In this document: piece by piece, positions 1 to 29,861 of the stretch | Layout of the letters: every line of letters begins with the position of its first letter | How positions within the stretch are numbered: position 1 is the stretch's first letter | From: a virus | DNA length: 29,861 nucleotides | Virus record (IMG/VR): IMGVR_UViG_3300032236_000891 | Span: 1-29,861 of that record | Direction: 5' to 3' (one strand) | Notes under the pieces: generated by a model | The model's database searches: none | What the model was told of the DNA's origin: nothing | Seen by the model: the letters and a program-made list of their open reading frames with translations, nothing else | Translations under genes and position numbers: made by a program

Positions 1-1
1 A

Positions 2-400
2 TCTGGTAAAATTCCAAAGAATACACAATCAGCAATGAAAAATTCCGTAAAAGGAAGTTATGGTAAACGTATTGTTGGTCCTAAAGGACATTTACCTGAA
101 GAAGTTGTTGAAGAAGGTTGGGACGACATGGTCAAATCTGCACAAGAGAAAGTTAAATCTGGTCCTAAACCAAATGGTGGTTCTGGTAAAAAAGAAGGCT
201 CTGCATACGGTGGTTCTAAACAAAAAGAGAAACCAGAACAAGAAGTAAAAGAAGCCAAAGACCCAATGACTAGTGGTGGTGTTGGCGGTGAACCTAATTT
301 TGTAACCGACTCAGCCAAGCCAATGAAACATACCCAAGCAATTGCAAAGAAATCACTTGCTAAAATGAGAAGTGACATGATGGGCAAATCAGGTAAGTAA
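2..400 (+). CDS. C-terminal part of a charged low-complexity phage protein (5' truncated by window edge)
   Basis: The frame is open from base 2, with no stop before the first ATG at 35, so this is most likely the tail of a longer gene rather than a 121-aa protein. The visible part is rich in Lys, Gly, Ser and Glu, has no membrane segment, and ends in a short Met/Lys/Gly-rich tail resembling the end of the next protein (both finish with a Met-Gly-x-Ser-Gly-type stretch). It is followed after one base by the 617-aa gene, so the two are probably co-transcribed. Neighbours are virion-type genes. No specific family is recognised; a structural or scaffold role is inference from position only. Confidence 0.6.
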   Translation, partial: SGKIPKNTQSAMKNSVKGSYGKRIVGPKGHLPEEVVEEGWDDMVKSAQEKVKSGPKPNGGSGKKEGSAYGGSKQKEKPEQEVKEAKDPMTSGGVGGEPNFVTDSAKPMKHTQAIAKKSLAKMRSDMMGKSGK

Positions 401-401
401 T

Positions 402-2255
402 ATGTCTAAAAGATCCGATTTATTAAAATCAGTTATCAAACAGAACGCTTCTGAGAAGCCAACTTTTGGTACTGACCCACGGGATCCATGGTCTACCAAG
501 GCCAACATCTCTGAAGATGCTGTACTTAATACATTCTTAAAATCAAGAGGTATTAATCCAGAACATGTAACTAAGAACCAAAAGGTTGCTCATTCAAAGA
601 TGGGTGAGTTCCTTAAATGGAAAAGAGACCACATGTTTGACAAACCAGTATCAGAAGAAACTGATGAAAAAGATATGGTGTGTCTGGACATTCCATTATT
701 GATTCGTGTTTTGGAATTTACCCGTGAAGAAATGAAGACCGATATTGAACTTCACAATATGGTCGAACGTCTAATCAATATGCGCCACGATGTTCCATTA
801 GACATGTCCCATTATGACGAGATTACACAGAAGTTGGTTAAAGAAAATCATATCGCTATCGCCATGGGCAAGATGTTAGATGACGAAAGTGGTATGGTGT
901 TGACTCAGATAGAAGAACTAGAACGTGGTTGTGCCATGATTCGTTCTTATATTGGTAAAGACTATGAGAAACAATTACCAGCATGGGTTCAAGCCAAGAT
1001 TACTTTGGCCACAGACTACATGTCTACTGTTGGTAACTATCTTGTAAGTAAAAATGAGAATGTTAAAGAAGAAGTTAAATCTTTAGAAGAAAAAAATGTT
1101 CCAACTAGTCCTGAGAAATGGGCAAAAGCAAAATCAGCAGCCAAATCTAAATTTGCTGTTTATCCTTCAGCGTATGCTAATGGCTGGGCATCAAAGAAAT
1201 ACAAGTCTATGGGTGGCGGGTGGAAAGCAGAAGAAGTTGAACACATTGACGAAAGTGCCGAAGAAATTACGGCTCGTCATCAATACCACCACACACAAAT
1301 GATAGCCGCAATGAAATCTGGTGATAAAGCAAGTGAAAAACACCATTCAAATGAATTGAATAAAGCCAAACAAGATTGGGCTGTACACCACGCAAACCAA
1401 CCTAAAAAACAACCTGATGCAATTGCACAAGACTATGCAAACCGAGAAAAGATGTATGGTCCAGGAAAAGTTAGAGATTCTGTTGAAATTGAAAGTGATG
1501 TTATTTCTGAATTGAATGTGGTTCCGAATACTAAATTTTTAAGTAAAGTTGGTTCATTTGTACACAATAACAAAACTAGTTCAAAATCAAAAACTAGTTT
1601 GTCAACGATGCGAGATGCATTCAAAAATGACCAAAGCAAAGAACCAAACAAAACAGTTAGAAGTTCTGATGAACCAAATAATGTAATTTATAGAGCTGTC
1701 AGAGCTGAAGAAGTTGTTAATGAAGGTTCTGCTGCTCTCCGTTTAGCACAAGCACTCCGTAAAGAACGTGAAGCCAGAGAACTGAAAGACAAGTCCCGTG
1801 AAGCTGCAGAGAAGAATGAGAAGACCAAACAACCTACTCAACAACAAGAGAATACCATGGATTCTCTGGCTGCTACTGGTGCACCGAATGATTGTGCTAA
1901 CACACCAGATGATGTGGCACCAAAAGACAAGAACAAGAAATTGATTCAAATGTCTAAGTCTGCTCGTATCATTAAGTCCATCTATAATAGAAAAAATATG
2001 AAGGAAGAGACTTTCGATACAGAAAAGGAAGACAAATCAGTTGCCACTTATGGCAAGAAACCTAAGTTAACTGATAATGAGAAGAAACTTGATGCGACAA
2101 ATGGTAAATCATCGGCCGCAGCAATTATGACAGGTGGAACAACCTTGACTGGTACTCCACGTGACACGGTAGAAATTGATCCAATGATGAAACTCAAACC
2201 TGGATTAATGGGACAATCAGGTCAAGCAATTAAACCTAAAAATAATAACAGATAA
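402..2255 (+). CDS. Large modular hydrophilic protein, probable virion-associated or scaffold protein
   Basis: 617 aa, very hydrophilic, Lys/Glu rich, without signal peptide or membrane segment. The N-terminal third (about residues 1-215) looks like a folded, mostly helical domain. Residues about 235-280 carry a motif familiar from T4-like phages of marine and fresh water: a Ser-Pro-x-x-Trp-x-x-Ala-Lys start, a Tyr-Pro-Ser-Ala-Tyr-Ala-Asn-Gly core and a Gly-Gly-Gly-Trp end, directly followed by an acidic EEVEHIDE-type linker. A His-rich helical segment follows at about 290-330, then coiled-coil-like charged sequence to the end. The start follows an AGGTAA-like ribosome site. It lies upstream of a virion protein gene and a possible late promoter. 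Function unknown; a head or neck role is inference. Confidence 0.7.
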   Translation: MSKRSDLLKSVIKQNASEKPTFGTDPRDPWSTKANISEDAVLNTFLKSRGINPEHVTKNQKVAHSKMGEFLKWKRDHMFDKPVSEETDEKDMVCLDIPLLIRVLEFTREEMKTDIELHNMVERLINMRHDVPLDMSHYDEITQKLVKENHIAIAMGKMLDDESGMVLTQIEELERGCAMIRSYIGKDYEKQLPAWVQAKITLATDYMSTVGNYLVSKNENVKEEVKSLEEKNVPTSPEKWAKAKSAAKSKFAVYPSAYANGWASKKYKSMGGGWKAEEVEHIDESAEEITARHQYHHTQMIAAMKSGDKASEKHHSNELNKAKQDWAVHHANQPKKQPDAIAQDYANREKMYGPGKVRDSVEIESDVISELNVVPNTKFLSKVGSFVHNNKTSSKSKTSLSTMRDAFKNDQSKEPNKTVRSSDEPNNVIYRAVRAEEVVNEGSAALRLAQALRKEREARELKDKSREAAEKNEKTKQPTQQQENTMDSLAATGAPNDCANTPDDVAPKDKNKKLIQMSKSARIIKSIYNRKNMKEETFDTEKEDKSVATYGKKPKLTDNEKKLDATNGKSSAAAIMTGGTTLTGTPRDTVEIDPMMKLKPGLMGQSGQAIKPKNNNR

Positions 2256-2259
2256 ATAC
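2252..2259 (+). promoter_or_regulatory. Possible T4-type late promoter (ATAAATA)
   Basis: GATAAATAC overlaps the stop codon of the preceding gene and lies about 30 bp before the strong ribosome site of the Ig-domain virion gene. It matches seven of the eight bases of the T4 late promoter TATAAATA, which needs no -35 element. Position before a virion gene supports it. One seven-base match in AT-rich DNA is weak evidence on its own. Confidence 0.4.
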
Positions 2260-2290
2260 AAAGATAACCCTCGGTTAAAAGGAGAAAAAA

Positions 2291-3010
2291 ATGTCATCTT
2301 GGGGAAATAACGATAACGCAGCTAACGCACCATATTGGGCAGTTAGTTCAGCGATTGCAAAATCAGACGCATCACACGTTGTTGCTATGCCAACAGCAGC
2401 CAACGTTGCTGTTTTGTATGGTAACACTACACCTGATGCTTACATCACTGGTGAAACTATTGGTTTGTTTATGGTTGACCAAAACGAACAAGACGTACAG
2501 AAAACACTAGGAACTCCACCTGCACACAAAGGTTGGAATATTAAAACAACTGGTTCTGGTGGACGTGCTGGTCGTGTTCAATGGGAAACTTTGGTTGCAT
2601 TATCAACTGTCGATGATGATAATAGTGCTGATGATACTGTATTGCCAGATGCGATAATTACAATCACATCACAACCTGCATCAGTACAGACAGTCAGTTT
2701 CTCTAGTGCAGATACTCTGACTTACTCAGTAACAGCAGCAATTACATCTGGTGCAACTGGTGCTCCATTGTCATACCAGTGGCAAGTTAATAACAACACA
2801 GGCGGTACATGGGTTGATATTCCAGGCGGCACGAATGTAACAACTGGCCAACCTGGTCAGATGACCAAAACTGGTGCTACTACAGCAAACTTGGTTTTGG
2901 ATCCAACAGGTGCTTCGGCAAACAACTATGTGTTCCGTTGTAAAGTTTACAACTCTGATGCAGGTGCTACAGCTTACTCAGCTAACGGCCGTATCTTGAT
3001 TACTGCTTAA
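2291..3010 (+). CDS. Virion protein with C-terminal Ig-like domain
   Basis: 239 aa. Residues 1-105 form a small domain starting MSSWGN, with a Gly-rich GSGGRAGRVQWETLVAL segment; I recall similar small proteins encoded among structural genes of T4-like cyanophages. Residues about 118-239 look like an Ig-like beta-sandwich: Thr/Ser/Val-rich strands, a YQWQVN strand and a later FRCKVYN strand as in Ig domains of phage surface proteins. Such domains often decorate capsids or tails and may bind carbohydrate on the host surface. The start is fixed by AAAAGGAG six bases upstream. A hairpin terminator follows the stop, so it is the last gene of its transcript or nearly so. The exact virion location is unknown. 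Confidence 0.75.
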   Translation: MSSWGNNDNAANAPYWAVSSAIAKSDASHVVAMPTAANVAVLYGNTTPDAYITGETIGLFMVDQNEQDVQKTLGTPPAHKGWNIKTTGSGGRAGRVQWETLVALSTVDDDNSADDTVLPDAIITITSQPASVQTVSFSSADTLTYSVTAAITSGATGAPLSYQWQVNNNTGGTWVDIPGGTNVTTGQPGQMTKTGATTANLVLDPTGASANNYVFRCKVYNSDAGATAYSANGRILITA

Positions 3011-3015
3011 TTAAC

Positions 3016-3036
3016 AGGGGGTTAATCACCCCCTTT
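3016..3036 (+). terminator. Hairpin terminator after the Ig-domain gene
   Basis: GGGGG (3017-3021) and CCCCC (3029-3033) form a perfect stem, extended by A3016-T3034, with a 7-base loop and a short T-run after it. It sits seven bases after the stop codon. The T-run is only three bases, so termination may be partial and allow read-through into the next gene. Confidence 0.65.
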
Positions 3037-3040
3037 CAAT

Positions 3041-3427
3041 ATGTTTGATGATTTAAATGATGACAATTTTTTGATGTATGCTATAAAATGCTATACTTCA
3101 CCTCATTGTATACAATCTGAATTTGACGGAGATATCAAAAGGACAAAATACCTGAAAAGGTTATTTCGTAGATACAAGATAACTAAATCCGTCAAAGAAA
3201 GATTAATTTTAAATCATATCATACTATTGAACAATGTTTTTGGTCCAGTTGCAACTGCAAGAATATTGTTCTATAGGATAGATGAACGTGATTATGATAT
3301 ACTGAAATCTTTTCTTGCTTATCTTAATATTATGCCAGATGTGATTTATGGAATCAGAGGAAAGAATATCTACACTCAAGACATTCCATTAGAACAAAAC
3401 ATACTAGAAATACTAAGAGCAATATGA
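3041..3427 (+). CDS. Conserved T4-type phage protein of unknown function
   Basis: 128 aa, mixed helical, basic in the middle (a KRLFRRYK stretch near residues 46-53) and hydrophobic afterwards (LNHIILLNNVFGPVATARILFYRI). I recall small proteins of this pattern in many T4-like phages, annotated as a DUF7207-type family; this was not checked. There is no obvious Shine-Dalgarno before the ATG, which lies just after the terminator hairpin, so translation may be weak or the transcript may start upstream. Its stop overlaps the next start in an ATGA. Function unknown. Confidence 0.65.
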   Translation: MFDDLNDDNFLMYAIKCYTSPHCIQSEFDGDIKRTKYLKRLFRRYKITKSVKERLILNHIILLNNVFGPVATARILFYRIDERDYDILKSFLAYLNIMPDVIYGIRGKNIYTQDIPLEQNILEILRAI

Positions 3428-4416
3428 AATCATTTAAAGAATTTTTAGGTCCAGAAGCTACCAAGCAACAAGACGATGATGAGATTGCTCGTCAAAAAAA
3501 ACATCTAGGTGATAAAGCCAAAGAATACTATGACCAAGGTGCTCGTGAAGGCGGCCATGGTGCTGCGATTGCTAAAGGTATCACATTTGACTTAGCCAAA
3601 AAGAATATAAAAGAAGCTCACGGTCCTTGGGGCAAAATGACACAAGATAAGTTGGATAAAATTACAAAATCCAAAAAACGTGAAGAAAAAGAAAAAGGTT
3701 TAATGAGAAAACCTGGTTCATCAATGTCAAAAAACACCATGAATTATATTGATAAAGTAGATAAACTTTCTGAAGAAAGTGATGAATCTATTGAAGAAGA
3801 TTTACGTAAATGGTTCAAACAAAAGTGGGTTCGTATGGACACCAAAGGTAACATCAAAGGCCATTGCGCAAGGGATCCAGGTGAAGGCAAACCAAAGTGT
3901 CTACCACAAGCAAGAGCACAAGCTCTAGGTAAAGAAGGTCGTGCTGCAGCTGCTCAAAGAAAACGCAGAGAAGATCCAAATCCAGACCGCCACGGTGCAC
4001 CAATCAATGTAAGAACAGAAAGTGCAGCTGCTGCAATAGCCGCAGCAACAGCAATTGCAAAGAAAAAATCTGGTAATTATGACTCAGATGGATTCAGAAA
4101 AACTCCATATAAAAATCCAGATAGTCCTATGAGAAAGAGTAATGCTCAAAGGAAAAAGGAAATGGATGAAGCCTGTTGGACAGGATATACAGCCAAAGGC
4201 ATGAAGAAAAAAGGTAGCCGCATGGTACCAAACTGTGTACCAGAAGAAGTCTTTAAAGAGGATGGAGAAGGCGGTGGTGGTTTTGCACCAGCAGCAACTA
4301 ATGTTGTAGGTGGTGGTGCAATTGCTGGTTCAGGCGGCGCAGGTGGTGAACCTGGAGTATCAAAGAAAAGAAATCCAGTAATGTCATTCTTCAAGCGTAA
4401 GAAACCAAAGATGTAA
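3424..4416 (+). CDS. Multi-module Lys/Gly-rich phage protein with Cys-containing motifs
   Basis: 330 aa, basic and low in hydrophobic residues. It reads as a string of short modules. Residues about 1-65 are charged helix. About 125-200 is a module opening with DLRKWFKQKWVRMD, with Cys in HCARDPGEGKPKCLP and ending RRKRREDPNPDRHGAPINV-like; I recall this in T4-like phages and large eukaryotic viruses under a DUF6321-type name (unchecked). About residues 246-273 is a second module, ACWTGYTAKGMKKKG then MVPNCVP, common in aquatic T4-like phages. A Gly-rich linker and basic tail follow. It starts in the stop of the upstream gene (ATGA), so translation is coupled. The modules may bind metal or nucleic acid, but this is unproven. 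Confidence 0.65.
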   Translation: MKSFKEFLGPEATKQQDDDEIARQKKHLGDKAKEYYDQGAREGGHGAAIAKGITFDLAKKNIKEAHGPWGKMTQDKLDKITKSKKREEKEKGLMRKPGSSMSKNTMNYIDKVDKLSEESDESIEEDLRKWFKQKWVRMDTKGNIKGHCARDPGEGKPKCLPQARAQALGKEGRAAAAQRKRREDPNPDRHGAPINVRTESAAAAIAAATAIAKKKSGNYDSDGFRKTPYKNPDSPMRKSNAQRKKEMDEACWTGYTAKGMKKKGSRMVPNCVPEEVFKEDGEGGGGFAPAATNVVGGGAIAGSGGAGGEPGVSKKRNPVMSFFKRKKPKM

Positions 4417-4417
4417 A

Positions 4418-4846
4418 ATGTGGATTTTAAAATTTCTACCTGACTGGATATTTTATGCGATTTTTGTTGTTGGGTTAATTGGATTCGCAGCAACATATCT
4501 TTTTAAATATATCCCAATACCTTTCATTTACATGTATCGTAAACCGATACAGATTGGTTCAGTATTGGCTATTGTATTTGGTACATTCATGTCTGGTGCC
4601 ATTTATGATAACGAAGCTTGGTTAGAACGTGTTAAAGAAATGGAAGCTAAAGTTGCCAAAGCTGAAGTCGAATCTAAAGAAGCCAATTCTAAAATAGAAT
4701 CTAAAGTAGAAACTGCTAAACAGAAGATTGTACAGAAACAAGTGGTGGTCAAACAATATATTGACCGTGAAGTTGTTAAATATGATAACAGTTGTGTCAT
4801 ACCAAAAGAATTCGTTGAAGTACATAATAAGGCAGCGATAAAATGA
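4418..4846 (+). CDS. Probable inner-membrane spanin (i-spanin) with two membrane segments
   Basis: 142 aa. Two hydrophobic segments (about residues 7-30 and 44-62) are followed by a long Lys/Glu/Ala coiled coil (about 70-125) and a short C-terminal end with one Cys. That is the architecture of Rz-type i-spanins, which reach across the periplasm to contact the outer-membrane partner during lysis, although classical Rz has a single N-terminal membrane segment. The next gene is a lipoprotein overlapping by four bases and the one after is an endolysin, which strongly supports the role. Coupled Rz/Rz1-like order is conserved in Gram-negative phages. The main alternative is another membrane-anchored coiled-coil protein. 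Confidence 0.7.
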   Translation: MWILKFLPDWIFYAIFVVGLIGFAATYLFKYIPIPFIYMYRKPIQIGSVLAIVFGTFMSGAIYDNEAWLERVKEMEAKVAKAEVESKEANSKIESKVETAKQKIVQKQVVVKQYIDREVVKYDNSCVIPKEFVEVHNKAAIK

Positions 4847-5100
4847 AATACTTAATTCTGGTATTAATGTTGGCTGGATGTTCCACGACTGTTCCAGTCA
4901 CGGCTAAATTTCCTGAACCACCTAAATACTCATTACAGACTTGTCCACAGTTACAGACATTAAAGGACGGGTCAAAGTTAAGTGAGGTTGCTACGACAGT
5001 AACAATAAATTATTCTACATATTATGAATGTGCTGTGAAAAATGATGCATGGATTGAATGGTATCAAATACAAAAACACATTTTTGAAAGTGTAAAATGA
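4843..5100 (+). CDS. Probable outer-membrane lipoprotein spanin (o-spanin)
   Basis: 85 aa. The N-terminus is a lipoprotein signal: MK, then a hydrophobic stretch ending in lipobox LAGC with the lipidated Cys at residue 13. The mature part is short, begins Ser-Thr-Thr-Val-Pro, and has two further Cys. Rz1-type o-spanins are short lipoproteins encoded beside or inside the i-spanin gene; here the start overlaps the i-spanin stop (ATGA). During lysis the two would fuse inner and outer membranes after the endolysin degrades peptidoglycan. The overlap with the endolysin start downstream makes this a tight lysis operon. Confidence 0.75.
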   Translation: MKYLILVLMLAGCSTTVPVTAKFPEPPKYSLQTCPQLQTLKDGSKLSEVATTVTINYSTYYECAVKNDAWIEWYQIQKHIFESVK

Positions 5101-5723
5101 TGGAATTAACTAAAGACCAATTAAAACAATTACTGCCAAAGAATCCATATATTGACTATTGGCACCATGCCTTGTCTCAATTGTTACCGGATTATGAAAT
5201 CAATACGCCACAACGTATTGCTGCTTTCATGGCACAATGTGCTCACGAATCTGGTGGATTTACAGCACTCAAAGAAAATTTAAATTATAAACCAGCAACT
5301 TTACGTAAGTTGTTCTCTAAGTATTTCCCAACTGACGCTTTGGCGGAAGAGTATTGTGCCAAACCAAACAAACAGGAAGCGATTGCCAGTAGAATCTATG
5401 CTAATCGTATGGGTAACGGAGATGAAGCGTCTGGTGATGGTTACAAGTACTGTGGTCGTGGCCTCATTCAGTTGACCGGTAAATCAAACTATGTTGCTTT
5501 TGCTGATTCATTAGAAATTACACCAGAAGAAGCATCTGAGTATCTTGCAACTTTTGAAGGCGCAGCACAATCTGCATGTTGGTTCTGGGAATCAAACAAG
5601 TTGAATCAATGGGCTGACAAAGGTGACATTCTCACCTTAACAAAACGAATCAATGGTGGTACCATTGGTCTTGAAGACCGTATCAAACATTACGAACATG
5701 CACTTCATGTTTTAGGAGTTTAA
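5097..5723 (+). CDS. Endolysin, glycoside hydrolase family 19 (chitinase-like lysozyme)
   Basis: 208 aa, a single catalytic domain of usual size for phage GH19 endolysins, with no signal peptide or cell-wall binding domain. The catalytic signature AHESGGF is at residues 49-55 with Glu51 the likely general acid. GRGLIQLTG at 120-128 is the typical substrate-cleft motif, followed by SNY. GH19 endolysins cleave the glycan strand of peptidoglycan. Without a signal sequence it must be released by a holin, which should be among the following small membrane proteins. Two ATGs are adjacent (5097 and 5100); the first overlaps the o-spanin stop. Confidence 0.92.
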   Translation: MMELTKDQLKQLLPKNPYIDYWHHALSQLLPDYEINTPQRIAAFMAQCAHESGGFTALKENLNYKPATLRKLFSKYFPTDALAEEYCAKPNKQEAIASRIYANRMGNGDEASGDGYKYCGRGLIQLTGKSNYVAFADSLEITPEEASEYLATFEGAAQSACWFWESNKLNQWADKGDILTLTKRINGGTIGLEDRIKHYEHALHVLGV

Positions 5724-5724
5724 T

Positions 5725-6018
5725 ATGTCTACACACAATGATGTAAAATTAGTAAGATGGTTATTTTTACTATTACTGCTGCCACTATCATTAGCAATAT
5801 TCAGCGGAGATAGATTTCGTTATCCATGCCAAGACCCCGATAATTGGGACAAAGATTTTTGTAAAGTACCAAAGTGTGATGTAACAAGAACATGTCCAGA
5901 ACACATATTTAAAGGTCAAAGGGATCCAAGACTTGGACCTCCAAAACCAGATTCGTCAGTAGCAGCAACGCCTGCACAATGTACAACACCAACTCAAGGA
6001 GCAAATTGTGGAAAATAA
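5725..6018 (+). CDS. Small membrane-anchored Cys-rich protein next to the endolysin
   Basis: 97 aa. One N-terminal hydrophobic segment (about residues 9-27) is followed by a Pro- and Cys-rich exported-type region with a DRFRYPCQDP motif and seven Cys in all. I recall similar proteins in lysis regions of aquatic T4-like phages, without known function. The start follows the endolysin stop by one base. Disulphides would fit a periplasmic location. It could take part in lysis control, for example as an antiholin or holin partner, but the sequence does not show this. Confidence 0.65.
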   Translation: MSTHNDVKLVRWLFLLLLLPLSLAIFSGDRFRYPCQDPDNWDKDFCKVPKCDVTRTCPEHIFKGQRDPRLGPPKPDSSVAATPAQCTTPTQGANCGK

Positions 6019-6457
6019 TATAATGTATACAGAAGAGCAGTTAATGGCTCGTTTAAAATTCTTTATTGGTATTTGTTTATCATTAACATTGTTTGGTATT
6101 GTTTTTGTTGTGTTGTATTCACTAATCTTTGTGACACAACCATTAAATGCAATTTCACCAATCGACCAAAAATTCTTTGAACTGATTATTCCAATTGCAA
6201 CATTTTTGACTGGTACCTTATCTGGTATCATGTTGGCTGGTAATGATAAAGATTTAAGAGCAAAGGCCTTAGATGCAGCAAACAAACCAACACCAGTTTC
6301 ACCAGCACCAACCAATGCACCAAGCTTGTCAACAACACCTAGCGTATCTGTGCCAGCACCAGTCACAGTCAGTCAAAGTGTTAGTTCAGCACCAGCACCA
6401 GTTGCTGGTTTTGGTGGCAAGTTAGCACCACCACCTGCACCTCAACCAGAAATTTAA
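6008..6457 (+). CDS. Two-segment membrane protein with Pro/Ala-rich tail, holin candidate
   Basis: 149 aa with a GTG start. AGGAG at 5997-6001 sits six bases before the GTG, whereas the ATG at 6023 has no ribosome site, so the GTG is preferred and overlaps the previous gene by 11 bases. Two membrane segments (about residues 15-42 and 57-76) are followed by a short charged patch and a long Ala/Pro/Thr/Val tail (about 92-149). Two short membrane helices beside an endolysin fit a holin, but the long low-complexity tail is unusual. It might instead be a membrane-anchored accessory protein. Confidence 0.65.
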   Translation: MENNIMYTEEQLMARLKFFIGICLSLTLFGIVFVVLYSLIFVTQPLNAISPIDQKFFELIIPIATFLTGTLSGIMLAGNDKDLRAKALDAANKPTPVSPAPTNAPSLSTTPSVSVPAPVTVSQSVSSAPAPVAGFGGKLAPPPAPQPEI

Positions 6458-6469
6458 TAAGGAAACAAA

Positions 6470-6700
6470 ATGAAATTTTTAAAACAAGTATTTTGGGCAT
6501 CATGTGTTTTTGTTGGTATTTCTTTCCTTTCATGGAATACTCCAGCATTTGCTGCTGAAGAAAAACAAGTCTGCCATGACCGTGTTGGTAAAGATGGTAA
6601 ACCAGTTATGGATAAAAAGACTGGTAAGCCAACACAAGATTGCAAGACAATCAAGGTTCATAAGAAACTAGAAGGCACAGAAGTACCTGTGAAAAAATAA
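6470..6700 (+). CDS. Small exported protein with signal peptide
   Basis: 76 aa. Residues 1-29 form a classical signal peptide: a Lys-containing start, a hydrophobic core and a likely cleavage site after the Ala-Phe-Ala motif. The mature part is about 47 aa, very basic, with two Cys that could form one disulphide, and a repeated Gly-Lys-x-x-x-Asp/Lys pattern (GKDGKPVMDKKTGKP). AAGGAAA precedes the ATG. It should act in the periplasm of a Gram-negative cell. No family is recognised; its place in the lysis region may be meaningful or only late co-expression. Confidence 0.65.
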   Translation: MKFLKQVFWASCVFVGISFLSWNTPAFAAEEKQVCHDRVGKDGKPVMDKKTGKPTQDCKTIKVHKKLEGTEVPVKK

Positions 6701-7006
6701 ATGGCAACAACAGTAGAACGGATTGGCATTGTTGAAACTAAGGTAGAGAACCTTAGTGAGAAACTCGATGATTTAAAGGTCGATGTAAGAGACATGCATG
6801 ATTGTCTGGATAAAACCAGAGATAGTCTGGTTGAAAAACTGGATGAAATGTATGATGCTTCATGCACTCAACATGCCGAACTTGCCAAAAAGATAAGTGG
6901 CTTGGAAAAAGCCCGTGAGAAAACCATATGGATGGTCTCTGGTGGTATAGCATTTGCCGGAATATTTTCTGGTCACATGGATAAGATACTCGCCTTTTTG
7001 CATTAA
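6701..7006 (+). CDS. Coiled-coil protein with C-terminal membrane anchor, XhlA-like; holin or lysis accessory candidate
   Basis: 101 aa. Residues about 5-75 form heptad-like coiled coil and about 78-95 a single hydrophobic segment near the C-terminus. This is the layout of the XhlA family, whose founding member acts with a holin in phage-type lysis of Bacillus. Start and stop abut the previous gene directly. A minimal -10 and the primase gene follow, so this is probably the end of the lysis transcript. The XhlA link is by architecture only. Confidence 0.6.
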   Translation: MATTVERIGIVETKVENLSEKLDDLKVDVRDMHDCLDKTRDSLVEKLDEMYDASCTQHAELAKKISGLEKAREKTIWMVSGGIAFAGIFSGHMDKILAFLH

Positions 7007-7012
7007 TTGTTG

Positions 7013-7041
7013 TATAATAGAGTTTCTTGTAAACTTTACAA
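7013..7041 (+). promoter_or_regulatory. TATAAT box and 15-bp palindrome upstream of the primase
   Basis: TATAAT at 7013-7018 is followed by a perfect palindrome, TTGTAAA-C-TTTACAA, at 7027-7041, just before the primase start at 7051. No good -35 hexamer is seen at 16-18 bp. The palindrome would lie at or just after the transcription start, a usual operator position, or form a hairpin in the leader. Confidence 0.45.
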
Positions 7042-7042
7042 C

Positions 7043-7055
7043 AACTTGTTATGTC
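7043..7055 (+). promoter_or_regulatory. Possible RegA-type translational operator at the primase start
   Basis: The start codon lies in AACTTGTTATG with no Shine-Dalgarno. TTGTTATG matches the core of the in vitro selected binding sequence I recall for the T4 translational repressor RegA. The RNase H gene start at 12729 has the same TTGTTATG. A regA gene is not in this window, so this is a hypothesis. Confidence 0.35.
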
Positions 7056-8061
7056 CGTTTTTATTGATAGAACCTTTTTGCTGAGGGTATCCCCGAAGCT
7101 TCAAAAATTCACACAGAAAAAAGAGAACCTGTATAATTTCAGGTGCCCTCTCTGTGGCGATTCATCTAAGAATAAATCCAAGACCCGTGGATATATTTAC
7201 GAAAAAAAGAACAATTACTTTTACATGTGCCACAACTGTGGTGCATCCACATCCTTTTATAACTTCTTGGATAAAGTTGACCCTACACTATGTAAGGAGT
7301 ATTCTCTTGAACGGTATAAGAACAGCAATGCTACCAATTCGCCGGCACCGAACTTTGAGGAGTTTAAGGCACCAGCACCCAAGTTTAAGAAGTCGCTTAC
7401 GATACCTTCAATTGAATCGTTACCAGATGGCCATTTTGCTAAAACATACGTTGAAGCAAGACAAATACCAGAGGCCTTTTATTCAGAACTATATTACGCA
7501 GAAGATTTTAAGAAGTTCGTGGAAAGCCTCAATATTGAGAAGGAATCCCTCAAAGAGAACGACCCACGCCTGGTAATACCATTTTATGATGAAGATAAGA
7601 ATCTAATAGCATTTCAAGGCCGTGCCTTAGGTGAATCTAAGTTAAGATATATTACTATAAAGATGAATGATGATAATCATAAGGTCTTTGGTCTTGATAG
7701 GATCGACAAGGACAAGACTATCTATGTTGTGGAAGGTCCTATTGACTCCATGTTCTTAGAGAACGCCATAGCGACTGCCGATGCAAATTTAATGTCGGCT
7801 TCAAAATTATTTGATAAAACTAAAATAGTTTTGGTTTATGACAATGAACCAAGAAATAATGAACTACATAAGCAGATGGAGAAAGCTATTGATGAACATT
7901 ATGCTGTTGTTATTTGGCCAGAACTAATTGTAGAAAAAGATGTAAATGAAATGGTTTTGAATGGTGGTTTCTCACCAGACGAAATACAAGATTTTATAAG
8001 TAAAAGTACCTTTGTAAATCTTAGAGCAAAGATGGAATTTATTAATTGGAAAAAAAGATAA
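7051..8061 (+). CDS. DNA primase, T4 gp61-like
   Basis: 336 aa, close to the length of T4 gp61. It makes RNA primers for lagging-strand synthesis together with a replicative helicase not in this window. The N-terminal zinc-binding domain has Cys32, Cys35, Cys60 and Cys63 (CPLC...CHNC). The TOPRIM core is visible as VVEGPIDS (about residues 226-233, Glu228) and LVYDNEP (Asp264), the metal-binding acids. The ATG lacks a Shine-Dalgarno and sits in TTGTTATG, shared with the RNase H gene start. The gene is followed closely by thyX, so replication and nucleotide genes form one block. Confidence 0.92.
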   Translation: MSVFIDRTFLLRVSPKLQKFTQKKENLYNFRCPLCGDSSKNKSKTRGYIYEKKNNYFYMCHNCGASTSFYNFLDKVDPTLCKEYSLERYKNSNATNSPAPNFEEFKAPAPKFKKSLTIPSIESLPDGHFAKTYVEARQIPEAFYSELYYAEDFKKFVESLNIEKESLKENDPRLVIPFYDEDKNLIAFQGRALGESKLRYITIKMNDDNHKVFGLDRIDKDKTIYVVEGPIDSMFLENAIATADANLMSASKLFDKTKIVLVYDNEPRNNELHKQMEKAIDEHYAVVIWPELIVEKDVNEMVLNGGFSPDEIQDFISKSTFVNLRAKMEFINWKKR

Positions 8062-8073
8062 TGGAGAAAGTGA

Positions 8074-8721
8074 ATGCACGTTAAACTTATATCATGGACA
8101 CACGACAGAGAGGGAAGAAGTTTATTGGAACAAGTTGCTTATGCAGCTAGGGTTTCAAATCCCGCAAATCAAAATAATAACGACACAGCTGAAAAGTTGG
8201 TTCGTTATCTTATCAAAAACCAACATTGGTCACCGCTGGAGATGGTGAACATTTGCATGGAGATAGAAACAACAAGAGACATAGCGAGGCAGATATTACG
8301 CCATCGTTCCTTTTCTTTTCAGGAGTTTAGTCAGCGATATGCAGTTGCTGATTTAGGTTTTGAAAAGAAAGAAGCACGGATGCAAGATTTGAAGAATAGA
8401 CAAAATTCTGTTAAAACTGATAATCTAGCATTAGAGGCATGGTGGGAAAATTATCAACAAAAAGTGATAGAGTCGGCAACAAGTGCTTATGATTGGGCTA
8501 TTGCAAATGGAATTGCTAAAGAACAAGCAAGAGCAGTATTACCAGAAGGTATGACTGTCTCTCGTTTGTATATGAATGGAACCCTTAGGTCATGGGTTCA
8601 CTATATACAACTCCGGTCAGCAAAGGGGACTCAAGAAGAACATAGAATGGTTGCCGCTTTATGTGGTCATGCTATCGAGGAAATCTTTCCAATGATGGCA
8701 GAATTTATAGAAGAAAAATAA
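8074..8721 (+). CDS. thyX: Flavin-dependent thymidylate synthase
   Basis: 215 aa. ThyX makes dTMP from dUMP using FAD, NADPH and methylene-tetrahydrofolate. The signature RHR-x7-S is present as RHRSFSFQEFSQRY at residues 76-89. Length is normal for the family. The start is set by GGAGAAA eight bases or fewer upstream. It is followed by nrdA, thioredoxin and nrdB, so the phage carries its own path from ribonucleotides to dTMP. ThyX instead of ThyA is common in phages of aquatic bacteria. Confidence 0.95.
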   Translation: MHVKLISWTHDREGRSLLEQVAYAARVSNPANQNNNDTAEKLVRYLIKNQHWSPLEMVNICMEIETTRDIARQILRHRSFSFQEFSQRYAVADLGFEKKEARMQDLKNRQNSVKTDNLALEAWWENYQQKVIESATSAYDWAIANGIAKEQARAVLPEGMTVSRLYMNGTLRSWVHYIQLRSAKGTQEEHRMVAALCGHAIEEIFPMMAEFIEEK

Positions 8722-8734
8722 GGTAAATGCAAAT

Positions 8735-10522
8735 ATGGATGAATATCTAGGTATAAAGATAGATTTAGAAAGAGATAAACTATTCGATGAACTCGGAATC
8801 AAAAGACTACAAGAATCATACATGCGAGAGGACGAAGTTTCTCCGCAACACAGATTTGCCTTTGTATCAAAATCGTTTTCTACAAACCCGGAACATGCTC
8901 AAAGATTGTATGAATACTCATCACAACATTGGCTCTCCTACTCAACACCAATCTTATCGTTTGGTCGCTCTAAGAGAGGAATGCCTATTAGCTGTTTTCT
9001 TAACTTCATTGAAGACACAGCGGAGGGACTAGTTGACAACCTATCGGAAACCAATTGGCTTTCTATGCTCGGAGGCGGTGTGGGTATTGGTTTTGGTATT
9101 AGGTCTGCTGATGATAAGTCTACTGGCGTTATGCCACACCTTAAAATTTATGATGCGAGTTCTTTGGCTTATCGTCAAGGTCGTACTCGCCGTGGTTCTT
9201 ACGCCGCTTATCTTGATATTAGTCATCCTGATATCATTCCTTTCTTAGAGATGCGTAAACCAACAGGCGACCCAAATGTGCGTTGCCTGAATTTGCATCA
9301 TGGTATTAACATCACAGATGACTTCATGGAACTAATTGAAAACTGTATGTTGGATCCAGAAGCAAATGATGATTGGAAGTTAGTGGATCCAAACTCAGGT
9401 GAAGTCCGTGAAGTAGTGTCAGCAAAACATCTATGGCAACAAATCATTGAACTACGTATGCATACAGGTGAACCGTACATTCACTTCATTGATACAAGTA
9501 ATAGAATGATGCCTCAATTTTTAAAAGACAAAGGTTTGAAGATACATCAATCAAATCTATGTTCTGAAATTATTTTACCAACGAATGAGCAACGCACAGC
9601 TGTATGTTGTTTGTCTAGTTTGAACTTGGAGACTTATGATGAATGGAAAGATAATAAACTTTTTCTACGGGACGTGGCAGAAATGCTTGATAACGTGTTG
9701 CAATATTTTATTGATAATGCTCCTGACCATATTGCTCGTGCCAAGTATTCTGCTAGCCGTGAACGTTCTATTGGTATTGGCGCTTTGGGTTTCCATGCTT
9801 ATCTTCAGCGAAAAGGTATTGCCTTTGAAGGAGTAATGGCCAAGGTTGCTAATAATAAAATCTTTAAAACAATTAGAGAGGGTCTAAATGAAGCAAATCT
9901 ACAACTTGGTATGGAACGTGGTGAAGCACCCGATGCTGAGGGTACTGGCCAGCGTTTCAGTCATCTTATGGCTATTGCTCCAAATGCTTCTTCGTCTATC
10001 ATTATGGGAAATACTAGCCCTTCTGTTGAGCCTTATCGTGCTAATGCTTACCGTCAGGACACTTTATCTGGATCATTTCTAAACAAGAACAAATGGTTAG
10101 ATAAAGTTATTCGTGAACTAATTACAGATGAGGAAAAGTATAATGATACTTGGTCATCTATTATCGCTAATGATGGTTCAGTTCAACACTTGGACATTTT
10201 AAATGATGACCAAAAGGCAGTATTCAAAACATCTATGGAAATTGACCAACGATGGGTTATTGAATTGGCTGCTGACAGACAACAACATATTGACCAAGCA
10301 CAGTCATTGAATTTATTCTTTAGACCTGATGCTCATATTAAATATCTCCACGCCATTCATTTCATGGCATGGAAAAAAGGCCTTAAAACTTTGTACTACT
10401 GCCGTTCTGAAAAGATTGGTAAGGCTGATAAAGTTTCTAAGAAAATAGAAAGACAGGTTATCAAAGAACTTGATATGGTTCAAGTTGCTCAAGGTAACGA
10501 TTGTATAGCTTGTGAAGGATAA
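8735..10522 (+). CDS. nrdA: Class I ribonucleotide reductase, large (alpha) subunit, compact form
   Basis: 595 aa. It reduces ribonucleoside diphosphates to deoxy forms with the NrdB radical subunit. Key residues: Cys87 (PISCFL) and Cys291 (VCCLSSLNL) as the redox pair, Asn274, Cys276 and Glu278 in NLCSEI as the active site, the Tyr-Tyr pair in TLYYCRSE for radical transfer, and the C-terminal CIACEG (Cys590, Cys593) that is re-reduced by thioredoxin. It is much shorter than the about 760-aa E. coli enzyme: the N-terminus reaches the first active-site Cys by residue 87, leaving no room for an ATP-cone. It should therefore lack dATP feedback inhibition at that site. The downstream thioredoxin and nrdB are its partners. 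Confidence 0.95.
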   Translation: MDEYLGIKIDLERDKLFDELGIKRLQESYMREDEVSPQHRFAFVSKSFSTNPEHAQRLYEYSSQHWLSYSTPILSFGRSKRGMPISCFLNFIEDTAEGLVDNLSETNWLSMLGGGVGIGFGIRSADDKSTGVMPHLKIYDASSLAYRQGRTRRGSYAAYLDISHPDIIPFLEMRKPTGDPNVRCLNLHHGINITDDFMELIENCMLDPEANDDWKLVDPNSGEVREVVSAKHLWQQIIELRMHTGEPYIHFIDTSNRMMPQFLKDKGLKIHQSNLCSEIILPTNEQRTAVCCLSSLNLETYDEWKDNKLFLRDVAEMLDNVLQYFIDNAPDHIARAKYSASRERSIGIGALGFHAYLQRKGIAFEGVMAKVANNKIFKTIREGLNEANLQLGMERGEAPDAEGTGQRFSHLMAIAPNASSSIIMGNTSPSVEPYRANAYRQDTLSGSFLNKNKWLDKVIRELITDEEKYNDTWSSIIANDGSVQHLDILNDDQKAVFKTSMEIDQRWVIELAADRQQHIDQAQSLNLFFRPDAHIKYLHAIHFMAWKKGLKTLYYCRSEKIGKADKVSKKIERQVIKELDMVQVAQGNDCIACEG

Positions 10523-10524
10523 AA

Positions 10525-10767
10525 ATGAAAAGAATATTAAGATTTACCGCTTCATGGTGTAATCCATGTAAAACGCTGGCAGAGAACTTGGAAAGAGCAC
10601 AACTCAAAATGCCAATTGAAGTAATTGATATTGATGTACAAGAAGATATTGCCAATCAGTATGGAATTCGTTCTGTACCTTGTTTGGTTATGTTAGATGA
10701 AAATATAGAAGTCAAACGTTTAGTTGGTTCTAAACCAGCAGGTCAATTAAGAGAGTGGGCAGCATGA
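10525..10767 (+). CDS. Small thioredoxin/glutaredoxin-like protein
   Basis: 80 aa, a minimal thioredoxin fold. The active site is WCNPC at residues 11-15 and the conserved cis-Pro is in RSVPCL near residue 52. Its place between nrdA and nrdB, two bases after nrdA, says it re-reduces the NrdA C-terminal disulphide, as the T4 NrdC thioredoxin does. GAAGGAT precedes the ATG. The CNPC sequence is intermediate between thioredoxin CGPC and glutaredoxin CPYC, so the reductant (thioredoxin reductase or glutathione) is uncertain. Its stop overlaps the nrdB start. Confidence 0.88.
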   Translation: MKRILRFTASWCNPCKTLAENLERAQLKMPIEVIDIDVQEDIANQYGIRSVPCLVMLDENIEVKRLVGSKPAGQLREWAA

Positions 10768-11753
10768 TTAAAAAAGCAGTAGCACAAAAATTAAGTGAAC
10801 AAAGAAATTACTTCAAACCATTTAATTATCCTTGGGCTTATGATGCATGGTTGAAACACGAACAGTCACATTGGCTTCATACAGAAGTTCCAATGGCAGA
10901 AGATGTAAAAGATTGGAAGAAGAAACTTTCAAATGAAGAAAAACAATTCCTCACCAACATTTTTAGGTTTTTTACTCAGGGCGATATTGATGTTGCTGGT
11001 GGCTACGTTAATAACTACTTGCCTTATTTTCCTCAGCCTGAAGTTAGGATGATGTTAATGGGTTTTGCTGCTCGTGAAGCATTACACATTGCTGCTTATT
11101 CACATTTGATTGAAACTCTTGGTTTACCAGAGACAACATATAATGAATTCTTTGAATATCAAGAAATGCGTGATAAACATGATTATGTGTTAGATTTGGC
11201 TGCACAAAATACAACTAAAGAGAATACTGCAACTCATATCGCCGTGTTCAGTGCATTTACTGAAGGGATGCAGTTATTCTCCTCTTTTATTATGTTATTG
11301 AACTTTCCTCGACACGGTAAAATGAAAGGTATGGGACAGATTGTAACTTGGTCTATTGTTGATGAAACACAACATGCAGAATCAATGATTAAGTTGTTCC
11401 GCACATACATAGAAGAAAACAAAGAAATTTGGAATGATGATTTGAAATCAAAGATTTATACTATTGCTGAACGAATGGTAGAACTTGAGGACAAATTTAT
11501 TGACCTTGCTTTTGGTATTAACCAAATGGAAGGACTAACTTCAGAAGAGGTTAAAAAGTATATTCGTTATATTGCCGACAGACGATTGATTTCATTAGGT
11601 CTAAAAGGCATCTTTAAAGTGAAGAAGAATCCACTACCATGGGTAGAGGAAATGATTAATGCTCCAACACACACAAACTTCTTTGAGAATAGAGCCACCG
11701 ATTATGCAAAAGGTGCTCACTCAGGAGATTGGGGTGATGTTTGGGCTCACTAA
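10764..11753 (+). CDS. nrdB: Class I ribonucleotide reductase, small (beta) subunit
   Basis: 329 aa from the ATG at 10764, which overlaps the thioredoxin stop (ATGA); an in-frame GTG nine bases upstream is less likely. NrdB houses the di-metal centre and tyrosyl radical for NrdA. Visible ligands: an acidic residue in QGDIDVAGGY (Asp74 or Asp76), Glu105 and His108 in REALHIAAYSH, Glu in EGMQLFSSF, and Glu/His in VDETQHAES. Tyr112 is at the position of the radical Tyr in E. coli (ExxHxxxY), so this is a standard tyrosyl-radical type. It closes the thyX-nrdA-thioredoxin-nrdB block. Confidence 0.95.
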   Translation: MIKKAVAQKLSEQRNYFKPFNYPWAYDAWLKHEQSHWLHTEVPMAEDVKDWKKKLSNEEKQFLTNIFRFFTQGDIDVAGGYVNNYLPYFPQPEVRMMLMGFAAREALHIAAYSHLIETLGLPETTYNEFFEYQEMRDKHDYVLDLAAQNTTKENTATHIAVFSAFTEGMQLFSSFIMLLNFPRHGKMKGMGQIVTWSIVDETQHAESMIKLFRTYIEENKEIWNDDLKSKIYTIAERMVELEDKFIDLAFGINQMEGLTSEEVKKYIRYIADRRLISLGLKGIFKVKKNPLPWVEEMINAPTHTNFFENRATDYAKGAHSGDWGDVWAH

Positions 11754-11762
11754 GGATTTTAT

Positions 11763-11951
11763 ATGAACAAATCAGTAACAGGGGAATGTCAAAGTTGTGA
11801 ATCATCATATGACATAGAATATATGGAAGAATTAACATCAGCAGATTATCCAGAGTTTTGTCCATTTTGTGGAGAAAAAATTGATGAACTAACCGAGTCA
11901 GACTATATAGAGGATGAAGATGACTTGGATAATGAGGAATGGGACAACTAA
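11763..11951 (+). CDS. Small acidic zinc-ribbon protein
   Basis: 62 aa. Two CxxC-type pairs (ECQSCE at about 8-13 and FCPFCGEK at about 32-39) form a zinc ribbon, followed by a strongly acidic C-terminus. AAGGAT precedes the ATG. Its end overlaps the start of the next gene by 13 bases. Such small zinc ribbons are common in T4-like replication regions and may bind nucleic acid or a polymerase; nothing in the sequence tells which. Confidence 0.65.
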   Translation: MNKSVTGECQSCESSYDIEYMEELTSADYPEFCPFCGEKIDELTESDYIEDEDDLDNEEWDN

Positions 11952-12355
11952 ATTGGACATATGAGAAAGTATTATTTACAGAAGACATGATTGGTGACAA
12001 TTATGGTTTCGTTTATGTTATCACCAACGAAGTTTCTGGTAAAAAATATATTGGTAAAAAGTTTTTCTATTCAGCCAAGACCAAACAGGTCAAAGGCAAA
12101 AAGAAAAAGATAAAAGTACCAAGTGATTGGCAAACTTACTACGGTTCCAACGAGGAACTCAAAAAAGATGTTATAATACATGGCAAAGAGTCTTTTCGTA
12201 GAGAGATAATTCACCTATGCAAATCTAAAGGCGTATGTGGTTATCTTGAAGCGAAAGAACAGTTTGTCAATGGAGCACTTGAATCCGAGGATTATTACAA
12301 TTCTTGGATTATGGTAAGAGTTAGAAAATCACATATTAAAGGTTTACAATGTTAG
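11939..12355 (+). CDS. GIY-YIG-like nuclease-fold protein
   Basis: 138 aa. Residues 22-41 read YGFVYVITN then KKYIGKK, the spacing of the GIY-YIG motif (here FVY and YIG). A conserved-type Arg-rich helix (SFRREIIHLC) and a Glu-containing helix (YLEAKEQ), expected of the catalytic domain, follow. Size fits a stand-alone GIY-YIG domain without DNA-binding module, seen in T4-like phages as Seg-like or repair-type nucleases. The start overlaps the zinc-ribbon gene. It could be a homing endonuclease or a housekeeping nuclease of replication; absence of an extra DNA-binding domain and its tight packing favour the latter. Confidence 0.65.
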   Translation: MGQLNWTYEKVLFTEDMIGDNYGFVYVITNEVSGKKYIGKKFFYSAKTKQVKGKKKKIKVPSDWQTYYGSNEELKKDVIIHGKESFRREIIHLCKSKGVCGYLEAKEQFVNGALESEDYYNSWIMVRVRKSHIKGLQC

Positions 12356-12696
12356 ATGGTATGCAACAACTTGGAGAATTCGATGCAATATTCTTCATGC
12401 CAACAGAAAAAAATAATATACACATACAATCCAATGTTTATAAAAACAAAGGCACACCAATAGAAGGTAATGAAGTTGGTGATAAGTGGCATATCATATT
12501 GTTCCAAGAAGATGATGAAGAAAATGATGAAGAATTGATTATCAAAAATTTTGACACATTCGAAGCAATATTCTCGGATCCTAGAGAATATATTTCAGAT
12601 TTAATTAAATGTGGTTGGTATGGTATCATTTCCCGTAAAACTACCACTTCGGATAAATTTTACCAGGATGCTCTTGCCAAGTTTGAAGATATCTGA
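12349..12696 (+). CDS. Hypothetical acidic phage protein
   Basis: 115 aa, acidic, with an acidic cluster in the middle (DDEENDEE near residues 55-62), no membrane segment and no recognised motif. It starts within the last codons of the GIY-YIG-like gene. Its 3' end holds the promoter for the RNase H gene (TTGCCA at 12674, TATAAT at 12697), so the end of this coding sequence doubles as a regulatory region. Confidence 0.5.
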   Translation: MLDGMQQLGEFDAIFFMPTEKNNIHIQSNVYKNKGTPIEGNEVGDKWHIILFQEDDEENDEELIIKNFDTFEAIFSDPREYISDLIKCGWYGIISRKTTTSDKFYQDALAKFEDI

Positions 12697-12702
12697 TATA
12701 AT
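12674..12702 (+). promoter_or_regulatory. Sigma-70-type promoter for the RNase H gene
   Basis: TTGCCA (12674-12679), a 17-bp spacer and TATAAT (12697-12702), with a second overlapping TATAAT at 12702-12707. The same -35/-10 pair recurs at most other promoters in this window. It lies about 25 bp before the rnh start and overlaps the end of the preceding gene. Confidence 0.65.
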
Positions 12703-12717
12703 ATAATTTTGAAACTT

Positions 12718-12731
12718 GAAAGTTTGTTATG
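12718..12731 (+). promoter_or_regulatory. Possible RegA-type translational operator at the RNase H start
   Basis: The ATG is embedded in AGTTTGTTATG with no Shine-Dalgarno, sharing TTGTTATG with the primase start. The leader before it (AAACTTGAAAGTTT) can also fold into a short hairpin. Two replication genes with this same start region suggest joint translational control, as RegA gives in T4. Confidence 0.35.
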
Positions 12732-13607
12732 ATACTCGTTGACTTGAACCAAGTCCTACTCTCAGGCCTTATGGCTCAGATATCTAATGGAAAAAAATCC
12801 ATGTATGGTAAAACATTCACATTAGATGAATCACTTATCAGACACATGGTCCTGATGATACTCAAAACACACCTAAAGAACTTCCGTAAAGATTATGGTG
12901 AAGTTGTACTATGTTGTGACAACCGTAAGTATTGGCGCAAGGAGTTCTTTCCTTTCTACAAGGCAAACCGTAAAAAGACCCGTGAGAAGTCAGACCTTGA
13001 CTGGCACATGATTTTTGACATGCTTGCCAAATTCAAACAAGAACTAAAAGAAAACTTTCCATACAAAGTAGTGGATGTTGAAGGTGCAGAAGCCGATGAT
13101 ATTATTGGTACACTTGTACCACGACATATTGCTTCGGAAAATATTCTAATCATTTCTTCTGATGGTGATTTCCCACAATTACAGATGTATAATGGTAGAA
13201 CTAAATTTACCGTTAAACAATATAATCCTGCACAGAAGAAATTTATCGTTTCTGAAAATCCATTGATAGAACTAAAAGAGAAAGTTATCCGTGGAGATAA
13301 AGGTGATGGTATACCAAATGTGTTATCATCATCGGATTGTTTTGTTCGTGATGTAAGACAGACACCAATTAGTAAAAGTAAATTAGATAAACTAATGGAA
13401 AAAGACTATGGTGAATGGGAAGATGAAAATGCTAGAATCGGATTCTCTCGTAACCAAACATTGATTGACCTGAGATGTATACCAGGCGATATCAGAGAAA
13501 AAATCATAAATACCTATGAAGAAACAATACCAGTTAAAGGTAAAATTTTGGATTACTTTATTGCAAATAAATTGAAGAGCCTAATAGAAGTAATTGAGGA
13601 ATTCTAA
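12729..13607 (+). CDS. rnh: RNase H / 5'-3' flap exonuclease, T4 Rnh-like
   Basis: 292 aa, near the 305 aa of T4 RNase H. It removes RNA primers from Okazaki fragments. The FEN-family acids are visible: Asp4 (VDLN) and Asp58 (CCDNRKYWR) near the N-terminus, the EGAEADDIIG block, ISSDGDFPQL and the RGDKGDGIPN helix-hairpin region. It works with the primase earlier in this block. It has its own promoter in the upstream gene. The next gene overlaps its stop (TAATG). Confidence 0.9.
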   Translation: MILVDLNQVLLSGLMAQISNGKKSMYGKTFTLDESLIRHMVLMILKTHLKNFRKDYGEVVLCCDNRKYWRKEFFPFYKANRKKTREKSDLDWHMIFDMLAKFKQELKENFPYKVVDVEGAEADDIIGTLVPRHIASENILIISSDGDFPQLQMYNGRTKFTVKQYNPAQKKFIVSENPLIELKEKVIRGDKGDGIPNVLSSSDCFVRDVRQTPISKSKLDKLMEKDYGEWEDENARIGFSRNQTLIDLRCIPGDIREKIINTYEETIPVKGKILDYFIANKLKSLIEVIEEF

Positions 13608-14038
13608 TGATGATAAAAACGCTGTATGAGCTTTTTGATGAATTTGAAAAAGCAAGAAATAAAAAAGAACGAATGGAAATAATTGGTAACAATTTATCAC
13701 ACACACTCGTTACTGTTTTAAAATTAACTTATCATCCTGCATTTCAATGGAAAGTAAAAGAGTTACCAGAAAATTATAAATTGCCAACTGATATGTTACC
13801 TGGAATTACATATGATAGTCTAAATGCACAATTACGTAAGTTGTATATGTTTAGAGAAGGTGATATTACTGCTGATAGACTAACAGAAAAAAAACGAACA
13901 GAAATATTAACACAAATATTGGAATCTATTGAACCGAGAGAAGCTGAAGTAATTTTGGGAATATTCCAAAAAGACTTGGGTGTTAAAGGTTTAGATTACA
14001 AATTTGTCAAAGAGGCATTTCCAGATTTAATCCCATGA
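13607..14038 (+). CDS. Conserved T4-type phage protein (DUF6433-like)
   Basis: 143 aa, helical. The pattern fits a family I recall as DUF6433, found beside replication or sliding-clamp genes in T4-like phages: an N-terminal TLYELFDEFEKARNKKER-type helix, a middle YHPAFQWKVKELPENYK stretch, and a late helix with ESIEPREAEVILGIFQKDL. No catalytic motif is evident. GAGGA lies before the ATG, which overlaps the rnh stop. Its partner or role is unknown; position suggests DNA replication or late transcription. Confidence 0.65.
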   Translation: MMIKTLYELFDEFEKARNKKERMEIIGNNLSHTLVTVLKLTYHPAFQWKVKELPENYKLPTDMLPGITYDSLNAQLRKLYMFREGDITADRLTEKKRTEILTQILESIEPREAEVILGIFQKDLGVKGLDYKFVKEAFPDLIP

Positions 14039-14403
14039 CCAAAGATAAAATCATAGTCACCTCTGGTGATTTTGATCCACTCACCATTAAAGAATTACAT
14101 TTTCTCAAAAGATGCCGTAAGAAAGGTGATTGGTTAATTGTCGGTATACATTCTGATATGTCCGTATATATGAAAACAAATGGCATTTATGCAAGTTGTG
14201 ATGACCGCACTGAGATATTACAAAATATAAATTGTGTTGATGAAGTTCTTAGATTCAATGATGCAGATGGAACAGTCTGTAATCTTTTGAAGTTGGTAAA
14301 AGTCTGTTATCCTCAAGCAGACATTACTTATATTTCCGATTCCGATATGCATAATAGACCGGAAACAAAAATTAGAGGTATTACTTTCGAAGTGTTAAAA
14401 TAA
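14035..14403 (+). CDS. Nucleotidyltransferase-fold protein with degenerate HxGH motif
   Basis: 122 aa. The N-terminus VTSGDFDPLTIKELHFL has the GxFD start of cytidylyltransferase-like enzymes (for example glycerol-3-phosphate cytidylyltransferase), and a later DDRTEIL resembles the conserved R-x-E-x-L helix. However the catalytic HxGH positions read Thr17-Ile-Lys19-Glu20, so both His are missing. It may be inactive, a binding protein, or use another chemistry. It overlaps the upstream gene by four bases (ATGA). A role in modifying sugars or lipids cannot be assumed. Confidence 0.65.
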   Translation: MTKDKIIVTSGDFDPLTIKELHFLKRCRKKGDWLIVGIHSDMSVYMKTNGIYASCDDRTEILQNINCVDEVLRFNDADGTVCNLLKLVKVCYPQADITYISDSDMHNRPETKIRGITFEVLK

Positions 14404-14409
14404 GGAGCA

Positions 14410-14604
14410 ATGGTGTCAAAATTTGTGGCAAAGTTTCGCAAAGAAAAAGATTATAATGACGATTATGGATATTCGTCAAAAAAGAAAAATGGAAAGCGAC
14501 ATGATCCAGTAAAAAGGATGATGAAACAAAACTATGATGAATTATTGCAGGATTTTGGTGACGATTACCAGACTGCGAGAAAAAAGTTTAAACGAATGTA
14601 TTAA
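14410..14604 (+). CDS. Small basic phage protein
   Basis: 64 aa, very rich in Lys, Asp and Tyr, with no hydrophobic core; probably partly disordered and nucleic-acid binding by charge. AAGGAG at 14402-14407 is only two bases from the ATG, so the GTG at 14413 (spacing five) may be the real start. I recall similar small proteins in aquatic T4-like phages without assigned function. Confidence 0.55.
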   Translation: MVSKFVAKFRKEKDYNDDYGYSSKKKNGKRHDPVKRMMKQNYDELLQDFGDDYQTARKKFKRMY

Positions 14605-14635
14605 TCCTTAGTGTTGTAGGACAACAACACATTAC

Positions 14636-14663
14636 TTGACTTAATCCTTCATTGTGTTATAAT
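14636..14663 (+). promoter_or_regulatory. Strong sigma-70-type promoter
   Basis: TTGACT (14636-14641), 16-bp spacer, TATAAT (14658-14663), ten bases or so before GGAGG and the ATG at 14682. It opens the 14.7-20.7 kb operon. It has the near-consensus -35 and lacks the AGTATTAGG box. Confidence 0.75.
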
Positions 14664-14681
14664 AGATACATTGGAGGTAAC

Positions 14682-15014
14682 ATGATAATCTACGCTAATA
14701 TCCGTAAAAGTAAAGTCAAACTCAAACCTAAACAGGAGCGTGAAGAATACGCTGCTTGGCTCGAAAAACATCAAAAACCAATTGTTTCAAAACGCAAACA
14801 ATTCAACTTATCTGCCTACAAACTATCTCCTGCGCCAGGTCGTGAAACCGTGCGCTATCCGTCATTGAATACAGGCAATGTATCAGCTACAAAAGCAGAA
14901 GCCAAGGTTTATACCGGCACAAAAGTGCTCGGAATTGCAACTATGCACAAATCTAACGCAGTTCCTGTGTTCAACAGCGAAGAAGCAGTCGAAATTTCGA
15001 GTATGAGGCGTTAA
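14682..15014 (+). CDS. Hypothetical basic protein, first gene of its operon
   Basis: 110 aa from the ATG at 14682, set by GGAGG six bases upstream and by the promoter whose -10 ends at 14663; an in-frame upstream ATG at 14652 lies inside the promoter and is rejected. The N-terminus is Lys/Arg rich; the rest is Ala/Val/Ser with no membrane segment and no recognised motif. Confidence 0.55.
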   Translation: MIIYANIRKSKVKLKPKQEREEYAAWLEKHQKPIVSKRKQFNLSAYKLSPAPGRETVRYPSLNTGNVSATKAEAKVYTGTKVLGIATMHKSNAVPVFNSEEAVEISSMRR

Positions 15015-15015
15015 A

Positions 15016-15156
15016 ATGGAACGAAAAATCAATTTTGTCGTAAAATTACAACGTCCTGTCTGCCGGACGCCGATAAAGCCTTTACAAAAGCACAAAAATG
15101 CAGTAAAATACATAAGAAGACCTAAACACAACAACAAAGGACTAGAAAATGATTGA
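15016..15156 (+). CDS. Very small basic protein (46 aa)
   Basis: Starts MERKINFVVKLQRP two bases after the previous stop. About a third of residues are Lys or Arg, with one Cys. No ribosome site is obvious, so it may depend on translational coupling. Its end overlaps the start of the next small gene by eight bases. Function unknown. Confidence 0.4.
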   Translation: MERKINFVVKLQRPVCRTPIKPLQKHKNAVKYIRRPKHNNKGLEND

Positions 15157-15295
15157 ATTGGCTGAAGAAAATAACGAAAATGACAAAAAATATGATTTCA
15201 CAGAGTTGGATTTAGCAATAAAACGCTGGGCAGCGCAAACCGGACATGATAATGACCAAGATTGGTACAGAAAAATGAAAGAAATGTATGAGTAA
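15149..15295 (+). CDS. Very small acidic protein (48 aa)
   Basis: Starts MIELAEENNEND and ends RKMKEMYE. AAAGGA lies seven bases before the ATG. It is charged and probably helical, with a central LAIKRWAAQTG stretch. Its 3' end overlaps the AbrB-like gene start by eight bases, placing it in a tightly packed operon. No family recognised. Confidence 0.5.
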   Translation: MIELAEENNENDKKYDFTELDLAIKRWAAQTGHDNDQDWYRKMKEMYE

Positions 15296-15470
15296 AGTGT
15301 TTTATGCTGATTTGATTGATGCTGATGATGGTACAGGCGACCAAATTTTACAATTTCCTGATGATTTGCTCACCGAGACAGGATGGAAAGAAGGAACCGT
15401 GTTGAATATGACAGTAGAATCCGGTCCAACAGGTAATGTTATTATTGTAACTGAGAAAAAAGATGATTGA
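15288..15470 (+). CDS. AbrB/MazE-like small DNA-binding-fold protein
   Basis: 60 aa. The run ILQFPDDLLTETGWKEGTVLNM has the pattern of the swapped-hairpin AbrB/MazE fold (a strand, a P-x-x-L turn, then W-x-x-G-x-x-L). The N-terminal DADDGTGD loop and short size match small proteins I recall from T4-like phages. MazE-fold proteins usually bind DNA or a toxin; no toxin gene is beside it. It overlaps the metalloprotease/VWA gene by eight bases. Confidence 0.55.
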   Translation: MSKVFYADLIDADDGTGDQILQFPDDLLTETGWKEGTVLNMTVESGPTGNVIIVTEKKDD

Positions 15471-17547
15471 AACTAAATCCTTATTGGCCAAATTGATGGC
15501 AACAGAGAATTTGACGATTGAACAACGCAAAGTTGCTACGGCTTCTTTCAATGTCAAAGAACGTATTCTCACAATTCCATTCCTTGATAATAAAATCTCC
15601 GCACCTATCATGGATTTATTCATGGGACATGAAGTTGGTCATGCTCTGTATACACCACTAGAAGGTTTGATAAATGCCAAACTAAAAAAATTGGTTCCAT
15701 CAGTACTTAATGTGGTTGAAGATTCACGCATTGAACGTAAAATTCAAAAGAAATATCCAGGTCTCAAAAACTCCTTTGTAAAGGCATACAATGAATTGGT
15801 TGAAAAAGATTTCTTTGGTACAAAAGACAAAGATATTAATACACTTAACTTTATTGACCGTGTTAATCTCCATTGTAAAGGTGGTGCAACTCTTGCAATT
15901 AAGTTTAATGATGAAGAACGGGTTCTTTTACAAGCTGTCGAAACTACCGAAAGATGGGAAGATGTTGAAGAAGTAACCAAACGTATCATCGATTACATGA
16001 AAGCTCAGATGGAAAAAGAGTATGAGGAGCATGGCCGTATCGGAGGTAGTAACGGTGATGATGACGAATACTCTGAAGAAGTAGAATTAGAATATGGTGA
16101 TGAACCAAGTGATGATGAAGAAGTGTCAGAAGTAGAAGCATCTGAAGAAGATGAAGAAGCCGGCGATGATGGTGATACTAATCAGCGTGGTACTAAAGGT
16201 GGTGAACCTGATATTCGTTCACATACCGATGAAGCATATCGCCGTAACGAAAGTAAATTATTCTCCGCAGATAATCTACATTACATCTACATGAATGTTC
16301 CTAAATTCGATGTTAAAAAAGGTATTTGGGATTACAAAGATTTGTACAAAGAATATGTAAACGGTAATTATACAATTGACCGTGAAGAATTCATTAAATT
16401 CCGCCGTGAATCTAACAAGGTAGTTTCCTATCTTGTCAAAGAATTTGAGTTACGTAAAAATGCCGACCAGATGAAACGTGCCAGTATCTCTAAAACCGGT
16501 GAATTGAATTTGAATAAAATCTTTTCATATCAGTTCAGCGAAGATATCTTTAAGAAGATGACAGTTGTTCCTGGTGGCAAATCACATGGTTTGGTTCTGT
16601 ACTTAGATTGGTCTGGCTCAATGGCAGGTCATCTTGCCAATACAGTTAAACAATTACTTAATTTGGTAATGTTCTGTAAGAAGGTTAATATTCCTTTTGA
16701 AGTATATGCCTTTGTTGATGAAACCGATCCTTCACACATTTATAGAATAGTACCTAAGAAAGGTGATGCCGTTACCGAAACATTCTGTTTGTTAAATATA
16801 CTTTCAAATAGAATGTCTGCTGCTGAATTCACGACCGCATCTGGTGCTCTTGTCAGTCTTTCTGGCATCGGCCGTAGGCGTGCTCCATTTCCAGACTTCA
16901 TGCGTATGGGTGGTACACCTCTGAATGAAGCCGTAATCTCTGCCATGGAAGTTGTGCCTGATTTCCAAAAGAGAAACAAGTTACAAGTTGTCAACACCGT
17001 ATTTTTAACCGATGGTGAAGGTTCTTATCTCCAATCAACATACAATGAAGAAGGTTATCGTGATGTTGTGAGAGATGCCAAACCTAAAGGTTCAATGGCA
17101 AGAATTGTCTTCCGTGATCCAGTAACTAAAAATGAAGTTGGTTATGATGATAGTTACACAAATTATAGTTCGCTTCGTATGAAACAAACTGGTGCTCTGG
17201 TTAAATTGTTGAAACAACGTACTAATGCTCATGTGATTGGTTTCTTTGTTGGTGCTTCCAGAGATATTCGTAATCGTATGGAAGATTTCTTTCCTGGTGC
17301 TGATTACTATGTTCTTGACAAAAAGAGAGAAGAATTTAGAAAATCAAAATACCTGATTGTGGATTCGGCTGGTTATGATGAGTATTATATTCTAAGGTCA
17401 AATGGCCTAGATACAGACGAAGATACAGAATTTGAAGTGAAAGAAAATGCTACTACACGTGGCCTTGTTACTGCCTTCAACAAGTATGCTGGTAATCGTG
17501 TTAACAACCGTGTTATTTTAAATCGTTTTATTGGATTAATTTCCTAA
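15463..17547 (+). CDS. Large protein with N-terminal HExxH metalloprotease motif and C-terminal VWA domain
   Basis: 694 aa. HEVGH at residues 56-60 (His56, Glu57, His60) is a zinc-metalloprotease HExxH motif, and EDSRIERK further on could give the third ligand. A long acidic linker (about 195-250, runs of Asp/Glu) follows. The VWA domain begins near residue 370: DWSGS at 382-386 is a complete MIDAS DxSxS, with later GGTPLNE supplying the Thr and FLTDGEG the Asp. VWA proteins of the CobT/CbbO type act with AAA+ ATPases; one is encoded at 28667-29545. The phage role is unknown; remodelling or cleaving a host or virion protein is inference. The start overlaps the AbrB-like gene. Confidence 0.8.
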   Translation: MIETKSLLAKLMATENLTIEQRKVATASFNVKERILTIPFLDNKISAPIMDLFMGHEVGHALYTPLEGLINAKLKKLVPSVLNVVEDSRIERKIQKKYPGLKNSFVKAYNELVEKDFFGTKDKDINTLNFIDRVNLHCKGGATLAIKFNDEERVLLQAVETTERWEDVEEVTKRIIDYMKAQMEKEYEEHGRIGGSNGDDDEYSEEVELEYGDEPSDDEEVSEVEASEEDEEAGDDGDTNQRGTKGGEPDIRSHTDEAYRRNESKLFSADNLHYIYMNVPKFDVKKGIWDYKDLYKEYVNGNYTIDREEFIKFRRESNKVVSYLVKEFELRKNADQMKRASISKTGELNLNKIFSYQFSEDIFKKMTVVPGGKSHGLVLYLDWSGSMAGHLANTVKQLLNLVMFCKKVNIPFEVYAFVDETDPSHIYRIVPKKGDAVTETFCLLNILSNRMSAAEFTTASGALVSLSGIGRRRAPFPDFMRMGGTPLNEAVISAMEVVPDFQKRNKLQVVNTVFLTDGEGSYLQSTYNEEGYRDVVRDAKPKGSMARIVFRDPVTKNEVGYDDSYTNYSSLRMKQTGALVKLLKQRTNAHVIGFFVGASRDIRNRMEDFFPGADYYVLDKKREEFRKSKYLIVDSAGYDEYYILRSNGLDTDEDTEFEVKENATTRGLVTAFNKYAGNRVNNRVILNRFIGLIS

Positions 17548-17556
17548 GGAGAAGTT

Positions 17557-17796
17557 ATGAACTTGTATAGTGAGTTTACGAATGGAAATAGAAAAGCCAT
17601 TGTTGAAAGGGACGAAACATTGGGTCGTTCAAATCTAATGGCAAGGTGGTATGTAACCATGTATATTGATGGTAAGACAATTCAAAAGACAACAACAATA
17701 TCACAAACTGAAGCTGCCACACTTGCCGAAGATTTTGTGCATATGGGTTCATCTGGTGGACCCACATTATTGAATGAGAACATTTCCAATGGATAA
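17557..17796 (+). CDS. Small hypothetical protein
   Basis: 79 aa, with AAGGAGAAG ideally placed before the ATG. Residues about 28-45 look like beta strands (RWYVTMYIDGKTIQKTT), followed by a helix and a Gly/Ser tail. It follows the VWA protein by nine bases and overlaps the MazG-like gene slightly. No family assigned. Confidence 0.55.
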   Translation: MNLYSEFTNGNRKAIVERDETLGRSNLMARWYVTMYIDGKTIQKTTTISQTEAATLAEDFVHMGSSGGPTLLNENISNG

Positions 17797-18064
17797 TCAA
17801 ATCAAAGAAGTGTTCTGTATTGCACAAGAAGAATGTGCAGAAGTAACACAGGCTATTTCTAAAGTGTTTCGTTTTGGTATGGGTGCTGAACATCCTGTTA
17901 CCAAGAAACGAAATCTTCAGAGCCTTGAAGAAGAAGTTGGTGATTTACTTTGTATGATTGACATTATGATTGAGAAATGTATTATCTCTGATTCTAATGT
18001 AAATGCTGCCAGAAAAGCCAAACGTGAAAAACTAAAGACTTGGTCTGGTATCGAAGGACTGTAA
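17789..18064 (+). CDS. MazG-like nucleotide pyrophosphohydrolase
   Basis: 91 aa from the ATG at 17789; an in-frame ATG 15 bases upstream has no better ribosome site. The metal-binding pattern is present: EECAEVTQAISK then LEEEVGDLLCMID, i.e. ExxE and ExxD acids on paired helices of the MazG/all-alpha NTP pyrophosphatase fold. It would hydrolyse (d)NTPs or related nucleotides to monophosphates and PPi. Phage MazG proteins may act on host alarmone or nucleotide pools; the substrate here is open. Its stop overlaps the next start (TAATG). Confidence 0.75.
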   Translation: MDNQIKEVFCIAQEECAEVTQAISKVFRFGMGAEHPVTKKRNLQSLEEEVGDLLCMIDIMIEKCIISDSNVNAARKAKREKLKTWSGIEGL

Positions 18065-18219
18065 TGTTTAAACTAATTGACTTTATTATATTTGGATGCT
18101 GGCATCAATGGAAGATTTTAGGTTCCAGTATTGTAAACGAAAATGGAACACCGATTGGCCACGCATACATCTGCCAATGCACCAAGTGTGGTCAGCCAAA
18201 ACGATTTAATATGTACTAA
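18064..18219 (+). CDS. Very small zinc-finger-like protein (51 aa)
   Basis: Starts MFKLIDFIIFG, coupled to the MazG-like stop through TAATG. Four Cys/His-type ligands are spaced as CWH near residue 12 and CQCTKCG at about 38-43, so it could bind zinc. The hydrophobic start is short. I recall similar small proteins in T4-like phages. Function unknown. Confidence 0.5.
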   Translation: MFKLIDFIIFGCWHQWKILGSSIVNENGTPIGHAYICQCTKCGQPKRFNMY

Positions 18220-18227
18220 GGAAATAT

Positions 18228-18692
18228 ATGGATTATGATTATCAACGATTTGAACAGATTTTAACTCTACTATTAGAATCTGCATGGATTGACCATGACG
18301 ATGAGCAAGAGATTGGTGAGGATGTTTCCGACCAACCAGAAGTCAAAATTATATTTGACGGGTATGGTGACCTAGAAGAAGAAGATGAAAATGGTAAGTA
18401 TGTTTATACCGAAGGCGGTAATAAAAGTATGCAATCATATGCCATCTTCATCCACAAGGATGCTCTGACAGAAGATTTTGTCTTCCCAGAGCACGATGTG
18501 TTTCAGTTCACTTTTGGTGGTATGATCCAACACCGCACTAAAGAAGAAGTTTGTCTCTATGCTTGGTACGACACCGAATCAGAAACTTGGGATTTCATAC
18601 CGTTGGAAGACCGACTAGATGATGATAACGTTATGACAGAAGAAGATGTAATGGTAATACTAGAGGGTTTGTACCTCAAGTATTTTGATTAG
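18228..18692 (+). CDS. Acidic hypothetical protein
   Basis: 154 aa, strongly acidic (about one residue in four is Asp or Glu), no signal, membrane segment or recognised motif. Alternating hydrophobic stretches (AIFIHKD, FQFTFGGMI, VCLYAWYD) suggest a beta-rich fold. AAGGAAA precedes the ATG. The extreme acidity would suit a DNA-mimic or inhibitor, but that is speculation. Its last four bases overlap a small minus-strand gene. Confidence 0.55.
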   Translation: MDYDYQRFEQILTLLLESAWIDHDDEQEIGEDVSDQPEVKIIFDGYGDLEEEDENGKYVYTEGGNKSMQSYAIFIHKDALTEDFVFPEHDVFQFTFGGMIQHRTKEEVCLYAWYDTESETWDFIPLEDRLDDDNVMTEEDVMVILEGLYLKYFD

Positions 18693-18859
18693 ACCATTTG
18701 TGAGAAATAAGAATTCTTGTTTCTGTATTGGTAATCACGGGTGTAACGTTCCACATCAGCATTTGATTGTGGATGACGGGACAGAATATACATCTCCAAT
18801 TCAGCCATTTGTAATGACTTACGGAACTTGGTGATAGAGTTAAAGAGTTTTTTTAGCAT
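18689..18859 (-). CDS. Small minus-strand protein (56 aa), DUF3563-like
   Basis: Reading from 18859 down, starts MLKKLFNSITKFRKS and ends YFSQMV. AAGGAAA lies six bases before the ATG on that strand, a strong ribosome site. The middle, AELEMYILSRHPQSNADVERY, resembles small proteobacterial DUF3563 proteins (EExYLxxSxDxxDLExR). It is the only minus-strand gene in a plus-strand region and converges with the acidic protein gene by four bases. Upstream is a palindrome at 18886-18907 that may be its operator. A clear -35/-10 was not found. Confidence 0.6.
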   Translation of the reverse strand: MLKKLFNSITKFRKSLQMAELEMYILSRHPQSNADVERYTRDYQYRNKNSYFSQMV

Positions 18860-18885
18860 TGTTAATTTCCTTATGAGTATTAACG

Positions 18886-18907
18886 ATATTAGTGTTTATA
18901 CTAATAT
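18886..18907. repeat. Perfect 8-bp inverted repeat between divergent genes
   Basis: ATATTAGT (18886-18893) and ACTAATAT (18900-18907), separated by six bases. It lies between the minus-strand 56-aa gene and the plus-strand genes from 18951, where an operator serving both is expected. The arms contain ATTAGT, related to the AGTATTAG box seen at promoters elsewhere in the window. Confidence 0.5.
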
Positions 18908-18950
18908 ATATAAGGACTAATTGTGACAGGAATATGAAAGTGAAATATTT

Positions 18951-19094
18951 GTGACAGACCAGCAAGCATTGGATATATACGAAGATATGAAGAAAATTTA
19001 TGGTGATGCTCTACCACATCCAGACCATCATCCGATTCTTTTCGATTATTATGTAAAGTTATACAAATATTATCACCTGCCGAATACACAATGA
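18951..19094 (+). CDS. Very small protein with GTG start (47 aa)
   Basis: GTG-initiated, begins MTDQQALDIYEDMKK and ends HLPNTQ; no in-frame ATG exists upstream before a stop. A weak GAAAG is ten bases upstream. Composition (Tyr, His, Pro, Asp) and the ATGA overlap with the next gene support coding. Function unknown. Confidence 0.45.
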   Translation: MTDQQALDIYEDMKKIYGDALPHPDHHPILFDYYVKLYKYYHLPNTQ

Positions 19095-19333
19095 AATACT
19101 ATACAAGAATCGTGCCATCTGATATGGTCATTAAATACGAAACACTTTCGACCAAAGAAATTCTGGATGAATACTTTCCAGACTGGATGCCAATTATGGC
19201 ACAAACTAACCGACCTATCTCCGAAGAAGCCTGTATCTCTGATTGGATTCTTCTACATGAAGCTTGGGAGTCTGACTCTGAGGGTTATCATGTTTTGTCC
19301 TCAAGCGCTTCCGGAGTTTCCGAATGGTCTTAG
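19091..19333 (+). CDS. Small hypothetical protein
   Basis: 80 aa, acidic, Trp- and Ser-rich, no membrane segment. It overlaps the preceding gene (ATGA) and the following mini membrane protein by ten bases. This is part of a run of overlapping genes from 18951 to 20717 that must be translated as a coupled set. No family recognised. Confidence 0.5.
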   Translation: MKYYTRIVPSDMVIKYETLSTKEILDEYFPDWMPIMAQTNRPISEEACISDWILLHEAWESDSEGYHVLSSSASGVSEWS

Positions 19334-19452
19334 AAATATTCATTGCCGGTATGATTACCGCTTTTGGCTGGTGGACCTCAAACCATTATATTATTGAGCC
19401 TTACTTTCCACCTCCAATAGAACGCAAAGATGACTCCTCAACCAAACACTAA
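19324..19452 (+). CDS. Mini membrane protein (42 aa)
   Basis: Starts MVLEIFIAGMITAFGWW, a hydrophobic segment over residues 2-17, then a hydrophilic Pro/Lys/Asp tail. It overlaps both neighbours. Single-pass mini proteins like this in phages can modulate host membrane complexes; the sequence alone does not tell. Confidence 0.45.
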   Translation: MVLEIFIAGMITAFGWWTSNHYIIEPYFPPPIERKDDSSTKH

Positions 19453-19552
19453 AACGTGGCTAGACAAATACGAAAGAGTCGTAGATAACCTAATCAGAAT
19501 ACTATGGGTTATTCTTCTCACTTATTGGGTTTTTACACTCCATAAATTATGA
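19430..19552 (+). CDS. Mini membrane protein (40 aa)
   Basis: Starts MTPQPNTKTWLDKYERV; the C-terminal half is one membrane segment (about residues 22-37, ILWVILLTYWVF), ending HKL. Its first 23 bases overlap the previous mini membrane gene in another frame, and its stop overlaps the amidotransferase-like start (ATGA). With its neighbour it may form a two-component membrane unit. Confidence 0.45.
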   Translation: MTPQPNTKTWLDKYERVVDNLIRILWVILLTYWVFTLHKL

Positions 19553-20202
19553 GAAAAACCATTGGGCTTTTTGTACATGACCCCGAATGTTCACAAGAAT
19601 GCTCCAATGGTATCTTTATTGCTCTCTCCAACCACTACGATTTCCGTATCTTTACGATACACGATGACCTCGACCTAGTATTATCCGAAGTAGACATACT
19701 GGCCTTTCCAGGTGGTATCGGTGACTCCGACAAATACTTTGAACTCTTCCACCGAAGAATGGCAAACAAGATTGCCTCCTTTATAGACCGAGGTGGTAAG
19801 TATCTCGGTATCTGTATGGGTGCCTATTGGGCTGGTAACTATTACTTTGACATACTGGACAACATAGAATGTAAACAGTACATCAAACAACCAGATGCTG
19901 ATATCAAACGACCATACGGTACAGTCGCCAAAGTAACCTGGAATAACCAGGAAGAAAGAATGTTCTTCTATGACGGAACGACCTTCTCTGGAGACCTGGG
20001 TACCTGTGACATTATCGCCAGATATAATAACGGTGACCCGATGGCCATTATACAGAATAATGTAGGATTAATCGGTTGTCATCCAGAATCTTTACCTAGT
20101 TGGTACTCTGAAACATTCCCTTACCTGAAAAATGAGTATCACAATGGTGAACACCATAACTTACTGCTTGATTTTGTAGAGAAATTATGTTACAATCAAT
20201 AA
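19549..20202 (+). CDS. Class I glutamine amidotransferase-like protein (biotin-ligase N-domain-like)
   Basis: 217 aa. The nucleophile elbow GICMGAYWAG puts Cys89 as the catalytic Cys; HPES later gives His178 and Glu180, completing a class I amidotransferase Cys-His-Glu triad. An FPGGIGDSDKY segment precedes the elbow, as in the family. The overall pattern fits BPL_N-type proteins, stand-alone relatives of the N-terminal domain of eukaryotic biotin ligase. The exact reaction is unknown; amide hydrolysis or transfer on a small molecule is likely. It is translationally coupled to the upstream membrane mini gene (ATGA) and overlaps the next gene. Confidence 0.7.
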   Translation: MRKTIGLFVHDPECSQECSNGIFIALSNHYDFRIFTIHDDLDLVLSEVDILAFPGGIGDSDKYFELFHRRMANKIASFIDRGGKYLGICMGAYWAGNYYFDILDNIECKQYIKQPDADIKRPYGTVAKVTWNNQEERMFFYDGTTFSGDLGTCDIIARYNNGDPMAIIQNNVGLIGCHPESLPSWYSETFPYLKNEYHNGEHHNLLLDFVEKLCYNQ

Positions 20203-20420
20203 GACAGATACTTAGACCAATCGGATGGACCAGAACGTCAAACCGAGAGGGTTATCTAAAAGGTACGTATGATGTACTGGCCGTATGGCCTACAGGACCA
20301 GAGAAACAGGTCTGGTCAAATGTCGGTATCTATACCGAGTATGAAGTAGAAGAAATACTGAAAAAGGTTGGAATCACAGAGGATGACCTGAAAAAAATTT
20401 TGGAGAATGAAAATGAGTGA
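20187..20420 (+). CDS. Small hypothetical protein
   Basis: 77 aa. The N-terminus is basic; the middle has Trp/Tyr-rich strands (YDVLAVWPTGPEKQVWSNV) and the C-terminus is an acidic helix (EEILKKVGITEDDLKKI). It starts within the last codons of the amidotransferase-like gene and overlaps the next start by eight bases. No family recognised. Confidence 0.5.
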   Translation: MLQSIRQILRPIGWTRTSNREGYLKGTYDVLAVWPTGPEKQVWSNVGIYTEYEVEEILKKVGITEDDLKKILENENE

Positions 20421-20559
20421 AGATCCAGTTAAACATTGTGACCTGTATAAGAACGAAGGTTGTGCTCATGTAGATGGTTTTCTATGTGATTATGAAACCT
20501 GTGAAATGCGCCTGGAGTATATGGAACTCCAGAAAAAAATCTTGGAGAATGAAGAATGA
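20413..20559 (+). CDS. Very small Cys-rich protein (48 aa)
   Basis: Starts MSEDPVKHCDLYKNEGC; four Cys at 9, 17, 25 and 30 and two His could bind zinc. The C-terminal half is a helix ending LENEE. It overlaps both neighbours, with ATGA to the next gene. Too short to assign. Confidence 0.45.
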   Translation: MSEDPVKHCDLYKNEGCAHVDGFLCDYETCEMRLEYMELQKKILENEE

Positions 20560-20717
20560 GAATTAACGGTACACCCAATGTATACCAGATAGCACAGATG
20601 ATGAAGATAGAACAGGAGAGAAGAATCCTTGATTACCAGCAAAGACAGTTGGAGAAGGATATGGCCGTAGAAAAAAATCAGGAAATTCGAAAGCCTGAGG
20701 ATAGCCCCAGAAAATAA
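20556..20717 (+). CDS. Very small coiled-coil protein (53 aa), last gene of the plus-strand operon
   Basis: Starts MRINGTPNVYQIAQMM, then an uninterrupted charged helix with heptad-like spacing to the C-terminus. Coupled to the previous gene by ATGA. Its stop lies inside the terminator region that closes the operon begun at 14.66 kb. Confidence 0.5.
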   Translation: MRINGTPNVYQIAQMMKIEQERRILDYQQRQLEKDMAVEKNQEIRKPEDSPRK

Positions 20718-20757
20718 AAATCCAAGAAAAGTCGTTTGACCTGGTGGGGCTTTTTTT
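20703..20757 (+). terminator. Terminator of the plus-strand operon
   Basis: AGCCCC (20703-20708) can pair with GGGGCT (20746-20751), followed by a run of seven T (20751-20757). The loop is long (about 37 bases), which weakens it, but the GC stem followed by seven T is characteristic and it lies where plus and minus operons converge. Confidence 0.55.
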
Positions 20758-20779
20758 GCTAATGACGCCACCACAGCTC

Positions 20780-20811
20780 AAAAAAAGGGGTCAACTACTA
20801 CAGCTGACCCC
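20780..20811 (-). terminator. Strong terminator of the minus-strand operon
   Basis: On the minus strand GGGGTCA and TGACCCC (plus positions 20805-20811 and 20787-20793) form a perfect 7-bp stem with an 11-base loop, followed at once by seven T (plus-strand A at 20780-20786). This is a textbook intrinsic terminator 36 bp after the gp88-family stop codon. Confidence 0.85.
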
Positions 20812-20846
20812 CAGAGCGCTCGGTGTTCAGAGCGATACCTGATCCG

Positions 20847-21494
20847 TTAAGCGACCACAGCCAAGCGTATAACCTTCGCCATTTTTCTGCCGTGTGCCGG
20901 ATACCCTATCACCGCAACGCTTTTATCATAGCAAGCACGGCAACCCGAGCATTTGCCGCCATTCTCATAAGCACGGCAGAGCGTCACACCTGCTGGCACC
21001 GAGCTAGCATCAGGTAAAATTGTAGAACCATGCACGCTTGAGGTAAAAGTTCCGTCTATAGCGTCACTGCTAGGGCGCACCATTACATTCGGCAGTGCCT
21101 GCATTTTGGCAATAATCTGCTGATATTTTGGAAATTTATGCATGCGAGTAGGGAGCCAATGCTTGACGTGCGGGGTTTTAACCATCACCTCGTACATTTT
21201 AAGAGCGAGAGCAATAGAGTACATGTCACCAGAATCAAACCAGCGAAAGTAGGACTGGCGCTTGAGAGCGGCAACCATTGTATCCACCCAGCTGTCTTCC
21301 TGCCATGCTTGCTTGTTGTCAGCACGGACAGCTTTGGTACCAGGGAAATTGTAAGTGCCCTGCGTTGCGTAACAACCAGAGCAAGCGGGAACCAGATTAC
21401 CAGTAGAGTCAACCGAGCCAGAACATGTTTCCAGAGCCTGAAGCGACCAGCTCATGATATTGTCGAGCTTACTGGTTTTAGATAATTTATTCAT
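20847..21494 (-). CDS. Phage gp88-family Cys-rich protein
   Basis: 215 aa from the ATG at 21494, with AGGAC before it and a promoter upstream; a start 60 bases further upstream lies inside the promoter and is rejected. It begins KLDNIMSWSLQALETCSG and has a first Cys cluster (ACSGCYAT, about residues 37-44) and a second, KCSGCRACYD, near residues 186-195. FRWFDSGDMYS and KHWLPTRMHKFPKY lie between. This matches the Gene product 88 family recalled from mycobacteriophage and other phages; its function is not established. The Cys clusters suggest a metal or Fe-S site. It is the last gene of the minus operon but also has its own promoter. Confidence 0.75.
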   Translation of the reverse strand: MNKLSKTSKLDNIMSWSLQALETCSGSVDSTGNLVPACSGCYATQGTYNFPGTKAVRADNKQAWQEDSWVDTMVAALKRQSYFRWFDSGDMYSIALALKMYEVMVKTPHVKHWLPTRMHKFPKYQQIIAKMQALPNVMVRPSSDAIDGTFTSSVHGSTILPDASSVPAGVTLCRAYENGGKCSGCRACYDKSVAVIGYPAHGRKMAKVIRLAVVA

Positions 21495-21525
21495 TATGCG
21501 TCCTATGTTTTGTTTTGTTGGATCA

Positions 21526-21554
21526 ATTATACTGGTTCCGTGTGAAAGTGGCAA
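21526..21554 (-). promoter_or_regulatory. Sigma-70-type promoter for the gp88-family gene
   Basis: On the minus strand AAGTATTAGG abuts TTGCCA (-35, plus 21549-21554), then a 17-bp spacer and TATAAT (plus 21526-21531). The AGTATTAGG-TTGCC arrangement is identical to that at 23916 and 28611 on the plus strand. Confidence 0.8.
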
Positions 21555-21566
21555 CCTAATACTTTT

Positions 21567-21746
21567 TTACTCCACCTTCTGGATGGAGTAATATTGACCA
21601 GAAACCGCTCTGATGTTATACTCCGCAGCCTGTAATTTGGCCTCCAATTTGGTCAATACCGTAGCAACCACCCGTTCGGATGTATATGGTCGGCCACCAT
21701 TGGCCGGTGTATACGATTCGGTTAAAATCACCTGATACATTGCCAT
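21567..21746 (-). CDS. Small minus-strand protein (59 aa)
   Basis: Starts MAMYQVILTESYTPANGG and ends YYSIQKVE. GGAGA lies five bases before the ATG. The first half looks beta-rich, the second is a helix (VVATVLTKLEAKLQAAE). It overlaps the 30-aa membrane peptide upstream by one base (TAATG). No family recognised. Confidence 0.6.
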   Translation of the reverse strand: MAMYQVILTESYTPANGGRPYTSERVVATVLTKLEAKLQAAEYNIRAVSGQYYSIQKVE

Positions 21747-21838
21747 TATGGTCTCCAGTAGCTCAAGTCAAAAAAGATTACCACCAGAGCGGCGGTCAGC
21801 ACGATAGTGAGCAGAATTGCTTCTGCTTTGGCACCCAT
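21746..21838 (-). CDS. Membrane mini protein (30 aa) on the minus strand
   Basis: Starts MGAKAEAILLTIVLTAAL: nearly the whole chain is one membrane helix, ending FFDLSYWRP. No strong ribosome site, but both ends are coupled through TAATG overlaps with the genes on either side, which is hard to explain by chance. A very small inner-membrane peptide is likely. Confidence 0.5.
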   Translation of the reverse strand: MGAKAEAILLTIVLTAALVVIFFDLSYWRP

Positions 21839-22173
21839 TAGGCGCTCGCTTTCTTGGCCATGATGGCAGCAGCAATAGCGTTATCATCAGCACCGTAAGT
21901 CACAACCTTGCTTGGCTTTTTATTTGCTTTCACTGCTTTGGCACCAACGGCACCAACCTGCTTGGCAATTAATTTAGCAAGGCGTGCTTCTGCTTTTTCA
22001 ATAGCAGCATCACGTTTAGCAACAGCAGCAAGGCGTTTGGCGTCAGCAGCCAAAGCACGCAACGCTTTTTTGGTTTCAACCTCTAGTTTAATAGAAGCTT
22101 TCAAAGCAACCAGCGTTTCACGCTTTTGAGCCAATGTAAGACCTTCAACCGAAGCACAAGCGAATGTAAACAT
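21838..22173 (-). CDS. Ala/Lys-rich histone-like helical protein
   Basis: 111 aa, over a quarter Ala and about a fifth Lys/Arg, with repeated Ala-Lys-Arg helical segments (KALRALAADAKRLAAVAKRD) and a basic end. The composition is like bacterial H1-type histone proteins, and a coiled coil is likely. AAGGAAA lies before the ATG and a TTGCCA/TACAAT promoter upstream. DNA binding or compaction is plausible but inferred from composition only. Codon use is clearly more GC-rich than in the plus-strand genes around. Confidence 0.65.
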   Translation of the reverse strand: MFTFACASVEGLTLAQKRETLVALKASIKLEVETKKALRALAADAKRLAAVAKRDAAIEKAEARLAKLIAKQVGAVGAKAVKANKKPSKVVTYGADDNAIAAAIMAKKASA

Positions 22174-22202
22174 TTTATTTCCTTTTCAATTAATATGGAT
22201 GG

Positions 22203-22231
22203 ATTGTAACCGATATTTGCCGTTTTGGCAA
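22203..22231 (-). promoter_or_regulatory. Promoter of the Ala/Lys-rich protein gene
   Basis: Minus strand TTGCCA (plus 22226-22231), 17-bp spacer, TACAAT (plus 22203-22208). Upstream lies the TTGACCGGAG-AACTG box (minus strand, starting at plus 22265), 34 bp before the -35 as at two other promoters. Confidence 0.7.
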
Positions 22232-22256
22232 CTGTAAACTTTTTTATTACAGTTGC
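22228..22256. repeat. Perfect 10-bp inverted repeat overlapping a -35 box
   Basis: GCAACTGTAA (22228-22237) and TTACAGTTGC (22247-22256) with nine bases between. One arm includes most of the TTGCCA -35 of the minus-strand promoter and the other includes the AACTG box, so a dimeric protein here would control that promoter. It is not followed by a T-run on either strand and is not a terminator. Confidence 0.6.
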
Positions 22257-22268
22257 TCCGGTCAACTA

Positions 22269-22487
22269 TTATTCTGCTATTGTATAGTTCAGCGTTTCCT
22301 GTAACTGAGCAAACGCCTTAGGGGACGATCCAGCAACCTGAGTCAGCACGGACATCATGTAACCCAAAGCAAAGTGCGCTTGCTCATCATAGGTCAAGCA
22401 ATTGTATTTGGCAGCAGCATTGGCCTTAACGGTTTCAACCAGCTTGTTTACTAGCACGGATGCATGGGTTTTTGTGACTTTCGGCAT
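22269..22487 (-). CDS. Small helical protein, first gene of the minus operon
   Basis: 72 aa from the ATG at 22487 with AAAAGGAAAG before it; the longer frame to 22547 runs into the promoter and is rejected. Starts MPKVTKTHASVLVNKLVE; amphipathic helices throughout, one Cys. No family recognised. Its promoter is back-to-back with the plus-strand promoter at 22588. Confidence 0.6.
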   Translation of the reverse strand: MPKVTKTHASVLVNKLVETVKANAAAKYNCLTYDEQAHFALGYMMSVLTQVAGSSPKAFAQLQETLNYTIAE

Positions 22488-22518
22488 TTTCTTTCCTTTT
22501 GTTTTAAAGTATGGAAGA

Positions 22519-22547
22519 ATTATACCAGAATACCAGCCGGTCGGCAA
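22519..22547 (-). promoter_or_regulatory. Minus-strand promoter of the 72-aa gene
   Basis: Minus strand TTGCCG (plus 22542-22547), 17-bp spacer, TATAAT (plus 22519-22524), with AAGTATTGG directly before the -35. It is divergent from the promoter at 22588-22615 and its upstream region is the ACCGGAG-containing repeat used by that promoter. Confidence 0.75.
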
Positions 22548-22549
22548 CC

Positions 22550-22577
22550 AATACTTGACCGGAGAAACTGAGAACTT
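22550..22577 (+). repeat. 28-bp repeat, copy 1 (promoter upstream element)
   Basis: Identical over 28 bases to 28573-28600; the start is AATACTTGACCGGAG and the end GAGAACTT. In both copies TTGACC starts exactly 33 bp before the TTGCCA -35. Outside these bases and the promoter hexamers the flanks differ, so the element is conserved as a unit. Confidence 0.85.
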
Positions 22578-22587
22578 TTTCGCTATA

Positions 22588-22615
22588 TTGCCAAATGGGG
22601 CGGAACCTGTATAAT
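22588..22615 (+). promoter_or_regulatory. Plus-strand promoter firing into non-coding DNA
   Basis: TTGCCA (22588-22593), 16-bp spacer, TATAAT (22610-22615), with the 28-bp upstream element. Expected start near 22622. No gene starts before 23038, which has its own promoter, so the product is probably an RNA. Confidence 0.75.
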
Positions 22616-22621
22616 TGGAAA

Positions 22622-22822
22622 CATTCGAAAGCGACTGGGATGCACACGGTGCCTGCGTACGGTTTGATCCGAAAACAAAAGGTTTAATACCGGCGCCGCA
22701 TTAGAACTTTTTTCTTATTCCGAGAGACGGATTGAAACCAAAAGGTCACACGCTCGACCATTGATAGTCATTTTGTTTTCATTCCGTGTGATCCTGTAAT
22801 GATCCGGTATTAATCCGGCATC
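22622..22822 (+). ncRNA. Predicted structured non-coding RNA
   Basis: No coding frame is convincing here and a promoter ends just upstream. Complementary arms nest: P1, GGAT(G)CACACGG at 22638-22649 with CCGTGTGATCC at 22784-22794 (11 bp, one bulge); P2, GAAAACAAAA 22671-22680 with TTTTGTTTTC 22771-22780 (10 bp); inside it P3, 22681-22692 with 22728-22739 (GGTTTAAT-A-CCG with CGG-ATT-G-AAACC, 11 bp, two bulges) and a short P4, GGTC 22744-22747 with GACC 22756-22759. A last hairpin, CCGG-TATTAAT-CCGG, is at 22804-22818. This gives a branched RNA of about 160-200 nt. Bases 22684-22693 could instead pair perfectly with 22804-22813, an alternative fold. No known RNA family is recognised and no terminator is obvious. 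The fold was derived by eye. Confidence 0.55.
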
Positions 22823-22877
22823 TGACCTACAAACTAAGACTTTGGTGTTACACTATACTGGCGACACGGTTAGCGAT

Positions 22878-22896
22878 AATGAGAATCATTCTCATT
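22878..22896. promoter_or_regulatory. Fur box (perfect 19-bp palindrome)
   Basis: AATGAGAAT-C-ATTCTCATT is a perfect 9-1-9 palindrome, and with the preceding GAT it gives GATAATGAGAATCATT, a near-exact match to the proteobacterial Fur consensus GATAATGATAATCATTATC. No iron gene lies next to it. The nearest gene start is about 140 bp downstream (23038). Confidence 0.75.
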
Positions 22897-22913
22897 TGGT
22901 GCAGAATAAAAAG

Positions 22914-22934
22914 TTATCCACAGAGTTATCCACA
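22914..22934 (+). other. Two tandem perfect DnaA boxes; candidate replication origin or DnaA decoy
   Basis: TTATCCACA occurs at 22914-22922 and 22926-22934, same orientation, 12 bp apart, both identical to the strongest E. coli DnaA box. The pair TTATCCACAGAGTTATCCACAG is typical of chromosomal origins. An AT-rich stretch, ATTTTATACTGAAT, follows. Together with the non-coding setting this suggests a DnaA-dependent origin or a DnaA-titrating site. Confidence 0.75.
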
Positions 22935-22984
22935 GCATTTTATACTGAATACTGTACCGGAGTGCTGTAATACTATTTGGTTAC

Positions 22985-23012
22985 TTGCCATTTTACAGTT
23001 TTTGCGTATAAT
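22985..23012 (+). promoter_or_regulatory. Promoter of the 130-aa protein gene
   Basis: TTGCCA (22985-22990), 16-bp spacer, TATAAT (23007-23012). ACCGGAG at 22956-22962 lies 29 bp before the -35, matching the upstream box at other promoters. Confidence 0.75.
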
Positions 23013-23037
23013 TGTATTTTTAACTGAGAGAGATATT

Positions 23038-23430
23038 ATGTTACAAGTAGAAAAATTGAATACTTTTGTTTCTGATTCATTCTTAGAAACTATCATGGGT
23101 GAAACCGAAAGTATTATTGCAAGTGTTGAAGATTTTGTGGATGAATACAAATGTGTTACAAGTCTTGATGAATTTGAAACCATTCGTTTTATTGCTGAAG
23201 AATTACAAGAAAAAGTATTAGATTTTGCTTGTTCTGTAATGAATTATGATACATTATATGAAATTGAAGAAATTAGTATTACATTGTATCAGCATATTAA
23301 GTATTCTGTACAAGAACTGGCTGAAATGAATACTTTTGATTTCAATTCGGATGAAATTGAGTACTTGTGTTCTAGTATTGATATTATTCGTGATGAAATT
23401 GATACTTTAGTACTCCAGTTGAAAAACTGA
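23038..23430 (+). CDS. Acidic helical hypothetical protein
   Basis: 130 aa from the ATG at 23038, chosen because GAGAGAG precedes it and the promoter -10 is at 23007; an in-frame ATG at 22879 would place coding sequence through the Fur and DnaA sites and the promoter. Acidic, almost all helix, two Cys, no membrane segment. It is the only gene between the hub region and the next promoter. Function unknown. Confidence 0.6.
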   Translation: MLQVEKLNTFVSDSFLETIMGETESIIASVEDFVDEYKCVTSLDEFETIRFIAEELQEKVLDFACSVMNYDTLYEIEEISITLYQHIKYSVQELAEMNTFDFNSDEIEYLCSSIDIIRDEIDTLVLQLKN

Positions 23431-23446
23431 GAACTATTGACTACGG

Positions 23447-23474
23447 TTGACTTCTGGTAGGTTTTGTGTATAAT
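23447..23474 (+). promoter_or_regulatory. Promoter for the 52-aa gene
   Basis: TTGACT (23447-23452), 16-bp spacer, TATAAT (23469-23474). AACTGAGAACT starts exactly 22 bp before the -35, the same distance as in both copies of the 28-bp repeat. The ACCGGAG part is missing. Confidence 0.75.
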
Positions 23475-23503
23475 GTTATTTTTGATTGATTGAGGTAGAA
23501 ATA

Positions 23504-23662
23504 ATGAAAACAGATAAAATTAATACTTCTGACTTACAGGTTATATGGGAGCAGTTAAATGCTGTTCTGTATGATATAACGGAAGGTGAGCCAGCCGATG
23601 CTGTAGAAGCTGTAGAAGATTGTATTCAACGACTAGAGGAAATGTTAAATGATGAAAATTGA
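23504..23662 (+). CDS. Very small acidic protein (52 aa)
   Basis: Starts MKTDKINTSDLQVIWEQ and ends with an acidic helix (LEEMLNDEN). GAGGT lies about ten bases before the ATG, and a promoter about 30 bp upstream. It overlaps the next gene by 14 bases. No family recognised. Confidence 0.55.
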   Translation: MKTDKINTSDLQVIWEQLNAVLYDITEGEPADAVEAVEDCIQRLEEMLNDEN

Positions 23663-23837
23663 TTTGATGAAATTACTTGGTGAACTAGAAGAGCGCATTT
23701 ATCGTGATGGATATTGCGCTGAGGTAGTTAGTTTAGGTAAATATCTGACAGCACTTGGCTATGGTACTGAGGTAGAAAGTGTGTTTTGTATGTATGACGA
23801 AGCAATGTATCATGAGCAGGAATGCGAGTTCGACTGA
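23649..23837 (+). CDS. Small acidic protein (62 aa)
   Basis: Starts MMKIDLMKLLGELEER; two adjacent ATGs (23649, 23652) are possible. AGAGGA lies upstream within the preceding gene. Helical N-terminus, three Cys, acidic end. Co-transcribed with the 52-aa protein. Function unknown. Confidence 0.5.
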   Translation: MMKIDLMKLLGELEERIYRDGYCAEVVSLGKYLTALGYGTEVESVFCMYDEAMYHEQECEFD

Positions 23838-23868
23838 TTGGTTGGTATTAGGTTAGTATTCATTAACT

Positions 23869-23913
23869 TAATACTTTAGTATTCTAGCCAGGTGATGGAG
23901 TATTAAAGTATTA
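23869..23913. repeat. Inverted repeat directly upstream of a promoter
   Basis: TAATACTTTAGTATTC (23869-23884) and GAGTATTAAAGTATTA (23898-23913) are complementary at 14 of 16 positions. The left arm is itself palindromic (AATACT-TT-AGTATT). The right arm runs into AGTATTAGG next to the -35 at 23916; another GTATTAGGTT lies at 23845-23854. A repeated binding site for one regulator is likely. Confidence 0.55.
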
Positions 23914-23915
23914 GG

Positions 23916-23944
23916 TTGCCGAATTAGGTAAATTCTGGTATAAT
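23916..23944 (+). promoter_or_regulatory. Promoter for the 84-aa gene
   Basis: AAGTATTAGG abuts TTGCCG (23916-23921), 17-bp spacer, TATAAT (23939-23944). It lies about 30 bp before the start at 23974. Confidence 0.8.
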
Positions 23945-23973
23945 TGTGTTTTATTTGATGATAAGGTAAAAAA

Positions 23974-24228
23974 ATGCGTGATATCGTGTGTGAGATGGTA
24001 GATGAAATGTTAGATATGGACGGTGATATCAATATTGGTAATAATATTTTTACCCGTTCTGACATTTTGAAAACACTTGACCCTACCGCTTATCGTGAGA
24101 TGTGCATTGATTTTGCAGATGCTCATATTGCTGACTTGCAAGATGAGTTAGACCGTTTGGATCCTGTAGAAGATTTTGATGAGGTGCAAGATTTGAAAGC
24201 AAGAATTGAAGAATTGGAGAGTATTTAA
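23974..24228 (+). CDS. Acidic helical protein (84 aa)
   Basis: Starts MRDIVCEMVDEMLDMDGD; a long C-terminal charged helix (about residues 47-84, ADLQDELDRLDPVEDFDEV) is probably coiled coil. AAGGT precedes the ATG, just after a promoter. Its stop overlaps the next start (TAATG). Function unknown. Confidence 0.55.
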   Translation: MRDIVCEMVDEMLDMDGDINIGNNIFTRSDILKTLDPTAYREMCIDFADAHIADLQDELDRLDPVEDFDEVQDLKARIEELESI

Positions 24229-24386
24229 TGAATAGTCATTTAGATGGATTGATTGAGTTGGTCATTAACCAGATTAAAGAAGATTTAGAAGGTGGCGATT
24301 TGACTGCTTTAGAAGAATTGCTCGCTAAGGTGCCAGTTAAGTATTTGACTGGTTTTCTATCTGAGGTAGAAGGCAAACCGTACTAA
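24228..24386 (+). CDS. Very small protein (52 aa)
   Basis: Starts MNSHLDGLIELVINQIKE; two amphipathic helices, ending EVEGKPY. Coupled to the 84-aa gene by TAATG, so second gene of a two-gene operon. No family recognised. Confidence 0.5.
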   Translation: MNSHLDGLIELVINQIKEDLEGGDLTALEELLAKVPVKYLTGFLSEVEGKPY

Positions 24387-24399
24387 GGTAATGTAATTA

Positions 24400-24432
24400 G
24401 ATAGTATTCCAGTTAAGTTTGTGAGTACTATC
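24400..24432. repeat. 7-bp inverted repeat upstream of a promoter
   Basis: GATAGTA (24400-24406) and TACTATC (24426-24432), 19 bases apart, nine bases before the -35 at 24442. Arms contain AGTA, as other operator-like repeats here do. Confidence 0.4.
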
Positions 24433-24441
24433 GTGTTAAGG

Positions 24442-24470
24442 TTGCCACTTTGTGTAGATTCTGGTATAAT
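24442..24470 (+). promoter_or_regulatory. Promoter for the 68-aa gene
   Basis: GTTAAGG abuts TTGCCA (24442-24447), 17-bp spacer, TATAAT (24465-24470). Confidence 0.75.
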
Positions 24471-24501
24471 TATGACATACAAACAAACAAAAGGAAAAGA
24501 T

Positions 24502-24708
24502 ATGGGAAAGATGAAAGAAATTCGGTCAGTTATTGAAGATATGTTAGGTAATGGTTTCTACACCTACGAAGCGATTACTTGGCACCTGTTTGCTCGTTAT
24601 GGTATCGACCATGACTATGCAATGGATCTCATTGAGGTAGTGATTGAGAATTGGGGTGCTGAAGAGCGCCAGATGGAAATTAACTTTGAAAGTAATGCAA
24701 ATGCTTAA
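24502..24708 (+). CDS. Small helical protein (68 aa)
   Basis: Start at 24502 (MGKMKEIRSVIEDML), because AAAAGGAAAAG precedes it and the promoter -10 is at 24465-24470; ATGs at 24421 and 24472 lie before or on the transcription start. The stretch YTYEAITWHLFARYGIDHDYAMDLI may be a small helix-turn-helix-like fold. First gene of an operon running to about 26.44 kb. Confidence 0.55.
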   Translation: MGKMKEIRSVIEDMLGNGFYTYEAITWHLFARYGIDHDYAMDLIEVVIENWGAEERQMEINFESNANA

Positions 24709-24913
24709 TTATGGTATGTTTTCGGATGAAGGTAATGATGCAATTCGTGCGTTAATACAAAAGGCGCAGGTAAACAAATTACGCTGGATCGATGTATATC
24801 GTGAGTTGCAAGATTTGTCATACCTCGAAGGTTTCGAAGAAGCAATGGATACAGAAGTTCGTGAAAATGTGTATGACGCACTAGCATATAAGGATGATGA
24901 TTTTTATGTATGA
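24701..24913 (+). CDS. Small acidic protein (70 aa)
   Basis: Starts MLNYGMFSDEGNDAIR; an ATG six bases upstream (24695) is equally possible. It overlaps the previous stop. Helical, with an acidic DDDFYV end. No family recognised. Confidence 0.5.
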   Translation: MLNYGMFSDEGNDAIRALIQKAQVNKLRWIDVYRELQDLSYLEGFEEAMDTEVRENVYDALAYKDDDFYV

Positions 24914-25154
24914 TGATGACCGCATTTATTTGATTCGTTATCTTGACCCTCATGGTGAGGTAAGAGAGGAAGAATATCAAGCAGAAGATTATCTGGAAGC
25001 GTTAGAGATGCTCGAGCGAGGTTGGATCCCATCGGCTGAATTGACAATTCTGGATGTTTATAAGAAAATAAACGGTTCATGGAATACGGAAGAAGAATAT
25101 GACGGACAACCTGACGAAGCACAAGAATGGCACGATTATGACCCAGACTGTTAA
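24906..25154 (+). CDS. Small acidic protein (82 aa)
   Basis: Starts MYDDDRIYLIRYLDPHGEV; AAGGA is 11 bases upstream. An earlier ATG pair at 24894/24897 is possible. Two or three beta strands then helix (YQAEDYLEALEMLERGW), as in small single-domain phage proteins. Acidic C-terminus. Function unknown. Confidence 0.5.
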   Translation: MYDDDRIYLIRYLDPHGEVREEEYQAEDYLEALEMLERGWIPSAELTILDVYKKINGSWNTEEEYDGQPDEAQEWHDYDPDC

Positions 25155-25377
25155 TTTAGAATTATTAAAATACCGTTCTTACAACCGTGCCTCATGGTTT
25201 CACGGTGTGCCTGCTACGATGCGTGACGAAGTATTAGCGTATTTCAAAAGCATTGATGTTAAGGTAAAGTTGAGGTATCGTGGACCCCGAGCCCACAGGC
25301 AATATCGTTCACCTATCACTAGGTCAACAACCTGCCTAATGCGTGATGCTACAAGTTTTGCTGTTTATTCGGAGTAA
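25138..25377 (+). CDS. Small basic conserved-type phage protein (79 aa)
   Basis: Preferred start ATG 25138, giving MTQTVNLELLKYRSYNRAS; an in-frame ATG at 25099 with GGAAGAAG before it is an alternative. Basic, with a VKVKLRYRGPRAHRQYRSP stretch and the end MRDATSFAVYSE. I recall similar proteins in phages, without function; the basic, Tyr-rich sequence could bind nucleic acid. Confidence 0.55.
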   Translation: MTQTVNLELLKYRSYNRASWFHGVPATMRDEVLAYFKSIDVKVKLRYRGPRAHRQYRSPITRSTTCLMRDATSFAVYSE

Positions 25378-25380
25378 TGT

Positions 25381-25605
25381 ATGAAGAAAATTAAGTTGCC
25401 ATTTGATTGTATGATTTTGGATTCTGAACCTGTAGAGGTGAGAAACCCATTTTCTGGTGAATCTTGTGTATTGACACCTGAAGCGGTGGCGGTGTATGAT
25501 TCTATTATGGGTTGCCAGTTGGTTGGTGATTACAAGCGTATGCAAAAAGGTTTGGATTGGTTTCGCAGGCATTTTCCTGCTGAATATATGACATTGTTGG
25601 ATTGA
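25381..25605 (+). CDS. Small conserved-type phage protein (74 aa)
   Basis: Starts MKKIKLPFDCMILDSEP; CGGAG precedes the ATG. A beta-rich first half (VRNPFSGESCVLTPEAVAVY) and helical second half ending RRHFPAEYMTLLD. I recall proteins of this pattern (NPFSGxxxxLxPxAxAVYD) in many phages, unassigned. Three Cys. Confidence 0.55.
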   Translation: MKKIKLPFDCMILDSEPVEVRNPFSGESCVLTPEAVAVYDSIMGCQLVGDYKRMQKGLDWFRRHFPAEYMTLLD

Positions 25606-25616
25606 TTGGAGATTAT

Positions 25617-25814
25617 ATGACGAATTCGGAGTTGGTTGATAGATTACAGCAGGCACAGGCGTTGCTTGCTGATGTATATAATTGGGCGGATACGCCTATG
25701 ACTAATGGTTTGCAGATATCACCATTGAAAACAAATGCAGAGATTGCATCCTTGTTGTCAACGGCAGATTCCTGTATATGGGCAGCATTGGATGAATTGG
25801 AGTATATGGAATGA
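25617..25814 (+). CDS. Small helical protein (65 aa)
   Basis: Start ATG 25617 (MTNSELVDRLQQAQALL) with TTGGAGA upstream; a longer reading from a TTG at 25602 is not needed. Mostly helix with a central Pro/Asn linker. Its stop overlaps the next start (ATGA). Confidence 0.55.
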   Translation: MTNSELVDRLQQAQALLADVYNWADTPMTNGLQISPLKTNAEIASLLSTADSCIWAALDELEYME

Positions 25815-26059
25815 ATGCACAAGTGTTGCAATTATTCCGTCAGGCTGGCGGAACTGTTAGTATAACTGAGCATGAAACTGGATGCGAAATACTAACATAC
25901 ACGGATAATTTTGATCCTGCCAAGTTTGCAGATTTGATTTGTGAAGAAATCACAGAGACTTGTTTGCGTATGCAATTGGGTAACCAATACACACCAGAAG
26001 AAATGCTGTTTCAAACTAAGTATCGTAAAATTATCAAAAAACATTTTGGACTTGAGTAA
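25811..26059 (+). CDS. Small hypothetical protein (82 aa)
   Basis: Starts MNAQVLQLFRQAGGTVSIT; a strand region, then helices with two Cys (CEEITETC) and a basic C-terminus. Coupled at both ends (ATGA before, TAATG after). No family recognised. Confidence 0.5.
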   Translation: MNAQVLQLFRQAGGTVSITEHETGCEILTYTDNFDPAKFADLICEEITETCLRMQLGNQYTPEEMLFQTKYRKIIKKHFGLE

Positions 26060-26259
26060 TGGCGAAAAGAAAATTCAATAAGACCGATATGGAAGATATA
26101 TTGGCAAATTTGTTGGAAGATAATTTCAAAAAGAATGGCGATGACGAAGCAGTGATTGCATATGTCATTTCTCAATACATTCACCTGTTTGGTGAAGTGT
26201 CACGACCTGTTCAAATTGAACAGTTGATGGGTATTAAGAATTTACAAAAGGAACTATGA
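26059..26259 (+). CDS. Small hypothetical protein (66 aa)
   Basis: Starts MAKRKFNKTDMEDILANL; helical, with a basic start and a FGEVSRPVQIEQLMGI segment. Coupled to both neighbours by overlaps. Function unknown. Confidence 0.5.
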   Translation: MAKRKFNKTDMEDILANLLEDNFKKNGDDEAVIAYVISQYIHLFGEVSRPVQIEQLMGIKNLQKEL

Positions 26260-26438
26260 TGAAAGATTTGAATTGGATGTATATGCTGGATGTATTGTCT
26301 GGCGAAAAGTTTAGCAATTTTGGTTTACAGAAAATGGCCGAAATCAATATTGGTAAGGTTTCACAATCTAAGCAATATTTGAAATTGACCGAAAGATTGT
26401 ATACACCGACAGTTATGGAACGCTTTGCAGCAAAGTAA
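26256..26438 (+). CDS. Small hypothetical protein (60 aa), end of operon
   Basis: Starts MMKDLNWMYMLDVLSGEKF; helical and slightly basic. AAAAGGAA precedes the ATG pair. Last gene before the promoter at 26454; no terminator is evident, so read-through is likely. Confidence 0.5.
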   Translation: MMKDLNWMYMLDVLSGEKFSNFGLQKMAEINIGKVSQSKQYLKLTERLYTPTVMERFAAK

Positions 26439-26453
26439 TACTTTTGTTGTATA

Positions 26454-26482
26454 TTGCCATTATGGTCAATATCGTGTATAAT
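26454..26482 (+). promoter_or_regulatory. Promoter for the 184-aa gene
   Basis: TTGCCA (26454-26459), 17-bp spacer, TATAAT (26477-26482), about 25 bp before the start at 26506. Confidence 0.75.
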
Positions 26483-26505
26483 CGTCTATATTGAAAGGAT
26501 ATATT

Positions 26506-27060
26506 ATGGAATTCAAGACTGATAAACCTACCAAGTCTGCATTGTATTTGGTCGACCGTGGTATGCAAGGAAAAGCATATCGCTATTATAATGCCGATAT
26601 TGACAAGTGGGGTATGTGTGGTTATGATTTTAATGAAGCACTAGAAGGCAAAGATAATTTCAATACATTTGAAACTATTGGCTTATTCCCTTGGGTTGGC
26701 CCCTTGACAGGACCCAATCTCAAACTGGATCGACCTGTGCATATGGTTCAAATTGAAGAACCAGAATCTACCAAACCAAAGAAGCAGAGCAAACGCCTTG
26801 CTAAACAGACAGGATCGAAATTGGTCGATAGTAATACTAAAGTAGTAACAAAAAGTAATACTAAAGTTCTCAAATCTGCCAAGTCTAGTAGTACCAAAGT
26901 TGTCCATCCAGATGGCACCGTGTTCTATCGTGCTGACCGTGAGAAATGGGTTGCTATGATGAATGGCAAGCAAGAAGCGGCACGACCAACATCCGATGCG
27001 TGTTTGAATTTCTTGAAGAAAAAATACAATGTAACTGGCACCGTTTTAAACAAGGAGTAA
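26506..27060 (+). CDS. Two-domain basic phage protein
   Basis: 184 aa from the ATG at 26506 with AAAGGA before it; a reading from TTG at 26491 is not needed. The N-terminal domain (about 1-85) is Tyr/Trp rich (YRYYNADIDKWGMCGYDF). A basic Ser/Lys/Thr linker holds three near-repeats of SNTKV/SSTKV type. The C-terminal domain (about 138-184) reads DGTVFYRADREKWVAM then KQEAARPT, a small domain I recall at the ends of phage proteins; Trp and Lys/Arg there may bind DNA. Function unproven. The next gene follows after three bases. Confidence 0.6.
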   Translation: MEFKTDKPTKSALYLVDRGMQGKAYRYYNADIDKWGMCGYDFNEALEGKDNFNTFETIGLFPWVGPLTGPNLKLDRPVHMVQIEEPESTKPKKQSKRLAKQTGSKLVDSNTKVVTKSNTKVLKSAKSSSTKVVHPDGTVFYRADREKWVAMMNGKQEAARPTSDACLNFLKKKYNVTGTVLNKE

Positions 27061-27063
27061 AAA

Positions 27064-27456
27064 ATGGGTTTAGATATGTATGCATTCCGTGTCAAAGCGG
27101 AAGATGTGATTGATGATTTCAATGTGCGTGATGATTCAATGGGTCGTAAAGAGCCATTAGAAGAATTGGCATATTGGCGTAAACACCACGACCTGCATGG
27201 TTGGATGGAAAAGTTGTATCGCAATAAAGGCGGTGATAAAGAATCGTTTAATTGTGTGCCTGTAAGATTGACAGAGTTTGATTTGGATGCCTTACAGTTT
27301 GACCTATTGAATGATGCCTTGCCTGAAACACAAGGTTTTTTCTTTGGCACCAATCCACCAGATTTAGAATCGTTGAAAGAAGATTTGGAATTCATTCAAA
27401 AGGCACGGGACGCCATTAAAGAAGGTGATGCCGTATACTACGATTCTTGGTGGTAA
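27064..27456 (+). CDS. Conserved phage protein of the MGLDMYA type
   Basis: 130 aa. The N-terminus MGLDMYAFRVKAED and the LEELAYWRKHHDLHGWME block are typical of a widespread phage family, sometimes labelled phosphoglycerate kinase in databases; nothing here looks like that enzyme. The C-terminal half has FFFGTNPPDLESLKEDL and ends in Trp-Trp. It follows the two-domain protein in the same transcript. Role unknown. Confidence 0.65.
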   Translation: MGLDMYAFRVKAEDVIDDFNVRDDSMGRKEPLEELAYWRKHHDLHGWMEKLYRNKGGDKESFNCVPVRLTEFDLDALQFDLLNDALPETQGFFFGTNPPDLESLKEDLEFIQKARDAIKEGDAVYYDSWW

Positions 27457-27457
27457 T

Positions 27458-27634
27458 ATGGGTGAGAAAGACTTTGTAACTGGTTGGGTTCTTGCAATGC
27501 GTGCTAATGCCAACAATTCATTTGAATCACAAAATGATGTGATTGATGCAATTGAACAAGCACGCTCTGCATATCGTATGATTGAAGGTTCTTATACAGA
27601 ATATTATAACGAAACAAATGGTACTGGAAATTAG
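27458..27634 (+). CDS. Small helical protein (58 aa)
   Basis: Start ATG 27458 (MGEKDFVTGWVLAMRANAN), just after the upstream stop, with GGTGGT before it; an ATG at 27425 lies inside the previous gene. Helix with a central Asn/Asp turn, ending ETNGTGN. Overlaps the HNH gene slightly. Confidence 0.5.
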   Translation: MGEKDFVTGWVLAMRANANNSFESQNDVIDAIEQARSAYRMIEGSYTEYYNETNGTGN

Positions 27635-28058
27635 AAATACATTATATGGAGTTGAAGTTGTAAATAATTCTCCAATATGTAAAAAGATGAATTGTGGAGA
27701 ACCCGCAGACAATGCTGGTTATGGACGATATCACAAATATTGTTCTAAACATCACAGAGAAAATTACCAAAACAAAAATGGTGGACAGAAATATAAACAA
27801 TATAGAAAAGATTATTGTGAAAATATAGATGGTCGATTAGGTTTTGTTTGCACAGCAACCATTGTTGATGTGCGTTGGCAATTGGAGACTGACCACCGTG
27901 ATGGTGATAAGAATAATAATTCGAAAGAAAATATGCAAACCTTTTGTGCAAATTGTCATAGAGTGAAAACTAAAATGAAAAAAGAAAATCTGTCGATGCA
28001 AAAAAGACCAGATTTTTTACAAAAACAATTGGAAGAATTAAATGATAACACCAATTGA
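27618..28058 (+). CDS. HNH endonuclease
   Basis: 146 aa from ATG 27618 (MVLEIRNTLYGVEVV); no ribosome site is seen and the N-terminus is uncertain. An N-terminal zinc-like cluster (PICKKMNCGEPA and KYCSKHH) is followed by the HNH core: LETDHRDGDKNNN (Asp-His pair), an Asn in KENMQTF, then CANCHRVKT with the final His. This is the usual make-up of small phage HNH nucleases, often mobile homing enzymes. It lies between small early genes, a common place for insertion of such an element. No intron is evident. Confidence 0.8.
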   Translation: MVLEIRNTLYGVEVVNNSPICKKMNCGEPADNAGYGRYHKYCSKHHRENYQNKNGGQKYKQYRKDYCENIDGRLGFVCTATIVDVRWQLETDHRDGDKNNNSKENMQTFCANCHRVKTKMKKENLSMQKRPDFLQKQLEELNDNTN

Positions 28059-28239
28059 TATTGTATTGATTGCCGTAATGGCAACACAAAATCCATTTTC
28101 TGGTGTGTATGAATTACAATATCTGCCATTGGATTATTTCACAACAATGGATGCCTGTAAAAAGGAACAATCACGATTGACCAAAGTCAATACACAAAAA
28201 GGCAAAGTATATCTTTGTTTAAATGTTGATAGGAACTAA
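28042..28239 (+). CDS. Small exported or membrane-anchored protein (65 aa)
   Basis: Starts MITPIDIVLIAVMA; residues 5-15 are hydrophobic, giving a signal peptide or anchor. The rest holds two Cys (MDACKKEQ and VYLCLN) that could form a disulphide in the periplasm. GGAAG precedes the ATG. The layout (hydrophobic start, TMDxC-K/R-x-x, final YLxC) is shared with the protein at 29555, suggesting paralogues. Confidence 0.5.
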   Translation: MITPIDIVLIAVMATQNPFSGVYELQYLPLDYFTTMDACKKEQSRLTKVNTQKGKVYLCLNVDRN

Positions 28240-28240
28240 T

Positions 28241-28297
28241 ATGAGTTTATGGCGTAAAAGACAGAAACCAAAACCTGAACCAAAGGATGAGAATTGA
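28241..28297 (+). CDS. Possible 18-aa peptide coupled to the next gene
   Basis: MSLWRKRQKPKPEPKDEN, with AGGA seven bases upstream. Its stop overlaps the TTG start of the next gene (TTGA), so it may mainly serve translational coupling. Very short; low confidence. Confidence 0.3.
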   Translation: MSLWRKRQKPKPEPKDEN

Positions 28298-28524
28298 TAG
28301 AAAATTACAAAGCACCAGATGAATCATACCATCATTTTATATTATGGGTCGTTTATTCATTTTTGATTGGTTGGACATTCTATAGCTGGGGATACAATGA
28401 AGCGAGAGCGGAGTATTCACAAAAAATCAAATATAGTTGTATTGATGGAACCGTATATCGGTCAGCGAACGGATATTTGGAGAAAACAAGTCAGAATTGT
28501 ATCCCAATGGAAAACACAAAATGA
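28294..28524 (+). CDS. Small membrane protein with TTG start (76 aa)
   Basis: TTG at 28294 has AAAGGA six bases upstream and overlaps the preceding stop, so the rare start is well supported. One membrane segment near residues 16-31 (FILWVVYSFLIGWTFY) is followed by a soluble part with two Cys (KYSCIDG and SQNCIP), probably periplasmic. No family recognised. Its stop overlaps a 17-aa hydrophobic frame. Confidence 0.55.
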   Translation: MIENYKAPDESYHHFILWVVYSFLIGWTFYSWGYNEARAEYSQKIKYSCIDGTVYRSANGYLEKTSQNCIPMENTK

Positions 28525-28574
28525 ATATTATTGCTTGTGGAATAATTATCATTATGGAGTTTTTGATACGATAA
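28521..28574 (+). CDS. Possible 17-aa hydrophobic peptide
   Basis: MNIIACGIIIIMEFLIR, coupled through ATGA to the preceding membrane protein. A hydrophobic peptide of this size is possible in phages, but nothing else supports it; it ends in the 28-bp repeat. Confidence 0.2.
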   Translation: MNIIACGIIIIMEFLIR

Positions 28575-28600
28575 TACTTGACCGGAGAAACTGAGAACTT
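28573..28600 (+). repeat. 28-bp repeat, copy 2 (promoter upstream element)
   Basis: Identical to 22550-22577. TTGACC is again 33 bp and AACTG 22 bp before the TTGCCA -35. The distance and identity with a site 6 kb away argue for a conserved regulator site or recent duplication. Confidence 0.85.
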
Positions 28601-28610
28601 TAGTATTAGG

Positions 28611-28638
28611 TTGCCATTTGTACCAAAACCTGTATAAT
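28611..28638 (+). promoter_or_regulatory. Promoter of the AAA+ ATPase gene
   Basis: AGTATTAGG abuts TTGCCA (28611-28616), 16-bp spacer, TATAAT (28633-28638). It carries both the AGTATTAGG box and the 28-bp upstream element, the most complete promoter of the family in this window. Confidence 0.85.
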
Positions 28639-28666
28639 TGTCTCTATTGATTGATAAGGAGTGACT

Positions 28667-29545
28667 ATGATTGATGTGAAATTTGTTGGCGGTAAGTATG
28701 TGGCAGTTATCAACGGAAAGACTGTCAAACGCTCTAAAAAAGAGCATATGGACTATGTGATTCGTAAGGCACAGGAATCGACCTCCGATGCGGTGGTCGC
28801 ACAGGAATCACGGTTCAGTATCAATGAACGCTTCGGCTTTGTATCTGATATGGTGACAATGTTGGCCAATGGTGCACAAGCGTCCGTTGTTGTCACGGGA
28901 CCTGGCGGTCTTGGCAAGTCCTTCACAGTATCTAAAACATTAGATGCTTGTGGTTTCAAAGATATATCTACACTAGAAGCATTAGAAGTTGGTGCCGTTA
29001 TCAAAACCAACAAGTCATTCCGTGTTGTCAAAGGTTATTCTACACCAAAAGGTTTATATCGTTTGTTGTATGAAAACAAAGATGGCGTTATTGTGTTTGA
29101 TGATTGTGATTCCGTACTCAAAGATCCTGTATCATTGAACCTACTCAAAGGTGCATTAGATTCATACTCTAAGCGTATTATATCATGGCGTGCAGATATC
29201 CGTGATGAAGATTTGCCAACAACCTTTGAATTCAAAGGTCGTATCGTGTTTATCTCCAACTTGGCATCTACACAAATTGACCAAGCAATTATCACCCGTT
29301 CAATGGCAGTTGATTTGTCCATGACCCGTCAACAAAAGATTGAGCGTATGCGTCACCTGTTGAATTCAGGTGAGTTTATGCCTGAGTTTGACAAGGCAAC
29401 CAAGAATGATGCTATGTCATTGATTGACAAGTTACAAGACAAGGTTAAAGAGTTATCACTCCGTACCTTGATTCAGGTAACTAAAATCCGTAAGAGCGCA
29501 GGTAGCAATTGGGCTAACCTTGCTGAGTATACAATTTGTGGTTAA
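28667..29545 (+). CDS. AAA+ ATPase
   Basis: 292 aa from the ATG at 28667 with AAGGAG before it; a GTG six bases upstream overlaps the ribosome site and is rejected. Walker A is GPGGLGKS (residues 78-85), Walker B VFDDCD (Asp145, Asp146), sensor-like IVFISN near residue 195-200, and an Arg-containing ITRSM just after. The N-terminal about 55 residues are basic and may bind a partner or DNA. AAA+ proteins of this size act with VWA proteins, and one is encoded at 15463; the link is inference. It is under the most elaborate promoter here, so it is probably an important early gene. Confidence 0.8.
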   Translation: MIDVKFVGGKYVAVINGKTVKRSKKEHMDYVIRKAQESTSDAVVAQESRFSINERFGFVSDMVTMLANGAQASVVVTGPGGLGKSFTVSKTLDACGFKDISTLEALEVGAVIKTNKSFRVVKGYSTPKGLYRLLYENKDGVIVFDDCDSVLKDPVSLNLLKGALDSYSKRIISWRADIRDEDLPTTFEFKGRIVFISNLASTQIDQAIITRSMAVDLSMTRQQKIERMRHLLNSGEFMPEFDKATKNDAMSLIDKLQDKVKELSLRTLIQVTKIRKSAGSNWANLAEYTICG

Positions 29546-29554
29546 TGAGGTAAT

Positions 29555-29749
29555 ATGATTGATTTAGTATTTACAGTTGTAATGTTATGGCCAGGTAGTA
29601 TGGCAACAGTTAATGAAACCATACTATCTAAGCATATCACAATGGAAGATTGTCTCACAATGAGGCAACAGGTTATGATTAAATTATCAAACGATCCACC
29701 AAAAACACCATCTTATCTTGATTGTAGAACGGCGAAAGATACAAAATGA
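29555..29749 (+). CDS. Small exported or membrane-anchored protein (64 aa)
   Basis: Starts MIDLVFTVVMLWPG with a hydrophobic N-terminus, then a soluble part with ITMEDCLTMRQ and a final SYLDCRTA, giving two Cys. GAGGT precedes the ATG. Same layout as the protein at 28042, hence a probable paralogue. Its stop overlaps the next start. Confidence 0.5.
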   Translation: MIDLVFTVVMLWPGSMATVNETILSKHITMEDCLTMRQQVMIKLSNDPPKTPSYLDCRTAKDTK

Positions 29750-29861
29750 CACAAGATGAAATGATTGAGATGGCTAGAGAGTCTGGGTTAGAAACTCAAG
29801 ATGGATTTTCTGAATCTGTTTTCTATTTTGCCAAACTGGTAGCAGAGCGTGAGCGTGAGCA
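29746..29861 (+). CDS. Start of a gene running off the window
   Basis: ATG at 29746 overlaps the preceding stop (ATGA). The visible part begins MTQDEMIEMARESGLE and continues FYFAKLVAEREREX, helical and acidic. I recall many small phage proteins with this opening (MTxxEIIxMAREAG...FAxLVAxxERE), of unknown role. The 3' end is missing. Confidence 0.6.
   Translation, partial: MTQDEMIEMARESGLETQDGFSESVFYFAKLVAERERE

Follow-up and report, generated by a model that had tools for sequence, protein, structure and literature searches.

The window analyzed here is the whole 29,861-nt stretch of DNA, a 29.9-kb IMG/VR fragment whose source phage is T4-like. Its genes include a T4-type primase and a cyanophage-type peptidase, and the best cultured matches are in cyanophages, with only 36 to 46% identity. 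IMG/VR sequences are metagenomic. Positions 22548 to 23037 form a divergent gap, with small minus-strand ORFs on one side and a plus-strand ORF starting at 23038 on the other. An earlier note had described a consensus-type promoter here, firing into a segment with no credible gene, and both statements hold. The early genes to the right of the gap are a row of tiny plus-strand ORFs with several strong promoters of their own. The features of the gap are the following.

22588-22615, plus strand: sigma-70 promoter TTGCCA-N16-TATAAT, 11/12 consensus
22623-22657, plus strand: conserved RNA element as a whole, from the predicted transcription start (39.8 bits with model R1; alignment A2)
22624-22629, plus strand: invariant 5' box UUCGAA, in 104/104 copies in A2 and fixed by the search patterns
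22630-22636, plus strand: P1 hairpin AG-CGA-CU, in which 22630-22631 pair with 22635-22636
22637-22645, plus strand: 3' box GGGAUGCAC (consensus GGGRUGSAC in A2, largely set by the search patterns)
22833-22838, plus strand: ACTAAG motif; in relatives that lack an inserted gene, it lies ~170 to 210 nt 3' of the element
22914-22922, plus strand: DnaA box TTATCCACA; the box array is also present in relatives L004 and L009
22926-22934, plus strand: DnaA box TTATCCACA, 12 nt from the first and in the same orientation
22985-23012, plus strand: following early promoter TTGCCA-N16-TATAAT, past the DnaA boxes and without the element, serving ORF 23038-23430

Several repeats were seen in and around the gap. 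A 68-nt stretch comprising the upstream region and the promoter (22550-22617) is repeated at 28573-28640 with 79% identity, and blocks like AATACTT...GAACTTTT, perhaps a phage regulator site, are found upstream of many early promoters. A perfect, Fur box-like palindrome, AATGAGAATCATTCTCATT (22878-22896), lies 3' of the ACTAAG motif and 5' of the DnaA boxes, with near-copies at the matching place in L149, L160, and L168; it was dropped as a candidate because it is exact in the window only. Iteron-like repeats (TTGCACTTT / GACACTTT) occur in L067, L068, L079, L148, and L171, placed after the ACTAAG motif and before the DnaA boxes or the early promoter.

A conserved hairpin element at the predicted transcription start

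When the window was aligned with its closest relatives, L004 and L009, which also carry the promoter of 22588-22615, near-identical blocks were found directly 3' of the -10 box. A first pattern scan with ATTCGAAAGC-N0-2-GACTGGGRTG, which has no promoter in the pattern, returned 52 phage loci, and a -10-like box was present just upstream in 48/48 non-identical copies. A second scan with the middle left open gave a larger family with a different middle. The family layout is UUCGAA, a hairpin of 1 to 4 bp with variable sequence (P1), and GGGRUGSAC, and it is the first ~35 nt that are conserved. The AG/CU stem defines type A, to which the copy in the window belongs, and all other copies are referred to as type B. 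Family counts derived from the scans are minimum values, and alignment A2 holds at least 104 non-redundant copies.

The closing pair of P1 is Watson-Crick in 104/104 copies (AU 47, CG 40, GC 15, and UA 2) and the second pair in 94/104, with no G-U pair among 198 paired cells. The covariation score of P1 was 1.139 versus 0.234 for shuffled data and at most 0.125 when the partners were slid; in these A2 statistics, related copies do not count as independent observations, and the type A stem was built into some of the search patterns. The last scan, in which neither stem partner nor promoter was fixed, served as an unbiased check. C-G closes 74/81 unique copies there, against ~25% by chance, and the remaining 7/81 look like chance matches in GC-rich coding DNA. 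All but one of 56 distinct middles form a short stem-loop, with loops of 3 to 8 nt. Beside the AG/CU of the window, the stems include CA/UG, CU/AG, CAG/CUG, CUG/CAG, CUA/UAG, GC/GC, GGA/UCC, GGG/CCC, and UC/GA.

Intermediate copies and genomes carrying both types indicate that types A and B are homologous. A profile of type B copies only misses the window, and the sequence-only type B model R2 is weak, with four type A copies at E values of 0.005 to 0.014 and no match to the window, because MAFFT scattered the hairpin. A profile from which both the window and the relative nearest to it in the set had been left out matches 22623-22665 with an E value of 2e-7, and this match, together with AG-CGA-CU, places the window in the UUCGAA-P1-GGGRUGSAC family with its covarying P1. 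The conserved hairpin is well supported by these sequence comparisons, and the element is best read as a new phage RNA family.

A stable fold within the first 60 to 180 nt was not found (mean z of ~0), nor was long-range pairing between the element and the sequence 3' of it (mean z of +0.05 in 45 copies). Type B copies have a slight folding excess at +21 to +90 (z of -0.46 ± 0.20), which points to a second hairpin in some copies but not all. Since the P1 stem alone is too short for stability, the element is likely to have a larger tertiary fold or a protein partner.

The predicted start coincides with the beginning of UUCGAA in most copies, 5 to 11 nt past the -10 box. Another ~20 copies, among them several near-identical ones, have the promoter, but the element lies roughly 15 to 45 nt from the start, which argues that it is a transcribed module. 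As a separate observation, the longer-leader copies L413, L419, L422, L428, L431, L443, and L454 have CATAATAAGAAA in common, and longer-leader copies carry a second small hairpin 5' of UUCGAA (CGG-GUAGA-CCG or CAG-GUAGA-CUG) that apparently covaries.

The element is common to well over a hundred uncultivated large-phage sequences. It was found in 22/23 large phage records, with one or two copies per genome; the element-bearing records are 147 to 345 kb in size, and their Gp23 capsid genes are both typical T4-like and strongly diverged. Pairs of copies in the same orientation, ~0.1 to 3 kb apart and often one per type, were seen at L150, L166, L167, L180, L184, L195, L271, and L149. Model R1 had no match in T4, phiW-14, phiM12, Cr30, HTVC008M, or HK022, and three short element queries gave no real BLAST match among cultured phages. 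The element was not found in 369 sampled Gammaproteobacteria genomes, which were searched with stricter filters and with no positive control in the set. Two bacterial-genome matches were discarded, one as a chance match in coding DNA and the other as a phage contig in a MAG. The latter, L195 (CAIVQI010000123.1), has two element copies and was binned in a Bacteroidetes MAG, probably by mistake, given its promoters of proteobacterial type.

Rfam 15 gave no match at gathering cutoffs for the window and 14 related loci, or at an E value of ≤5 for the window, in agreement with the earlier note, which had recognized no known RNA family; the Rfam matches elsewhere in two loci are tRNAs only. The phage structured RNAs in Rfam are likewise phage-borne, intergenic, and conserved, but no Rfam 15 family matches the element.

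DnaA boxes and the course of the transcript

The DnaA boxes at 22914-22934 were missed by the earlier note. Statistically, the element is tied to DnaA-box arrays 30 to 640 nt downstream: a tandem box pair is present in 8/23 large records, and every pair in them falls in that range, 3' of an element copy. Of 77 copies, 29 are followed within 700 nt by two or more TTATNCACA boxes, compared with 1/341 of the other sigma-70 promoters of these loci (Fisher p = 8e-23); on the upstream side, the count is 0/77. Up to ~10 TTATNCACA boxes occur per site (L342 and L369). A box cluster, with two boxes in the window, is not a feature of every family member: no strict TTATNCACA box lies within 700 nt of the element in ~60% of copies, and a tandem pair is absent from the long records G003, G004, G005, and G007. 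The sites share with DnaA-dependent (oriC type) origins their TTATNCACA arrays, with boxes often 11 to 12 nt apart and in one orientation, but they belong to lytic phages and come immediately after a conserved unit of promoter and RNA. A literature search found no papers on DnaA boxes in T4-like phages.

The element RNA contains 38% G versus 20% at other promoters, and GGG runs at 1.52 versus 0.14, a composition that favors R-loops. Many copies (L336, L382, L388, and L330, and many of type B) are transcribed against both neighbor genes and therefore have no gene to lead. The type B transcript would, from its sequence context, comprise the element and the boxes where present, and then end or meet a convergent gene. 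A terminator-like hairpin lies within 35 to 220 nt of the element in 19/101 copies, compared with 7.4 expected (e.g., L400, L339, and L322); in the window, no plus-strand terminator-like site was found between the element and the early genes.

Other motifs were seen 3' of the element. In many type B copies (L322, L326, L330, L331, L354, L362, L402, and others), an inverted repeat, AAGTTAGT-n-ACTAACTT, is located ~30 to 50 nt away, and the ACTAAG motif of the window group may be a half-site of it. In L024 and L159, an A/U-rich hairpin and T tract (AAAACAACA...TGTTGTTTTTT) follow right after the element; this terminator-like arrangement would give an RNA of ~80 to 90 nt.

A candidate replication origin and alternative readings

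An origin with a dedicated RNA element is the reading that we favor, based on the promoter, the divergence, the G-rich transcript start, and the DnaA boxes. The element at 22623-22657 lies at the predicted 5' end of a promoter-driven transcript, and we see about an even chance that the region entered by this transcript is a replication origin. Host RNA polymerase would start at the sigma-70 promoter, and the G-rich, structured 5' end would help the RNA persist, either in an R-loop or through binding by a protein of the phage or the host. The RNA would be the leading-strand primer or the duplex opener, and the opened downstream region and the DnaA boxes would then load the replisome. Such a site would be a replication origin of these large Gp23-type phages and would resemble the T4 origins, which combine a promoter with an unwinding element, except that host DnaA would take part as well. 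The wider proposal, that this new RNA class in several kinds of large phages is the initiating transcript of a DnaA-assisted origin, is advanced only tentatively.

P1 covariation, the one or two copies per large record, the downstream box arrays, the copies against both neighbor genes, and the R-loop-favoring composition speak for an origin. The copies without strict boxes and the long records free of tandem pairs speak against it. GC skew over G001, G004, and G006 tracks gene orientation, and a clear origin signal is absent from it. The DnaA boxes and the RNA could merely lie in a common early-control region.

In T4, the transcript at oriF and oriG forms an R-loop in an unwinding element, and oriE has an early promoter with direct repeats (iterons) nearby; the T4 origins have few obvious sequence features in common, and the review makes no mention of DnaA (PMC3016281). 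What oriF, oriG, and oriE share with our locus is a promoter-driven transcript at a transcriptional divergence in a Gp23-type phage. As at the R-loop origins of T4, a promoter with a sigma-70-like -10 box is predicted to drive RNA into the candidate origin in the window and its relatives. However, oriF and oriG have a MotA box at -30, whereas the promoter of the window has a consensus-like -35 hexamer in the style of early promoters. T4 R-loop origins have an A+T-rich unwinding element downstream, and the T4 genome itself has no R1 match.

It is rather unlikely, in our judgment, that the element is a freestanding small RNA acting in trans early in infection, where it would bind a protein or RNA target of the host or the phage, with the DnaA boxes as a separate neighbor that, e.g., titrates host DnaA. 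Such an RNA would fit the many copies standing alone against both neighbor genes and the excess of terminator-like hairpins, and the presence of the element in quite different large phages (Gp23 E values of ~1e-145 versus 1e-82) suggests a common host target. However, most copies have no nearby terminator, and the constant tie of box arrays to the downstream side is left unexplained.

Still less probable is a role in cis, like that of put in phage HK022, in which the RNA would bind the transcribing RNA polymerase so that pauses and terminators are ignored. Like put, the element would be a small RNA at +1 of early sigma-70 transcripts or close to it, with two copies of put per genome and one or two of the element, and the 5' hairpin with conserved single strands resembles the put layout (PMC9378689). 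The lack of terminator-like sites between the element and the early genes of the window would also suit such a role. However, put acts on downstream genes, and the many copies that oppose both neighbor genes have nothing to antiterminate. Besides its sequence, put is characterized by two long stem-loops; R1 has no match in HK022, and the 1- to 4-bp hairpin, with folding at the level of shuffled sequence, gives no stable two-stem fold.

We consider it very unlikely that the element acts as DNA, that is, as an initial-transcribed sequence or a single-stranded DNA hairpin read by a protein. The lack of G-U pairs would also be expected of a DNA hairpin, and TTCGAA is a DNA palindrome, but stem length and sequence vary between fixed flanks, which calls for a single strand, and the ~20 displaced copies show no tie to the melted promoter. 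A short reading frame that would start with the RUG within GGGRUG (MHTVPAYGLIRKQKV in the window) is scarcely credible: R is always A or G and a 15-codon frame is kept in L004 and L009, but codon 2 is always GAC/CAC and never GAU/CAU (partly imposed by the patterns), the amino acids at codons 3 and 4 change freely, stops fall anywhere, no ribosome-binding site lies at a normal distance, P1 covariation is left unexplained, and the block varies in length by 1 to 2 nt, which is incompatible with a frame through it.

Equally hard to credit is the branched RNA of three nested complementary arms drawn in the earlier note, which we rejected for want of energetic or covariation support and because two arms are absent from most relatives. 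Arms 1 and 2 do pair as described (11/11 and 10/10), but arm 3 pairs only at 9/12. RNAfold of 22616-22860 gave -59.2 kcal/mol versus -55.4 ± 4.1 for shuffles (z of -0.93; 33/200 shuffles reach or beat it), and covariation of the drawn fold was 0.146 versus 0.146 ± 0.013 shuffled (alignment A4, 10 relatives), so that nesting beyond chance is not shown. Arm 1 keeps 10 to 11/11 pairs in L009, L170, L143, and L163 via G-U changes but has no compensatory change; the arm 2 pairing is gone in 6/9 relatives, and the arm 3 partner is deleted in 8/9. What remains of the proposed structured RNA is that a promoter-driven, unlisted, conserved RNA starts here, its ~35 nt contained in the segment (22622-22822) but not singled out.

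What has been found is a covariation-supported RNA family outside Rfam, in phages for which no close cultured relative was found. If a DnaA-assisted origin does start from this transcript, the R-loop or primer would be licensed by its conserved 5' end, and an RNA motif would define a lytic phage origin. The rules of R-loop formation are listed as unsolved for T4 (PMC3016281). An origin role, if true, would link a lytic phage origin to host DnaA, make it testable which transcripts become replication primers in T4-like phages, and allow the replication origins of many uncultivated large phages to be recognized by a sequence signature.

Follow-up and report, generated by a model that had tools for sequence, protein, structure and literature searches.

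A conserved array of DnaA boxes in T4-like phages as a probable docking site for host DnaA

Introduction

Phages of the T4 type are the textbook case of replication that is independent of the host initiator. T4 origins are of the R-loop type and are not known to use DnaA.

In Escherichia coli, DnaA in vivo favours pairs of boxes 2 or 3 bp apart, as seen by ChIP-seq; binding drops strongly when the spacer grows by one base, and double DnaA boxes of this kind mark DnaA-bound promoters (Stringer, Fitzgerald and Wade 2024, PMC11317965). DnaA boxes are already known in phages: those in the injection-stop region of T5 are mentioned in a 2026 paper (PMC13250531), and a phage origin with DnaA boxes has been predicted using Ori-Finder (PMC11512268). 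A literature search covering few subscription journals found neither a conserved array in T4-like phages nor a virome-wide spacing signature, nor did it find a general survey of phage DnaA boxes.

Here, we describe a pair of DnaA boxes in a virus record of 29,861 bases, analysed whole (the window) and forming part of a phage genome. Judged on sequence comparison, selection has very probably kept the pair as a place for host DnaA to dock in this clade of T4-like phages.

The box pair and its surroundings

The primase, RNase H and large peptidase-family protein encoded in the window are of T4-superfamily type. The best named matches to the primase (44–46%) are from cyanophages and Methylophilales phages, and no named phages with DNA similar to the window were found. 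Two perfect-consensus DnaA boxes, both TTATCCACA and both on the plus strand, lie at 22914–22922 and 22926–22934, as originally noted for this intergenic DNA. The spacer is 3 bp (GAG), giving a 12 bp period in which the pair consists of two copies of AGTTATCCACAG, and TTATCCACA occurs nowhere else in the window. Of 100 shuffles, 9 contained at least two copies of it somewhere, so that their presence is by itself not rare; the Markov expectation in the window is 1.5e-4 for a same-strand pair 0–30 bp apart and 9e-6 for one with a 2–3 bp spacer. As two same-strand boxes with a spacer of 2 or 3 bp, the pair is a double DnaA box.

Divergent gene blocks flank the ~550 bp of non-coding DNA in which the boxes sit. 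On one side, the minus-strand block includes a GP88-family gene (20847–21491); on the other, the plus-strand block comprises small genes of no known function, several with strong sigma-70-like promoters. The sole ORF that crosses the boxes starts at 22879 and adds an upstream stretch to a gene with a likely ATG at 23038. This gene (23038–23430, plus strand), likely the first of its block, encodes a small acidic protein of 130 amino acids and unknown function, with which as query a scan found no relatives. A promoter-like sequence, TTGCCA-N16-TATAAT, matches the consensus 50 bp past the second box (22985–23012, plus strand), and similar promoters are found all through this region of the window. 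Of the 51 bp duplexes no further than 200 bp from the boxes, the least stable, a candidate unwinding region, spans 23006–23056, is centred at 23031 and lies at most ~100 bp from the boxes. Its stability is among the bottom 0.2% for the window (the bottom 1–2% for its equivalents in relatives), bearing out the AT-rich stretch first noted beside the boxes. This minimum overlaps the promoter, and the AT-rich stretch, which falls on the promoter and the 5' leader, may be no more than promoter DNA.

Further features were seen around the boxes. A Fur-box-like palindrome, GATAATGAGAATCATTCTC, at 22875–22896 matches the Fur consensus at 17 of 19 positions and includes a perfect 19 bp palindrome at 22878–22896. 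It precedes the DnaA pair by 20 bp, an arrangement found with the same distance in L516 and L519, where none of the window genes tested had a protein match, and more loosely in L515, L517 and L518. The arrangement was not clearly in excess of the control. Fur and DnaA sites as a general module were considered and rejected: GAGAATCATTCTC lies 5–35 bp from TTATCCACA in 5 viral stretches (3 for the reversed-DnaA control), and Fur-like sites matching at 15 or more of 19 positions are hardly enriched near 172 viral box pairs (2, against 2 in 860 background samples).

Upstream, another TTGCCA-N16-TATAAT sequence (22588–22615, plus strand; a consensus match only) reads towards the boxes and is present in the relatives L122 and L137 too. 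The non-coding DNA downstream of it (22618–22830), strongly conserved among L122, L137 and the window, is a possible leader or small RNA. Evidence of RNA folding upstream of the boxes is weak, with z-scores of -1.3, -1.3 and -2.2 and few covarying pairs, and no Rfam match to RNA there was found. An 18 bp motif like GAAAAATTGAATACTTTTG recurs in and around the early genes, in both coding and non-coding DNA (22562–22579, 23053–23070, 23323–23340, 23354–23371 and 23421–23438).

Conservation of the array in related phages

Relatives were collected via the GP88 gene, yielding sixteen loci. A same-strand DnaA-box array is present at the site in each of the six close relatives (77–92% identity in the GP88-family protein) whose contigs span it (L122, L137, L123, L124, L125 and L128); L126, L127 and L132 were left out as their contigs begin too near the GP88-family gene. 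Spacers in the six arrays are mostly 2 or 3 bp, while the individual boxes turn over. In L122 and L137, two perfect boxes 2 bp apart are followed by weaker boxes and, at the end, another perfect one; we interpret this series as five slots in phase, separated by 2, 3, 2 and 3 bp. The remaining four arrays run TTATCCACA, then TTATACACA or TTATGCACA, TTATACACA and TTATCCACA, the last three having spacers of 2 and 3 bp. The second box of the window aligns with the final box of L122 and L137 and is retained in context; its other box is perfect where theirs is weak, and its Fur-like palindrome, which the relatives lack at the array site, occupies the position of their first boxes.

Because spacing and strand are kept while boxes change, selection for DnaA binding, and not shared descent alone, probably accounts for the array. 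The suggestion that these are real DnaA sites in a T4-like phage looks correct, and the check for loss of the boxes in close relatives leaves it standing, since every informative relative keeps an array. What follows the array is also similar: an equivalent promoter (TTGCCA-N16/17-TATAAT) lies 46–58 bp past the last box in the window and the six relatives, and a homologue of the acidic ORF comes next in five of them (37–38% identity in L123, L124, L125 and L128).

The 180 kb relative G001 (179,754 bp) is probably a complete circular assembly, as it has a 127 bp end repeat. Nowhere in this genome do strict boxes cluster tightly except in the array (P ~3e-7), at 169.5 kb and ~10 kb from that repeat; strict boxes overall number 14 against 10 for the reversed control, with no general excess. 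Clusters, mostly non-coding by crude ORF calls, are found in the more distant relatives G011, G010 and G009 and were not found in the similarly more distant G002, L129 and L133, a gap that counts against the docking site. Both G001 and G002 encode gp23, a gp59-type loader, a DnaB-type helicase and a family-B polymerase, the genes by which relatives were assigned as T4-like. No match to a DnaA-family gene was found in either genome, and for this reason the ligand of the boxes is probably host DnaA.

Box pairs across viral contigs

The exact 21-mer of the pair occurs in at least 120 viral stretches and the reversed 21-mer in none. A second scan of viral contigs, for TTATCCACA pairs 0–30 bp apart, gave 166 non-redundant pairs among the matches listed, spaced by 2 bp (32 pairs), 3 bp (35), 4 bp (11), 11–13 bp (39) and 20–25 bp (29), which places the peaks at 2–3 bp and then one and two helical turns further. 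Among the matches listed for the reversed motif, spacings are mostly multiples of 3, so these pairs are read as coding repeats. Roughly half of 172 viral pairs listed lie outside ORFs, compared with 13% non-coding DNA in the same contigs, on crude ORF calls and with some contigs possibly plasmid or host DNA; the spacings of this set are not used as evidence because it includes pairs collected by the 3 bp pattern. The gaps that hold viral pairs are long (median 600 bp vs 210 bp) and are somewhat more often divergent (22 of 78 cases vs 16%). Relative to flanking genes, 24 pairs have the same and 21 the opposite orientation, showing no bias, and convergent gaps are included.

Named phages with pairs or arrays, mostly with 2–3 bp spacers, are found among the T5-like phages and the Studiervirinae, along with lactococcal phage 949, Microbacterium phage Big4 and Arthrobacter phage Seahorse. 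Individual examples include Pseudomonas phage phiK7A1 (L392, 1503–1577), with two double DnaA boxes, inverted and 33 bp apart, in a long intergenic gap; bajarodmic virus 162 (L523, 1783–1837), a 5.6 kb microvirus with five perfect boxes in non-coding DNA and spacers of 2, 2, 3 and 3 bp; and the viral contig L030, where six copies of TTATCCACA run with a 12 bp period on the reverse strand (~3005–3073).

That similar pairs are present in many unrelated phages suggests that phages commonly use or capture host DnaA. It is possible, though tentative, that many unrelated phages independently evolved modules in long non-coding gaps at which a DnaA dimer docks to start or time their own replication. 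The range of such modules, marked by 2–3 bp spacing and helical phasing, could, with similar caution, extend over T4-like, T5-like, Studiervirinae, lactococcal and actinobacterial phages as well as ssDNA microviruses. Taken together, the array at one site through the T4-like clade and the virome-wide DnaA spacing suggest that virulent phages exploit or sequester host DnaA more often than has been supposed.

Possible roles of the array

It is highly likely that host DnaA binds the pair as a dimer or short oligomer. What it would do there is a more tentative matter, the most likely role in our estimation being an early start of replication through the bound protein. Soon after entry, host DnaA would sit on the boxes and help to open the AT-rich promoter DNA just downstream, where the phage gp59-type loader, helicase and primase would then begin an early round of replication. 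We rank origin opening first because of the long non-coding position, the adjacent unstable DNA, the mixture of strong and weak boxes that relatives show and, in the wider viral set, the lack of gene-orientation bias. Several observations speak against it. DnaA would not be required for helicase loading, since G001 and G002 encode both a loader and a DnaB-type helicase, and neither a DnaA-trio nor an IHF consensus was found near the arrays. Measured against an oriC-type array, the window has two boxes, and L122 and L137 have as many as five slots in phase. Cumulative GC skew in the circular G001, proposed at the outset as a check for an origin, has no inflection at the array, which also speaks against an origin there; this is a weak test, as a single strand carries nearly all the genes and there may, as in T4, be several origins.

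A different role, as a transcription factor, is rather unlikely but deserves weight: bound upstream of the early promoter at 22985–23012, host DnaA would activate or repress the acidic gene and those near it, tying early expression to the DnaA level of the host. The near-constant distance from last box to promoter and the recurrent acidic ORF homologue fit this well, as do the double boxes at DnaA-bound promoters of E. coli (PMC11317965). Similar promoters occur throughout the region, however, so that nearness may mean little, and the orientations of the wider viral pairs, convergent gaps among them, are not those expected of promoter control.

Titration of DnaA in the manner of datA, with boxes multiplied by phage replication binding host DnaA and halting host initiation, we regard as improbable. 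Perfect, clustered boxes, up to five per genome in the relatives, would suit such a sink, but there is a single tight cluster per genome, G001 has no general excess of boxes and the window has two only. The datA locus needs IHF, combining an IHF site with several boxes, and no IHF consensus was found within 300 bp of the arrays. Nor was a DnaA-trio (at least three repeats) found within 80 bp of them, and with both elements missing, a copy of oriC is unlikely. The broader idea of captured host DNA that is functionless in the phage, whether taken from oriC or from a promoter at which the host has both Fur and DnaA sites, seems very improbable to us. The 21-mer is common in bacterial genomes and, in the window alone, a Fur-like palindrome adjoins the boxes; against this, the array is held at one site across a diverged clade despite box turnover, viral contigs follow the DnaA spacing rule, and a DnaA signature lies beside the 21-mer at 0 of 120 viral loci against 18 of 120 bacterial ones. 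The original proposal of a borrowed piece of a host origin thus fares poorly, and docking of host DnaA for an early replication start is the reading that we prefer.

Comparison with known systems

The locus shares features with several described systems and differs from each in others. Like the DnaA-oligomerisation region of oriC, the arrays of L122 and L137 have strong boxes with weak ones between, phased by 2–3 bp spacers; unlike it, the phage arrays have no DnaA-trio or IHF consensus nearby, and in the larger relatives there is a phage helicase loader, no dnaA gene was found (G001 and G002) and no skew change was seen (G001). The T5 injection-stop region, in another virulent phage, likewise has TTATCCACA pairs with a 3 bp spacer in a long non-coding stretch, although the T5 boxes form part of the terminal repeat and are linked to DNA transfer in two steps, whereas the site described here appears internal to a T4-like genome. 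Bajarodmic virus 162 also combines perfect boxes and 2–3 bp spacers in non-coding DNA, but is a small ssDNA phage of an unrelated lineage in which the array adjoins the replication initiator gene at its 3' end. The arrangement also matches that of the E. coli double DnaA box (Stringer, Fitzgerald and Wade 2024, PMC11317965), with boxes on the same strand and a 3 bp spacer, and in the window both are perfect; the difference is that the E. coli examples are bacterial promoters, whereas here binding is predicted and the site is in a phage. With T4 origins, finally, the locus has in common an upstream promoter and unstable DNA in a T4-like genome.
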